Shown here in pieces: positions 1 to 64,000 of a DNA stretch of 64,000 nucleotides. The notes under the pieces were generated by a model, which saw only the letters and a list, made by a program, of their open reading frames with translations, did not search any database and was not told the origin of the DNA. Position 1 is the first letter of the stretch. Each line of letters starts with the position of its first letter. The stretch comes from Blastococcus litoris (lineage in GTDB: Bacteria; Actinomycetota; Actinomycetes; Mycobacteriales; Geodermatophilaceae): contig NZ_QCZF01000009.1 in NCBI RefSeq assembly GCF_003075095.1, positions 124,001 through 188,000 of the forward strand, given 5' to 3'. Position numbers and translations under genes: made by a program.

Positions 1-1
1 G

Positions 2-316
2 GCCATGGCCGCCGGCGCGCCGATCGTGGCCAGCGACCTCGACGCGTTCGCCCGGGTGCTGGAGGACGGGCAGGCCGGGGTGCTGGTGCGGCGCGGCGAC
101 GCCGCCGCGCTCGCCCGGGCGCTGTCCGGGCTGCTCGCCGACCCGGCGCGCCGGGCCGAGCTCGCCGCCGCGGGTCCGCGCGCCGCGGCGGCCTACGACT
201 GGCAGGTGCTGGCCCGCCGGATCCTCGCCGTCTACGAGACCGTGGTGCTGCCCGGCGGCGGGGCGGTCAGCGCGGCGGAGGACGCGGACGTCCCACCGGG
301 GCCGACGCACCGCTAG
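2..316 (+). CDS. pimA: Glycosyltransferase group 1 C-terminus, PimA-like (5' truncated)
   Basis: The window opens inside this gene; only the last 104 residues are visible and the true start lies upstream. The stretch [12 protein letters not shown] and the following [17 protein letters not shown] match the nucleotide-sugar-binding end of GT4 (GT-B fold) transferases, as in phosphatidylinositol mannosyltransferase PimA, which puts the first mannose on phosphatidylinositol at the inner membrane face. The C-terminal helix ([16 protein letters not shown]) is typical of the family. A pimA gene shortly upstream of the pdxS region is a common actinobacterial arrangement, which supports PimA over another GT4 enzyme; the acceptor cannot be proved from this fragment. 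Its TAG stop forms the start of the TAGCCT element used by the next gene. Confidence 0.75.
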
Positions 317-319
317 CCT
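314..319 (+). promoter_or_regulatory. -10 element TAGCCT, leaderless promoter for the LemA-like gene
   Basis: TAGCCT fits the actinobacterial TAnnnT -10 consensus and ends 8 bases before the GTG at 328, so transcription would start at or next to the start codon. It overlaps the TAG stop of the preceding gene. No convincing -35 is visible. Confidence 0.5.
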
Positions 320-327
320 CCGTCCCC

Positions 328-864
328 GTGACGCCCGACGCCTGGTTGCTGCTCGTCGGCGCGCTCGTGCTCCTGCTCGCCGCCTGGGTCGCCTGGACGC
401 TCACCCGGCTCGGCCGGCTGGAGGACCGCGTCGAGCGGGCCTGGCTGGCCCTCGACACCCAGCTGCAGCGGCGCGCCGGCCTGGCCGAGGAGCTGGCCCG
501 CGACTACCCGGCGGCCGTCGGGGAGGACCGCGCCGAGTACCTGGCCGCCTTCGCGGCGGACGCCCGCCGGCCGGTGGACGGCGACCGCGAGCTGTCCGAG
601 AACGCCCTCGGCCGCGAGCTGCGCGAGCTGCCGGGGGACCTGCGGGGGGTGCCGCACTCGCTCCGGACCGACCTGGAGGGCACCGGGATCCGGGTGGGCC
701 TCGCCCGGCGCTTCTACAACGACGCGGTGCGCGACACCCGCGCGCTGCGCCGCTCGCGGCTGGCCCGCCTGCTGCGCCTGCACGGCCGCCGCCCGGTGCC
801 GCGTTTCTTCGACATCGACGACCGCGTCGAGCAGGCGGCCGGGGCCGGTCGGCCCGCTCGCTGA
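328..864 (+). CDS. LemA-like single-pass membrane protein
   Basis: 178 residues. An N-terminal hydrophobic segment (about residues 5-26, [19 protein letters not shown]) anchors the protein. The rest is helical and charged, with the R-x-x-x-x-A-W-x-x-L-D-x-Q-L-x-R-R heptad region near residues 35-52 and an [11 protein letters not shown] segment near 125-138 that resemble LemA proteins. The family has no settled function. The GTG start at 328 is chosen because it directly follows the hydrophobic-segment frame opening and sits 8 bases after TAGCCT. It lies between the pimA end and pdxS. Confidence 0.7.
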
Positions 865-870
865 CCGCCG

Positions 871-876
871 TAGGAT
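871..876 (+). promoter_or_regulatory. -10 element TAGGAT upstream of pdxS
   Basis: TAGGAT is a good TAnnnT match in otherwise GC-rich DNA and sits just after the LemA-like stop. It would give a leader of roughly 35 bases before the pdxS GTG at 918. No clear -35 is seen. Confidence 0.45.
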
Positions 877-917
877 CGGCCTTCCGAAGATCGTCCGACG
901 ACCGGTTAGGCATCCCC

Positions 918-1814
918 GTGTCCGCGCAGACCCCCTCCACCGGCACCGACCGCGTCAAGCGCGGCATGGCCGAGCAGCTCAAGGGCGGCGTCATCATGGA
1001 CGTCGTCACGCCCGACCAGGCGAAGATCGCCGAGGACGCCGGCGCGGTGGCCGTCATGGCCCTGGAGCGGGTCCCCGCCGACATCCGGGCCCAGGGCGGC
1101 ATCGCGCGGATGAGCGACCCCGACATGATCGAGGGCATCATCGGCGCCGTCTCGATCCCGGTGATGGCGAAGGCCCGCATCGGCCACTTCGTCGAGGCGC
1201 AGGTCCTGCAGGCGCTCGGGGTCGACTACATCGACGAGTCCGAGGTGCTGACCCCGGCCGACGAGGCGCACCACATCGCCAAGTCGCAGTTCACGGTGCC
1301 GTTCGTGTGCGGTGCCACCGACCTCGGCGAGGCGCTCCGGCGGATCTCCGAGGGCGCGGCGATGATCCGCTCCAAGGGCGAGGCCGGCACCGGCAACGTC
1401 GTCGAGGCCACCCGGCACATGCGCTCGATCCGTGCCGGAATCAAGGCGCTCGGCACGCTCGACGAGACCGAGCTCTTCGTCGCGGCCAAGGAGCTGCGCG
1501 CGCCCTACGACCTCGTCGTCGAGGTGGCGCGGCTGGGCAAGCTGCCCGTCGTCCTGTTCACCGCCGGCGGCATCGCCACGCCCGCGGACGCCGCGATGAT
1601 GATGCAGCTCGGCGCCGAGGGCGTCTTCGTCGGTTCCGGCATCTTCAAGTCCGGCGACCCCGCGCAGCGGGCCGCCGCGATCGTGCAGGCGACGACGTTC
1701 CACGACGACCCCGACGTCATCGCCAAGGTGTCGCGCGGCCTGGGCGAGCCCATGGTCGGCATCAACGTCTCCACGCTCCCGGAGAGCGAGCGGTACGCCA
1801 CTCGGGGCTGGTGA
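918..1814 (+). CDS. pdxS: Pyridoxal 5'-phosphate synthase subunit PdxS
   Basis: 298 residues, the usual length. PdxS makes PLP from ribose 5-phosphate, glyceraldehyde 3-phosphate and ammonia delivered by PdxT; twelve subunits form the synthase core. The start of the barrel ([22 protein letters not shown]), the ERVPADIR segment, the Schiff-base lysine region [14 protein letters not shown] and the phosphate-binding [11 protein letters not shown] and [10 protein letters not shown] loops are all present. The GTG at 918 gives a normal N-terminus. The partner pdxT is not adjacent: a membrane-protein gene starts inside the last codons (GTGA overlap) and separates them. Confidence 0.97.
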
Positions 1815-2923
1815 GCACCGCGGGCGACGACCGCGTCCGGGGGATCGACCTCGCCCGCGGTCTCGCCGTCCTCGGCATGTTCGGGGCGCACCTGCGGATC
1901 GGCACCGAGCTGACGGCCGATCCGTCGAGCTGGGCGGCGGTCGTCGACGGCCGCTCGTCGGTCCTGTTCGCCACGCTCGCCGGCGTGTCGATGGCCCTGC
2001 TCTCCGGGCGCGGACGCCCGGCCGAGGGCGTGGACCTCGTCCGCGCCCGGGTGCGCATCCTGGTCCGGGCCGCCTGGGTGTTCGCCATCGGCGCGGCGCT
2101 GGAGTGGCTGGACACCTTCGTCGCGATCATCCTCCCCGTCTACGCCGTCCTCTTCGTCCTCGCGCTGCCCTTCCTGCGCTGGTCGCCCGGCCGGCTGTTC
2201 GTGACCGCGGGGGCGATCGCGCTCGTGGGCCCGCCGCTGGACGCCCTCCTCGGGCAGGTCCTCTCGGTCGCCGACGCGGAGTCGCACTACGTCGCCGAGC
2301 TGCTGGTTACCGGCACCTACCCGGCGATGCTGTGGCTGGCCTTCGTGCTGGTGGGCCTCGGTGTGGGTCGGCTCGACCTGGCCAGCGGGGGCGTCCGCGC
2401 GCGCCTGGCCGGCGCCGGCGCCCTCGCCGCGGTGCTCGGCTACGGCGGCGGCTGGATGAGCACCCGGGCCCTGGCCGACGGTCTGCCCTCGGCCGGGCCC
2501 GAGGAGGGCTTCGCCTCGCCGGTGGGGGAGTGGCGGGCCGCCTGGTTCTCCGGCGCGGAGCCGCACAGCGGCACGACGTTCGAGCTGGTCGGGTCCTGCG
2601 GGTTCGCCGTCCTCGTCGTCGCCGCCTGCCTGGTCGTGGCCGACCGGCTGCCGCTGCTCACCTACCCGGTGCGGGCCGTCGGGGCGTTGGCGCTGTCGGT
2701 GTACACCGCCCAGATCGTCGTCCTCTGGGCGTTGCTGCAGGTGGGGGACGACCGGCCGGAGGGCGTCGGGCTGTGGCTGGGATTCGTCGTCAGCGCCCTC
2801 GCCGGTGCCGGCCTCTGGTGGTGGCGGATCGGCCGCGGCCCGCTCGAGCGGCTCCTCACCTGGAGCTCCCGCCGGGCCGCCGACGTCGGCCCGGCGTCCC
2901 GGACGCCGGAACCGCGGACGTAG
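1811..2923 (+). CDS. Polytopic membrane protein, DUF1624/DUF418 acyltransferase-like
   Basis: 370 residues with about ten hydrophobic segments. The N-terminal signature [20 protein letters not shown] matches the heparan-alpha-glucosaminide N-acetyltransferase (DUF1624)/DUF418 group, whose conserved R-x-x-D-x-x-R-G motif leads the first membrane helix. The C-terminal segment [19 protein letters not shown] resembles the DUF418 end. Such proteins are thought to move acyl groups across the membrane, but substrate and reaction here are unknown. The GTG at 1811 overlaps the pdxS stop by four bases, so its translation is probably coupled to pdxS. Its TAG stop forms part of the pdxT -10 element. Confidence 0.7.
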
Positions 2924-2926
2924 CCT
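2921..2926 (+). promoter_or_regulatory. -10 element TAGCCT, leaderless promoter for pdxT
   Basis: TAGCCT begins with the stop codon of the preceding membrane gene and ends 8 bases before the pdxT GTG at 2935. The geometry is the same as at 314-319. pdxT may therefore have its own leaderless transcript besides read-through from pdxS. Confidence 0.5.
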
Positions 2927-2934
2927 CGTCGGTC

Positions 2935-3569
2935 GTGCCCGCCGTCCCTGCCCGCCCGTCGATCGGCGTCCTGGCCCTGCAGGGCGACGTGCGCGAGCAC
3001 CTGGCCGCCCTGGCCGACCTGGGTGCCGAGCCGCGCGCGGTGCGCCGCCCGGAGGAGCTGGCGGGGGTCGCCGGGCTGGTGCTGCCGGGCGGTGAGTCGA
3101 CGACCATCGTCAAGCTGGCCGCCCGCTCCGGGTTGCTCGAGCCGCTCCGGACGGCGGTGCGCGCCGGTCTGCCCGCCTACGGGTCGTGCGCCGGGATGAT
3201 CCTGCTGGCCGACCGCATCCTGGACGCGCCGCCGGACCAGGAGACGGTCGGCGGGCTCGACGTGACCGTCCGCCGGAACGCCTTCGGCCGCCAGGTCGAC
3301 TCCTTCGAGTCCGACGTGGAGCTGGGGCTGGACGGAGGCCCCCTGCACGCGGTGTTCATCCGCGCCCCCTGGGTGGAGGAGGCCGGTGCCGGCGTCGAGG
3401 TGCTCGGCCGCGTCGTGGGCGGAGCGGCCGACGGTAGGATCGTGGCCGTCCGCCAGGGAAACCTGGTGGCCACGAGCTTCCACCCCGAACTCACCGGGGA
3501 CCGCCGGGTGCACGCGCTGTTCGTCGACATCGTCCGCCGTCACCTGGCCGAGCGCAGCGAGGAGAACTC

Positions 3570-3573
<4 letters not shown>
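2935..3573 (+). CDS. pdxT: Pyridoxal 5'-phosphate synthase glutaminase subunit PdxT
   Basis: 212 residues. PdxT hydrolyses glutamine and channels ammonia to PdxS. Family marks are visible: the oxyanion-region [11 protein letters not shown], the LPGGESTT motif, the nucleophile in YGSCAGM (Cys85) and the His183/Glu185 pair in FHPEL. The GTG at 2935 gives the normal N-terminus ([10 protein letters not shown] begins at residue 9). The stop overlaps the yebC start (ATGA). A TAGGAT sequence inside this gene at 3435-3440 could serve yebC, but no other support was seen. Confidence 0.96.
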
Positions 3574-4322
<749 letters not shown>

Positions 4323-4395
4323 GTCCCACCCGCCACATCCGGCACGGGAGGACCGGCGCGTCGACTTGCGCAACGGGAGCGTCTCGTTCCCCTGG

Positions 4396-4401
4396 TAGCT
4401 T
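4396..4401 (+). promoter_or_regulatory. -10 element TAGCTT upstream of the L,D-transpeptidase gene
   Basis: TAGCTT fits TAnnnT and is the only AT-richer hexamer in the 127-base gap after yebC. It predicts a leader of about 40 bases before GTG 4450. No matching -35 at normal spacing. Confidence 0.35.
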
Positions 4402-4449
4402 CGCCGCCGCAGGCGCACGGGCCCTGCACGAGCGACGCGGGGGCGTGCG

Positions 4450-5436
4450 GTGGCGGGGACAGCGGGGCGTCGGGGCGGTCGCGCCCTCCGGGCACTGGTC
4501 GTGCTGGCGGTGGCGACGGCGGGTGCGGGCGGACTGGTGCCCAGCGGACCGCCCCCGGTGGCGGCCCTGGTCGATCCGGCGTCCGCGGACCGGCCGCCGG
4601 TGGCGACCCCGAGCGCGCCGCCGGCCCCGGATCCGCTGCGACTGCGCCTGGAGCTCCCGCGGGGCTACGGCACGGTGGCCGCCCGCGCCGCCCGGGCCGC
4701 GGCCGAAGCCGGAGCGGCCCGGGTCGCCGCCGAGGCGGAGGCCGCCGCCGCAGCCGCTGCCGCGGAGGCGGCGGGCTCGGCGGCCGCCCGGCGCTCGCCC
4801 GCCCCCCGGACGGGTGCCGCACCGTCCGCTGCCTCCACCCCTGCGCCGGCACGGCTCCCCCTGGGGGTCGACCCGGGGTCCTCGACCCAGGTGGTCACAG
4901 TGGTCGCGCCGTCGGCCGGGTCGACGAGCGCGACGCTCACCGCCTGGGAGCTCGGGGCGGGCGGCTGGACGGCGGTCCTGGGCCCGGTGAGCGCCCGGAT
5001 CGGGTCGGCAGGGGTCGGGCGGGCCAGCGAGACCAGCACGAGGACGCCCGCCGGCACGTTCACGCTCACCGAGGCGTTCGGCCGCGCCGGCGATCCCGGC
5101 ACGGCGCTGCCGTACCGCGTGGTCGACGGCGACGACTGGTGGGTCTCGGACGTGAACAGCCCCCGCTACAACCAGTACGCCGAGTGCGCGCCCGGGACCT
5201 GCGACTTCAGCGAGGCGGCGAGCGAGAACCTCTACGCCGAGCCGGCGTACCAGTACGCCGTCGTCATCGACTACAACCGCGGTGGCACCCCCGGCGCCGG
5301 GTCGGCCTTCTTCCTGCACGTGAGCAACGGGGCGGCGACGGCCGGGTGCGTCGCGATCGACGCCGGTAGCCTGACCTCCCTGCTGCGGTGGCTCGACCCG
5401 TCGGCGCGTCCGCTGATCGCCATCGGGGTCGGCTGA
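4450..5436 (+). CDS. Secreted L,D-transpeptidase family (YkuD) protein
   Basis: 328 residues. The N-terminus (basic RRGGRALRA, then a hydrophobic run ending in alanines near residue 38) looks like a signal peptide or anchor. An alanine/glutamate-rich helix at about 75-115 and a proline/alanine linker follow. The C-terminal domain holds the YkuD-type signature: His290 in FFLHVSNG and nucleophile Cys300 in ATAGCVAID. Such enzymes make 3-3 cross-links in peptidoglycan or attach proteins to it. The motif reads A-G-C rather than the common H-G-C, as in a secreted actinobacterial subgroup. The gene has its own promoter-like element and probably does not belong to the ruv operon. The GTG start is the earliest one that keeps the basic leader. 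Confidence 0.82.
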   Translation: MAGTAGRRGGRALRALVVLAVATAGAGGLVPSGPPPVAALVDPASADRPPVATPSAPPAPDPLRLRLELPRGYGTVAARAARAAAEAGAARVAAEAEAAAAAAAAEAAGSAAARRSPAPRTGAAPSAASTPAPARLPLGVDPGSSTQVVTVVAPSAGSTSATLTAWELGAGGWTAVLGPVSARIGSAGVGRASETSTRTPAGTFTLTEAFGRAGDPGTALPYRVVDGDDWWVSDVNSPRYNQYAECAPGTCDFSEAASENLYAEPAYQYAVVIDYNRGGTPGAGSAFFLHVSNGAATAGCVAIDAGSLTSLLRWLDPSARPLIAIGVG

Positions 5437-5477
5437 CCCGTCCCGCGTGTTGCGCGTCCACCGTCGGCAGCTGCGGT

Positions 5478-5483
5478 TAGCGT
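5478..5483 (+). promoter_or_regulatory. -10 element TAGCGT upstream of ruvC
   Basis: TAGCGT lies 37 bases before the ruvC ATG at 5521 and fits TAnnnT. It would drive ruvC-ruvA-ruvB. It argues against the in-frame GTG at 5482, which falls inside the element. Confidence 0.4.
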
Positions 5484-5520
5484 GGGTCGAACAGGCGTTC
5501 GGCTGACCAGGGGGCTCCAC

Positions 5521-6087
5521 ATGCGCGTGCTCGGCATCGACCCGGGCCTCACCCGGTGCGGGTGGGGCGTGGTCGACGGGCGTCCCGGCGCCCGGCCGAC
5601 CGCGGTCGGGGTGGGCGTCGTCCGCACCATGGCCGAGCTCGACCTGGAGCTGCGGCTGCTGGAGCTGCACACGGCGGTGACGGGGCTCCTGCGCGAGCAC
5701 CGGCCCGACGTCGTCGCGATCGAGCGGGTGTTCACGCAGAACAACAAGGGCACCGCGACGGGGACGGCGCAGGCCGCCGGCGTGGCCGCGCTCGCCGCGG
5801 CCCAGGCCGACCGGCCGGTCGCGTGGCACACCCCGAGCGAGGTCAAGGCCGCCATCTCCGGCAACGGCCGCGCGGACAAGGAGCAGGTCACCCTCATGGT
5901 CACCCGGGTCCTGGGGCTCGCCTCCCCGCCGAAGCCGGCCGACGCCGCCGACGCCCTCGCGCTGGCCGTCTGCCACGCCTGGCGGGGCCCGGCGCAGCAG
6001 CGGCTTCGCGTCGCGGCCCTGGCCGGCGGCATCGGCGCTCCCGTCGTGCAGCGGACGCTGCCGCGCTGGACGGGGGTGGCCCGGTGA
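5521..6087 (+). CDS. ruvC: Crossover junction endodeoxyribonuclease RuvC
   Basis: 188 residues. RuvC cleaves Holliday junctions symmetrically once RuvAB has positioned them. The catalytic acidic residues are recognisable: Asp in [14 protein letters not shown], Glu in [11 protein letters not shown], and the Asp pair in [12 protein letters not shown]. The ATG at 5521 is chosen because family proteins begin M-R-V-L-G-I-D; a GTG 39 bases upstream would add a non-conserved tail and would lie in the likely promoter. The stop overlaps ruvA (GTGA). Confidence 0.96.
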
Positions 6088-6712
6088 TCGCCTCGGTGTT
6101 CGGCCGGGTCGCCGCCGTCTCGCCCGACGGCGCGGTCGTGGAGGTCGGCGGCATCGGCCTGGCCGTGCAGTGCACCCCGGGCACCATCGCCCGGCTCCAG
6201 CCCGGGGAGACCGCCCGCCTGTCGACCAGCCTGGTCGTGCGCGAGGACTCCCTCACCCTCTACGGGTTCGCCGACGACGACGAGCGACAGCTGTTCGAGC
6301 TCCTGCAGACGGCCAACGGCGTCGGCCCTCGGCTCGCGCAGGCGGTCCTGGCCATCCACCCACCGCGCGAGGTGCGCCGCGCCGTCTCGATGGCCGACGT
6401 CAAGGCGCTCATGCAGGTGCCGGGCATCGGCAAGAAGGGCGCCGAGCGGCTCATCCTCGAGCTCCGCGACCGGCTGGGGTCCACGACGAGCGACACGTCC
6501 CTGGACGCGCCGTCCGGGCTGCCCTCGGTGACGCCGGTCGCCCCGTGGCGCGACCAGCTCACCTCCGCCCTCGTGGGGCTCGGCTGGTCGGCCAAGGAGG
6601 CCGACACCGCGCTGGGCCAGCTCGCCCCCGTCGCCGACGAGCAGCTCGCCGCGACCGGCGCGGTCGAGGTCGCGGTCCTCCTGCGCCAGGCGCTGCAGCT
6701 GCTGGGCCGGCA

Positions 6713-6716
<4 letters not shown>
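6084..6716 (+). CDS. ruvA: Holliday junction branch migration protein RuvA
   Basis: 210 residues. RuvA tetramers bind the four-way junction and load RuvB. The N-terminal OB fold ([24 protein letters not shown]), the helix-hairpin-helix pair ([14 protein letters not shown] and [20 protein letters not shown]) and the C-terminal RuvB-contact domain ([20 protein letters not shown]) follow in order. Four-base GTGA overlaps with ruvC and ruvB imply coupled translation of all three subunits. Confidence 0.97.
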
Positions 6717-7858
<1,142 letters not shown>

Positions 7859-8025
7859 ACTCCCGCACGCTGGCGCGCAACTCGTCCCGGCCGCGGCCGC
7901 GCGCGTCCGTCCGGTCGCCCCTGGGCGTGAGCCGCCGTGCACGAGGCAACCGATGCACCCGAGCGGTCCCACCCGGGACCGCACCCACCGCGGAGCAGGA
8001 CGCGCGGTAGAGAGGCACACCTGTC

Positions 8026-8358
8026 GTGGAGTACTTTCCGATCCTCGTCTTCGTCGCGCTGGCGCTGCTGCTGTTCGTGCTGCCGGCCCGGCAGCGCAAG
8101 CGGATGCAGCAGCAGGCGCAGGAGCTGCAGAACTCGCTGACCATCGGTACGCCGGTGATGACCAGCGGGGGTCTCTACGGGACCGTCGCCGCGCTGGACG
8201 AGAAGACCGTCGACCTGGAGATCGCGCCCGGCGTCGTCGTCACCTTCCTGCGGCCGGCGATCGTGGAGGTCCGCACGCCGGCCGGCACGCTCGACGAGGG
8301 CACCGACTCCGGCACGCCCGGCACGGCCGGGGAGCGCCCCGCCGACGGCACCCTCTGA
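8026..8358 (+). CDS. yajC: Preprotein translocase subunit YajC
   Basis: 110 residues. A single N-terminal membrane helix (YFPILVFVALALLLFVLP) is followed by RQRKRMQQQ and the small cytosolic domain with the conserved GTPVMTSGGLYGTV and FLRPAIVEV. YajC associates with SecDF and SecYEG at the inner membrane and aids protein export and membrane insertion. The GTG at 8026 places the helix right at the N-terminus as usual. secD follows after 14 bases. Confidence 0.93.
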   Translation: MEYFPILVFVALALLLFVLPARQRKRMQQQAQELQNSLTIGTPVMTSGGLYGTVAALDEKTVDLEIAPGVVVTFLRPAIVEVRTPAGTLDEGTDSGTPGTAGERPADGTL

Positions 8359-8372
8359 GCCGGGGGACCACC

Positions 8373-10013
8373 GTGGCCAACCGCTCCCTGCCCGCGGGCC
8401 GCTACTTCGCGGCCTTCGCGCTGATCGTCGCCATCCTCTACGGCCTCATCTACTTCACCGGCAGCACCCGCACCCCCCAGCTCGGGCTCGACCTGCGCGG
8501 CGGGACGACGGTCACGCTGACCGCCCGGACCCCGGACGGGCAGTCGCCGGCACCGGAGGACCTCGAGCTGGCCCGCCAGATCATCGAGCAGCGGGTCAAC
8601 GGCCTCGGCGTCGCCGAGGCCGAGGTGGTGACCGAGGGCGACTCGAACATCGTCATCTCGGTGCCCGGCGACGACGGCGAGCAGGCGCGTGAACTGGGCC
8701 AGACCGCGCAGCTGCGCTTCCGGCCGGTCCTCAGCGGACCGGAGCCGGCCACCCCGGCGCCGGAGAGCGCCACGCCGACCGACACCGCCGCGCCGACGGA
8801 CAGCGCGGCGCCCACCGACACCGCGGCCCCCTCCGACAGCGCGGCGCCCACCGACCCCGCCGCGGCCACCGGGTCGGCCGCACCGTCGGGCGACGCGGTC
8901 GAGGACCCCGAGGCCGACACCGACCGCCCCGCCGTCACGCAGGAGGAGGCCCAGGCCGAGTACGCGACCCTGACCTGCGACACCGAGGCCGCCGGGACCG
9001 TCGACCGGCCCGAGGACTACGTGGCCTCGTGCAGCGAGGACGGCACTGCCAAGTACCTGCTCGGTCCCGCGGTCGTCGAGGGGACCGCCGTCACCGACGC
9101 GTCCGCGGGCACCCGGTCCGGGACCGGCGAGTGGATCGTCCAGCTGGACTTCGACAACGACGGCTCGGCCGCCTGGGCCGCCTACACCGCGGCGAACATC
9201 GGCCAGAGCGTCGGGATCACCCTCGACGGCCGGGTCATCTCCGCCCCGACGATCAACTCCGCCATCTCCGGCGGCACCGAGATCTCGGGCAGCTTCGACC
9301 AGGAGTCGGCGACGGAGCTGGCGAACCAGCTCAAGTACGGGGCGCTCCCGCTGAGCTTCACGCAGGCGACGGCGCAGTCGATCTCCACCGAGCTGGGTGA
9401 GGAGCAGCTGCGCGCAGGCCTCATCGCCGGCGCCATCGGCGTCGCGCTCGTCTTCGTGTACTCGCTGGTCTACTACCGCCTGCTCGGCCTGGTCATGATC
9501 GCCAGCCTGGTGCTGTCCGGTGTCGTGGTCTACGCCTGCCTGGTCCTGCTCGGGCGGCAGATCGGGTTCACGCTGAGCCTCGCCGGGATCGCCGGCTTCA
9601 TCGTGGCGCTCGGCATCACCGCCGACTCCTTCGTCGTCTACTTCGAACGGCTCAAGGACGAGATCCGGGAGGGGCGCAGCTTCCGCTCGGCCGTCCCGCG
9701 GGCGTGGGTCCGGGCGCGCCGGACGATCCTCTCCGCCGACGCGGTGAGCTTCCTCGCCGCCGCGATCCTCTACCTGCTGGCGATCGGTGACGTGAAGGGC
9801 TTCGCGTTCACCCTGGGCATGTCGACGGTGCTCGACCTGGTCGTCGTCTTCCTCTTCACCCACCCGCTGATCGCGGTGCTGTCCCGCTTCCGCTCGTTCG
9901 GGAGCAGCCGCATCTCCGGGCTGGGCAGGGTCGAGCACACCCGCCGGCCCGCAGGCGCGTCCCCCGTGGCCGGACGAGACCTCGTCGGCGCGGCAGACAG
10001 GAGCACGTCATGA
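8373..10013 (+). CDS. secD: Protein translocase subunit SecD
   Basis: 546 residues. SecD with SecF uses the proton motive force to pull exported proteins through the Sec channel. One N-terminal membrane helix (about 10-28) is followed by the P1 region (GLDLRGGTTVTL; IIEQRVNGLGVAEAEV), then GTEISGSFDQESATELANQLKYGALPL-type sequence leading into five C-terminal membrane helices with GITADSFVVYFERLKDE. An acidic, alanine/proline/threonine repeat insert lies at about residues 125-185. The start is the GTG at 8373, 14 bases after yajC. The stop overlaps secF (ATGA). Confidence 0.95.
   Translation: MANRSLPAGRYFAAFALIVAILYGLIYFTGSTRTPQLGLDLRGGTTVTLTARTPDGQSPAPEDLELARQIIEQRVNGLGVAEAEVVTEGDSNIVISVPGDDGEQARELGQTAQLRFRPVLSGPEPATPAPESATPTDTAAPTDSAAPTDTAAPSDSAAPTDPAAATGSAAPSGDAVEDPEADTDRPAVTQEEAQAEYATLTCDTEAAGTVDRPEDYVASCSEDGTAKYLLGPAVVEGTAVTDASAGTRSGTGEWIVQLDFDNDGSAAWAAYTAANIGQSVGITLDGRVISAPTINSAISGGTEISGSFDQESATELANQLKYGALPLSFTQATAQSISTELGEEQLRAGLIAGAIGVALVFVYSLVYYRLLGLVMIASLVLSGVVVYACLVLLGRQIGFTLSLAGIAGFIVALGITADSFVVYFERLKDEIREGRSFRSAVPRAWVRARRTILSADAVSFLAAAILYLLAIGDVKGFAFTLGMSTVLDLVVVFLFTHPLIAVLSRFRSFGSSRISGLGRVEHTRRPAGASPVAGRDLVGAADRSTS
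8746..8925 (+). repeat. Low-complexity APTD-type repeat inside secD
   Basis: The DNA encodes near-perfect five- to six-residue units of the type A-A-P-T-D-(T/S), about seven in a row, ending in an acidic stretch (EDPEADTD). It falls in the extracytoplasmic P1 domain, where many actinobacterial SecD proteins have a variable acidic insert. Such tandem repeats tend to change copy number between strains. Confidence 0.8.
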
Positions 10014-11341
10014 CCCGCACCCCCGACGACGACCGGCTGGTCGAGGACGCCGAGCTCGACGAGCAGACGGCCGACGAGCAGGCGCTCGCCGACGCCGGGC
10101 TGCCGCAGGAGGTGGGCGATCCCGGCGTCCGCGTCCGGAGCCTGCGGGGTCTCGGGCACCGGCTGTACAACGGCGAGGCCGGGCTCGACGTCGTCGGCAA
10201 GAGCCGGCTGATCTACCGGGTCACCGCCGTGGTCATCGCCCTGTGCCTGCTGTCGATGATCTTCCGGGGCTTCAACTTCGGCATCGACTTCGAGGGCGGC
10301 AACAGCTTCCGCCTGCCCGGGAGCGAGCAGCAGCTCGCCGAGGTGCGCACCGCTGCGGAGGACGCCGGCGCCGAGGTGGCGACCGCGCAGGTCGTCGGTG
10401 GCGACACGCTGCTGCTGCGCACCGGCACCCTCGACAACGACACCGAGCGGTCCGTCGTCGACGCGGTCGCCGCGGCCGCCGGGGTCGAGGCGAACGAGGT
10501 CAGCCCCGAGTCGGTCAGCGCCGAGTGGGGCAGCGACATCACCGACCAGGCGCTGATCGCCCTGGTCGTCTTCCTGGTCGCCGTCGTGCTGTTCCTCGCC
10601 GTCCGGTTCCAGCCGAAGATGGCGATCGGGGCGATGGCGGCCCTGGTCCACGACATCATCGTGACCGCGGGCATCTACTCGCTCGTCGGCTTCGAGGTCA
10701 CGCCCTCGACGGTGATCGGCTTCCTCACCATCCTCGGCTTCTCCCTCTACGACACCGTCGTCGTCTTCGACAAGGTCGACGAGAACGTCAAGGACCTCGA
10801 CCGCAGCGCCCGGATGACCTGGGGCGAGGCGGCGAACCTGGCGGTCAACCAGACGCTGATGCGGTCGATCAACACCTCCGTGATCGCGCTGCTCCCGGTC
10901 GCCGGCCTGCTGTTCGTCGGCGCCGGCCTGCTGGGCGTCGGCACGCTCAAGGACCTGGCCCTCGTGCTGTTCGTGGGTCTGGCGGCGGGCACCTACTCCT
11001 CGATCGTCCTGGCGACGCCGATCGTGGCCGACCTCAAGGAGCGCGAGCCGGAGGTGCAGGCCCTGCGCCGGCGCGTCCAGGCGCGGCGGTCCTCCGCAGC
11101 CCGCCAGGACGGGCGCGCCGCGGTCCCGGCCGGTCCGGTGGCCAGCGCGCGGCGGGCCCGTCCCGCGCGTGGCGGCGTGGCCGTCGCCGAGCTGCCGGAC
11201 TCGGTGGAGGCCGACGTCGTCGTCGAGTCGCCGGCGTCAGTCCGGCCCGAGGTCGGCGGAGCCACGGCGGCACCCCGACCGGGGGCCCGGCCGCAGCGAC
11301 CGGGCGGCAGGGGCCGGCCGGCGGGCAAGAAGCGCCGGTGA
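10010..11341 (+). CDS. secF: Protein translocase subunit SecF
   Basis: 443 residues, long for SecF because of a hydrophilic N-terminal extension (about 55 residues) and a C-terminal alanine/arginine-rich tail (about 355-443). The core carries FRGFNFGIDFEGGNSFRLPG, the membrane helices, GFSLYDTVVVFDKVDENV and the MRSINTSVIALLPV segment typical of SecF. It partners SecD in the inner membrane. The ATG overlaps the secD stop and the stop overlaps apt (GTGA). The basic tail (RPGGRGRPAGKKRR) may lie in the cytosol. Confidence 0.95.
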   Translation: MTRTPDDDRLVEDAELDEQTADEQALADAGLPQEVGDPGVRVRSLRGLGHRLYNGEAGLDVVGKSRLIYRVTAVVIALCLLSMIFRGFNFGIDFEGGNSFRLPGSEQQLAEVRTAAEDAGAEVATAQVVGGDTLLLRTGTLDNDTERSVVDAVAAAAGVEANEVSPESVSAEWGSDITDQALIALVVFLVAVVLFLAVRFQPKMAIGAMAALVHDIIVTAGIYSLVGFEVTPSTVIGFLTILGFSLYDTVVVFDKVDENVKDLDRSARMTWGEAANLAVNQTLMRSINTSVIALLPVAGLLFVGAGLLGVGTLKDLALVLFVGLAAGTYSSIVLATPIVADLKEREPEVQALRRRVQARRSSAARQDGRAAVPAGPVASARRARPARGGVAVAELPDSVEADVVVESPASVRPEVGGATAAPRPGARPQRPGGRGRPAGKKRR

Positions 11342-11919
11342 CCGCGGCCGGCCCCGAGGAGCCGCTGGACGAGCTCATCGCGTCGCTGACCGTCGACGTC
11401 CCCGACCACCCGGAGCCGGGCGTCCTCTTCCGGGACCTGACGCCGGTGTTCGCCGACGGGCCGGCGTTCCGGCGCATGGTGGACGGGCTCGCCGCGCCGG
11501 CGGCGTCCGACCCGCGGGCGGCCGCTGTCGCCGAGGGGACCGGTCCCGACTTCGACGTCGTCGTCGGCGTGGAGGCCCGCGGCTTCCTGCTGGCGGCGGC
11601 GGTGGCCCTGGACGCCGGCGTGGGCGTCGTCCCGGTGCGCAAGGCGGGCAAGCTGCCGCGGGAGCGCATCGCGGCCGACTACTCGCTCGAGTACGGGACG
11701 GCGACGCTGGAGCTGCACGCCGACTCGATCCGGCCGGGTGCCCGGGTCCTCGTCGTCGACGACGTGCTGGCCACCGGCGGGACCCTGGGCGCGGCCATCG
11801 CCCTCGTGGAGCGGCTCGGCGGGATCGTCGCGGCCGTCTCGGTGGTCGTCGAGCTCGCCGCGCTCGGCGGTCGGCAGCGGCTGGCGCCGCACGCCGTCCA
11901 CGCGCTCTGGACCACCTGA
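11338..11919 (+). CDS. apt: Adenine phosphoribosyltransferase
   Basis: 193 residues. Apt converts adenine and PRPP to AMP (purine salvage). The N-terminal DVPDHPEPGVLFRDLTPVF is diagnostic of the type I enzyme, as are VVGVEARGFLLAAAVAL, RKAGKLP and the PRPP-binding loop VLVVDDVLATGGTL. The GTG start overlaps the secF stop. The secDF-apt-rel order is conserved in actinobacteria, linking salvage with (p)ppGpp metabolism by position only. Confidence 0.96.
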   Translation: MTAAGPEEPLDELIASLTVDVPDHPEPGVLFRDLTPVFADGPAFRRMVDGLAAPAASDPRAAAVAEGTGPDFDVVVGVEARGFLLAAAVALDAGVGVVPVRKAGKLPRERIAADYSLEYGTATLELHADSIRPGARVLVVDDVLATGGTLGAAIALVERLGGIVAAVSVVVELAALGGRQRLAPHAVHALWTT

Positions 11920-11952
11920 GCGGGGGAGACGTTCGTCCCGTCCGGGGCCTGA

Positions 11953-11967
11953 CGGGGCTGCGCCCCG
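11953..11967 (+). terminator. Short GC hairpin between apt and rel
   Basis: A six-base-pair stem CGGGGC/GCCCCG with a TGC loop lies directly before the rel -10 element. It has no T-run. It could weakly end the secDF-apt transcript or be part of the rel promoter region. Confidence 0.35.
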
Positions 11968-11968
11968 C

Positions 11969-11974
11969 TAGCAT
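11969..11974 (+). promoter_or_regulatory. -10 element TAGCAT upstream of rel
   Basis: TAGCAT fits TAnnnT and predicts a leader of about 32 bases. An AGGAG ribosome binding site at 12003-12007 lies 5 bases before the GTG at 12013, which settles the rel start. Confidence 0.5.
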
Positions 11975-12012
11975 GGGGAGGGTCATCCCTCGTCAGCAGG
12001 GCAGGAGTAGCC

Positions 12013-14469
12013 GTGGCCTCGGACGTAGCCGCAGACGCGGCTCCCGCACGGCCGGGTGAGCCCACCGCCGAGGCCACCGGAGCTCCGGCCGCCGGGGCTT
12101 CGGCTGCCGGTGCGCCGGAGCGCGCGCCGCTGCCCGACCGGCCCGCCGTCCGCCGTCCCGACGACGTGGGCTCCGAGCCCGGCGATCCCGACGGCGCCCC
12201 CCGCCGCCGCGTCCGCGACCGGCTGACCCGCCGCATCATGGCCAGCCCGCGCACGCCCGTCGTGCGCCCGGTGCTCGAGCCGCTGGCCGCGCTGCACCGG
12301 CAGAGCCACCCGAAGGCGGACCTGGCGCTGCTGCAGCGGGCCTACGACGTCGCCGAGGCGGCGCACGCCAGCCAGAAGCGCAAGAGCGGCGACCCCTACA
12401 TCACCCACCCGCTGGCCGTCGCCACCATTCTCGCCGGCCTGGGCATGGACACCACGACGCTGGTGGCCGCGCTGCTGCACGACACCGTAGAGGACACCGG
12501 GGTCACCCTGGAGTCGATCACCGCGGACTTCGGCTCCGAGGTCACCCACCTCGTCGACGGCGTCACCAAGATCGACAAGGTGAAGCTGGGCGACGCCGCC
12601 CAGGCCGAGACGATCCGCAAGATGATCGTGGCGATGGCCCGCGACCCCCGCGTGCTGGTCATCAAGCTGGCAGACCGGCTGCACAACATGCGCACGCTGC
12701 GCTTCCTCCCGCCGGAGAAGCAGGAGAAGAAGGCGCGCGAGACGCTGGAGATCCTGGCCCCGCTGGCGCACCGGCTGGGCATGAACACGATCAAGTGGGA
12801 GCTCGAGGACCTCGCGTTCGCGACCCTCTACCCCAAGCGCTACGACGAGATCGTGCGCCTGGTCGCCGAGCGCGCGCCGTCGCGGGACACCTACCTGGCC
12901 GAGGTCACCTCGCAGGTCCAGGAGCAGCTCAAGGCCGCGAAGATCGAGGCGGTCGTCACCGGCCGGCCCAAGCACTACTACTCGATCTACCAGAAGATGA
13001 TCGTCCGCGGCCGCGACTTCACCGACATCTGGGACCTGGTGGGCATCCGGATCCTGGTCGACTCGGTGCGCGACTGCTACGCCGCGCTGGGCATCATGCA
13101 CGCGCACTGGCAGCCGCTGCCCGGGCGCTTCAAGGACTTCGTCGCGATGCCGAAGTTCAACATGTACCAGTCGCTGCACACGACGGTGATCGGCCCGCAC
13201 GGCAAGCCCGTCGAGCTGCAGATCCGCACGCACGACATGCACCGCACCGCCGACTACGGCATCGCCGCGCACTGGAAGTACAAGGAGAGCGCGCGGGCCG
13301 GCGGCAAGCCGAGCGCCGGCGAGTTCGGCGCGCCGCCCAAGGTCGGCTCGCCCGACGACATGCTCTGGCTCCGGCAGCTCCTGGACTGGCAGCGGGAGGC
13401 GCAGGAGCCCGGCGAGTTCCTCGAGACGCTGCGCTACGACCTCGGCCCGCAGGAGGTCTTCGTCTTCACGCCCAAGGGCGACGTGATCAGCCTGCCCGGC
13501 GAGTCGACGCCGGTCGACTTCGCCTTCGCGGTGCACACGGAGGTCGGCTACCGCACGATCGGCGCCCGGGTGAACGGCTCGCTGGTCTCCCTGGACAGCA
13601 AGCTCTCCAACGGTGACGTCGTCGAGGTCTTCACCTCCAAGTCGCCGAACGCCGGCCCGTCGCAGGACTGGCTGTCGTTCGTCGGCTCCTCCCGGGCGCG
13701 CACGAAGATCCGGCAGTGGTTCACCAAGGAGCGCCGCGAGGACGCCGTCGAGGCCGGCAAGGAGGCGCTCACCCGCGCGATGCGCAAGGCGGGTCTGCCC
13801 CTGCAGCGGCTGCTCGGCGGCGAGGCGCTGTCGACGCTGGCGAAGGACCTGCGCTACGCCGACGTCACGGCGCTGTACGCGGCGGTGGGGGAGAACCAGA
13901 TCTCCGCGGCCTCGGTGGTGGAGAAGCTCATCACCGCCCTGGGCGGCAGCGAGGGCGCGGTCGAGGACATTGCCGAGACCGCCATCCCGACCCGGCGCGT
14001 GCCGCGCCGGAGCGCGAGCGGCGACCCGGGCGTCGTCGTCCACGGGATGAGCGACGTCTGGGCGAAGCTGGCCAAGTGCTGCACCCCGGTCCCGGGGGAC
14101 GACATCCTCGGCTTCGTGACGCGCGGCGGGGGCGTCAGCGTGCACCGCACCGACTGCACGAACGCCGCGGACCTGCAGCGCAAGCCCGAGCGGCTGGTCG
14201 AGGTCGAATGGGCCTCCCAGCCCGGCTCGGTCTTCCTGGTCGCCATCCAGGTGGAGGCCCTCGACCGGCACCGCCTGCTCTCCGACGTCACCAAGGCCCT
14301 GGCCGACGAGCGGGTCAACATCCTCTCGGCCTCCGTGCAGACCAGCCGGGACCGTGTCGCGATCAGCCGCTTCACCTTCGAGCTGGCCGACCCGGCGCAC
14401 CTGGGTGCCGTGCTGCAGACGGTCCGGAACGTCGACGGCGTCTTCGACGTGGAGCGCGTCACCGCCTGA
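12013..14469 (+). CDS. rel: Bifunctional (p)ppGpp synthetase/hydrolase Rel
   Basis: 818 residues; about 90 N-terminal residues are alanine/proline-rich and non-conserved. The order is HD hydrolase domain ([20 protein letters not shown]; His156-Asp157 in HDTVEDTG), synthetase domain (RFKD at 372-375, then [14 protein letters not shown]), TGS ([20 protein letters not shown]), a Cys/His-containing helical region ([30 protein letters not shown]) and a C-terminal ACT domain. An intact HD motif plus RxKD marks a bifunctional Rel rather than a synthetase-only RelA. It makes (p)ppGpp on starved ribosomes and degrades it otherwise. Confidence 0.97.
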
Positions 14470-14476
14470 GCGAGGA

Positions 14477-14516
14477 CCCCGCTGCCCCCACGCTCGGCGT
14501 GGGCCCTGCAGCGGGG
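14477..14516. terminator. Two-tier bidirectional hairpin between rel and the cyclophilin gene
   Basis: The outer stem CCCCGCTGC/GCAGCGGGG (9 perfect pairs) encloses an inner stem CCCACGC/GCGTGGG with a TCG loop. It lies between two convergent stop codons and would fold on either transcript. No T-run follows, as is usual for actinobacteria. Confidence 0.75.
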
Positions 14517-14534
14517 CCGTCCCCGCTCGTCGCG

Positions 14535-15374
14535 CTACGCGACGACGGACAGGGTGGAGATGGTCACCGGGGTGGCGGGGGCGCCGTCGCCCTCGGCGCC
14601 GACGTCCTTGATCCCGCCGGCCGCGACGGTGTCGAGGACCGCGAGGCCGGCCTCGTCGACGGTGCCGACGACCGTGTACTCCGGCGGGAGCGTGGTGTCG
14701 GCGAAGCAGAGGAAGAACTGGCTGCCCGTCGTGCCCGGCGCCATGGTCTTCGCCATGGCGATCGTCCCGCGCGGGTAGGTGGTCTCCGGGGTGACCTCCT
14801 CGGCGTACTTGTAGCTCGGGCCGCCCGAGCCGGTGCCCGTCGGGTCACCGCACTGCAGCACGCCGAAGCTCGGCTGGACGACGAGCCGGTGGCAGGTGCT
14901 GCCGTCGAAGAACGACTGCTGCGCCAGATAGGTGAAGCTGGCGGCGGCGCAGGGGGCCTTGGCCTTGTCGAGGGTCAGCGTCAGGTCGCCCTGGTCGGTG
15001 CTCATCAGCAGGGTCGTGGTGCCGGTGGCCGGGGTCGCCTCCGGGTCGGGCGGCGTGCCGACATCCGTCAGGTTGGTGTTGCCCGACGTGTCGGTCGCGT
15101 AGGTGCAGCTCACGGTGCCGTCGGCGTTCGTCGACGGGGCGGCGGCGCTGGTCGGCAGGTCCGCCGACGGGGTGGGGTCGCCCGCGGCCTGGGTGTCGTC
15201 GCCGTCGAAGACGCCGGTGATCAGCAGGGCGGCGCCGACCACCACGACCACCGCGATCACGCTGGCCAGGATGCCCAGGTTCCGGCGGCGCTTCTTGGCC
15301 TGCTCGGCGCGGCGCTCGAGCTGGCGCTGCAGGTGGCGCTGGGCGGCCTGGCGCCGCTGCTTGTTCGTGGGCAC
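14535..15374 (-). CDS. Membrane-anchored cyclophilin-type peptidyl-prolyl isomerase
   Basis: 279 residues. A basic cytosolic head ([21 protein letters not shown]) is followed by one membrane helix (about 33-54), an alanine/threonine linker, and an extracytoplasmic cyclophilin domain. The active-site arginine (STCHRLV), the [19 protein letters not shown] segment and [18 protein letters not shown] are recognisable. It should speed proline isomerisation in proteins after export. Actinobacteria commonly carry such a gene next to rel. It stands alone on the minus strand, converging on rel through the two-tier hairpin. Confidence 0.9.
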
Positions 15375-15452
15375 GGTGCGGTACTCCTCGGGCGGGTGCT
15401 GGTGCTGGGCGGACGCGGCCCCCGTGGACCCAACGCCTGCTGCTCGGCGGCG

Positions 15453-15458
15453 AGTCTA
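15453..15458 (-). promoter_or_regulatory. -10 element TAGACT (minus strand) for the cyclophilin gene
   Basis: Read on the minus strand this is TAGACT, giving a leader of about 70 bases. It lies in the 150-base divergent gap shared with the MBL-fold hydrolase gene. Confidence 0.4.
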
Positions 15459-15512
15459 GGGGGCGAAGCTGGGCGTTCCCTGGCGGCGCCCGGGGCGCGA
15501 TCGTCTCCCGCG

Positions 15513-15518
15513 TAACCT
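15513..15518 (+). promoter_or_regulatory. -10 element TAACCT, leaderless promoter for the MBL-fold gene
   Basis: TAACCT ends 6 bases before the GTG at 15525. There is no room for a leader or ribosome binding site, which points to leaderless transcription of the MBL-hisS-AKR operon. Confidence 0.55.
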
Positions 15519-15524
15519 GCACGG

Positions 15525-16220
15525 GTGCTCATCCGCTCCTTCCCCGCCGGCGCGTTCGGCACCAACTGCTATGCCGTCGCCCCCGGGCCCGGGCAGGAGT
15601 GCGTCGTCGTCGACCCCGGCATGGACGCCGTCGAGCCCCTCGCCCGGATGCTCGCCGACGACGGCCTCAAGCCCGTCGCCGTCGTCCTGACCCACGGTCA
15701 CCTCGACCACACGTTCTCCGTGCTGCCGGTCTGCGACGGCTACGACATCCCGGCCTACCTGCACCCGGCCGACAACGGCATGCTCGCCGACCCGGCGCGC
15801 TGGCACGGCCCCGCGCTGGCCCCGCTGATCACCGGCGTCCGGCTGCCCGACCCGTCGGAGGTGCGGCCGCTCGACGACGGCGCCGTCCTGTCGCTGGCCG
15901 GGGTCGAGCTCACGGTCCGGCACGCACCCGGTCACACGCAGGGCTCGGTGGTGTTCTCCGTCGACCTGGGGGAGGCTCCCGGCCTGCTCGCCGGCGACGT
16001 CCTGTTCGCCGGTTCTGTCGGCCGGGTCGACCTGCCCGGTGGGTCGTGGGACGCGATGCTGCGCTCCCTGCGCGACGTCGTCCTGCCCCTCGACGACGAG
16101 ACCGTCGTGCTGCCCGGTCACGGGCCGGCCACGACGATCGGCCGGGAGCGGGCGACGAACCCGTACCTCGCCGAGGCCGCTGCCGGCGCCGGGGCCGCAC
16201 CGAAGGGCCGCGGGCTGTGA
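15525..16220 (+). CDS. MBL-fold metallo-hydrolase (glyoxalase II-like)
   Basis: 231 residues. The metal site motif [10 protein letters not shown] (HxHxDH) at about residues 56-65 and further ligands in [18 protein letters not shown] and LPGHGP define the metallo-beta-lactamase fold in its hydroxyacylglutathione-hydrolase branch. Actinobacteria generally use mycothiol, so a glutathione substrate is unlikely; a mycothiol conjugate or other thioester is possible but unproven. It is conserved directly upstream of hisS in many actinobacteria. The hisS GTG overlaps its stop. Confidence 0.88.
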
Positions 16221-17479
16221 GCGGACTGACCGCCCCGAAGGGCACCTTCGACACCCTGCCCCCGGAGTCGGCGCGGTTCCTCGCCGTCCGGGAGACGCTG
16301 ACCGCGCCGCTGCGCCGGGCCGGGTACGGCTACGTCGAGACGCCGGTGTTCGAGGAGACCGCCGTCTTCTCCCGCGGGGTGGGGGAGTCCACCGACGTGG
16401 TGACCAAGGAGATGTACACCTTCGCCGACCGCGGCGGCCGCTCGCTCACCCTCCGGCCGGAGCTCACCGCGGGGCTCATGCGGGCCTTCATCGAGCACCG
16501 GCTGCACGACGGCGCGCTGCCGGTGAAGCTGTGGACCGTCGGGTCGGCGTTCCGGTACGAGCGCCCGCAGGCCGGCCGCTACCGCCACTTCACCCAGGTG
16601 GACATGGAGGCGCTCGGCATCGACGACCCGGCCCTGGACGCCGAGGTGGTGGCGCTGGGGGTCCAGGGTTTCCGCGACCTCGGACTGCGGGACTTCGAGC
16701 TGCTGCTCACCTCGCTGGGCGACAGCACCTGCCGCCCGCAGTACCGCGAGCTGCTGGTCGAGTACCTGGCGAAGCTGGACCTCGACGAGGAGACCCGCCG
16801 CCGCGCGGCGATCAACCCGTTGCGGGTGCTCGACGACAAGCGGCCCGAGGTGCAGGCGCAGCTCGACGAGGCGCCGCTGATGGTCGACCACCTGTCGGAC
16901 TCGACGAAGGCGCACTACGACGCCGTCCGCCAGCACCTGACCGACCTCGGGGTGACCTGGACCGAGGCGCCGCGGCTGGTGCGGGGGCTCGACTACTACA
17001 CGAAGACGACGTTCGAGTTCGTGCACCACGGGCTCGGGGCGCAGTCGGCGATCGGTGGCGGTGGGCGCTACGACGGCCTGTCGGCCGCGCTCGGCGGACC
17101 GGACGTCTCCGGCATCGGCTACGCCGTCGGCGTCGACCGCACCCTGCTCGCCGTCCAGGCGGAGGGGCTCGACATCGGGGACACCGCAGGCGTGCAGGCG
17201 TTCGTCGTCCCGCTCGGGGCCGAGGCCAAGCGGCTCGCCGTCCGGCTGGTCGGGCAGCTGCGGCAGTCCGGCATCGCCGCCGACACCGTCTACGGCGACC
17301 GCGGGCTCAAGGGCGCGATGAAGGCCGCCGACCGGTCCGGCGCCTCGCACGTCGTCGTCGTGGGGGACCGCGACCTCGCCGCGGGCGTGGGCCAGCTCAA
17401 GGACATGCGCAGCGGGGAGCAGCGGGCCGTTCCCGTCGGTGAGCTGTTCGACCGGCTTCGTGAAAGCGTGGGGGAGTGA
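16217..17479 (+). CDS. hisS: Histidine-tRNA ligase
   Basis: 420 residues, standard. Class II signatures: motif 1 region around [18 protein letters not shown], motif 2 [20 protein letters not shown], the HisRS-specific [13 protein letters not shown], and motif 3 [29 protein letters not shown]; the C-terminal anticodon-binding domain contains [16 protein letters not shown]. It charges tRNA-His in the cytosol. GTGA overlaps on both sides tie it to the MBL-fold gene and the aldo/keto reductase. Confidence 0.97.
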
Positions 17480-18471
17480 CTTCTTCGATGGAACAGCGGC
17501 CGCTGGGGCGGACCGGGGCGGACGTCAGCGTGATCGGGCTGGGCACGTGGCAGCTCGGTGGTGACTGGGGCGACGTCGACGACGACGCCGCGGCCGAGGT
17601 CCTCGACGCCGCCCTCGACGCCGGCGTCACGCTGCTCGACACCGCTGACGTCTACGGGGACGGCCGGTCGGAGGAGCGCATCCGCCGGTCGCTGGCCGCC
17701 CGTTCCGACCGGCCCTTCGTCGCGACCAAGGCCGGCCGCCGCGCCGACCCGTTCACCGCGGAGCAGTACACGCCGGAGAACCTGCGGGCGTGGATCGACA
17801 GGTCCCGCCGCAACCTCGGCGTCGACACCCTCGACCTCGTGCAGCTGCACTGCCCGCCGACCGCCGTCTACTCCGACCAGCGGGTGTACGACGCGCTCGA
17901 CTCGTTCGTCGAGGACGGTGCCATCGCCGCGTACGGCGTCTCGGTGGAGACCGTCGCCGAGGGTCTGACCGCACTCGAGCACCCGGGCGTTGCCACCATC
18001 CAGGTGATCCTCAACGCGTTCCGGCGCAAGCCGCTCGAGGAGCTGCTGCCGGCCGCGCGCTCGGCGGGCGTGGGCATCCTGGCCCGCGTTCCGCTGGCCA
18101 GCGGGCTGCTGACCGGCAAGTACGACGAGTCGACCGAGTTCCCGGCCGACGACCACCGGAACTTCAACCGGAACGGCGAGGCCTTCGACGTGGGCGAGAC
18201 CTTCTCCGGGGTGCCGTTCGAGGTCGGCGTGGCCGCCGCCCGCGAGGTCGCCGAGATCGCCGGCGACACCGTCCCCACCGCCGCCTTCGCGCTGCGCTGG
18301 GTCATCGACCAGCCGGGCGTCACCACCGTCATCCCCGGCGCCCGCAACGTGACCCAGGTGCGCGGGAACGTCGCCGCCGCCTCGCTCGCCCCGCTGTCCG
18401 AGTCCCAGCTCTCCGACCTCGAGCGGGTGTACGACGAGCGCATCCGCGCCCACGTGCACGACCGCTGGTAA
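17476..18471 (+). CDS. Aldo/keto reductase
   Basis: 331 residues. The AKR barrel is clear: [12 protein letters not shown] start, the catalytic Asp/Tyr in [16 protein letters not shown], the catalytic Lys in FVATKAGRR, and the strand [10 protein letters not shown] with its His. C-terminal NADPH-binding features are present ([16 protein letters not shown]). The natural substrate is unknown. The GTG at 17476 overlaps the hisS stop; an ATG at 17488 is an alternative that starts at [10 protein letters not shown]. It uses TAA, the only TAA stop I found in the window. Confidence 0.9.
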
Positions 18472-18497
18472 CCCCTCCCTCCGAAAGGGCACCTGAG

Positions 18498-20273
18498 TTG
18501 CTTCGCACCCACGACGCCGGAACGCTGCGCGCGTCCGACGCCGGCACCACCGTCACCCTCGCCGGCTGGGTCGCCCGCCGCCGCGACCACGGCGGCGTGG
18601 TCTTCCTCGACCTGCGCGACGCCTCCGGCTACGTCCAGGTGGTCGTGCGCGAGGAGGAGGCCCACCACCTGCGCAACGAGTACTGCGTGCTCGTCACCGG
18701 CGAGGTGCGGCGCCGCCCAGAGGGCAACGAGAACCCCGAGCTGCCCACCGGCGAGGTCGAGGTCGCCACCACTTCGCTGGAGGTGCTGTCGGCGTCGGCC
18801 CCGCTGCCGTTCCCGATCGAGACCGACCAGGCCGCCTCGGACGACGTCCGCTACACCTACCGCTACCTCGACCTGCGGCGGCAGGGCCCGGCCCGGGCTC
18901 TCCGGATCCGCTCGGAGATCAGCCGGATTGCCCGCGAGGTGATGCACCGGCACGGGTTCGCCGAGGTCGAGACGCCGAACCTCACCCGCTCGACTCCCGA
19001 GGGCGCCCGCGACTTCGTCGTCCCGGTCCGGCTCCAGCCGGGCAAGTGGTACGCCTTGCCGCAGTCGCCGCAGCTGTTCAAGCAGCTGCTGATGATCGGC
19101 GGCCTGGAGCGCTACTACCAGATCGCCCGCTGCTTCCGGGACGAGGACTTCCGCGCCGACCGGCAGCCGGAGTTCACCCAGCTGGACTTCGAGATGAGCT
19201 TCGTCGACCGCGACGACGTCCTGGCCATCGCCGAGGACGTGGTGCGGGCGCTGTGGCGGGACCTGGCCTCCTACGACGTCCCGGAGATCCCGCGGATGAC
19301 CTACCGCGAGGCGATGGACCGCTTCGGGTCGGACAAGCCTGACCTGCGCTTCGGTGTCGAGCTGACCGAACTCACCTCCTACTTCGCCGACACGCCGTTC
19401 CGGGTGTTCCAGGCGCCCTACGTCGGGGCGGTCGTCATGCCCGGTGGTGGCTCGCAGCCGCGGCGGGCGTTCGACGCGTGGCAGGACTGGGCGAAGTCGC
19501 GCGGGGCCCGCGGCCTGGCGTACGTGACCATCGGGGAGGACGGCGAGCTGGGCGGGCCGGTCGCCAAGAACATCTCCGACGCCGAGCGGGCGGGGCTGGT
19601 CGAGGCCGTCGGCGCGAAGCCCGGTGACTGCGTCTTCTTCGCCGCCGGTCAGCGGCGCTCCTCGCAGGAGCTGCTGGGCGCCGCCCGCAACGAGATCGCC
19701 AAGCGCCTGGAGCTCATCGAGCCCGGCAGCTGGTCGTTCCTGTTCGTCGTCGACTTCCCGATGTTCGAGGAGACCGAGGACGGCTCCTGGACCTTCATGC
19801 ACCATCCCTTCACCTCGCCCACGCCCGAGTGGCGGGAGCGCTTCGCCGAGGACAAGGGCGCGGCGCTGTCCGACGCCTACGACATGGTGATCAACGGCAA
19901 CGAGGTGATGAGCGGGTCGGTGCGTATCCACGACGCCGGGCTGCAGGAGCGGGTGTTCGAGACGCTCGGCATGTCGCGCGAGGAGGCCCACGAGCGGTTC
20001 GGGTTCTTCCTGGAGGCGTTCGCGTACGGCCCGCCGCCGCACGCCGGTGCTGCGCTCGGGTGGGACCGGCTCTCGGCGCTGCTCTCGGGCGTCGAGTCGA
20101 TCCGCGAGGTCATCGCGTTCCCGAAGACCGGCGCGGGCTACGACCCGCTGACCGGTGCGCCCACCCCCATCACGGAGGCGCAGCGCAAGGAGGCCGGCAT
20201 CGACGCCAAGCCGGAGGAGCCGGCGCTGCCGGGCGAGCCCGGAGCCCCCGGGCCCACGAACCCGGCGCACTGA
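18498..20273 (+). CDS. aspS: Aspartate-tRNA ligase, TTG start
   Basis: 591 residues, bacterial type. The N-terminal OB anticodon-binding domain ([22 protein letters not shown]), class II motif 2 ([23 protein letters not shown]), the GAD insertion (about 290-400) and motif 3 ([12 protein letters not shown]) are in order. The start is the TTG at 18498: no ATG or GTG lies in frame between the previous stop and the conserved [11 protein letters not shown], and GAAAGGG precedes it. Many actinobacteria lack AsnRS and have an AspRS that also charges tRNA-Asn; that cannot be decided here. It runs tail to tail with the next gene, three bases apart. Confidence 0.95.
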
Positions 20274-20276
20274 CGC

Positions 20277-20759
20277 TCACCCCTCGCGGCTGAGGGTCAT
20301 CGTCCAGTTCTCCCGCCAGGTCGCCCCGCCGTCCCAGGAGAACGACTGGTGCCAGCTGGGCCGGTCGGTGCCGACGCGCCACTCGAAGCGCACCCGCACC
20401 GGCCGGCCGGCCAGCACGTCCTCGCCCTCGAAGGTCCCGAGCCCGTCGGCGAACCGGCCGACCACGGGCGGGTCGAGCCGCCCGGGAGCCCGGGTCGAGC
20501 TCCAGTGGATCGACCAGGTGGCCGTGGCCGGGTCGAACAGCCGCAGCGTCATGCCCTCGAAGGGCGCCCCGTCCGGCGGGTCGGGCACGGTGATCCGGTC
20601 GAGGTGGCCGAGGCCGTGCAGCACCGGGAACGCCTCGCTGGTCGCGTCGAACTCGACCCACTCGTTGCAGGCGGGGTCGGTGTTGTCGCGCAGCTTGCGG
20701 TTGTGCACGTGCCACCGGCCGAAGACGAAGTCGAACGCGTCGGCTCCTGGGGTCGTCAT
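20277..20759 (-). CDS. Uncharacterised beta-rich protein (DUF1579-like)
   Basis: 160 residues, no signal peptide or membrane segment. The N-terminal FDFVFGRWHVHNRKLRD and repeated W-containing strands (ATWSIHWSST, RPSWHQSFSWDGG, TWRENWTM) suggest a small lipocalin-like beta barrel as in the DUF1579 group; this is inferred from pattern only. Proteins of this type are widespread but have no assigned function. The ATG at 20759 is the first codon after which the conserved DFVFG begins. It ends three bases from the aspS stop. Confidence 0.6.
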   Translation of the reverse strand: MTTPGADAFDFVFGRWHVHNRKLRDNTDPACNEWVEFDATSEAFPVLHGLGHLDRITVPDPPDGAPFEGMTLRLFDPATATWSIHWSSTRAPGRLDPPVVGRFADGLGTFEGEDVLAGRPVRVRFEWRVGTDRPSWHQSFSWDGGATWRENWTMTLSREG

Positions 20760-20800
20760 GCCGGGGACGGTCGCACGGGGGTACGACAGATCCGCTCGGC

Positions 20801-21298
20801 TCAGTCGGCGACGTCGGGCGGCCACACCACGCCGAAGCGCTCGAAGACGACCTCCAGGTCGTCGGACCACTCCTCGCCGCGGGCCGCCTGCGTCCGCCGG
20901 AAGTAGCGCTCGTGCCCCTCGAGCCAGCTCGCGCGGGTGCGGTCGCCCTCGCCCTCGTCCCAGGCGAAGGCGTCGTCGACGCTCGACAGCCGGCCCAGGC
21001 GCAGCTCGGTCGACCGCAGGACGCAGCGCGGGACGCCGGCCCCGTCGCAGGCGATCCAGTGGCCGCCGATGCGGGGGAGCGGCTCGCCGTCGGCGGCGAA
21101 GTCGGCCACCAGCCCGGCGGTGGCCCGCTTCGTGCCCGCCAGCACGAGGCCGAGCAGCTCGTCGGCGAGCGCGATGCCGTCGCCGAACCGCTCCACGGTG
21201 TACTCCTCGAGCGGCGGGCGAGGCAGGGTGGCGGCGTACTCGCGCCACATCGCTGCGGCGGCGGGGCGGTCCAGGTCGCCCGGCTGGTCGGCGGTCAC
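20801..21298 (-). CDS. ASCH domain protein
   Basis: 165 residues. The FGDGIALADELLGLVLAGTKRATAGL segment followed by GGHWIACDGAGVPRCVLRSTEL and EGEGDRTRASWLEGHERYF matches stand-alone ASCH proteins (PUA-like beta barrel), thought to bind RNA or modified nucleosides. GTG 21298 fits the hydrophilic N-terminus; ATG 21250 (MWREYAATLP) is a plausible shorter start. It is divergent from the aminotransferase gene, the two starts being only 18 bases apart, so the promoters must overlap the opposite coding regions. Confidence 0.78.
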   Translation of the reverse strand: MTADQPGDLDRPAAAAMWREYAATLPRPPLEEYTVERFGDGIALADELLGLVLAGTKRATAGLVADFAADGEPLPRIGGHWIACDGAGVPRCVLRSTELRLGRLSSVDDAFAWDEGEGDRTRASWLEGHERYFRRTQAARGEEWSDDLEVVFERFGVVWPPDVAD

Positions 21299-21303
21299 GC
21301 CGG

Positions 21304-21309
21304 TAGTTT
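21304..21309 (+). promoter_or_regulatory. -10 element TAGTTT, leaderless promoter for the aminotransferase gene
   Basis: TAGTTT is the most AT-rich hexamer in this stretch and ends 7 bases before the ATG at 21317. There is no ribosome binding site, so the transcript is predicted to begin at the A of the ATG. Confidence 0.6.
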
Positions 21310-21316
21310 GCTGGAC

Positions 21317-22405
21317 ATGCCGCTGCGCGCCCGCACCCTGCTCGGACCCGGCCCGTCGAACCCCTACCCGGAGGCGCAGGTCGCGCTGGCCCAGCCGCTG
21401 CTGGGTCACCTCGACCCCGTCTTCCTCGGCGTCCTCGACGAGACGTCCGAGCGGCTGCGCCAGGTCTTCGGGACGGCGAACCGGCGCACGCTGCCGCTGT
21501 CGGCCACCGGCTCGGCGGGCATGGAGGCGGCCTTCGTCAACACCGTCGGCCCCGGCGACGTCGTCGTGGTCGCCGTCAACGGGCTCTTCGGCCAGCGGAT
21601 GGTGGAGGTCGCCTCGCGCTGCGGTGCCGAGGTCGTCGCCGTCGAGCACGAGTGGGGGCAGCCGGTCGACGCCGAGCGCGTGCTGGCCGCACACCACGCT
21701 CCCAAGCTGATCGCCGCCGTGCACGCCGAGACCTCGACCGGCGTGCGGTCGGATCTCGAGCCGCTGGCCGCCGGCAAGGGGGACGCGCTGCTGCTGGCCG
21801 ACTGCGTCACCTCGCTGGGCGGTATCCCGGTGCGCCTGGACGACTGGGGTGTCGACCTCGCCTACTCGGGCTCGCAGAAGTGCCTGGGCGTGGCCCCGGG
21901 GCTGGCGCCGTTCACGATCGGCGACCGGGCGTGGGAACGGCGGATCGAGAAGCCGCAGAGCTGGTACCTCGACCTGGGCCTGCTCGGCGGCTACGCGGGG
22001 GAGGCCGCGGGCTCGGGCCGGACCTACCACCACACCGCGCCCACCGGAATGGTCGTCTCGCTGCACGCGGGGCTCGGCCGGATCCTCGACGAGGGGCTGG
22101 ACGCCGTCCACGCCCGGCACGAGGAGGCCGGCCGGCTGCTGCACGCAGGACTGCAGGAGCTGGGGCTGGAGCTGTTCGCCGCCGAGGGCCACCGCCTGCC
22201 CGAGCTGACGACGGTGAAGGTGCCCGACGGCGTGGACTCGGCCGCCGTCCGCAAGGAGCTGCTGGAGCGCTACGACCTCGAGATCGGCGGCGGGGTCGGC
22301 GCCTACGCCGCGACCGTGTGGCGGATCGGGCTGATGGGATCGAACGCGACACCCGACAAGGTGACGCTGGTGCTGGGGGCCCTGGCGGAGGTGCTCGACC
22401 GCTAG
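21317..22405 (+). CDS. Class V pyridoxal-phosphate aminotransferase (serine/alanine-glyoxylate type)
   Basis: 362 residues. LLGPGPSNPYPEAQVALAQP at the N-terminus, the cofactor-binding TGSAGMEAAFVN, the aspartate in LLLADCVTSLGG and the Schiff-base lysine in AYSGSQKCLGVAPGLAPF are those of the serine-pyruvate/alanine-glyoxylate aminotransferase family. It likely transfers the amino group between serine or alanine and glyoxylate or pyruvate; the exact pair is not resolved. It follows a leaderless promoter, and a membrane-protein gene begins 9 bases after its TAG stop. Confidence 0.88.
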   Translation: MPLRARTLLGPGPSNPYPEAQVALAQPLLGHLDPVFLGVLDETSERLRQVFGTANRRTLPLSATGSAGMEAAFVNTVGPGDVVVVAVNGLFGQRMVEVASRCGAEVVAVEHEWGQPVDAERVLAAHHAPKLIAAVHAETSTGVRSDLEPLAAGKGDALLLADCVTSLGGIPVRLDDWGVDLAYSGSQKCLGVAPGLAPFTIGDRAWERRIEKPQSWYLDLGLLGGYAGEAAGSGRTYHHTAPTGMVVSLHAGLGRILDEGLDAVHARHEEAGRLLHAGLQELGLELFAAEGHRLPELTTVKVPDGVDSAAVRKELLERYDLEIGGGVGAYAATVWRIGLMGSNATPDKVTLVLGALAEVLDR

Positions 22406-22414
22406 AACTACCCC

Positions 22415-23359
22415 GTGATCGACGCTCCCGCCCCGCAGTCGGCGTCCCGTCCGCCGGCACGCGCGGCGCTGCTCGTCGCGCTCGTCCCGCTGGCCGCGGT
22501 GACCTGGTGGCTGGCCGGGTCCCTCAGCGGCCTGCTCCTGATGGCGTCCGACTCCCTCGCGGACCTGGCGCGCAGCCCCTCCGGATCGCCGGTGCCCCGG
22601 CCGGACGTCGTCGCGCTGCCCCTGATCTCCGTCCTGGGGCTGCAGGTGGCGAACAGCCTCCTGGGCGGCATCCTGGCCGGCCTGCTCGGCCGGGTCGCGA
22701 GAGGGCACCGACCTGCGCTGGTCGCCGGCGCCACGCTGGGCGGTGTGGTCCTCGGGCTCGCCGTGGTCCTGCTGTACACCGCCGTGGTCCCGGGAGCCGG
22801 TGGGGTGTGGCCCCCCGGCAGCCGCGAGGGCGTCGCGATCGGGGTCAGCGTCGTCGTGTCGTCGCTGCTCGGCTGGCTGCTCGGCTCGTGCGTCGTGCTC
22901 GGCCGGCTCGGCTCGGGCGCCGCCCTCGGGGCCCTCGCCGGGGCGCTGCCGTCGTGGCTCGTGGGGCTCTCGCTGGCCGTGACCGACCCGGCCTCGCTCC
23001 TGGACGGCTTCAGCACGACGTGGACCACCTGGGCGGGTGCACTCGTGCTGGTCGCCGCCCTGGTCGTGGTCGGGGCGCGCCCGCTGTCGCGGGTGGCCTG
23101 GTGGCCGCCGGTCGTCGTCCTCTCGTGGCTGGTCTTCCCCGTTCCGCTCGCGGTGCACTACCTCCTCGTCGAGGCGCTGGTCGGCCCGCTGGGGACCCCG
23201 CCGCTCTGGCGGGTCCCGGGGGACGCCGTCGTCGCGGCCCTGCGCGACCCGCTCCCGTGGGTCGCTGCCGTCGTCGTCGCGGCAGCCGTGTCGGTCGGGC
23301 TGGCGCGGTGGCGCGGCGTCAGGCGTCCAGCCGGCGGAGCTGGTCCTCGCTCAGCCTGA
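22415..23359 (+). CDS. Polytopic membrane protein of unknown function
   Basis: 314 residues with about eight predicted membrane helices (near 17-43, 66-90, 97-122, 138-160, 163-187, 203-222, 226-248 and 275-296) and short loops. No catalytic motif or transporter signature was recognised, so no function is proposed. The preceding stop reads TAGAACT and may contribute a -10-like element, though its fit to TAnnnT is poor. Its last 41 bases overlap tail to tail with the aldo/keto reductase on the opposite strand; codon use stays typical through the overlap. Confidence 0.75.
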   Translation: MIDAPAPQSASRPPARAALLVALVPLAAVTWWLAGSLSGLLLMASDSLADLARSPSGSPVPRPDVVALPLISVLGLQVANSLLGGILAGLLGRVARGHRPALVAGATLGGVVLGLAVVLLYTAVVPGAGGVWPPGSREGVAIGVSVVVSSLLGWLLGSCVVLGRLGSGAALGALAGALPSWLVGLSLAVTDPASLLDGFSTTWTTWAGALVLVAALVVVGARPLSRVAWWPPVVVLSWLVFPVPLAVHYLLVEALVGPLGTPPLWRVPGDAVVAALRDPLPWVAAVVVAAAVSVGLARWRGVRRPAGGAGPRSA

Positions 23360-24176
23360 GCCCGGCGGCGGCCGCGGAGTCCTCGATCGACGCGCGGCGC
23401 GAGGCCCCCGGGATCGGGATGACGACGTCGGCCTGCGCGAGGTGCCACGCGAGCGTCACCTGGTAGACCGAGACGCCGAGCTCCTCGGCCACCTCGGCGA
23501 ACGCGGGCGCCGTCGCGTCCAGGGAACCGGCGGCCGACACCCCGCCGAACGGGCTCCACGGGATGAAGGCGAGGCCGTGCGCCGCGCAGTGCGCCAGCTC
23601 GTCGGCCGAGAACCGCCACCCGGGCGAGAACTGGTTCTGCACGCTCACGAACGCGCCGCCGATGACCGAGCGCGCGACGTCGATCTGCGCGATGTCGGCG
23701 TTCGAGATCCCCACCATCCGCACCAGCCCGTCGTCGGCCAGCGCGCGGAGCGCCCCCATCGAGTCCTCCCACGGGGTCCCCGGATCGGGGCGGTGGTACT
23801 GGTACAGGCCGATGGCGTCGACCCCGAGGCGGCGCAGCGAGGCCTCGCACGCGCGGCGGAGGTAGTCCGGCGAGCCGTCCAGCCCCCACTCGGTGCCCTC
23901 GCGGGTGTGCCCGCCCTTCGTGGCGACCAGCACGTCGGCTGCGCCGGGACCGTAGGAGCGCAGCGCCTCGGCGACCAGTTCCTCGTTGTGCCCGAACTCC
24001 GCCTCGTCCAGGGAGTAGGCGTCGGCGGTGTCGATGAGCGTCACGCCGGCGTCGAGCGCGGCGTGGACGACCCCGACCGCCTCCTCCCGCGAGGGCCGGG
24101 CCGACTTGGTGGACAGCGGCATGGCGCCCAGGCCGATGGCGCTGACTGTCACGTCTCCGATGCGTCGCTTCTGCAC
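23319..24176 (-). CDS. Aldo/keto reductase
   Basis: 285 residues. The barrel begins with [17 protein letters not shown]; catalytic Asp and Tyr lie in [14 protein letters not shown], Lys in VLVATKGGH, and His in [11 protein letters not shown]; the cofactor end reads [17 protein letters not shown]. The sequence resembles the perakine-reductase/YajO group rather than the AKR next to hisS, so it is not a recent duplicate. The substrate is unknown. The ATG at 24176 is divergent from rarA with 35 bases between starts. Confidence 0.88.
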
Positions 24177-24197
24177 AGGCCTGTCGTGCCCCGCGGG

Positions 24198-24203
24198 TAG
24201 CGT
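24198..24203 (+). promoter_or_regulatory. -10 element TAGCGT, leaderless promoter for rarA
   Basis: TAGCGT ends 8 bases before the GTG at 24212, the same geometry as at 314, 2921 and 63695. Confidence 0.5.
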
Positions 24204-24211
24204 CGGGAACC

Positions 24212-25546
24212 GTGAGCAGCCTGTTCGACCAGCCCGCGGACGACGGGCCCGCGGCCGTCGACCCGGGGGCGCCGCTCGCGGTGCGCATGCGCCCGCGGTC
24301 GCTCGACGAGGTGGTCGGCCAGCAGCACCTGCTGGGTCCGCGCGCCCCGCTGCGCCGGCTGGTCGAGTCCGACGAGCCGATGTCGCTGGTGCTCTACGGC
24401 CCCCCGGGCACCGGGAAGACGACGCTCGCGCACGTCATCTCCCTGGCCACCAAGCGCCAGTTCGTGCAGCTCTCCGCGCTGGACTCCGGGGTCAAGGAGG
24501 TGCGGGCGGTCATCTCCAGCGCCAAGCGCGAACTGACCTTCTCCGGCCGCCGCACCGTGCTCTTCATCGACGAGGTCCACCGCTTCTCCAAGACCCAGCA
24601 GGACTCGCTGCTGTCCGCGGTGGAGGACCGGATCGTCAGCCTGATCGCGGCGACGACCGAGAACCCGTTCTTCTCCGTCGTCAGCCCGCTGCTCAGCCGC
24701 AGCCTCGTGCTGGCGCTGCAGCCGCTGTCCGACGACGACGTGCGCACGCTGCTGCACCGCGCGCTCACCAGCGATCGCGGGCTCGACGGGGCCGTCACGC
24801 TCAGCGCGGAGGCGGAGGAGCACCTCGTCCGCATCGCCGGCGGCGACGGGCGCAAGGCGCTCACCGCGCTCGAGTCGGGCGCGGGCGCGGCGCAGGCCGT
24901 CGGCGCCACCGAGATCGACCTCGCCACCCTCGAGACCGCGGTGGCCCAGGCCGCCGTGCGCTACGACCGGCAGGGCGACCAGCACTACGACGTCGCCAGT
25001 GCGCTGATCAAGAGCATCCGCGGCAGCGACGTCGACGCCGCCATGCACTACCTGGCGCGGATGGTCGAGGCGGGGGAGGACCCCCGGTTCATCGCCCGCA
25101 GGCTGGTCATCTCCGCCAGCGAGGACATCGGCATGGCCGACCCGACCGCCCTGCTCACCGCTGTCGCCGCCGCTGACGCGGTCGCCTTCATCGGCATGCC
25201 CGAAGGCCACTTCCCGCTCGCGCAGGCGGTCGTCCACCTGGCCACCGCGCCCAAGTCCAACGCGGTGACGGTCGCGATGGGGGAGTCAGTGGCCGACGTG
25301 CGCAAGGGGCTGGCCGGGCCCGTGCCCCCGGGCCTGCGCGACGGCCACTACGCCGGGGCCAAGAAGCTGGGCCACGCGCAGACCTACGTCTACCCGCACG
25401 CCCACCCCGACGGCGTCGTGCCGCAGCAGTACCCGCCCGACGCGCTGGTCGGCAAGGACTACTACCGGCCGACCAGCCGCGGCGTCGAGGGGCGGCTCGC
25501 CGAGCGGCTGGCCAAGCTGCGGGCCATCGTCCGGCGCACGCGCTGA
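24212..25546 (+). CDS. rarA: Replication-associated recombination protein A (RarA/MgsA)
   Basis: 444 residues. A clamp-loader-like AAA+ ATPase acting at stalled replication forks. The N-terminal [22 protein letters not shown], Walker [13 protein letters not shown], Walker [17 protein letters not shown], sensor 1 [11 protein letters not shown] and the C-terminal tetramerisation region ([38 protein letters not shown]) are all present. Its place upstream of a DUF948 gene and alaS is common in actinobacteria. Confidence 0.95.
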
Positions 25547-25588
25547 CGAGGCTGCCGATACAGGTCCGGGGGTCGGGGACGGCGCGAC

Positions 25589-25594
25589 TACTGT
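25589..25594 (+). promoter_or_regulatory. -10-like element TACTGT upstream of the DUF948 gene
   Basis: TACTGT fits TAnnnT within the 114-base gap after rarA and would give a leader of about 60 bases. An AGGAG at 25651-25655 lies 5 bases before GTG 25661. Confidence 0.4.
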
Positions 25595-25660
25595 GACCAC
25601 GCCGGGCCGGAGCCGTTCCACGAGCCGGGACCGACCACAGACCGAGAAACAGGAGTGCGC

Positions 25661-26086
25661 GTGTCCGTAGGAGAGATCGCCGGGCTGATCGCAGCCGGCG
25701 CCCTGGTGCTGCTGGTGGTGCTGGTCGCCGTCCCGCTGCTCAAGCTCGGCCGCACGCTCGACGAGACCACGCTGACCATCCGGCAGGTCCGGGAGCAGAG
25801 CGCCCCCATCCTGACCCAGGCGAGCACGACGGTCACCCACGTCAACAGCAACCTCGAGCGGGTGGACGACATCACCGGCAACGCCGCGAACGTCTCCAGC
25901 AACGTGGCCGCGCTGACCAGCGTCGTCGCCGCCACCCTGGGCAGCCCGCTGATCAAGGTCGCGGCGTTCAGCTACGGCGTGCGCAGCGCGACGAAGAAGA
26001 AGCGCGAGGGCCAGGCGGTCGCCGACGCCGCCGCGCGCGACAAGGCCGCGCGCCGCGAGCGCCGCGCCGCCCGGCGGGCCGCCTGA
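25661..26086 (+). CDS. DUF948 single-pass membrane protein
   Basis: 141 residues. One N-terminal membrane helix (GLIAAGALVLLVVLVAVPLL) is followed by a helical region of the DUF948 type (LDETTLTIRQVREQSAPILTQASTTVTHVNSNLERVDDI), then a lysine/arginine-rich tail. The function is unknown; the family is found upstream of alaS in actinobacteria. GTG 25661 is preferred over GTG 25655, because AGGAG would otherwise touch the start codon. The stop shares one base with the next start (TGATG). Confidence 0.8.
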   Translation: MSVGEIAGLIAAGALVLLVVLVAVPLLKLGRTLDETTLTIRQVREQSAPILTQASTTVTHVNSNLERVDDITGNAANVSSNVAALTSVVAATLGSPLIKVAAFSYGVRSATKKKREGQAVADAAARDKAARRERRAARRAA

Positions 26087-26367
26087 TGCGCCGGCTCTTC
26101 TGGCTGGCGATGGGCATCACCATCGGCGCCCTCGTCGTCCGCAAGCTCAGCCGCGCCGCCGAGAAGATGACGCCGGCCGGTATCGGCGGGTCGATCGCCG
26201 AGGGCCTGCGCGAGCTCGCCGACGCCATCGGCGACTTCGGTGCCGACGTCCGGGCCGCGATGGCCGAGCGCGAGCAGGAGCTGCGCGCCGGCACCGGCCT
26301 CGACGCGCCGCTGCCCGCCGGTGACGCCGCCGCGCTGCGCCGCGGCGCCCACGCAGCCGACAGCTGA
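26086..26367 (+). CDS. Small membrane-associated protein upstream of alaS
   Basis: 93 residues. A short hydrophobic N-terminus (LFWLAMGITIGALVV) is followed by an amphipathic helical region (IAEGLRELADAIGDFGADVRAAMAEREQEL). It is translationally coupled to the DUF948 gene by a one-base overlap. Small proteins of this shape recur between DUF948 genes and alaS in actinobacteria (DUF6167-like), and the function is unknown. It may form a complex with the DUF948 protein at the membrane, which is inference from coupling alone. Confidence 0.7.
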   Translation: MRRLFWLAMGITIGALVVRKLSRAAEKMTPAGIGGSIAEGLRELADAIGDFGADVRAAMAEREQELRAGTGLDAPLPAGDAAALRRGAHAADS

Positions 26368-26413
26368 ACCCCGTTCCGGCCCCAGCCGGATCCCCAGAAC
26401 CGAGTAGGGCCTG

Positions 26414-29101
26414 ATGCAGACCGCCGAGATCCGCCGCCGCTTCCTCGAGCACTTCGCCGAGCGCGGGCACACCGTCGTCCCCAGTGCCTCGCTGGTCTCC
26501 CCGGACCCGTCGCTGCTGTTCACGGTGGCCGGCATGGTGCCGTTCATCCCGTACCTCACCGGCCGGGAGCCCGCGCCCTTCCCGCGCGCCACCAGCGTCC
26601 AGAAGTGCGTCCGCACCCTCGACATCGAGGAGGTGGGCAAGACCACCCGGCACGGCACGTTCTTCCAGATGAACGGCAACTTCTCCTTCGGTGACTACTT
26701 CAAGGAGGGGGCGATCCAGTACGCCTGGGAGCTGATCACCGGGTCGGTCGAGGACGGCGGACTGGGTTTCGACCCCGACAGGATCTGGGCGACGGTCTAC
26801 CTGGACGACGACGAGGGCGCCGACGCCTGGCACCGCATCGCCGGCCTGCCCAAGGACCGCATCCAGCGCCTGGGCAAGAAGGACAACTACTGGCACACCG
26901 GTGCGCCCGGCCCCGGCGGTCCCTGCTCCGAGATCTACGTCGACCGCGGTGCCGAGTTCGGCCCCGACGGCGGCCCGGCGGTCGACACCGCGGGGGACCG
27001 GTTCCTGGAGATCTGGAACCTCGTCTTCATGCAGTACGAGCTCGACGAGGTGAAGAGCAAGGAGGACTTCCGGGTCCTCGGCGAGCTGCCGAAGAAGAAC
27101 ATCGACACCGGCATGGGCCTCGAGCGCGTGGCCTACCTGCTCCAGGGCGTCGACAACATGTACGAGATCGACGAGGTCGCCCCGGTGCTGCGCCGGGCCG
27201 CCGAGCTCGCCGGCGTCACCTACGGGCGGGGTGGGCGGGACGGGCACGCAGACGACGTCCGGCTGCGCGTGGTCGCCGACCACGTGCGCAGCGGCCTGAT
27301 GCTCATCGGTGACGGCGTCACCCCCGGCAACGAGGGCGGCGGCTACATCCTCCGCCGGCTGCTGCGCCGCGCCGTCCGCTCGATGAAGCTCCTGGGCGTC
27401 GACGAGTCCACGCTGCCCGAGCTGCTGCCGGTCTCCCGCGACGCGATGAGCGCCAGCTACCCGGAGCTGGCGACCGACTTCGACCGGATCTCCGCCGTCG
27501 CCTACGCCGAGGAGGAGGCGTTCCGCCGCACCCTGTCGGCCGGCACGACGCTGTTCGACACGGCGGTGAAGCAGGCGAAGGCGGCGGGCACGCCGGCGCT
27601 GTCCGGGGACCAGGCGTTCTCCCTGCACGACACTTACGGGTTCCCGATCGACGTCACCCTCGAGATGGCCGCCGAGCAGGGCGTGACCGTCGACGAGGAG
27701 GGCTTCCGCGCGCTGATGAAGCAGCAGCGGGACCGCGCCCGTGCCGACGCCCGCGCCAAGCGCACCGGCTCGGTCGACGTCCTCGCCTACCGCCAGCTGC
27801 TCGCCGAGCACGGCCCCACCGACTGGCAGGCCTACGACACCCTCCGCACCGACTCCCACGTGCTCGCGGTCGTCCGGGACGAGGAGGGCCCGGAGGTGGC
27901 CGCTCCCGGCGACATCGTCCGGGTCGTCCTCGACCGGACGCCGTTCTACGCCGAGTCAGGTGGTCAGATCGCCGACGCCGGCGTGCTGACCTGGGACGGC
28001 GGCCGCGCCGAGGTGATCGACGTGCAGCGGCCGGTCAAGGGCCTGGTCGCCCACCAGGTCCGGGTGCTCGAGGGGGAGCTGCGCGCGGGCGCGGAGCTGA
28101 CCGCCGAGGTCGACTACGAGTGGCGGCTCTCCGCCTGCCAGGCGCACTCCGGCACCCACGTGGTGCACGCGGCGTTGCGCCAGGTGCTCGGCCCGCAGGC
28201 TCTGCAGTCGGGCTCGTACAACCGGCCCGGCTACCTCCGGCTGGACTTCGCCTGGCAGGGCGCGCTCACCCACCAGCAGCGCACCGACATCGAGGACGTC
28301 GCCAACGCGGCGGTCCGCGCCGACCACAAGGTCACCGCGCAGTACATGACGCTGCCGGAGGCGCGGGCCTTCGGAGCGCTGGCGCTGTTCGGGGAGACCT
28401 ACGGCGAGCAGGTGCGCGTCGTGGAGATCGGTGGCCCGTGGTCGCGCGAGCTCTGCGGAGGCACGCACGTGCGCGGCAGCGCGCAGATCGGCACGCTCGC
28501 CCTCACCGGGGAGTCCTCGGTGGGCTCGGGTGCGCGCCGGGTCGAGGCGGTCGTCGGGCTGGAGGGCTTCCGCTACCTGGCCCGCGAGCGCGACCTGGTC
28601 CGGCAGCTCGCCGACCTCCTCAAGAGCCCCACCGACGGGCTGACCGAGCGGGTCTCCGGGATGCTGACGCGCCTGCGCGACGCCGACAAGGAGCTCGCCG
28701 AGCTGCGCGCCCAGCAGTCGGTCGCCGCCGCCGGGCAGCTGGCCGCGGCCGCGAAGGACGTCGGGGGTGTCGCCGTCGTCACCGGGTCGCCGGCCGGCCT
28801 GGGCGGGGGCGACCTCCGCACGCTGGCCCTCGACGTCCGGGGACGACTCGCCGACCGGCCGGCGGTGGTCCTGCTGGCGTCGGAGTCCGGTGGCAAGGTG
28901 GCACTGGTGGCCGCGCTGAACCCGGCGGCCCTCGAGCATGGGCTGTCGGCCGGCGACGTGCTGCGGGCAGCCGCCGCACCGGTCGGTGGTCGCGGCGGGG
29001 GCAAGGCAGACGTCGCCCAGGGCGGCGGCACCGATCCCGCGGGTATCCCCGCGGCACTGCAGGCCGGCGAGCAGGCGGTCGCGACCGCCACGGGAAGGTG
29101 A
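26414..29101 (+). CDS. alaS: Alanine-tRNA ligase
   Basis: 895 residues, full length. The class II catalytic core begins at EIRRRFLEHFAERGHTVVPS and contains FTVAGMVPFIPYL and TTRHGTFFQMNGNFSFGDYF. The editing domain carries the zinc ligands HxxxH (His578 in AHSGTHVVHA) and CxxxH (Cys681 in LCGGTHVRG), and a C-terminal DHHA1 domain has the glycine-rich VGGRGGGKADVAQGGG. It charges tRNA-Ala and clears mischarged serine and glycine. The ATG at 26414 follows a GTAGGG. ruvX follows. Confidence 0.97.
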   Translation: MQTAEIRRRFLEHFAERGHTVVPSASLVSPDPSLLFTVAGMVPFIPYLTGREPAPFPRATSVQKCVRTLDIEEVGKTTRHGTFFQMNGNFSFGDYFKEGAIQYAWELITGSVEDGGLGFDPDRIWATVYLDDDEGADAWHRIAGLPKDRIQRLGKKDNYWHTGAPGPGGPCSEIYVDRGAEFGPDGGPAVDTAGDRFLEIWNLVFMQYELDEVKSKEDFRVLGELPKKNIDTGMGLERVAYLLQGVDNMYEIDEVAPVLRRAAELAGVTYGRGGRDGHADDVRLRVVADHVRSGLMLIGDGVTPGNEGGGYILRRLLRRAVRSMKLLGVDESTLPELLPVSRDAMSASYPELATDFDRISAVAYAEEEAFRRTLSAGTTLFDTAVKQAKAAGTPALSGDQAFSLHDTYGFPIDVTLEMAAEQGVTVDEEGFRALMKQQRDRARADARAKRTGSVDVLAYRQLLAEHGPTDWQAYDTLRTDSHVLAVVRDEEGPEVAAPGDIVRVVLDRTPFYAESGGQIADAGVLTWDGGRAEVIDVQRPVKGLVAHQVRVLEGELRAGAELTAEVDYEWRLSACQAHSGTHVVHAALRQVLGPQALQSGSYNRPGYLRLDFAWQGALTHQQRTDIEDVANAAVRADHKVTAQYMTLPEARAFGALALFGETYGEQVRVVEIGGPWSRELCGGTHVRGSAQIGTLALTGESSVGSGARRVEAVVGLEGFRYLARERDLVRQLADLLKSPTDGLTERVSGMLTRLRDADKELAELRAQQSVAAAGQLAAAAKDVGGVAVVTGSPAGLGGGDLRTLALDVRGRLADRPAVVLLASESGGKVALVAALNPAALEHGLSAGDVLRAAAAPVGGRGGGKADVAQGGGTDPAGIPAALQAGEQAVATATGR

Positions 29102-29106
29102 CCAAC

Positions 29107-29778
29107 GTGTCCGACACCGAGTACAACCCCGAGGACACCGGCCCGGTCGGCGGACCGCGGCGCGAGCTCCCGGCCGTCCCGCCGGCCCGCCCGCGCACGT
29201 CGCCCGCCCAGCCGGCGTACCACCCGACGACCGAGCTCGACCTCAGCCGGGGCTTCCCGCCGGTCTCCAACGAGACCAGCGAGATCGACCTGTCCGGCGG
29301 CTGGCCCGAGCACCTGAAGGTGCCGCCGCGCCGCCCCGCGGCGCAGCAGGCGGCCGGGCGCGTGCTCGGCGTGGACGTCGGCACGGTGCGCGTCGGGCTG
29401 GCCCTGTCCGACCCGACCGGCACCCTCGCCAGCCCGCTGGAGACGCTCCGCCGGGCCAAGGACAGGTCCGATCTGGACCGCCTCGCCGCCCTCGTCGTGG
29501 AACACGAGGTGACGGAGGTGGTCGTGGGGGAGCCGGTGCACCTGTCAGGTGCGTCGGGCGCCTCCGCCCAGGATGCCGCCGATTACGCTCAGGAACTAGC
29601 CGACCGCATTCCGGATGTGCCGGTGATCCTGATCGACGAAAGGCTCTCCACCGTGACCGCAGCCAGTCACCTGCGCGAGGGCGGCATCGACAGCCGCAAG
29701 CAGCGAGCGGTGATCGACCAGGCGGCAGCCGTGGTCATCCTGCAACAGTTCCTCGACAGCCGGCGGCCCCGCACGTGA
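29107..29778 (+). CDS. ruvX: RuvX/YqgF (Holliday junction resolvase-like, 16S pre-rRNA nuclease)
   Basis: 223 residues, of which about the first 78 are a proline-rich extension (RRELPAVPPARPRTSPAQ) not found in short homologues. The RNase H-like domain starts at RVLGVDVGTVRVGLALSDP and includes VVVGEPVHLSG, ILIDERLSTVTA and KQRAVIDQAAAVVILQQFLD with the family's acidic residues. YqgF trims the 5' end of 16S rRNA in E. coli. GTG 29107 has an AAGGTG six bases upstream; GTG 29098 overlapping the alaS stop is a close alternative. The stop overlaps mltG. Confidence 0.92.
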   Translation: MSDTEYNPEDTGPVGGPRRELPAVPPARPRTSPAQPAYHPTTELDLSRGFPPVSNETSEIDLSGGWPEHLKVPPRRPAAQQAAGRVLGVDVGTVRVGLALSDPTGTLASPLETLRRAKDRSDLDRLAALVVEHEVTEVVVGEPVHLSGASGASAQDAADYAQELADRIPDVPVILIDERLSTVTAASHLREGGIDSRKQRAVIDQAAAVVILQQFLDSRRPRT

Positions 29779-31589
29779 CCGACGTCGGCGGGCGGCACTC
29801 CTCACCCGAGGGCCCGTTCCCGCCCCGCGGCGACCTGGGCTTCGGCGTCCCGCGCTACGAGCCGTCCCGCTACGAGGTCCCCCCGTACGTCACGGGCGGA
29901 TTCGGGGCGGTCGGCCGGGACACCGCGGACACCTCCCGCCCCGCTCCCCGCGTCCTCGACCGGTACGACGACCAGACCGGTCCGCTGGTGGAGCCGGACT
30001 GGTGGTCCTACGGCTCCAGCGACCACCCCGACCACCCCCTGAGCGCCCGCCACAGCGGCGGGTGGGACGACGACGCGGACCTCCCGTCCTCCCACCCGTC
30101 CGCCCCGCTCCCGCCGCGCCCCGCGGGCGTCTGGGACAAGCTGCACGCCCGCCAGGACGCCGACGGCGACGACGACCGGACCGTCGCCCAGCCTCTGCTC
30201 CCCGGATCGCCCCTCGACACGGCGGCGCATCGAGAGCAGACTTCCGGCCCCGTGGGCGGTTCCCACTCGTCCGACGACGAGGACGACGACCGGCACGACG
30301 ACGCGGCGACCGACGCGCACCTCCTGGACGACTCGTCCTGGGAGGACCGCACGGGTGGCCTCGAGGTCATCGGTGCCCACGTCGAGGAGGAGCCCCGCGG
30401 TCGCCGCGGGCGCCGTGGCCGGCGGTCCGGCCGGCACGAGGCCGCCGGGGTCGACCCCGCCGACCTGGACGAGGACTCGCTGGTCCACGACGAGGAGTCC
30501 GGCGAGGTCATCCCGGTCAAGCCCTACGACCGCCGGACCGGCCGCGGACGACGCCGCCGCAACCCGGTCGCGATCGTCCTGTCGCTGCTCGTGCTCGCCG
30601 GCCTGGTGGTCGGCATCGTGCTGGGCGGCCAGAAGCTCATCGAGCTGGTGAACCCGATGGCCAAGGACTACACCGGCCAGGGCTCCGGCGACATCTCCAT
30701 CCGCGTGCAGGACGGTGACACGCTCAGCGACATCGGCCGCACGCTGGTCGACGCGGACGTCATCGCCTCCGTCGGCCCCTTCGTCGACGCGGCCGAGGAG
30801 AACGCCGCCTCGGTGGGCATCCAGCCCGGCGTGTACTCCATGCGGCTGCAGATGAGCGGCCGGGCGGCGCTGGAGCAGCTGCTCGACCCCGCGGCGCGCC
30901 TGCTGTCCCGCGTGACCCTGCCGGAGGGCCTGACCGTCGAGCGCACGCTGGCCCGCATCGCCGAGGAGACCGGGCGTCCCATCGAGGAGTTCCAGGCGGC
31001 CGCCGCCGACACGGCGTCGCTGGGCCTGCCCGCCTACGCCAACGGTCAGCTGGAGGGATTCCTCTTCCCGGCGACCTACGACGTCGAGCCCGACACCACG
31101 GCTACCGACCTGCTGAGCCAGATGGTCGCCCGGGGCACCGAGGTGCTCGCCGGCCTGGGCATCCCGGAGGCCGACCGGCTCACCGTGGTGACCAAGGCCA
31201 GCCTGGTGCAGGCCGAGGCCGGCTCGGTCGAGGACATGGGCAAGGTCGCCCGGGTGCTCGAGAACCGGATCGCCGACGGGATGGCCCTCCAGCTGGACAC
31301 GACGGTCAACTACGCCAACGGCAAGGGCGGCATCACCACCACGCCGGAGGACCGGGCCAACCCCTCGCCGTACAACACCTACCTCTACCCCGGGCTGCCG
31401 CCGGGCGCCATCAACAACCCGGGCGAGGACGCGCTGCGCGCGGTGCTCGCCCCGACCCCGGGCGACTGGCGCTTCTTCGTGGTCGTCGATCCGGACACCG
31501 GCGACACGCGGTTCGCGGCCACCAAGGCCGAGCACGACGCGAACGTGGAGCTGTTCCGGCAGTGGCTGCGGGAGAACCCCGAGGGATGA
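29775..31589 (+). CDS. mltG: Endolytic murein transglycosylase MltG with long cytosolic extension
   Basis: 604 residues, against about 340 in E. coli. The first ~260 residues are acidic, low-complexity and presumably cytosolic and disordered. A membrane helix follows (about 263-287, after RRRRN), then the extracellular LysM-like part (SIRVQDGDTLSDIGRTLVDADV) and the YceG catalytic domain. The catalytic glutamate is probably Glu481 in ASLVQAEAGSVEDMGKVARV; LQLDTTVNYANG and SPYNTYLYPGLPPGAINNPG are diagnostic. It cuts nascent glycan strands near the membrane. GTGA overlap with ruvX; aroE follows after 10 bases. Confidence 0.94.
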   Translation: MTDVGGRHSSPEGPFPPRGDLGFGVPRYEPSRYEVPPYVTGGFGAVGRDTADTSRPAPRVLDRYDDQTGPLVEPDWWSYGSSDHPDHPLSARHSGGWDDDADLPSSHPSAPLPPRPAGVWDKLHARQDADGDDDRTVAQPLLPGSPLDTAAHREQTSGPVGGSHSSDDEDDDRHDDAATDAHLLDDSSWEDRTGGLEVIGAHVEEEPRGRRGRRGRRSGRHEAAGVDPADLDEDSLVHDEESGEVIPVKPYDRRTGRGRRRRNPVAIVLSLLVLAGLVVGIVLGGQKLIELVNPMAKDYTGQGSGDISIRVQDGDTLSDIGRTLVDADVIASVGPFVDAAEENAASVGIQPGVYSMRLQMSGRAALEQLLDPAARLLSRVTLPEGLTVERTLARIAEETGRPIEEFQAAAADTASLGLPAYANGQLEGFLFPATYDVEPDTTATDLLSQMVARGTEVLAGLGIPEADRLTVVTKASLVQAEAGSVEDMGKVARVLENRIADGMALQLDTTVNYANGKGGITTTPEDRANPSPYNTYLYPGLPPGAINNPGEDALRAVLAPTPGDWRFFVVVDPDTGDTRFAATKAEHDANVELFRQWLRENPEG

Positions 31590-31599
31590 GCGGGCAGGC

Positions 31600-32403
31600 A
31601 TGAGAGCGGCGGTCCTCGGGCGTCCGGTGGGCCATTCGCTCTCCCCGGCCCTGCACCGGGCGGCCTACGCGGCACTCGGGCTCGCCGACTGGACCTACGA
31701 CGCCCTCGACATCGGGGCCGAGGACCTGCCGGTGCTCCTCGCCGGGCTGGACGAGGAGTGGCGCGGGTTCTCGGTCACGATGCCCTGCAAGCAGGCGGCC
31801 GTGGACGTCGCCGACGTCGTGGAGCCGCTGCCGCGGCTGCTGCATGCGGCCAACACCCTGGTCCGGACGCCGGAGGGCTGGCGGGCGGAGAACACCGACG
31901 TCACCGGCATCGGCATGGCGCTGCAGCTGGCCGGCGTCGAGGAGGCCGGGACGGCGGTCGTGATCGGCGGGGGCGGGACCGCGGCCGCCGCGGCCGTGGC
32001 GCTGGCCTCGCTGGGGGCCGAGCACGTCGAGGTCGTCGTCCGCGACCCGGCGCGGGCCGGCGACGTCCTCGCCGTCCTGGACACCCTCGGCGTGCCGCGC
32101 ACGGTCACGCCCCTCGGGGAGGCGGCGCTGGACGCGCCGCTGGTCGTCAGCACCGTGCCGATCGAGGCGCAACCCGCCCTCCTGGCGCTGCCCTGGCGCG
32201 GCGACCACACGCTGCTCGACGTCCTGTACGCGCCCTGGCCGACCGTCGTGGCCGAGCGGGTCGCCGACCTCGGCGGCACGGTCGCCGGTGGGCTGGACGT
32301 GCTCTTCTGGCAGGCGACGGTGCAGGTCGAGCTGATGACCGGCCTGCCCGCGCCGATCGAGGCGATGCGCACGGCGCTCGACGCCGCCGTCGCCTCCCGC
32401 TGA
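31600..32403 (+). CDS. aroE: Shikimate dehydrogenase
   Basis: 267 residues. It reduces 3-dehydroshikimate to shikimate with NADPH. GRPVGHSLSPALHRAAYAALG holds the substrate-binding S-x-S, SVTMPCKQAAVD the catalytic lysine, and ENTDVTGIGMALQ the conserved Asp; GGGGTAAAAAVALASLGA is the NADP-binding loop. The usual VTxPHK reads VTMPCK here, with the lysine kept. It starts the run of shikimate genes, with a peptidase gene between it and aroC. Confidence 0.94.
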   Translation: MRAAVLGRPVGHSLSPALHRAAYAALGLADWTYDALDIGAEDLPVLLAGLDEEWRGFSVTMPCKQAAVDVADVVEPLPRLLHAANTLVRTPEGWRAENTDVTGIGMALQLAGVEEAGTAVVIGGGGTAAAAAVALASLGAEHVEVVVRDPARAGDVLAVLDTLGVPRTVTPLGEAALDAPLVVSTVPIEAQPALLALPWRGDHTLLDVLYAPWPTVVAERVADLGGTVAGGLDVLFWQATVQVELMTGLPAPIEAMRTALDAAVASR

Positions 32404-32409
32404 CCTCCG

Positions 32410-33072
32410 GTGGAGCTCTCCCGGCCGGTGCTGCTCGGCGTCGTCCTCCTGGTGGCGGTGGCCGTCGGGCCGTGGTTGGCCCGGGTCGCCGTGCGCCTGG
32501 CCGGCCGCGACCCCGCCGCCGTCCCGTCCGCCACCCGCGTCGGGGTCATGACCGCCCTGCTCGCGGGGCTGCTCGCCGGGGCCGTCGAGCTCCTGGGGCT
32601 GCGTCCGGCGACCGCGGCGCTCGCCTGGGGCGCGGGAGCCGCCGTCGTCCTGGGGGCGGTGGACCTGCTCTGCCACCGGCTGCCCGACCGGGTCACCTAT
32701 CCCGCCGTCGCCGTCTGCGCGGCGGCGTTGCTGGTGGACGCCGCCGTGCTGGGCACCTGGGCCGCGTTCGTGCGGGCGCTCGCCGCCGCCGCGGTCGCGT
32801 TCGCGGTGGGCGTGGTCGCCGCGGTGCTGTCCCCGGACGGGTTCGGGTTCGGCGACGTCAAGCTGCTCCTGCTGCTGGGCCTGGTGCTCGGCTGGTTCGG
32901 CTGGGGCGTGCTCATGACCGGCATCTTCTTCGGGCTGCTGACCGGGGCGCTGGTCTCCCTGGTGCTGCTGGCGACCCGGCGGGCCGGCTGGCGGACTGCC
33001 ATCCCGTTCGGCCCGCCGCTGCTGGCCGGCGCCGTCCTGGTGCTCTCGCTGGGCGCGGTCTCCCTCACCTGA
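32410..33072 (+). CDS. A24 family prepilin peptidase
   Basis: 220 residues with six or seven membrane helices. The two catalytic aspartates of the A24 family lie in GAVDLLCHRLPDRVTYP and GFGFGDVKLLLLLGLVLGW. It lacks the N-terminal zinc/methylase domain of full-length PilD, as most actinobacterial homologues do. It would process type IV pilin-like or Tad/Flp prepilins, but no pilus genes are in this window. The aroE-peptidase-aroC order recurs in actinobacteria. GTG start six bases after aroE. Confidence 0.88.
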   Translation: MELSRPVLLGVVLLVAVAVGPWLARVAVRLAGRDPAAVPSATRVGVMTALLAGLLAGAVELLGLRPATAALAWGAGAAVVLGAVDLLCHRLPDRVTYPAVAVCAAALLVDAAVLGTWAAFVRALAAAAVAFAVGVVAAVLSPDGFGFGDVKLLLLLGLVLGWFGWGVLMTGIFFGLLTGALVSLVLLATRRAGWRTAIPFGPPLLAGAVLVLSLGAVSLT

Positions 33073-33098
33073 GCGACGGCGTCGTTCCCCCCGACTGG

Positions 33099-33104
33099 CA
33101 GAAT
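33099..33104 (+). promoter_or_regulatory. -10-like element CAGAAT, possible leaderless promoter for aroC
   Basis: CAGAAT ends 7 bases before the aroC ATG and there is no ribosome binding site. The first base deviates from TAnnnT but the spacing fits the leaderless pattern. Confidence 0.4.
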
Positions 33105-33111
33105 CGAGCCC

Positions 33112-34290
33112 ATGTTGCGCTGGCTGACCGCAGGTGAATCGCACGGTCAGCAGCTCACCGGCATCCTCGAGGGGCTGCCGGCCGGCGTCGAGCTGCAGAC
33201 CTCCGACATCGACCTGCAGCTGGCCCGCCGCCGGCTGGGCCACGGTCGCGGCGCCCGCATGTCCTTCGAGCAGGACGAGGTCACGCTCACCGGCGGCGTC
33301 CGGCACGGCCGCACGCAGGGCGGTCCCATCGCCATCCAGGTCGGCAACACCGAATGGCCGAAGTGGTCGACGGTCATGTCCGCCGACCCGGTCGACGCCG
33401 AGGTGCTCGCGGGGCAGGCGCGCAACGCGCCGCTGACGCGCCCCCGGCCCGGTCACGCCGACCTCGCCGGCATGCAGAAGTACGGGTTCGACGACGCGCG
33501 GCCGGTCCTGGAACGGGCCAGTGCGCGCGAGACCGCGGCCCGCGTGGCGCTCGGCGCGGTCGCCCAGGCCTTCCTCCGCCAGGCGCTCGGCGTCGAGGTG
33601 GTCAGCCACGTCGTCGCCATCGGCCCCGTCGTCGTGCCCGACGGCGTGCTGCCCGGGCCGCAGGACAACGCGCGCATCGACGAGGACCCGGTCCGCTGCG
33701 CCGACCCCGCGACCAGCGAGCGCATGGTGGCCGAGATCGACGACGTCCGGAAGAACGGCGACACCCTCGGTGGGGTCATCGAGGTCGTCGTCCACGGCCT
33801 CCCGCCGGGCCTGGGCAGCCACGTGCACTGGGACCGGCGGCTGGACTCGCGGCTGGCCGGGGCGCTGATGGGCGTGCAGTCGGTGAAGGCGGTCGAGGTC
33901 GGCGACGGGCTGGAGACAGCGCGCCGCCGCGGCTCGGTGGCCCACGACGAGATCGATCTGACCGACGGCCAGGTCACGCGCCGCACCGACCGCGCCGGCG
34001 GCATCGAGGGCGGCATGACCAACGGCGAGGTGCTGCGCGTGCGGGCGGCGATGAAGCCGATCTCGACCGTGCCCCGGGCGCTGGCCACGATCGACACCGC
34101 GACCGGCGAGCCGGCGGTCGCCATCAACCAGCGCAGCGACGCCTGCGCGGTGCCCCGCGGCAGCGTCGTCATGGAGGCGATGGTGGCGCTCGTGCTCGCC
34201 GACGCCGTCCTGGAGAAGTTCGGCGGCGACTCGGTGGCCGAGACGCGGCGCAACGCCCAGGCCTACCTCGCCGCCCTCCCGATCCGATGA
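33112..34290 (+). CDS. aroC: Chorismate synthase
   Basis: 392 residues. It converts EPSP to chorismate using reduced FMN. The N-terminus [79 protein letters not shown] and [22 protein letters not shown] are all family signatures. It begins a tightly overlapping set aroC-aroK-aroB-aroQ (ATGA at each junction), which together with aroE covers five of the seven shikimate steps. Confidence 0.97.
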
Positions 34291-34820
34291 CCCCTCGGCT
34301 GGTGCTCGTCGGCCCGCCGGCGTCGGGCAAGACGACGGTCGGTACGGCGGTGGCCGGGCTCCTCGACCTGGCCTTCCGGGACACCGACTCCGATGTCGAG
34401 GCGGTCGCGGGAGCGAGCGTGGCCGACCTGTTCGTGCAGCAGGGCGAGCCGCACTTCCGGGCCCTGGAGGAGCAGGCGGTGGGTCGGGCGCTGGCCGAGC
34501 ACGACGGCGTCCTCGCCCTCGGCGGCGGAGCGGTCACCAGCGCCGCGACCCGGGAGCTGCTGGTGGCCCACGGCCGCGGCGGTGGCGTGGTCGTGTGGCT
34601 CGACGTCGACGTCTCCTCGGCCGCCAAGCGGGTCGGGCTCTCCCGCGACCGCCCGCTGCTGGCGGTCAACCCGCGCGCGATGCTGCGCACGATGCTCGAG
34701 GAGCGCGCTCCTCTCTACGCCGAGGTGGCGACAGCGACGGTGCCGACCGGCGGCCGGGAACCCGGCGACGTGATCGCCGACGTCGCGGCCCTGGTGCGGG
34801 CCGGGCAGGACGCGCGATGA
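34287..34820 (+). CDS. aroK: Shikimate kinase
   Basis: 177 residues. P-loop [20 protein letters not shown], shikimate-binding [11 protein letters not shown], the GGGAVTS motif and the lid arginine in [15 protein letters not shown] are present. It phosphorylates shikimate at O3 with ATP. ATGA overlaps at both ends. Confidence 0.96.
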
Positions 34821-35878
34821 GGCGGGTCACCGTCCCCGGCGACAGGCCCTACGACGTGGTCGTCGGGCCGGGCGCGCAGGCGGAGCTGGGGGTCGTCCTG
34901 GCCGGGACGGCGAAGGCCGCCGTCGTGCACACGCCGCCGCTGGCCGCGCTGGCCGGCGCCGCGGTGGAGACGCTGCAGACCGCGGGCGTGTCCGCCGAGG
35001 CGCTCGTCGTCCCCGACGGGGAGGCGGCCAAGACGGCGGAGGTCGCGGCCGGGCTCTGGGAGGAGTTCGGCCGGCTGGGCATGACCCGCTCCGATGCGGT
35101 CGTGGGCGTCGGCGGGGGAGCGGTGACCGACCTGGCCGGTTTCGTCGCCGCGACCTGGACCCGCGGTGTCCGCGTCGTGCAGGTGCCCACGAGCCTGCTC
35201 GGCATGGTCGACGCCGCGGTGGGCGGCAAGACCGGCATCAACACCGCGGCCGGGAAGAACCTCGTCGGGGCCTTCCACCCCCCGGTCGCGGTGCTGGCCG
35301 ACACCGACGTCCTCGCCGGTCTGCCGGAGGCGGAGTTCCGCTCGGGCCTGGCCGAGGTGGTCAAGTGCGGCTTCATCGCCGACGGCGCGATCCTCGACCT
35401 GCTCGACGGCGACCCGACCGGCCGCCGCGACACCGCCGAGCTGATCGAGCGGGCGGTGCGGGTGAAGGCCGAGGCGGTGGGCGAGGACCTCTACGACACC
35501 GGGCGCCGCGAGTTCCTCAACTACGGCCACACGCTGGGGCACGCCATCGAGCGGGTGGAGGACTTCGGCTGGCGCCACGGCGAGGCGGTCGCCGTCGGCC
35601 TGGTGTTCGCCGCCGAGCTCGCCGGCCAGGCCGGTCTGCTCGACCGTGCGGACGTCGACCGGCACCGCACGCTCGTCGACCGCATGGGCCTGCCCACCCG
35701 GTACGCCGGCGACTGGGCCACGATCCAGCCGGTGATGCGGGTCGACAAGAAGGCCCGCGGCGCCTCGCTGCGGTTCGTCGTCCTCGACGGCCTCGGCAAT
35801 CCCACGATCCTGACCGATCCCGACCAGGCCTGGCTCGACGCCGCCTGGGCCGCAGTCTCCGGAGGAGCCCCCGCATGA
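34817..35878 (+). CDS. aroB: 3-dehydroquinate synthase
   Basis: 353 residues. It cyclises DAHP to 3-dehydroquinate using NAD and a divalent metal. [22 protein letters not shown], the [19 protein letters not shown] substrate loop, [13 protein letters not shown] and the metal-binding [13 protein letters not shown] and [10 protein letters not shown] are intact. ATGA overlaps link it to aroK and aroQ. The DAHP synthase that feeds it is not in this window. Confidence 0.97.
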
Positions 35879-36309
35879 CCATCCAGGTCCTCAACGGTCC
35901 GAATCTCGGCCGGCTCGGCCTCCGCGAGCCGGCGAAGTACGGGACGACCACCTACGCGGAGCTGGTCGAGCTCGTCGAGTCGACCGGCCGCGAGATGGGC
36001 GTCGAGGTGCGGGTCCGCCAGACCGACGACGAGGGCGAGATGCTGCGCTGGATCCACGCGGCGTCCGACGCCGGCGACCCGGTGCTGATCAACCCCGGCG
36101 GCTGGTCGCACACCTCCGTCGCGCTCCGCGACGCTCTCGCCGGGCTGAACGCCCCGCTGGTCGAGGTGCACATCACCAACATCCACGCCCGCGAGGAGTT
36201 CCGGCACCACTCCTACGTCTCCGGCGTGGCCGACGGCGTGATCGCGGGCCTCGGCGTGAGCGGCTACATCCTGGCGCTGGGCTGGCTGGCGCAGCAGGGC
36301 GTGCAGTGA
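35875..36309 (+). CDS. aroQ: Type II 3-dehydroquinate dehydratase
   Basis: 144 residues, the size of the dodecameric type II enzyme. [24 protein letters not shown] carries the catalytic Arg and Tyr, [16 protein letters not shown] the conserved Asn, and [17 protein letters not shown] the catalytic His. It dehydrates 3-dehydroquinate in the shikimate route. GTGA overlap with the M24 peptidase gene. Confidence 0.96.
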
Positions 36310-37409
36310 CGAGGACGGCCGACCGGCGCGAGGCCCTCCGGCGGACGGCGGCCGAGCGGGGTCTGGACGGCGTCCTGGTGACCAACCTGCTCAACGTCCG
36401 CTACCTGACCGGCTTCACCGGCTCCAACGGGGTCCTGCTCGTCCGCGCCGTCGGCGCCGATCTGTTCGGGACGGACGGCCGCTACACCACGCAGGCAGCG
36501 GCGCAGGTGCCCGACGTCGAGGTGCTGGTCGACCGCGCCACGGTCGCGGGCGTCGCCCGCGAGGCCGTCCGCCGCGGCGCCGGGCGGCTCGGCTACGAGT
36601 CCCACGACCTCACCGTCGACGGGCTGGCCCAGCTCGAGAAGGTGCTCGCCGACGCCGTCGACGGCGGCACGGTGCCCGAGCTCTCCTCCGTGCGGCGGGC
36701 CGTGGAGGCCCAGCGGGCCATCAAGGACGACGACGAGATCGAGTCGCTGCGCCGTGCGTGCGCCGTCGCCGACCAGGCGCTGGCCGAGCTGGCCGCCGAG
36801 GGGGCGCTCCGGCCCGGCCGCACCGAACTGGAGGTCGGCCGGGAGCTCGACGCCCGCATGCTGGTGCTCGGAGCCGAGGCGGTGTCGTTCGAGACGATCG
36901 TGGCGGCGGGGGCGAACTCGGCGATCCCGCACCACCGGCCCGACGCGACGGTGCTGCGCGACGGGGACTTCCTCAAGCTGGACTTCGGCGCGACCGTCGA
37001 CGGCTACCACTCCGACATGACGCGCACCGTCGTCCTCGGGCACGCGGCCGACTGGCAGCGCGAGATCTACGAGCTGGTGGCGGCGTCGCAGGCGGCCGGG
37101 CGGGCGGCGCTGGCGGTCGGCGCCGACGTCGTCGCCGTCGACGCGGCCTCCCGGGACGTCATCGTCGCGGCCGGCCACGGCGAGCACTTCTCCCACGGAC
37201 TGGGACACGGGGTGGGGCTGGAGATCCACGAGGCGCCGGGCATCGGCCCGCTGGGCGCGGGTACGCTTGCCGCCGGCATGGCCGTCACCGTGGAGCCGGG
37301 CGTCTACCTGCCCGGCCACGGCGGTGTCCGGATCGAGGACACCTTGATAGTCACGGACGACGAGCCCGAACTGTTGACACTCACGAGCAAGGAACTGCTG
37401 GTCCTCTGA
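36306..37409 (+). CDS. pepQ: M24 family Xaa-Pro aminopeptidase
   Basis: 367 residues. The N-terminal creatinase-like domain ([15 protein letters not shown]) is followed by the pita-bread metal site: Asp in [19 protein letters not shown], His in [18 protein letters not shown], and Glu in [19 protein letters not shown]. It should release N-terminal residues before proline. The gene sits directly before efp, as in many bacteria, and shares one base with it (TGATG). Whether it is a dipeptidase or aminopeptidase cannot be read from sequence alone. Confidence 0.9.
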
Positions 37410-37969
37410 TGGCTACCACCAACGACCTGAAGAACGGCATCGTCCTCAACCTGGACGGCCAGCTCTGGACGGTGACCGACTTCCAGCACGTCAAGCCCGG
37501 CAAGGGCGGCGCGTTCGTGCGCACGACGCTCAAGAACGTGCTCTCGGGCAAGGTCGTCGACAAGACCTTCAACGCCGGCACCAAGGTCGAGACGGCGAAC
37601 GTCGACAAGCGCGGCATGACCTACCTGTACAAGGACGGCGCCGACTTCGTCTTCATGGACGGCGACACCTACGACCAGATCCACGTCTCGGCCGAGACGG
37701 TGGGCGACGGGGCGAGCTACCTCCTCGAGAACACCGAGGTCACCGTCGCCGTGCACGACGGCACCCCGCTGTACGTCGAGCTGCCGGTGACCATGGAGCT
37801 CCTCGTCGAGCACACCGACCCGGGTCTGCAGGGCGACCGCTCCACCGGCGGCACCAAGCCCGCGACGCTCGAGACCGGCGCGCAGATCCAGGTCCCGCTG
37901 TTCATCACCACCGGCGAGAAGCTGAAGGTCGACACCCGCGACGGCCGGTACCTCGGCCGCGTCAACTGA
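37409..37969 (+). CDS. efp: Translation elongation factor P
   Basis: 186 residues, three beta-barrel domains. EF-P relieves ribosome stalling at polyproline. The tip loop reads [12 protein letters not shown] with Lys32 at the position that is modified in E. coli; no EpmA-like partner is visible in this window. [19 protein letters not shown] and [29 protein letters not shown] are standard for domains II and III. It overlaps pepQ by one base and precedes nusB by 14. Confidence 0.97.
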
Positions 37970-37983
37970 GTCCGGCGCCGTTC

Positions 37984-38406
37984 ATGGCTGCCCGCTCCAA
38001 GGCGCGCAAGCGCGCCGTCGACGTCCTCTACGAGGCCGACGTGCGGGGGGACGACCGGCTGGCCGTCCTGCGCGACCGGATCGAGACGGCGAACCCTCCC
38101 GTACCCGAGCACACGGTCCGGCTGGTCGAGGGCGTGGCCGAGCACTCGGCACGCATCGACGAGCTGATCGCCGCGCACGCGAACAACTGGTCCCTGGACC
38201 GGCTTCCCGACGTCGACCGCGCGATCCTGCGCATGGCGGTGTTCGAGCTGCTCTGGGCCGACGACGTCCCCGATCTCGTCGTCATCGACGAGGCGGTCGA
38301 ACTGGCGAAGGCGCTGTCCACGGACGACTCGCCGGCCTACGTCAACGGCGTCCTGGGCGCGATCCTCGCCGCTGAGGTGCCGACCCAAGGGCTACCGAAC
38401 GCCTGA
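37984..38406 (+). CDS. nusB: Transcription antitermination factor NusB
   Basis: 140 residues, all helical. NusB with S10 binds boxA in rRNA leaders for antitermination and rRNA folding. ARSKARKRAVDVLYEADVRG and the C-terminal VDRAILRMAVFELLWADDVP and INEAVELAK-like VIDEAVELAKALSTDDSPAYVNGVLGA are diagnostic. It is the last gene of the aro-efp operon and ends at a two-tier hairpin. Confidence 0.95.
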   Translation: MAARSKARKRAVDVLYEADVRGDDRLAVLRDRIETANPPVPEHTVRLVEGVAEHSARIDELIAAHANNWSLDRLPDVDRAILRMAVFELLWADDVPDLVVIDEAVELAKALSTDDSPAYVNGVLGAILAAEVPTQGLPNA

Positions 38407-38448
38407 GCCCCGCGACGCGGGCCCCGGAGGGGTCCCGGCGCGGGGCTC
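38405..38448. terminator. Two-tier bidirectional hairpin between nusB and bldD
   Basis: The outer stem GAGCCCCGCG/CGCGGGGCTC (10 perfect pairs) encloses an inner stem of seven pairs (38419-38425 with 38429-38435, one G-T) with a GGA loop. It starts at the nusB stop codon and faces the convergent bldD 3' end. Confidence 0.75.
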
Positions 38449-38512
38449 GAAGCGGACTCAACGGCGCTGGGGGACGGCACGTGGCCGCGGTGTCGCCCGG
38501 AGGGCGACGGGG

Positions 38513-39067
38513 TCATCGCGGTGAGCGGCGGCGCTCCCAGTTCGGGTCGAGCTCCTCGTCGTCGTCGTCCGGGCCGCCGAAGCCGACGACGCTCTCCATG
38601 CCGGGGTTGAGCACGCCCCACTCGATCAGCCGCGAGGTCAGCTCGTCGGGGCTCATGTCGTAGATGATCGCCAGCGACTTCAGGTCCTCGGCGCGGATCG
38701 ACAGCACCTTGCCGTTGTAGTCGTGGCGCTGCGCCTGGATGGTCGAGGCGTAGCGGGCCAGCGGGCCGGCCTCGTCGGCGGGCAGCGAACCCAGCGACTC
38801 GAGGTTCAGCACGATCTTGGTGCTCGAGGTCACCGCGGAGCTCGGCCGCGGGTCGGGCAGCAGCTCGGAGACCGGCACGCCGTAGAACACCGCCAGCTCG
38901 GAGAGCCGCTGGACAGTGACCGCGCGGTCGCCGCGCTCGTAGGAGCCGACGACGACTGCCTTCCAGCGGCCGTGCGACTTGTCCTCCACCCCCTGCAGGG
39001 ACAGACCCTGCTGGTTGCGGATGGCGCGGAGCCGGGCGCCGAGGGCCCGTGAGTAGTCGGTGCTCAT
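38513..39067 (-). CDS. bldD: Developmental regulator BldD with c-di-GMP binding signature
   Basis: 184 residues. The N-terminal helix-turn-helix ([45 protein letters not shown]) binds DNA. The C-terminal domain holds the complete c-di-GMP motif RxD-x8-RxxD: Arg114-His115-Asp116, eight residues, then Arg125 to Asp128, the same numbering as Streptomyces BldD. There a c-di-GMP tetramer joins two C-terminal domains and lets BldD repress sporulation genes. An acidic tail (DDDDEELD) ends the protein. ATG 39067 gives the canonical start. It sits beside nusB as in Streptomyces and is divergent from pyrR. Confidence 0.96.
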
Positions 39068-39077
39068 CGCTGTCTGC

Positions 39078-39171
39078 TCACTGTCCGTCGTCTCGGATAG
39101 GTCAAGTTGGTCACTGAGCGTACTGGTCGTGGGGTTCCTGCAACAGCAGCAGTCCACTGGTGTGTCAGTGA
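39078..39171. promoter_or_regulatory. TCACTG-type half sites upstream of bldD (candidate BldD operators)
   Basis: TCACTG occurs at 39078-39083 and 39111-39116 and its complement CAGTGA at 39166-39171. The middle copy is part of TCACTGAGCGTAC (39111-39123), which agrees at seven of nine fixed positions with the published BldD consensus TnACnC(A/T)GnGTnA. BldD represses its own gene in Streptomyces, so autoregulation is plausible here. No clear -10 for bldD was found. Confidence 0.4.
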
Positions 39172-39252
39172 TGTGTCCGCGACGCTGCGTGAGCGGTTGC
39201 GGCCCCGGTGCGGCACGGAACGGTCGGCGCGAGGCCGCGCCGGACCGTGCAG

Positions 39253-39258
39253 TACCGT
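39253..39258 (+). promoter_or_regulatory. -10-like element TACCGT for the pyr operon
   Basis: TACCGT fits TAnnnT and would start a leader of about 54 bases that contains the whole PyrR-binding-loop-like element. It lies in the loop of a GGACCG/CGGTCC inverted repeat (39242-39247 and 39265-39270). A TTTAAC at 39281-39286 is a rival -10 but would begin the RNA inside the PyrR stem. Confidence 0.35.
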
Positions 39259-39288
39259 CGTCGGCGGTCCACCCAGCTCCTTTAACGA

Positions 39289-40834
<1,546 letters not shown>

Positions 40835-40838
<4 letters not shown>

Positions 40839-42124
40839 CGAACTACCTGATCAAGGGGGCCAGGCCCTACGGCGGGGACGCCGCCGACATCCTGGTCAAG
40901 GACGGCCGGATCGCCGCGATCGGCGACTCTCTGTCCGCCACCGGCGCCGAGGTCGTCGATGCGGCCGGGCTGATCGCGCTGCCCGGCCTGGTCGATCTGC
41001 ACACCCACCTGCGCGAGCCCGGTCGCGAGGACGCCGAGACGGTCGAGACCGGCAGCCGCGCCGCCGCGCTCGGCGGGTTCACCGCCGTGCACGCCATGGC
41101 CAACACCGACCCGGTCGCCGACACCGCCGGCGTCGTCGAGCAGGTCTGGCGGCTGGGCGAGCAGGCCGGCCTGGTCGACGTCGTCCCCGTGGGCGCCGTG
41201 ACGGTCGGGCTGAAGGGCGAGCGGCTGGCCGAGCTCGGCGCGATGGCCGACTCCGCCGCCCGGGTGCGGGTGTTCTCCGACGACGGGCACTGCGTCAGCG
41301 ACCCGGCCCTCATGCGGCGCGCGCTGGAGTACGTGAAGGCCCTCGACGGCGTCGTCGCCCAGCACGCCGAGGAGCCACGGCTGACCGCCGGCGCGCAGAT
41401 GCACGAGGGCGACCGCTCCGCCCGCCTCGGCCTGACCGGCTGGCCGGCGGCGGCCGAGGAGGCGATCATCGCCCGCGACGTGCTGCTCGCCGGGCACGTC
41501 GGCGCCCGGCTGCACGTGTGCCACGTGTCGACGGCCGGCTCGGTGGAGATCCTGCGCTGGGCCAAGGGCCGCGGCGTGCAGGTGACCGCCGAGGTGACCC
41601 CGCACCACCTGCTGCTCACCGACGCCTGCGCCGAGAGCTACGACCCGGTGTTCAAGGTCAACCCGCCGCTGCGCACGGACGACGATGTGGCAGCCGTGCG
41701 GGCCGGCCTGGCCGAGGGCGTCATCGATGCCGTCGCCACCGACCACGCGCCGCACGCCGTCGAGGACAAGGAGAGCGAGTGGGCCCAGGCCCGCCCGGGG
41801 ATGCTCGGCCTCGAGCAGGCGCTGTCGGTCGTCGTCGAGACGATGGTGGAGACCGGCCTGCTCGACTGGGCCGGCGTCGCCGACCGGATGTCGGTCCGGC
41901 CGGCCGCCATCGGCCGGCTGACCGGCCACGGGCGGCCGCTCGCCCCGGGCGAGCCCGCCAACCTGCTGCTGCTGGACCCCGCGCACCGGGCGCCCGTCGA
42001 CCCGGCCGCGCTGGCCAGCCGCAGCCGCAACAGCCCGTACGCCGGCCGGGAGCTCCCGGGCCGCGTGGTCGCGACGTTCCTGCGGGGGACGCCGACCGTC
42101 CTGGACGGAAAGGCAGTCAAGTGA
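40835..42124 (+). CDS. pyrC: Dihydroorotase (class I)
   Basis: 429 residues. The amidohydrolase metal site begins with [18 protein letters not shown], and the rest includes [32 protein letters not shown] and the catalytic Asp in [15 protein letters not shown]. It closes carbamoyl aspartate to dihydroorotate. Length and motifs are those of the class I enzyme that accompanies pyrB in Gram-positive operons. The stop overlaps carA (GTGA). Confidence 0.97.
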
Positions 42125-43222
42125 AGGAAGCGCTCCTCGTGCTGGAGGACGGGCGCACGTTCCGGGGCGAGGCCTACGGGGCGACCGGGACGACGGTCGG
42201 CGAGGCGGTCTTCGCCACCGGGATGACCGGCTACCAGGAGACGCTGACCGACCCCAGCTACCACCGCCAGGTCGTGGTCATGACCGCCCCGCACATCGGC
42301 AACACCGGGGTGAACGGCGAGGACGACGAGAGCCGCCGGATGTGGGTCGCCGGCTTCGTGGTGCGCGACCCCGCGCGCCGCCCGGCGAACTGGCGGGCCA
42401 CCGGCACGCTCGACGACGAACTGGTCGCCCAGGGCGTCGTCGGCATCAGCGGCATCGACACCCGCGCGCTGACCCGCCACCTGCGCGACCGCGGCGCGAT
42501 GCGCGTGGGCATCTCCACCGAGCTCGACCAGGACCAGCTGCTCGAGCACGTGCAGGCGGCCGAGAGCATGACCGGCGCGGACCTCGCCCCGCAGGTGAGC
42601 ACCGACCAGCCCTACGTCGTCCCGGCGGTGGGGGAGAAGCGGTTCACCATCGCCGCGCTCGACCTCGGCATCAAGACCGCGACACCCCGCCACCTGGCCG
42701 CCCTGGGCGTCGAGACCCACGTCCTCCCCTCCACGGCGTCCGCCGAGGAGCTGCTGGCCGCGGGCCCGGACGGCGTCTTCCTCTCCAACGGCCCGGGCGA
42801 CCCCGCCGCCGCCGACTACGCCGTGGAGGCGGTGCGCGGCGTGCTCGACGCCCGCCGTCCGCTGTTCGGCATCTGCTTCGGCAACCAGATCCTGGGCCGC
42901 GCGCTGGGCCTGGGCACCTACAAGCTCCGGTTCGGGCACCGCGGCCTCAACCAGCCGGTGCTCGACCGGGTCAGCGGCACCGTCCGGGTGACCAGCCACA
43001 ACCACGGCTTCGCCGTCGACGCCCCGCTCGACCGGCCCACCGACACCCCGTACGGGCAGGTCGAGGTCAGCCACGTCGGCCTCAACGACGACGTCGTCGA
43101 GGGCCTGCGCTGCCTGGAGGTGCCGGCCTTCAGCGTCCAGTTCCACCCCGAGTCGGCGGCCGGGCCGCACGACGCCGCCCCGCTCTTCCAGCGGTTCGTC
43201 GACCTGATGGAGGAGCAGCGCC

Positions 43223-43236
<14 letters not shown>
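42121..43236 (+). CDS. carA: Carbamoyl-phosphate synthase small subunit
   Basis: 371 residues. The N-terminal CPSase domain ([37 protein letters not shown]) is followed by a class I glutaminase domain with the nucleophile in [16 protein letters not shown] and the His/Glu pair in [13 protein letters not shown]. It feeds ammonia to CarB. GTG start overlapping pyrC; its last 14 bases overlap carB, the deepest same-strand overlap of the operon, suggesting equimolar expression of the two subunits. Confidence 0.97.
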
Positions 43237-46512
<3,276 letters not shown>

Positions 46513-46516
<4 letters not shown>

Positions 46517-47388
46517 GCTCCCTGACCACGCCGGCTCCCCGGGCGGCGCACCGGCCGGTGCAGCGCATCGTCGAGGTGGCGCGCCGGCGGCCGGTCGGGG
46601 CCTACGTCGAGCTGGTGCTCGCCGCCCCCGAGATCGCCGAGCGGACGGAGCCGGGGCAGTTCGTGGCATTCGCCGTCGGCGGCGGCACCTCCGCCCACCT
46701 GCTACGCCGCTCGATCGCGATCGCCGGGGCCGGGAACGGGGAGGTGACCGTCGTGGTCGCCCCGCACGGGCCCGGCTCCACGTGGCTGGCCGGGCTGCGG
46801 GTGGGCGATCCCGTCGACGTCGTCGGGCCGCTGGGCCGGCCCTATCCGGTGCCGGCGCCGGGCACCCCGGCGCTGCTGGTCGGGGGCGGCTACGGCGCGG
46901 CGGCGCTCGTCGGGCTCGCCGCGCACCTCCGGGAGGCGGGGTCCACGGTGACCGCCGTCTGCGGGGCGGCGTCCGCCGACCGGCTCTCCTCGGTCGACGA
47001 GCTGGGTGCGCTGGGCGAGGTCGTCGTGACGACCGACGACGGCAGCGCCGGGCGGCAGGGGTGGGTCACCGACGCCGTGGCCGACCTCGTCGGCCGGGTC
47101 GGCGTCGTCTACGCCTGCGGGCCCATGGGGATGCTCCGCGCGGTCGCCGAGCAGGCCACCGCGGCGGGAGTCCCCTCCTACGTGGCGGTGGAGGAGTCGA
47201 TGGCCTGCGGGATCGGGGTGTGCATGACCTGCGTGCTGCCGGTCGTCGGGGAGGACGGCCGCACCCGGTTCGCCCGGTCCTGCACCGAGGGGCCGGTGTT
47301 CGGCGGCGACCGGGTGCGCTTCGCCGACGTCGGGACACTCCCGTGGGACGTCGTGGGCGCCGACGCGATGGGGGTGGTGGCACCGTGA
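46513..47388 (+). CDS. pyrK: Dihydroorotate dehydrogenase electron transfer subunit PyrK
   Basis: 291 residues. An FAD-binding beta barrel ([21 protein letters not shown]), an NAD-binding domain ([32 protein letters not shown]) and a C-terminal [2Fe-2S] cluster loop with cysteines spaced C-x4-C-x2-C ([11 protein letters not shown]) and a fourth in [10 protein letters not shown]. PyrK passes electrons from PyrD to NAD+. GTGA overlaps with carB and pyrD show that both dehydrogenase subunits are made together. Confidence 0.94.
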
Positions 47389-48323
47389 CGGCGGTGGAGA
47401 CTGCGGTCGACATGTCGACGGCGCTGGGCTGGGCCCCCGTCCCGAGCCCGGTGCTCACGGCGTCGGGCTGCTCGGCGAACGGGGCGGAACTCGAGCCCTT
47501 CGTCGACCTCACCGCGATCGGGGCGGTGGTCACCAAGTCGATCCAGCTCCGGCCGCGGTCGGGGCGGCCCACCCCGCGCATGGCCGAGACGCCGAGCGGG
47601 ATGCTCAACTCCATCGGCCTGCAGGGCCCCGGCATCGACGGCCTCCTCGCCGACGACCTGCCGTGGCTGGCCGAGCGGGGCGTGCGCGCCTTCGTCTCCA
47701 TCGCCGGCACGCGGGTCGAGGACTTCGCCGAGCTCGCGCAGCGGCTGCGCGGCGTCCCGGGCGTCCTGGGCCTCGAGGTGAACATCAGCTGCCCGAACGT
47801 GGAGAGCCGCGGCGAGGTGTTCGCCTGCGACCCGGTCGCGGCCTCCGACGTCGTCTCCGCCGTGCGGGCCGCTGCCGACCCGGCCCAGCCGGTCTACGCC
47901 AAGCTCAGCCCGGACGTCACCGACATCGTCGGCGTCGCCCGCGCCGTCACCGACGCGGGCGCCGACGGCCTGTCCATGATCAACACGCTGCTCGGACTGG
48001 TCATCGACCCCGACACGATGCGGCCGGTGCTCGGCGGGGTGACCGGAGGTCTCTCGGGCCCCGCGATCCGCCCGGTCGCGCTGCGTTGCGTGTGGCAGGT
48101 GCACCAGGCGCTGCCCGACGTGCCGATCCTCGGGATGGGCGGCATCCGCAGCGGCCTGGACGCGCTGCAGTTCGTCCTCGCCGGGGCCTCGGCGGTCTCC
48201 GTGGGGACGGCCGTCTTCAACGATCCGTCGGCGGTCGCCCGGGTGCACGACGAGCTCGCGGCGGCGCTCGCCGAGCGGGGCTTCGGCAGCCTGCGCGAGG
48301 CCGTCGGGTACGCGCACCGGTGA
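47385..48323 (+). CDS. pyrD: Dihydroorotate dehydrogenase, class 1B catalytic subunit
   Basis: 312 residues. The FMN barrel includes VLTASGCSANGAEL, KSIQLRPRSGRPTPRMAE, the active-site region LEVNISCPNVES, YAKLSPDVTDIV, NTLLGLVIDP and GGLSGPAIRPVALRCVWQV, all matching soluble class 1B (NAD-linked) enzymes rather than the membrane quinone-linked class 2. The adjacent pyrK supplies the partner. GTG start overlaps pyrK; the stop overlaps pyrF. Confidence 0.95.
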   Translation: MTAVETAVDMSTALGWAPVPSPVLTASGCSANGAELEPFVDLTAIGAVVTKSIQLRPRSGRPTPRMAETPSGMLNSIGLQGPGIDGLLADDLPWLAERGVRAFVSIAGTRVEDFAELAQRLRGVPGVLGLEVNISCPNVESRGEVFACDPVAASDVVSAVRAAADPAQPVYAKLSPDVTDIVGVARAVTDAGADGLSMINTLLGLVIDPDTMRPVLGGVTGGLSGPAIRPVALRCVWQVHQALPDVPILGMGGIRSGLDALQFVLAGASAVSVGTAVFNDPSAVARVHDELAAALAERGFGSLREAVGYAHR

Positions 48324-49135
48324 GCGCCACCTTCGGCGTGCGGCTCGCCGACGCCGTGGCCGCCCGCGGGCCGCTGTGCGTCGGGATCGACCCGCACGCC
48401 CCGCTCCTGGAGCGGTGGGGGCTGCCGGACTCGCCCGAGGGCCTGGCCCGCTTCACCGACGCCGTCGTCGACGCACTGGCGGGTTCGGTGGCCGTCCTCA
48501 AGCCGCAGCTGGCCTTCTACGAGCGGCACGGCTCGCGGGGCATCGCGGTGCTGGAGGGCGCCGTCGTCCGTGCGCGGGCAGCCGGCGCGCTGGTGCTGCT
48601 GGACGCCAAGCGCGGTGACATCGGCTCGACGATGGACGCCTACGCCGACTACCTGCGCCCCGAGCACCCGCTGCACGTCGACGCCATGACGGTGAGCCCC
48701 TACCTCGGGCCCGGCTCGCTCCAGCCGGCGGTCGACACCGCCCGCGCCCACGGTGGCGGGCTGTTCGTGCTGGCCCGCACGTCCAACCCCGACGCCGGCA
48801 CCTTCCAGCACGCGGTGCTCGGCGACCGCACGGTGGCCCAGGCGGTCGTGGACACCGTGGGCGGCTGGAACGCCGAGGACGCCGGACCCGGCTCCTTCGG
48901 CGTGGTCGTCGGCGCCACCCTGCCCGAGCTGGACGTCGACCTCGCCCGGCTCGGCGGACCGGTGCTCGCGCCGGGGCTGGGCGCGCAGGGCGGCTCGGTG
49001 GCCGACCTGCGCCGCCTGTTCGGCAGCGACGTCCCCGTCGTCCCCACCGTGTCGCGCGACGTGCTGGCCGCGGGCCCCGACCGGGCCGCGCTGCGGGCGG
49101 CCGCCGACCGGTGGACGGCGGAGCTCGCGGGGTGA
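48320..49135 (+). CDS. pyrF: Orotidine 5'-phosphate decarboxylase (type 2)
   Basis: 271 residues, the longer type found in actinobacteria and proteobacteria. LCVGIDPHAPLLERWGLP, VLKPQLAFYERHGSRG, the catalytic KxxDxG-like LLDAKRGDIGSTMDAYADY, DAMTVSPYLGPGSLQP and LAPGLGAQGG are present. It forms UMP. No orotate phosphoribosyltransferase (pyrE) gene is in the operon or window, so that step must be encoded elsewhere. GTGA overlap with the next small gene. Confidence 0.96.
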   Translation: MSATFGVRLADAVAARGPLCVGIDPHAPLLERWGLPDSPEGLARFTDAVVDALAGSVAVLKPQLAFYERHGSRGIAVLEGAVVRARAAGALVLLDAKRGDIGSTMDAYADYLRPEHPLHVDAMTVSPYLGPGSLQPAVDTARAHGGGLFVLARTSNPDAGTFQHAVLGDRTVAQAVVDTVGGWNAEDAGPGSFGVVVGATLPELDVDLARLGGPVLAPGLGAQGGSVADLRRLFGSDVPVVPTVSRDVLAAGPDRAALRAAADRWTAELAG

Positions 49136-49440
49136 GGCAGGCGCTGCCGGCGCTCCTGGCCGCGCTGGGTGCCGCGCTGGTCGTGGCGGGGGTGGCGGTC
49201 TTCTGGCGGGCGAACACCGTGGGCTGGGTGGGGTACGGCGGCAGCTATGCGCCCCTGGAGCCCGGATCGGCGTACGAGAGCCGGCTCACCCTCGAGGTCG
49301 ACCGGTCCTGGACGGTGCTCTGGACCGGCGGTCACCTCGTCGGCGCGCTGCTGCTCGTGCTCGGTCTGCTGGTCCTCGCCGCGACGGGCGGGTGGCTGCT
49401 CGGGCGGCGGTCGCGCAGGGGGAGTGGCGGCGCGGCCTGA
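49132..49440 (+). CDS. Small two-helix membrane protein at the end of the pyr operon
   Basis: 102 residues. Two membrane helices (about 4-26, LPALLAALGAALVVAGVAVFW, and about 67-91, LVGALLLVLGLLVLAATGGWLL) flank an outside-facing loop rich in Gly, Tyr and Trp; a basic tail follows. The GTG at 49132 overlaps the pyrF stop, so the gene is translated with the pyr operon. No homologous family was recognised and no role in pyrimidine metabolism is implied by sequence. Confidence 0.65.
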   Translation: MRQALPALLAALGAALVVAGVAVFWRANTVGWVGYGGSYAPLEPGSAYESRLTLEVDRSWTVLWTGGHLVGALLLVLGLLVLAATGGWLLGRRSRRGSGGAA

Positions 49441-49564
49441 CCGGCGTGTCGTCTCCCGGCGTGTCGCGGCGGTGGCCGCACGGGATCCTCCGCGTGGCGG
49501 CACGGTGCCCCATGTGGAACGAGACCGAACGGTTCCGATCCCCACCTGCGCCGATCACCGATCG

Positions 49565-49579
49565 TCACCGCGTAGGTGA
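49565..49579. promoter_or_regulatory. Inverted repeat TCACC-N5-GGTGA upstream of mihF
   Basis: A perfect five-base inverted repeat with a five-base spacer, about 80 bases upstream of the mihF -10. Its half sites resemble TCAC/GTGA regulators such as BldD, though the spacing differs from the BldD consensus by two bases. Confidence 0.35.
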
Positions 49580-49635
49580 ACGCCGTGCGAACGGCTACGA
49601 CACGCGAGCAGCGGGATTCCGCGCGGGGGTGCGCG

Positions 49636-49664
49636 TGACCAGCGGATTTGCCGGGAACTAGGTT
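49636..49664 (+). promoter_or_regulatory. Promoter of mihF: TGACCA-N17-TAGGTT
   Basis: TGACCA at 49636-49641 and TAGGTT at 49659-49664 are separated by 17 bases, a normal spacing for a housekeeping promoter. The leader would be about 85 bases to the ATG at 49758. Confidence 0.55.
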
Positions 49665-49757
49665 GGTCGTGAGGCTCAGAGGCGAGCCGCTTCCTACGAC
49701 TCCCGGACGACGACTGACCGGCCGAACCCGCGCCGGCACCGACACGATTGGGTCGCC

Positions 49758-50087
49758 ATGCCTTTGCCTGACCTTTCCCCCGAACAACGCGCAGCAGCCC
49801 TCGAGAAGGCCGCCGCGGCGCGCAAGGCCCGCGCCGAGCTGCGCGAGCGGCTCAAGAGCAAGGGCGCCACCGTCGGCGACGTCCTGAAGCAGGGCGAGAC
49901 CGACGAGGTGATCGGCAAGATGCGCGTCTCCGCGGTCCTCGAGTCCCTGCCCGGAGTCGGCAAGGCACGGGCTGCGAAGATCATGGAGCGCCTCGAGATC
50001 TCCCCGACCCGTCGCGTGCGCGGGCTCGGCGCCAACCAGCGCAAGGCGCTGGAGGCCGAGTTCGCGGACGAGAAGGTCGAGCCCTGA
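49758..50087 (+). CDS. mihF: Actinobacterial integration host factor mIHF
   Basis: 109 residues. MPLPDLSPEQRAAALEKAAAARKARAELR forms the long N-terminal helix and LPGVGKARAAKIMERLEI the S13-like/helix-two-turn-helix DNA-binding core, followed by RRVRGLGANQRKALE. mIHF is a nucleoid protein unrelated to E. coli IHF that bends DNA, and is essential in mycobacteria. The pyrF-mihF-gmk-rpoZ order is conserved. It has its own promoter in the 317-base gap. Confidence 0.96.
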   Translation: MPLPDLSPEQRAAALEKAAAARKARAELRERLKSKGATVGDVLKQGETDEVIGKMRVSAVLESLPGVGKARAAKIMERLEISPTRRVRGLGANQRKALEAEFADEKVEP

Positions 50088-50123
50088 GGCGCCCCGGATA
50101 GCTGGATCGGACGAGGACGGCGA

Positions 50124-50711
50124 GTGGTTTCAGGCACTGCGGCACGGCTGACCGTGCTGTCCGGCCCCTCGGGGGTCGGCAAGGGCACGGTGGTCGCCGA
50201 GGTCCGGCGTCGGCATCCCGACGTCTGGTTGTCGGTGTCGGTGACCACCCGCCGTCCCCGCCCGGGCGAGGTCGACGGCGTGCACTACCACTTCGTGGAC
50301 GACGCGGAGTTCGACCGGCTGGTCGCCACCGACGGTCTGCTCGAGTGGGCCGAGTACGCCGGCAACCGCTACGGCACGCCCGTCGCCCCGCTGAAGGAGC
50401 GGTTGGCGACCGGCGCCCCGGCCCTGCTGGAGATCGAGCTGCAGGGCGCCCGCCAGGTCCGGGCGCGCGATCCGCTGGCGCAGCTGGTATTCCTGGCCCC
50501 GCCCTCGTGGGCCGAGCTGGTCAGCCGGCTGGCCGGCCGGGGCTCGGAGCCGCCGGCCGTGCAGGAGCGCCGGCTGGCCCTCGCCCAGGCCGAGCTGGAC
50601 GCCTCCGGGGAGTTCGACGTGGTCGTGGTCAACGACGACGTGGCCCGGGCCGCGGACGAATTGGTAGGATTGCTGACTGCGCCCTCGCCCGGCCTCGTGC
50701 CAGGGGAGTAG
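50124..50711 (+). CDS. gmk: Guanylate kinase
   Basis: 195 residues. P-loop [19 protein letters not shown]-binding [22 protein letters not shown] and [16 protein letters not shown], and the lid [12 protein letters not shown] are all intact. It phosphorylates GMP to GDP. GTG start, 36 bases after mihF. Its 3' end contains TAGGAT at 50665-50670, a possible promoter for rpoZ. Confidence 0.96.
50665..50670 (+). promoter_or_regulatory. -10-like TAGGAT inside gmk, upstream of rpoZ
   Basis: TAGGAT forces unusual codons (GTA GGA) in a genome that strongly avoids them, which hints that it is kept for another purpose. The predicted leader to rpoZ is about 110 bases. Confidence 0.35.
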
Positions 50712-50787
50712 CGCCCACGAGGAAGAGCGTCGCCGGTCGTCCCGCCGGCCGCTTCCTCCCGCCATCGAATGAGGAGCACGCCCGCCC

Positions 50788-51051
50788 GTGTCCGGAGTCG
50801 CACCTGCCCCCGAGGGCATCACCAACCCGCCGATCGACGAGCTGCTCGAGCGCACCAGCAGCAAGTACGGCCTGGTCATCTTCGCCGCCAAGCGCGCGCG
50901 CCAGATCAACGCCTACTACAGCCAGCTCTCCGAGGGCCTGCTGGAGTACGTCGGCCCGCTGGTCGACACCGCCCCGCAGGAGAAGCCGCTGTCGATCGCG
51001 CTGCGCGAGATCAACGAGGGTCTGCTGACCCACACCGCCGGCGAGAACTGA
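50788..51051 (+). CDS. rpoZ: RNA polymerase omega subunit
   Basis: 87 residues. [35 protein letters not shown] and the C-terminal [15 protein letters not shown] are standard for omega, which helps assemble the beta' subunit into RNA polymerase. GTG start, 76 bases after gmk. Two hairpins follow. Confidence 0.96.
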
Positions 51052-51065
51052 GGAAGGACCCCCTC

Positions 51066-51110
51066 GCCCCCCACCGCTCGCTCCGCTCACGGAGGGACCC
51101 TGCGGGGGGC
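51066..51110 (+). terminator. Two-tier hairpin after rpoZ
   Basis: The outer stem GCCCCCC/GGGGGGC encloses an inner CTCCG-CTCA-CGGAG hairpin (51081-51094). It starts 15 bases after the rpoZ stop. Confidence 0.6.
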
Positions 51111-51129
51111 CGTTCCATCCCTTTCTGGT

Positions 51130-51158
51130 GACGCCCCCGGCCTTCGGCCGGGGGCGTC
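51130..51158 (+). terminator. Strong 13-pair hairpin before coaBC
   Basis: GACGCCCCCGGCC pairs perfectly with GGCCGGGGGCGTC around a three-base TTC loop. It is the strongest simple hairpin in the window and the second in tandem after rpoZ. No T-run follows. It contradicts a coaBC start upstream of about 51160. Confidence 0.8.
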
Positions 51159-51184
51159 GTCGTGCGTGGGGGAGGATGAGCGTC

Positions 51185-52411
51185 GTGAGTTCGATCGTGC
51201 TGGGTGTCAGCGGGGGAGTGGCGGCCTACAAGGCCGCTGTCGTGCTGCGCGCCTTCACCGAGGCCGGTCACGACGTGCGCGTGGTCCCGACGCCCGGGGC
51301 CCTGCACTTCGTCGGCGCCGCCACCTTCGAGGCGCTGTCGGGCAACCCCGTCACCACCGACGTGTGGTCCGACGTCCCCGAGGTCGCGCACGTGCGCATC
51401 GGGCAGCACGCCGACCTGGTCGTGGTGGCGCCGGCGACCGCCGACCTGCTCGCCCGCGCCGCCGCGGGCCGCGCCGACGACCTGCTCACCGCCACGCTGC
51501 TCACGGCCTCCTGCCCGGTCGTCTTCGTCCCGGCCATGCACACCGAGATGTGGCTGCACCCGGCGACGCAGGACAACGTCGCCACGCTGCGCCGCCGCGG
51601 GGCGGTCGTGCTGCCCCCGGCCGTCGGCCGCCTGACCGGCCCGGACTCGGGCCCCGGGCGGCTGCCCGAGCCCGCCGACATCGCCGCGCTGGCCACCGTC
51701 GTGCTCGAGCACGGCGCCGCTGCCCTCGCCCAGGACCTGGCCGGCACGCGGGTGGTCGTCAGCGCCGGTGGCACCCGGGAGCCGCTGGACCCGGTCCGCT
51801 ACCTCGGCAACCGTTCCTCGGGCAAGCAGGGCTGGGCGCTGGCCCGCGTGGCCGCGGCCCGGGGTGCGGACGTGGTCCTGGTGGCCGCGAACGTGGAGCT
51901 CCCGGCACCGTTCGGCGTGCGCGTGGTCCCGGTCGGCACGGCCGAGGAGCTGCGCACCGCCATGCGCACGGAGGCCAAGGAGGCCGACGTCGTCGTGATG
52001 AGCGCGGCGGTGGCCGACTTCCGCCCCGCCAGCGTCGCCACCGCCAAGCTCAAGAAGGACTCGGCGAGCGAGCCGGGATCGGTGGCCCTGGTGCGCAACC
52101 CCGACGTCCTCGCGGAGCTGGTGGCCGAGCGCCCGGCCGGTCAGCTCGTCGTCGGGTTCGCCGCCGAGACCGGCGACGACGACGCCGACGTGCTCACCCA
52201 CGCCCGCGCCAAGCTGGCGCGCAAGGGCTGCGACCTGCTCGTCGTCAACGACGTGTCGGCCGGCCAGGTCTTCGGGCGGCCCGACAACAGCGTCGTCGTC
52301 CTGGCGGCCGACGGCTCGGCCACGGAGGTCCCGCGCGGGAGCAAGGACGCCGTCGCCGTCGGCATCTGGGACGCCGTGGCGCCGCGTCTCGTGGACCGCG
52401 GCCGAACCTGA
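51185..52411 (+). CDS. coaBC: Bifunctional phosphopantothenoylcysteine decarboxylase/synthetase
   Basis: 408 residues from the GTG at 51185; ATG 51176 (three residues longer) touches the GGGGGAGG ribosome binding site and is less likely. The CoaC half binds FMN (VLGVSGGVAAYKA; VAPATADLLARAAAGRADDLL) and carries PAMHTEMW, where many bacteria have Asn instead of His. The CoaB half (about 180-408) has VVVSAGGTREPLDPVRYLGNRSSGKQG and the substrate lysines AKLKKD. It makes 4'-phosphopantetheine from phosphopantothenate in CoA synthesis. Conserved neighbour of rpoZ and metK. Confidence 0.95.
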   Translation: MSSIVLGVSGGVAAYKAAVVLRAFTEAGHDVRVVPTPGALHFVGAATFEALSGNPVTTDVWSDVPEVAHVRIGQHADLVVVAPATADLLARAAAGRADDLLTATLLTASCPVVFVPAMHTEMWLHPATQDNVATLRRRGAVVLPPAVGRLTGPDSGPGRLPEPADIAALATVVLEHGAAALAQDLAGTRVVVSAGGTREPLDPVRYLGNRSSGKQGWALARVAAARGADVVLVAANVELPAPFGVRVVPVGTAEELRTAMRTEAKEADVVVMSAAVADFRPASVATAKLKKDSASEPGSVALVRNPDVLAELVAERPAGQLVVGFAAETGDDDADVLTHARAKLARKGCDLLVVNDVSAGQVFGRPDNSVVVLAADGSATEVPRGSKDAVAVGIWDAVAPRLVDRGRT

Positions 52412-52424
52412 CAGCCCGCGCCGG

Positions 52425-52430
52425 TAACGT
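52425..52430 (+). promoter_or_regulatory. -10 element TAACGT upstream of metK
   Basis: TAACGT fits TAnnnT and gives a leader of about 42 bases. The coaBC-metK gap is only 67 bases, too short for a SAM riboswitch. Confidence 0.45.
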
Positions 52431-52478
52431 TCGCACCGAGTTACCCGCCCACCCACCCCCGTCCTCAGGGAGTACCGA

Positions 52479-53675
<1,197 letters not shown>

Positions 53676-53713
53676 CGACGGGTCCTTCCACCGACGACCC
53701 GGGCCGCCCGCAG

Positions 53714-55669
53714 GTGGCCCGGGTCGTCGTCGACGTGCCGCTGGCGCACCTCGACCGGCCGTTCGACTACGCCGTCCCGGAGAAGCTCGCCGGCACCGTG
53801 CAGGCCGGCTGCCGGGTGCGGGTGCGCTTCAGCGGGCAGCTCGTCGACGGGTTCGTGCTCGAGCTCGCGGACTCCACCGAGTTCACCGGCCGGCTGATGC
53901 CGCTGGCGCACGTCCCGTCGGGGGAGCCCGTCCTCACCCCGCAGGTGGCCCGGCTGCTGCGGGTCATCGCCGACCGGTACGCCGGCACGATGAGCGACGT
54001 CCTGCGCCTGGCCGTGCCACCGCGCCGGGCGGCGGCGGAGAAGAAGCCGACGCCGACGCCGGAGTCGTTGCCGGGCCCACCCGAGCCCGCGGGCTTCGCC
54101 CGCTACCCGGCCGGCCCCGCCCTCCTGGACGCCCTGGCGGAGGGGCGCCCGGCGCGTGCGGTGTGGACGGCGCTCCCGGGCGAGGACTGGCCCGCCCGTC
54201 TGGTCGAGCTCTGCCGGGCCACGCTGGCGGGACGGCGGGGCGCGCTGGTCGTCGTCCCGGACGGCAAGGACCTGGACCGGCTCGAGACCGCCGCCGCCCG
54301 GCTGCTGCCCGAGCACGCCTGCACGGTGCTGCGCGCCGACGACTCGCCCGAGAAGCGCTACCGGCGGTTCCTGGCCGCCTCCCGCGGCGCCGCGCAGGTG
54401 GTGCTCGGCACCCGCGCGGCGATGTTCGCCCCCGTCCGGGACCTCGGCCTGGTCGTCGTCTGGGACGACGGCGACGACCTGCACTCCGACGAGCACGCGC
54501 CCTACCCGCACGCGCGTGACGTGCTGGTGCAGCGGGCGTACCTGGACAACTGCGCCGCCGTCGTCGCCGGGACGTCGCGCACCGCGGAGGCCGAGCTGCT
54601 GGTGGAGTCCGGCTGGGCCCACGAGCTGGTCGCCGACCGCGCCGTGCTCCGGTCGTCCGCGCCTCGGGTGCAGGCGCTCGGCGAGGACTTCGAGCTGGCC
54701 CGGGACCCCGCGGCCCGCTCCGCGCGCCTGCCGTCCCTCGCGCACGAGGCCGCCCGCAAGGCCCTGGCCGCCGGGGCGCCCGTGCTGGTGCAGGTACCGC
54801 GCCGCGGCTACGTGCCGTCGCTGGCGTGCGCCCGCTGCCGGGCCCCCGCACGCTGCGCCCACTGCTCCGGGCCGCTGGGGATCTCGCCCCGCCCCGGTCC
54901 GGGCGGCACCCGGATACCGGCCTGCCGGTGGTGCGCTCGGCCGGCCGCCACGTTCGACTGCCCGCACTGCCACGGCACGAAGCTGCGGGCCTCGGTCGTG
55001 GGGGAGTCGCGGACGGCCGAGGAGCTGGCCCGCGCCTTCCCCGGCGCTGCCGTGCGCACCTCGGGCAGCACGTCCGGCGTGCTCGCGACGGTTCCCGGCG
55101 GGCCCGCCCTCGTGGTGGCGACGCCCGGAGCCGAGCCGGTGGCCGAGGGCGGCTACGGCGCCGCGCTGCTGCTCGACTCGTGGGCGTTGCTCGGCCGCGC
55201 CGACCTCCGGGCCGGCGAGGAGACGCTGCGCCGCTGGATGAACGCCGCGGCGCTGGTGCGGCCGGCGTCGTCCGGGGGACTGGTCGTCGTCGCGGCCGAC
55301 GCCGCGCACCCCGTCGTCCAGGCGCTGGTCCGCTGGGATCCCGCGTGGCTGGCGGCGCGGGAGCTCGCGGACCGGCGGGAGCTCGGCTTCCCGCCGGCGA
55401 CGCGGATGGCCTCGCTCACCGGGTCACCGGCGGCGCTCGCCGAGTTCCTGGAGGCGTTGCGGCTCCCGGACACGGCCGACCTGCTCGGCCCGGTGCCCGA
55501 GCGGCCGCGGCCGGGGCAGGAGGGAGAGCGGGAGCGCTACCTCGTGCGGGTGCCGCGGAGCGAGGGGGGCGTGCTGGCCCACGCGCTCGCCGAGGTGCAG
55601 GGCGTGCGCAGCGCCAAGAAGTCCCCGGAGCACGTCCGGGTGCAGCTCGACCCGCTCGAGCTGGTCTGA
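53714..55669 (+). CDS. priA: PriA-like primosomal protein lacking helicase motifs
   Basis: 651 residues. The N-terminal 3' DNA-binding domain (VARVVVDVPLAHLDRPFDYAVP; RVRVRFSGQLVDGFVLEL) and the two zinc-binding clusters (CARCRAPARCAHC at about 372-384; CRWC and CPHC at about 406-423) are kept. The Walker A position reads ALPGEDWPARL with no GxGKT, and the usual DEEH box is replaced by WDDGDD, so ATP hydrolysis is unlikely. This helicase-dead form is typical of actinobacteria. It probably still recognises forks and recruits replication proteins. The frame is intact, so it is not a pseudogene. Confidence 0.9.
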   Translation: MARVVVDVPLAHLDRPFDYAVPEKLAGTVQAGCRVRVRFSGQLVDGFVLELADSTEFTGRLMPLAHVPSGEPVLTPQVARLLRVIADRYAGTMSDVLRLAVPPRRAAAEKKPTPTPESLPGPPEPAGFARYPAGPALLDALAEGRPARAVWTALPGEDWPARLVELCRATLAGRRGALVVVPDGKDLDRLETAAARLLPEHACTVLRADDSPEKRYRRFLAASRGAAQVVLGTRAAMFAPVRDLGLVVVWDDGDDLHSDEHAPYPHARDVLVQRAYLDNCAAVVAGTSRTAEAELLVESGWAHELVADRAVLRSSAPRVQALGEDFELARDPAARSARLPSLAHEAARKALAAGAPVLVQVPRRGYVPSLACARCRAPARCAHCSGPLGISPRPGPGGTRIPACRWCARPAATFDCPHCHGTKLRASVVGESRTAEELARAFPGAAVRTSGSTSGVLATVPGGPALVVATPGAEPVAEGGYGAALLLDSWALLGRADLRAGEETLRRWMNAAALVRPASSGGLVVVAADAAHPVVQALVRWDPAWLAARELADRRELGFPPATRMASLTGSPAALAEFLEALRLPDTADLLGPVPERPRPGQEGERERYLVRVPRSEGGVLAHALAEVQGVRSAKKSPEHVRVQLDPLELV

Positions 55670-55677
55670 TCACCGGT

Positions 55678-56403
55678 ATGAGGACGATCGGGCTGCTGGG
55701 CGGGATGAGCTGGGAGAGCAGCGCGCTGTACTACCGGCTCCTGAACGAGGCCGTGCGCGAGCAGCTGGGCGGGCTGCACTCGGCGCGGTGCGTGCTGCTG
55801 TCGGTGGACTTCGCCGGGATCGAGCGGCTGCAGGCCTCCGGCGACTGGGCTCGTGCCGGCGAGCTGCTGGCGACCGACGCCCGCTCGCTGCAGGCGGCGG
55901 GGGCGGACCTGGTCGTCCTGTGCACCAACACCATGCACACCGTCGCCGACGCGATCACCGCGGCGATCGACGTCCCGTTCCTGCACATCGGCGACACCAC
56001 CGCGGAGGCGGTCGCCGCGGCAGGGCTGACCCGGATCGGCCTGCTCGGCACGCGGTACACGATGGAGCAGCCGTTCCTGGCCGACCGGCTCTCGGCCGCC
56101 GGGCTGGAGGTCCTGGTCCCCGACGAGGCCGACCGCGACCTGGTGCACCGGGTCATCTACGAGGAGCTCGTGCTCGGCGTCGTCCGGGACGGGTCCCGAC
56201 GGGCGTACCAGCAGGTGGTCGACCGGCTGGTCGCCCGTGGGGCGCAGGGCGTGGTGCTCGGCTGCACGGAGATCGAGCTGCTGATCGGCCCCGACGACGT
56301 CGACGTCCCGACCTTCCCGACGACCGCCCTGCACGCCGCGGCGGCCGTCCGGGCCGCGCTGGCACCGGCGCCCTCAGCGGGGCCACCTACGATCGTCGGG
56401 TGA
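55678..56403 (+). CDS. Aspartate/glutamate racemase family protein
   Basis: 241 residues. [24 protein letters not shown] is the family opening; the two catalytic cysteines lie in [10 protein letters not shown] and [11 protein letters not shown], as in cofactor-independent aspartate racemases (YgeA/RacX type). It should invert aspartate or a broader set of amino acids, perhaps for cell-wall or D-amino-acid use. It sits between priA and def, an unusual place, and overlaps def by GTGA, so it is probably co-translated with the formylmethionine genes. Confidence 0.9.
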
Positions 56404-56945
56404 GCGTCACCCCCATCCGGCTGATGGGCGACCCCGTCCTGCGGACGCCGGCCGCCCCCGTGGCCGACTTCGACACGGAGCTGCGGCAGCTCGTCGCCGA
56501 CCTGACCGAGACCATGTTCGCCGCGGGCGGTGCCGGCCTGGCAGCGCCGCAGATCGGCGTGGGTCTGCGCGTCTTCACCTGGTACGTCGACGGCGAGGTC
56601 GGGCACCTGGTCAACCCGGACGTCGTGCCGGTGGGCGAGGAGGAGCAGATCGACGCGGAGGGCTGCCTGTCGATCCCGGGCTACCGCTGGGACTGCCGGC
56701 GCCACCTGCACGTCGTCGCCAGCGGGTGGAACATGCACGGCGACCCGGTCCGCATCGAGGGCTCGGAGCTGCTGGCCCGTGCCATCCAGCACGAGACCGA
56801 CCACCTCGACGGCGTCCTGTTCGTCGACCGGCTCGACCCCGACGCGCGGGCGGCCGCGCTGGCCGAGCTCGAGGCCGCCGAGTGGGCGGGCATGGCCGCC
56901 TGGCTGCCCGCACCGCCGCCCGTCGTCAAGGTGAGCCCCCACTGA
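56400..56945 (+). CDS. def: Peptide deformylase
   Basis: 181 residues. All three metal-site motifs are present: [21 protein letters not shown] and QHETDHLDG. It removes the formyl group from new proteins. GTG start overlapping the racemase stop. Its last codons contain AAGGTGAG, which is the ribosome binding site of fmt. Confidence 0.97.
56932..56944 (+). promoter_or_regulatory. Ribosome binding site and CTG start codon of fmt
   Basis: The AAGGTGAG series inside def (about 56928-56936) is followed by CCCCCA and then CTG at 56942-56944, a normal spacing. The CTG overlaps the def TGA as CTGA, matching the ATGA/GTGA junctions used elsewhere in the window. Confidence 0.65.
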
Positions 56946-57871
56946 AGCTCCTCTTCGCCGGCACGCCGGCACCGGCCGTCCCCTCGCTCGACGCGCTGCT
57001 CGCGTCCGGGCACGAGGTCGTCGCCGTCCTCACCCGGCCCGACGCCCGCTCCGGCCGTGGCCGGAGGGTCAGCCGCTCACCCGTGGCGGAGCGTGCCGAC
57101 GAGGCCGGTCTGCCGGTCCTCCAGCCGCGGTCGCCGCGGGAGCCGGAGTTCCTCGAGCAGCTGGCCGGGCTGGGCGTCGACTGCGCCCCCGTCGTCGCCT
57201 ACGGCGCGCTGGTCCCGCAGGCGGCGCTGGACCTCCCCGCGCACGGCTGGGTCAACCTGCACTTCTCGCTGCTGCCTGCCTGGCGCGGCGCCGCCCCCGT
57301 CCAGCACGCGATCATGGCCGGCGACGAGATCACCGGCGCGTCGACGTTCCGTCTCGAGGCGGGCCTCGACACCGGGCCCGTCTTCGGCACCGTCACCGAG
57401 GCCATCGGCCCGCGGGACACCGCCGGCGACCTGCTCGGGCGCCTGGCGGTCAGCGGCGCGGAACTGCTGGTCGCGACGCTGGACGGCATCGCCGCCGGCA
57501 CCCTGGTCGCGCAGCCGCAGCCCGCCGACGGCGTGAGCCTGGCGCCGAAGGTGGAGCCCGCCGACGCGCGGGTCGACTGGTCGCTGCCGGCCCACGTGGT
57601 CGACCGCCGGGTCCGCGGGGTGACCCCGGCACCCGGCGCCTGGACGACGTGGCGCGGCGACCGCCTCCGCCTCGGCCCGGTCGAGCCGCTCCCCGCCGCG
57701 CTCGGGCTCGAGCCGGGTGAGGTCTCCGCCGCCCCGTCGGGCGTCCTGGTCGGCACCGGGCGGGGCGCCGTCCGGCTCGGTGACGTCCAGCCGGCCGGGA
57801 AGCGCATGTTCCCCGCCACCGACTGGGCCCGCGGGGCGCGGTTCGAGCCCGGCGAGCGGGTGGGCGCGTGA
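56942..57871 (+). CDS. fmt: Methionyl-tRNA formyltransferase, probable CTG start
   Basis: 309 residues. It formylates initiator Met-t[22 protein letters not shown] is the normal N-terminus; the catalytic [28 protein letters not shown] and [15 protein letters not shown] are intact, and a C-terminal OB-like domain ends with the family. No ATG, GTG or TTG is in frame between an ATG at 56726 (deep inside def) and the conserved start; the next downstream GTG would remove about 45 essential residues. CTG at 56942, preceded by a strong ribosome binding site, is therefore the best start. The stop overlaps rsmB (GTGA). Confidence 0.93.
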
Positions 57872-59244
57872 GCCCCCGCCCCGCCGGCCGCCGGCACCCC
57901 GCCACCCGTCGTCCCCGGCTCGACGGCGCCCGGCTGACCGCCTACGACGTCCTGGACGGCGTCTCCTCGCGCGGCGCCTTCGCCAACCTGCTGCTGCCCC
58001 AGCTGCTGCGGGAACGGCCCGAGCTCGACGCGCGTGACGCCGCCTTCGCCACCCAGCTGGCCTACGGCACGCTGCGGGCGCAGGGCACCCTCGACGCGAT
58101 CCTCGCCGGGCTGGTCTCGCGCCCGCTGGCCGACCTGGACCCGCGGGTGCTCGACCTGCTCCGGCTCGGCACCCACCAGCTGATCGACCTGCGGGTGCCC
58201 TCGCACGCCGCCGTCGACACCAGCGTCGACCTGACCCGCGCGATCGTGGGGCCCGGAGCCGCCGGGCTCGTCAACGCGGTCCTGCGCAAGGTCGCCGCGG
58301 GCGGGGACCGCGAGCAGTGGCTGGCCGCCCTCGGCGGGGACGCCGAGCGGCGGCTGGCCCTCGCGACCGACCACCCGCGCTGGATCGTCGACGCCTGGCG
58401 GGACGCGCTGGGTGCCGACGACGAGCTGGAGCCGGCCCTGCTCGCCGACGACGTCGCACCGGAGGTCCACCTGGTCGCGCGGCGCACCGGGCGCGACGCC
58501 CTGGTGGCGGAGTCGGGCGGCGAGCCCGGCCCGTGGTCGCCCTACGCGGTGCGCCTGCCCGGCGGCGGCGACCCCGGGCGGCTGGCCTCGGTGCGGTCGG
58601 GCGTGGCCGCCGTGCAGGACGAGGGCAGCCAGCTGGCCGCTCTGCTGCTCGCCCGCGCACCGCTCGAGGGCCGCGACGAGGCCTGGCTGGACATGTGCGC
58701 CGGGCCCGGTGGCAAGGCCGGACTCCTGGCCGCCGTCCGGCCGGCCGGCGTGCGGCTGACCGCCGCCGACCGGGCGCCGCACCGCGCCGACCTGGTGCGC
58801 ACGACGCTGGCCGGCGAGGCCGACGTCGAGGTGCTGGCCGCCGACGGCCGAGAGGCACCCTGGGCCGCAGGGGCCTTCGACCGCGTGCTGCTCGACGCGC
58901 CCTGCACGGGCCTCGGAGCGCTCCGGCGCCGCCCGGAGGTGCGCTGGCGCCGCACCGAGGAGGACGTCGTCCCGCTCGTGGAGCTGCAGCTCGAGCTGCT
59001 GGCGGGCGCGCTGGCGTCGGTCCGGCCGGGCGGGGTGGTCGCCTACGTGACCTGCTCCCCGCACACCGAGGAGACGACGGGGGTCGTCGACGTCGCCGCG
59101 GCGCGCGACGACGTCGAGGTGCTCCCGGTGGCGCCGCTCTTCCCCGAGGTACCGGGCATCAGCCGCGGTGACTACGGCCAGCTGTGGCCGCACCGGCACG
59201 GCACCGACGCGATGTTCATGGCCCTGCTCCGCAGGGTGCGCTGA
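57868..59244 (+). CDS. rsmB: 16S rRNA (cytosine-C5) methyltransferase RsmB-like
   Basis: 458 residues. The N-terminal NusB-like RNA-binding domain ([49 protein letters not shown]) is followed by a SAM-dependent methyltransferase: [37 protein letters not shown] and [15 protein letters not shown] with the catalytic cysteine pair. E. coli RsmB methylates C967 of 16S rRNA. GTGA overlap with fmt follows the common def-fmt-rsmB order. Confidence 0.94.
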
Positions 59245-59245
59245 C

Positions 59246-59743
59246 ATGGGCTGGCTCCCCGAGGACTTCGCGCACCCGCTGCGCGTCGAGCTGCCGACCG
59301 GGCACCACCTGCGTCCCATCCGCGCCGACGACGTGGACATCGACTTCCCGGCCGTCATGGGCTCGCGCGAGCGGCTCTGGGGCATCTACGGCGAGGCGTG
59401 GGGCTGGCCGCCGGCGACGATGACGCCCGACGAGGACCGCGACGACCTCGCCCGGCACGAGCGCGAGATCGAGGCGCACGAGAGCTTCAACTACGCCCTC
59501 CTCGACGAGGCCGAGAGCGAGCTGCTCGGCTGCGTCTACGTCGACCCGCCCGAGAAGGACGGCGACGCCGACGCCGAGGTGTCCTGGTGGGTGGTCGACA
59601 GGCTCGTGGGCAGCGAGGTCGAGCGGGCGCTCGACGCGTTCGTGCCCGCGTGGCTGGCGGGGGAGTGGCCGCTGCGCCGTCCCCGCTACGTCGGGCGCGA
59701 CCTCTCCTGGGCGGAGTGGATCGCCCTGCCCGACCGGGACTGA
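59246..59743 (+). CDS. GNAT-like N-acetyltransferase
   Basis: 165 residues. RVELPTGHHLRPIRADDVDIDFPAVMGSRERLWGIYG and FNYALLDEAESELLGCVYVDPPEKDGDADAEVSWWVVD resemble the first half of a GNAT fold, but the acetyl-CoA pyrophosphate loop (R/Q-x-x-G-x-G/A) is not evident; the second half is short. It may be a degenerate or non-catalytic member. The ATG at 59246 starts one base after the rsmB stop. A perfect inverted repeat follows it. Confidence 0.6.
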   Translation: MGWLPEDFAHPLRVELPTGHHLRPIRADDVDIDFPAVMGSRERLWGIYGEAWGWPPATMTPDEDRDDLARHEREIEAHESFNYALLDEAESELLGCVYVDPPEKDGDADAEVSWWVVDRLVGSEVERALDAFVPAWLAGEWPLRRPRYVGRDLSWAEWIALPDRD

Positions 59744-59761
59744 CCGGAACGAGGCCGTCCG

Positions 59762-59777
59762 CTCCGCCGTGGCGGAG
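59762..59777. repeat. Inverted repeat CTCCGCC-GT-GGCGGAG
   Basis: A perfect seven-base inverted repeat with a two-base centre, 18 bases after the GNAT-like stop and 4 bases before the -35 of the next operon. It could be a short terminator or an operator; a two-base loop is too tight for a good RNA hairpin, which favours an operator. Confidence 0.5.
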
Positions 59778-59781
59778 TGCC

Positions 59782-59811
59782 TTGTCCGCCGCCCGCGGCG
59801 GTCCCCATACT
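59782..59811 (+). promoter_or_regulatory. Promoter of the DUF2589-like operon with an inverted repeat in its spacer
   Basis: TTGTCC (59782-59787) and CATACT (59806-59811) are 18 bases apart and form the best-spaced housekeeping-type promoter in the window. A second perfect inverted repeat, CCGCCGC-CC-GCGGCGG (59786-59801), occupies the space between them, a classic operator position. Confidence 0.6.
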
Positions 59812-59838
59812 CGCCGGCAGGCTCGTGGGGGAGGCACG

Positions 59839-60228
59839 ATGGCGAGCACCGGCCGGTCGTCGCGCGCGGTGGGTCGCCCGCGCCGCGAGCACCCTCCGGA
59901 CGCGCTGGCCGCCGCCACCGCGGTGTGGACGTCGGTGTCCGCCGGGCTGGAGTCGGCGCGCTATGCCGAGGCCGGCGCCGAGTACGCCAAGCTCAGCGCG
60001 CTGCTGATCCAGCAGCGGACGGCCCAGGGACTCGCCGGCGCGCCCCCGGACGAGCGGTGGACCGAGCTGTCGCGGGCCGCCCAGCGCGCGCTCGACCTCC
60101 TGGAGCCCCTGCTGGGCGCCGCCCGGCTGCTGGCGACGGCGCCGGCCCCGGTCCGCGCTCCCTCCCGCCGTCGCTCACCGTCCACCCCACCAGCACCCGC
60201 CCAGCGGACGGCGGGGAAGAGGTCCTGA
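59839..60228 (+). CDS. Uncharacterised helical protein, first gene of the DUF2589-like operon
   Basis: 129 residues, cytosolic by sequence. A basic head (GRSSRAVGRPRREHP), a helical core (about 24-100, AAATAVWTSVSAGLESARYAEAGAEYAKLSALLIQQR and RWTELSRAAQRALDLLEPLLGAARLLA) and a basic, proline-rich tail. No family was recognised. It has its own promoter, and its ATG at 59839 is preceded by GGGGGAGG six bases upstream. A 24-base gap with AAGGAG leads to the DUF2589 gene, so the four genes are probably one transcript. It may be a scaffold or nucleic-acid-binding partner, which is only a guess from its charge. Confidence 0.65.
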   Translation: MASTGRSSRAVGRPRREHPPDALAAATAVWTSVSAGLESARYAEAGAEYAKLSALLIQQRTAQGLAGAPPDERWTELSRAAQRALDLLEPLLGAARLLATAPAPVRAPSRRRSPSTPPAPAQRTAGKRS

Positions 60229-60252
60229 CCCCGAGCGCGAAGGAGCACCGTC

Positions 60253-60843
60253 ATGCCGATCAACATCGGGCAGGAGATGGCCCTGCCCATGGAGCAGATC
60301 ATCGGCGGCCCCCTGCAGGCGGTGGTCAAGGCCCAGGCGCTGGCGGCGTCCAGCACCGTCGACTTCATCCAGCAGGTGGGCCTGAACCCGGCTCCGGGCG
60401 GTGGCGGGGCGCAGACCGCGCGGACGGTGGACTTCTCCTTCCAGCGGCGGGTGCCGGCCCGCGAGGACGACGACGGCCCCAGCGACGTCCTCACCACGGA
60501 GACCGTCGCGCTCACCGTGCCCCTGCTGACCGTCGTCCCGGTGCCGTTCATCCGGGTCAAGGAGGCGACCGTCGACTTCGAGGCGCAGGTCAGCAGCAGC
60601 ACCCTGAACACCACCGACTCGACGTTCGGCATCAGCGCGGAGGCCTCGGGCGGCTTCTGGGGCGTGAAGTTCACCGTGAAGGCGAACTACACGCGCAACA
60701 CGAAGAGCTCCGACCAGGTCAACAGGTCCTCGACGCTCAAGGTGCACGTCTACGCCGTGCAGGACGAGATCCCGGCCGGTCTCGACCGCGTCCTCACGAT
60801 CCTGCAGACGGCGATCGACGACGGCGTGGACGCGCCCGCGTGA
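60253..60843 (+). CDS. DUF2589 domain protein
   Basis: 196 residues, no signal peptide or membrane helix. An N-terminal amphipathic helix (MEQIIGGPLQAVVKAQALAA, about 13-42, ending FIQQVGL) leads into beta-strand-rich sequence (TVDFSFQRR; ETVALTVPLLTVVPVPFIRVKEATVDFEAQV), a glycine/serine loop, then KFTVKANYTRNTKSSDQ and STLKVHVYAVQDEIPAGLDRVLTILQ. This order is that of DUF2589, a family without known function. The AAGGAG seven bases upstream fixes the ATG. It overlaps the next gene by GTGA. Confidence 0.8.
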   Translation: MPINIGQEMALPMEQIIGGPLQAVVKAQALAASSTVDFIQQVGLNPAPGGGGAQTARTVDFSFQRRVPAREDDDGPSDVLTTETVALTVPLLTVVPVPFIRVKEATVDFEAQVSSSTLNTTDSTFGISAEASGGFWGVKFTVKANYTRNTKSSDQVNRSSTLKVHVYAVQDEIPAGLDRVLTILQTAIDDGVDAPA

Positions 60844-61523
60844 GCGTCGAGTTCGGCGATGCGGTGTCGGCGCTGGCGTCCTCGCTGGTCGCCGCGCGCC
60901 GTGCCCTGGACGCGGCCACCGCCGAGCTGTCGGCTGCCTACGCGGCCGACGAGCGGCTGCGCTCGCTGCCCGTGCCGGCCTTCGCGCTGGCCGAGGCGCA
61001 CTTCGACGTCCCGTACGTGGTCGACTCCGTGGAGGAGGTCGGCCCGCCGCGGCTGGAGCTGCCGCGACGGCCGGTCGTCGCCATCGGCGAGCGGGAGATG
61101 GCCTCGCTCCTGCGCGGCGTCGGCGCCGACGTCGGGGCGCGGCTGCAGCAGCTGGTCGACCAGCACGCCCGGCTGCGGGACCTCTACGACCGCGCCCGCG
61201 ACGACCCGGAGTCGATGCGCGACGAGCGGGTGCCCGAGCCCGTCCGGCTCTCCCGCGCGGACCTCGCCGCGCTGCGCGCGTCGGCCAGCGGCCCGGCTCG
61301 CGAGCAGCTCACCGCGGTCGTCCGCGACGTGCAGGAGCTGCAGAAGCTGCTGCAGGACGTCGCCCAGAAGAGCCGGCCGACGCAGCGGGTGTTCATCCGG
61401 CTGGATGCCGACTCGCTGTCCGGCGTCCCGCCGGAGCAGATCCAGCGCGCGTCCCTGACCTTCCGGGACGTGCCCAAGGCCATGGTCGACGTCGGCGGCG
61501 AGCCCGTCGTCGTCCCGGACTGA
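60840..61523 (+). CDS. Uncharacterised protein coupled to the DUF2589 gene
   Basis: 227 residues. A helical N-terminus (DAVSALASSLVAARRALDAATAEL) is followed by LPVPAFALAEAHFDVPYVV, which resembles the VPVPFIRVKEATVDFEAQV strand pair of the upstream DUF2589 protein. A long charged helical middle (about 85-178, QQLVDQHARLRDLYDRARDD) follows, then a final strand pair (RVFIRLDADSLSGVPPEQIQ). I infer a split DUF2589-like fold with a helical insertion; this is not certain. GTGA overlap with the gene before; 10 bases to the next. Confidence 0.6.
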   Translation: MSVEFGDAVSALASSLVAARRALDAATAELSAAYAADERLRSLPVPAFALAEAHFDVPYVVDSVEEVGPPRLELPRRPVVAIGEREMASLLRGVGADVGARLQQLVDQHARLRDLYDRARDDPESMRDERVPEPVRLSRADLAALRASASGPAREQLTAVVRDVQELQKLLQDVAQKSRPTQRVFIRLDADSLSGVPPEQIQRASLTFRDVPKAMVDVGGEPVVVPD

Positions 61524-61533
61524 GGGGGACGCC

Positions 61534-62136
61534 GTGGCCGAACCGGTGAGCGGGACCGCGCGGCTCGTCGAGGACTACCTCGGCTCGACGCTCGGGTCGT
61601 TGGTCAAGGCGCAGGGGCTCCTGTCGAGCCAGCTGGCCGAGTTCGTCGAGCGCGTCGGCTTCGAGCCGGCCGAGGACGACGACGCCCCGCTGCGGGCGCG
61701 CACCTTCAGCTTCGCCTTCGAGCGCACCGAGGTGGACGGCGAGGAGTTCGTGACCAGGCGGGTCACCGCCTCGCTGCCGCTGCTCAGCATCGTCAGCCTG
61801 CCGTCGCTGGCGATCGACGCGGCCGACGTCCAGATGGACCTGCGCATCGTGGCGACCGAGGCACCGCCCGACCCGCCCGAGCCGGAACCGCGGCCGCCGG
61901 GCCGGCCGCCCGGCGGACCGCTGGTCCCGCCGGTGCGGCCGCCCCTGCGGATGTGGGCGATCCCGGTGCGGCCGGCGCCCCTGCCGCTCCCCGGTCGCCC
62001 GGCGGCACCCGACCCGGCGACCGTCGGCAGCATCCGCGTCTCGGTGACCCTGCGCCGGCTCGACCTGCCCCTCGGGCTGGAGCGGGTCGAGCGCCTGCTG
62101 AACGAGGGCTACCGGGAGGAGATCGACGAGGCCTGA
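61534..62136 (+). CDS. Second DUF2589-like protein with a proline-rich insert
   Basis: 200 residues. It parallels the 60253 protein: YLGSTLGSLVKAQGLLSSQL and FVERVGF match its helix, then TFSFAFERT, RRVTASLPLLSIVSLPSLAI and DAADVQMDLRIV match its strands, and IRVSVTLRRLDLPLGLERVERLLNEG its end. In place of the glycine/serine loop there is a proline/arginine-rich linker (about 110-160). The two are therefore paralogues of different detail, not copies. GTG start with GAGGGGG upstream. Its TGA and the stop of the opposite aldehyde dehydrogenase share the palindrome TGAGCTCA. Confidence 0.7.
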   Translation: MAEPVSGTARLVEDYLGSTLGSLVKAQGLLSSQLAEFVERVGFEPAEDDDAPLRARTFSFAFERTEVDGEEFVTRRVTASLPLLSIVSLPSLAIDAADVQMDLRIVATEAPPDPPEPEPRPPGRPPGGPLVPPVRPPLRMWAIPVRPAPLPLPGRPAAPDPATVGSIRVSVTLRRLDLPLGLERVERLLNEGYREEIDEA

Positions 62137-62138
62137 GC

Positions 62139-63611
62139 TCAGAAGGGGAACGCCCGCTTCGTGTGCTGGACGCTCACCCAGTGGTCGGTGGTGAACTCCT
62201 CGATCGCCCACTCCCCGCCGAAGCGGCCCAGGCCCGACTCCTTCTCGCCCCCGAACGCGGTGTTGTTCTCGTCGTTGAGCGGCGAGTCGTTGACGTGGGT
62301 CATGCCGGCCTCGACCCGCAGCGCGAAGTCGACGCCGCGCGCGACGTCCCGGGTGAAGACGGCGCTGGACAGGCCGTACTCGGTGTCGTTGGCGATGGCC
62401 AGGGCGTCGTCCTCGTCGCGGGCGCGGATGATCGTCGCGACCGGGCCGAAGACCTCCTGCCGCGCGGTCGCGACGTCGTTGGTGCCGAGCAGCACGTGCG
62501 GGGGCAGCACCGAGCCGATGGGGCCGGTCGGGTCGCCGCCGAGGAGCTGCTCCGCGCCGTCCTCCCGCGCCTTCGCCACCTTCTCCTGGATCCCCTCCAG
62601 CTGCTTGTGGTTGATGATCGGGCCGATCACGGTGTCGCCCTCGCGCGGGTCGCCGGCCTTGAGCCCGCGCACCCGCTCGACGTAGCGCTCGACGAACTCG
62701 TCGTGCACGCCGGCGTCCACCACGATCCGGTTGGTGATCATGCAGACCTGGCCCTGGTGGAAGAACTTCCCGAACACCGCGGCGTCGACGGCGTACCCGA
62801 GGTCGGCGTCGTCCAGCACGACCAGGGGCCCGTTGCCGCCGAGCTCCAGCGAGAGCTTCTTCAGCCCGGCCTTCTCGGCGATGCCCTTGCCCACCGGCGT
62901 CGACCCGGTGAAGGAGACGACCCGCGGGGTGGGGTGCGACACGATCGCGTCGCCGATGTCGGAGCCGGAGCCGATCACGACCGACAGCAGCCCCTCGGGC
63001 AGCCCGGCCTCCTCGTACACCTTGGCCAGCAGCAGGCCGCCGGTGACCGGGGTGTCGCCGGCCGGCTTGAGGACGACGGCGTTGCCGAGGGCCAGCGCCG
63101 GGGCGACCGAGCGGTTGGACAGGTGCATCGGCACGTTCCACGGGCTGATCACCGCCACGACGCCGACCGGACGCCGGTAGACGCGGCTCTCCTTGCCCTC
63201 GATGTCGGCGGGGAGGATCCGGCCCTCGACGCGGTACGGATAGGACGACGCCTCGTGGAAGTCGCGGAGGGTGATGGCGTACTCGAACTCGGCCGCGGGG
63301 GCGGCGGCGCCGCTCTCGCGGATGTGCCAGTCGACGATCTCGTCCTTGCGCGCCTCCATGATCCGGGCGGCGCGGCGCATCACCTCGGCGCGCTCGGAGG
63401 GGAGCCGGGCGGCCCAGTCGCGCTGCGCCTCCTTCGCGCGGGCGTAGGCCTCGTCGAGGTCGTCGGCGTCGGCCAGCGGGATCTCGGTGAGCGTCTCGCC
63501 GGTGTAGGGGTCGGTGTCGGTGGCCGTCTTGCCGGAGCGTCCGGCGCGCCAGGTGCCGGCGATGGGCATGCGGTCGAAGCCGTCGTACAGGGTGGGGGTG
63601 GCGTCAGGCAT
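62139..63611 (-). CDS. NAD(P)-dependent aldehyde dehydrogenase
   Basis: 490 residues. [55 protein letters not shown], the general-base Glu in [13 protein letters not shown] and the nucleophile in [16 protein letters not shown] are all present. The wording around the cysteine (HQGQVCM) resembles benzaldehyde/vanillin-type dehydrogenases, so an aromatic aldehyde is plausible but unproven. ATG 63611 gives the usual N-terminus. It stands alone on the minus strand, its stop two bases from the DUF2589-like operon. Confidence 0.92.
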
Positions 63612-63694
63612 GCGTCGCCCCCTACCCGGCCGGGCGCAACGGACACCCGGCCCCGCCCTCGTCCACGCCGGGGAACGGCGGGAAGCCGCCCACC

Positions 63695-63700
63695 TAGACT
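63695..63700 (+). promoter_or_regulatory. -10 element TAGACT, leaderless promoter for rpe
   Basis: TAGACT ends 8 bases before the rpe GTG at 63709, repeating the leaderless geometry seen elsewhere. It lies in the 97-base divergent gap with the aldehyde dehydrogenase gene. Confidence 0.55.
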
Positions 63701-63708
63701 CGGCGGAC

Positions 63709-64000
63709 GTGTCCCGGGAACCGTTGATCGCCCCCAGCCTCCTGTCGGCGGACTTCGCGCGCCTCGGCGAGGAGGCACAGCGGGTCGCCGACGCCGACTG
63801 GCTGCACTTCGACGTGATGGACGCGCACTTCGTGCCGAACCTGACCTTCGGCCTCCCGGTGATGGCGGCGCTGCAGAAGGTCAGCCCCGTGCCGCTGGAC
63901 TGCCACCTCATGATCGAGGACCCCGGACGCTGGGCGCCGGGCTACGCCGAGGCCGGGGCGCGCAACGTCACCATCCACGCCGAGGCGACCGCCGACCCCC
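63709..64000 (+). CDS. rpe: Ribulose-phosphate 3-epimerase (3' truncated)
   Basis: Only the first 97 residues are in the window. [18 protein letters not shown], the metal-binding [18 protein letters not shown] and [13 protein letters not shown] are diagnostic of this TIM-barrel enzyme of the pentose phosphate and Calvin pathways. It begins at a GTG directly after a leaderless-type promoter, and presumably heads the next operon; rsmB followed by rpe is a common actinobacterial order, here interrupted by about 4.5 kb of accessory genes. Confidence 0.93.

Follow-up and report, generated by a model that had tools for sequence, protein, structure and literature searches.

A DUF2589 operon in Blastococcus litoris is an accessory insertion with relatives beside endolysin genes in phages and Bacteroidota

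Four co-directional open reading frames, P1 to P4, occupy positions 59839–62136 on the forward strand of the window (the whole 64,000-nucleotide stretch of Blastococcus litoris DNA that was analysed). P1 (59839–60228, 129 aa) is followed by P2 (60253–60843, 196 aa), P3 (60840–61523, 227 aa) and P4 (61534–62136, 200 aa), the last two with GTG start codons. The intergenic gaps are 24, −4 and 10 bp, P3 overlapping P2 by 4 bp, in agreement with the four-gene operon and the protein lengths given in a first-pass annotation. The same annotation took the proteins to be cytosolic, and hydropathy likewise reveals neither signal peptide nor membrane helix in any of them (no 19-residue window rises above 1.81 on the Kyte-Doolittle scale). 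The annotation also gave the operon a promoter of its own, which is putative: a sigma-70 consensus scan detected none, and in a high-GC actinobacterium such a scan is hardly informative. In a sister genome (G029) each of the four frames is intact, and comparison of the two shows 34–44% divergence at four-fold sites while codon positions 1+2 differ by only 0.5% in P2, 4% in P4, 13% in P3 and 17% in P1. For P2 this amounts to 99% amino acid identity at a four-fold divergence of 37%. From the low divergence at codon positions 1+2 relative to four-fold sites, all four genes are coding, and they are under purifying selection.

The local gene order is rsmB, a GNAT-like acetyltransferase gene, P1–P4, an aldehyde dehydrogenase gene on the minus strand, and rpe. 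Among the flanking genes only the acetyltransferase gene (59246–59743, forward strand, 165 aa) was scanned against Pfam, where it narrowly exceeds the cut-off of PF13302 (26 bits vs 25.4); rsmB, the aldehyde dehydrogenase gene and rpe were named by eye. The aldehyde dehydrogenase frame (62139–63911, minus strand) is convergent with P4, with its stop at 62139, and is not found at the corresponding place in G029. As listed it overlaps the beginning of rpe (63703–64000, forward strand, located by tblastn with the G029 protein, start approximate), so the true start of the aldehyde dehydrogenase frame must lie further in. The acetyltransferase gene is a native neighbour outside the insertion, as it occurs without DUF2589 in two other genomes (G028 and G031). 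In a relative that lacks the block, the empty site is bounded by this gene and rpe, with ~110 bp between them. Within the genus, the block was found in 2 of 16 genomes. P1–P4 is thus an accessory insertion, as the first-pass annotation had proposed; the interval between rsmB and rpe in which that annotation placed it also contains the acetyltransferase and aldehyde dehydrogenase genes. DUF2589 is also sporadic in wider genome sets (2/112, 2/298, 2/394 and 1/396, the query genome included each time), a patchiness that speaks against a housekeeping function.

P2 and P4 both belong to the DUF2589 family (PF11655, cut-off 23 bits), as had been suspected from their sequences. P2 spans the model from end to end (115.3 bits, 4.3e-33, positions 1–153 of 154) and represents a longer form, here called A. 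P4 represents a shorter form, B, and covers positions 4–95 of 154 (46.9 bits, 4.9e-12). A Pro-rich insert (about residues 111–161; 61864–62016, forward strand) interrupts its domain, as seen from the sequence and from the gap between the profile segments 12–109 and 166–190, the C-terminal one of which was detected separately with a profile built here. The insert occupies the place of a Ser/Thr/Gly-rich stretch of alternating polarity in form A (P2 residues 119–157; 60607–60723, forward strand). P1 and P3 have no Pfam family. P3 shows no match to PF11655 up to E 10 in the Pfam search and a weak one by hhalign (probability 7.5%, P 0.0046). The Pfam name carries no function, and none is given for DUF2589 in the literature searched, where PF11655 is not named; the pertinent portion of one paper (PMC3949148) names DUF2589 without a function and has no mention of the pairing of A and B, the partner types or the endolysin linkage described below.

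In the structure model of P2 (mean pLDDT 73), a helix (residues 13–43) is followed by four strands and a second helix (175–190), and the alternating stretch is modelled at low confidence (pLDDT <50 at 123–154). The P3 model (mean pLDDT 85.7) has an N-terminal helix (5–36) and a strand (52–67), then a helical middle and C-terminal strands. The opening order of helix then strand is common to both, which hints that P3 may share the strand parts, as the first-pass annotation proposed; given the low hhalign probability, P3 is at most a candidate DUF2589 paralogue. Neither model has a significant match among solved folds in the PDB (best Foldseek E 0.65 for P2 and 0.088 for P3). The best VIA match of P2 has Z 4.0 over 72 residues (rmsd 5.3), and that of P3 has Z 5.9 over 102 residues (rmsd 3.6) in the helical middle only. 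Weak matches recurred (FliF, secretin and pore-toxin entries of the PDB for P2, phage collar proteins in BFVD for P2, efflux adaptor proteins for P3), none of them significant, and they were not used. Sequence searches of solved structures with P2, one neighbour and the endolysin of viral contig L080 found no relative. Against BFVD, the sole strong match of P2 is A0A516MP19 (E 7.7e-12, 30% identity), an unnamed viral protein of DUF2589-like appearance. The polarity alternation of P2 exceeds that of shuffled sequences with z 2.2 (mean z 1.3 over 45 sequences); a membrane-inserting beta-hairpin in form A is speculative, since any amphipathic beta-sheet yields such alternation.

Relatives are widely distributed. 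The loci examined here come from Actinomycetota, Bacteroidota, Pseudomonadota, Bacillota, Thermodesulfobacteriota, Planctomycetota, Verrucomicrobiota, Spirochaetota and Chlorobiota, together with viral contigs, and DUF2589-related genes are reported from Archaeoglobus (PMC3949148). Two or more genes of the DUF2589 cluster (158 of whose 161 ORFs match the profile) are present in 58 of 60 bacterial loci, and a typical locus pairs an A form with a B form. The partners of this pair (P3, a ~93-aa protein or a zinc ribbon) largely track the tree of A. The order P1-P2-P3-P4 is also that of L015, from another genome of the genus, and of L016, from a Pirellulaceae MAG, in which P2 is 66% identical and the fourth gene joins P4 in the tree with support 100/98. 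Locus L019 has the order P2-P3-P4-P1. The linkage predicted by the first-pass annotation therefore holds beyond this genome. An HMM of P1 and its counterparts in L015 and L016 recovers the L019 protein of 201 aa (E 5e-4), a relative of P1. Homologues of P3 adjoin DUF2589 genes in seven Bacteroidales loci and in Jiangella, and occupy the corresponding place in other phyla. In 388 genomes of the class, with up to six candidates scored per genome, the P3 profile matches solely the two that carry DUF2589; as both supply rows of that profile, only the absence elsewhere is informative.

The most consistent company of these genes is an endolysin family (cluster 4 of the neighbour clustering; PHROG 33083, 'endolysin'). 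It lies upstream of A in nine Bacteroidota loci (directly in eight, one gene away in L037) and in none of the others of the 60 bacterial loci, its profile recovering only its nine seeds. A first scan of IMG/VR gave 56 loci with DUF2589 relatives, and a second at least 348 matched stretches encoding them, the best 80 of which were kept. The family is present in 38 of the 56 contigs at a distance of 0–1.9 kb from A, where 37 copies are encoded on the strand opposite to A and one follows directly behind it, and in 50 of the 68 second-scan loci that were newly fetched and have an intact A frame (24 on the same strand), numbers that represent few independent events because contigs common to both scans and many close relatives are among them. 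It is missing from 18/56 and 18/68 loci, partly because contigs end there; two large virus contigs (L118, L123) also lack it within ~8 kb of A. No relatives came up in two scans of viral sequences that used individual bacterial proteins as queries. Among isolated-phage records, none was found with P2 and one, an unannotated 4-kb record, with an L080 protein.

In the phage contig L087 the genes are tightly packed: a 109-aa gene precedes B and overlaps it by 4 bp, A begins 9 bp after B, and an endolysin gene with a PG_binding_1 domain (4.7e-20) shares 1 bp with A. Reading this as a late operon draws on the endolysin and on inspection by eye, since PHROGs assigns no function to the five scanned genes upstream of the 109-aa gene. 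Small beta-rich genes, decoration-like by eye, lie beside A and B in L087 and related contigs, and in L088 a portal-like gene is no more than 8 kb away. These neighbours, like the endolysin, would suit a role of A and B as structural particle proteins, part of the virion in phages and of a domesticated particle in bacteria, carrying or docking neighbouring enzymes and delivering them to other cells. We consider this unlikely. PHROGs gives nothing below E 0.15 for P1–P4, so that P2 and P4 lack a significant match, and the L080 forms of A and B lack one as well; a particle built from just two to four small proteins would be unusually simple; and an unsystematic look at the bacterial neighbourhoods viewed recognised no tail, sheath or baseplate gene.

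As a separate observation, a C-terminal motif occurs in 5 of 4831 ORFs, in genes that are inserted between the two DUF2589 forms in some of the viral contigs. Each of the five lies 10 bp from a DUF2589 gene, and the motif may be a tag, or merely a ribosome-binding site read in frame.

Further enzymes lie near the bacterial loci. Protease, nuclease, phospholipase or wall-hydrolase families exceed the cut-off in 10 of 40 neighbourhood proteins vs 0 of 10 far genes, a difference that is not significant (one-sided Fisher ~0.08 by hand); the first 30 of the 40 were chosen after their sequences had been read, and the 10 added later include none of these families. Nine of the ten enzymes have no signal-peptide-like N-terminus (the L019 zincin is borderline and the start in L012 unsure). 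Among the families near DUF2589 cores are a C58 protease, a WHH nuclease, a patatin and an M35 protease, which we take to resemble injected effectors, and peptidoglycan hydrolases without signal peptide stand beside the relatives in L087, L043 and L048, that of L043 being a GH108 endolysin whose gene is separated by 17 bp from the first DUF2589 gene downstream. In L030, one of the DUF2589 proteins has a C-terminal DUF6734-like domain (E 0.014), and in L043 DUF6734 is a separate gene (3.8e-17) at the matching position. Both the effector-like families and this fusion would also fit delivery by a particle. Polymorphic toxin and injected-effector loci similarly combine an invariant core with varied enzyme domains nearby, but here no secretion machine is recognised beside the loci. 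The variable cytosolic enzymes, the accessory insertion, the sporadic distribution and the presence of the A/B pair in phages could also point to an intracellular defence or abortive infection module, in which A, B and a partner would detect an infection and then set free or switch on an effector enzyme that varies between loci. This seems distinctly unlikely: the anti-phage models of PADLOC match none of ten proteins (P1–P4 and six from related loci) up to E 0.01, the core contains no recognised NTPase or nucleotide cyclase, and endolysins and wall hydrolases would be odd cytosolic effectors.

No hydrolase lies beside the four genes in the window, in G029 or in the Pirellulaceae locus L016. 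The lack of effector or lysin there, and the 99% identity of P2, which suits a conserved assembly core, would be expected if the proteins formed a cytosolic scaffold or another assembly with a role in cell physiology, the neighbours being incidental. That explanation, too, is unlikely, given the patchy presence and the fact that one endolysin family recurs next to these genes, in differing arrangements, both in phages and in Bacteroidota.

The reading we favour, at a probability of about 0.3, is that the DUF2589 module acts on the cell envelope as an assembly, in concert with enzymes that lack a signal peptide. P1–P4 would be one type of this accessory cassette, in which P2 (form A) and P4 (form B), as related subunits, probably combine with P3 and P1 into a hetero-oligomer, an assembly that the first-pass annotation also proposed. 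The module would permeabilise or cross the envelope so that enzymes reach the wall or leave the cell. In this it would resemble a component of phage lysis cassettes or of release systems of the lysis type. An envelope step is proposed because the family is most consistently accompanied by an endolysin (phages, Bacteroidota) or by some other hydrolase without signal peptide. The Type 10 secretion system is described as consisting of a holin and a peptidoglycan hydrolase (PMC13284979). The relatives share with it, and with phage lysis cassettes, the adjoining endolysin without signal peptide and the GH108-type hydrolase of L043, and further enzymes near the core are possible cargo. The differences are that P1–P4 include no membrane-helix protein, and so no classical holin, and that no peptidoglycan hydrolase adjoins the window operon, whose cargo, if any, would thus be encoded elsewhere. 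The Archaeoglobus genes count against a wall-linked role; to our knowledge, archaea lack murein. More broadly, and only tentatively, A and B with exchangeable partners may constitute an undescribed envelope machine common to phages and many bacterial phyla, used by phages with an endolysin and domesticated by bacteria for the delivery or release of signal-less enzymes.

Synteny connects DUF2589 with endolysins (phages, Bacteroidota) and, at other loci, with several hydrolases. Because wall-dissolving enzymes adjoin relatives of the pair in some bacteria and in uncultivated phages, the idea that it serves to lyse cells or to release proteins can be tested, and a family of 'function unknown' becomes directly accessible to assays of lysis, pore formation and presence in virions.

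The four co-directional genes P1 (59839-60228, 129 aa), P2 (60253-60843, 196 aa), P3 (60840-61523, 227 aa) and P4 (61534-62136, 200 aa) are real genes. Relative to G029, a second genome of the genus, 34-44% of their four-fold sites differ, and at first and second codon positions the differences amount to 0.5% in P2, 4% in P4, 13% in P3 and 17% in P1 (7% each in rsmB and the GNAT gene). P2, 99% identical as protein, is under the strongest constraint of the six genes compared. P2 and P4 match DUF2589 (PF11655) above the Pfam cut-off; P1 and P3 have no Pfam match at that level, and none of the four proteins reaches an NCBIfam cut-off. The first-pass annotation holds in describing P2 and P4 as DUF2589-like and in proposing a four-gene operon. 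In P4 a proline-rich insert splits the domain. Hydropathy shows no N-terminal signal or membrane helix in P1-P4. A sigma-70 scan found no promoter for them, though such a scan says little for a high-GC genome.

The window order is rsmB, GNAT, P1-P4, aldehyde dehydrogenase (opposite strand) and rpe, all but GNAT named by eye; in G029, rpe directly follows P4. Two genomes without DUF2589 have GNAT near rpe (about 110 bp between aligned ends in G028, about 1.3 kb in G031), which shows that the operon was inserted between these two genes; its earlier placement between rsmB and rpe was roughly right. The aldehyde dehydrogenase ORF (62139-63911, minus strand) is convergent with P4 and absent from this place in G029; its start as listed overlaps rpe. 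With the query genome counted, DUF2589 is carried by 2 of 16 genomes in the genus, 2 of 112 in the family, and 2 of 298, 2 of 394 and 1 of 396 in the order, class and phylum samples. The order- and class-sample matches are Amycolatopsis and Jiangella records.

A one-genome-per-species scan returned 57 DUF2589 loci. Sixty loci (the window, L005, L006, L007, L012, L013 and L015-L071 minus the duplicates L018, L038 and L046) were processed with scripts that chose ORFs crudely and clustered them by blastp. At least two DUF2589-cluster ORFs occur in 58 of the 60, and a single one in L013 and L064. In the usual pairing a longer ORF (form A, like P2) accompanies a shorter one (form B, like P4). The window's P1-P2-P3-P4 order recurs in L015 and in L016, a Pirellulaceae MAG (P2 66% identical). 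L015 (SPQJ01000066.1) is titled UNVERIFIED_ORG Bacillus sp. AZ43, which looks wrong, since its genes are as in G029, placed in the window's genus. In L019, P2-P3-P4 are followed by a protein of 201 aa, which matches the P1 profile at E 5e-4. On the Streptomyces plasmid NZ_CP027025.1 (L005, 5914-7753) form A is apparently broken into two ORFs (120 and 58 aa), and form B lies downstream of them. Two other Streptomyces loci, L020 and L023, have a long C-terminal extension on form B; the shorter protein encoded between their A and B genes ranks as P3-like only at E 0.31 and 0.058.

A profile built from only seven P3-like Bacteroidales proteins, searched against 4253 ORFs, gave the L019 protein (1.1e-6) and then, as the highest-ranked ORFs outside the seed set, P3 of the window (0.14), of L015 (0.31) and of Jiangella (0.55), followed by form B ORFs from 0.67. 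Conversely, a profile of P3 from the window, L015 and L016 found six of the seven Bacteroidales genes (2e-5 to 0.026). These values are singly weak, but their ranking picks out the genes at the right place. The tree of form A (57 rows, some B rows among them) has the P3 loci in one half (85/96, drawn open) and, in the other, viral rows, 22 loci with a partner of about 93 aa, and a starred clade (100/99) in which most loci have a zinc-ribbon partner of 72 aa (its Zn_ribbon_3 match barely exceeds the cut-off). This division has exceptions, because 7 of the 22 zinc-ribbon loci, those of Bacteroidales, also carry P3. The predicted P2 structure (45 sequences, mean pLDDT 73, pTM 0.57) has helix 13-43, strands 58-68, 80-90, 100-118 and 153-170, helix 175-190 and a low-definition stretch 123-154. 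That of P3 (12 sequences, mean pLDDT 86, pTM 0.55) has helix 5-36, strand 52-67, helices within 84-177 and strands 181-187 and 202-209. Neither model gave a significant match to a solved fold. Their common start and a collinear hhalign match of P3 to DUF2589 (P 0.0046, probability 7.5%) fit the suggestion that P3 shares the strand parts around a helical insertion; they do not prove paralogy.

Among 40 neighbourhood proteins, ten are of protease, nuclease, phospholipase/amidase or wall-hydrolase type above the Pfam cut-off, a fraction biased upward because 30 were picked after their sequences had been read and the other ten gave none. The Pfam matches include a muramidase (L007, about 2 kb away), C58 proteases (L012, L041), matrixin/astacin (L018), a zincin (L019), a WHH/colicin nuclease (L021), patatin and amidase (L026), GH108 (L043), an M35 protease (L052), a jacalin lectin (L044) and DUF2589 itself (L030). 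Four more belong to the metallo-beta-lactamase, Mor, UPF0158 and EamA families, and the remaining 24 match no family above cut-off. C58 (YopT-type) domains adjoin DUF2589 in two phyla, in L012 and L036 (Amycolatopsis) and L041 (a Bacteroidetes MAG), the L036 gene being placed only via the blastp cluster of L012. In L030 the C-terminus of a DUF2589 protein is a DUF6734-like domain (E 0.014); L043 has a separate gene of its cluster, matching DUF6734 at 3.8e-17. None of ten far genes, taken from a scripted list of 26, belongs to the enzyme families found near A/B, a difference from 10 of 40 that is not significant; two of the ten concern DNA modification (Type ISP specificity domain, D12 methyltransferase). 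That A/B is a cytosolic assembly with incidental neighbours seems unlikely to us, and a defence module is more doubtful still. In nine Bacteroidota loci, the endolysin family that also occurs in viral contigs (PHROG 3000, 33083) lies directly upstream of A in eight and one gene away in the ninth (L037).

Form A is also encoded in 56 IMG/VR loci of a first scan, and of the 47 contigs of that scan in which both genes were located, 28 have B and A exactly 9 bp apart; other viral contigs have genes inserted between B and A. A second scan gave at least 348 stretches encoding a relative, of which the best 80 loci were kept (69 new). The endolysin family occurs in 38 of the 56 first-scan contigs (opposite strand in 37, immediately behind A in one) and, within the best 80, in 50 of the 68 new loci whose A ORF is intact (24 on A's strand, three of these 24 adjacent to A). 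These are few independent events, since contigs recur between the sets and are for the most part closely related. In L087 a 109-aa gene (PHROG 2429, E 2.7e-4; N-terminus hydrophobic by eye) is followed by B (4-bp overlap), A (9 bp on) and an endolysin with a peptidoglycan-binding domain (1-bp overlap); PHROGs assigned no function to the five scanned genes further upstream. At least L080 and L088 are phages, given a RecT gene and a portal-like gene respectively. A/B might be a component of a particle, which we consider improbable. Genes inserted between B and A in L079, L084, L101, L102, L125 (and L177) share a similar C-terminal motif, approximately D-[EQ]-T-L-M-E-N-M-R-x-K; at least two of these genes are apparently unrelated. 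Of 4831 first-scan ORFs five match the motif, all of them 10 bp from a DUF2589 gene; it could be either a tag or a ribosome-binding site.

A full-text literature search, with subscription papers and preprints outside its scope, found DUF2589 named in one paper, in a single sentence on Archaeoglobus genes up-regulated on lactate (PMC3949148), and PF11655 in none; it turned up no account of the A/B pair, of its partners or of the endolysin link. Among the first-scan viral ORFs only L122 matched a profile of P3, of the zinc ribbon or of the roughly 93-aa protein. As many viral contigs carry A/B without these three bacterial partner families, the pair itself should have a function, and an envelope role is indicated by one endolysin family tied to it in two viral arrangements and a third in Bacteroidota. 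On this reading the module would work like one component of a cassette for lysis or release; it is not counted as a holin-endolysin system, because it has no holin-like helix and the window copy has no hydrolase. From the A/B-only viral contigs and the endolysin tie we tentatively favour, at a probability of roughly 30%, an envelope-acting role: DUF2589 A and B would form a hetero-oligomer that acts on the envelope and works with enzymes lacking signal peptides.
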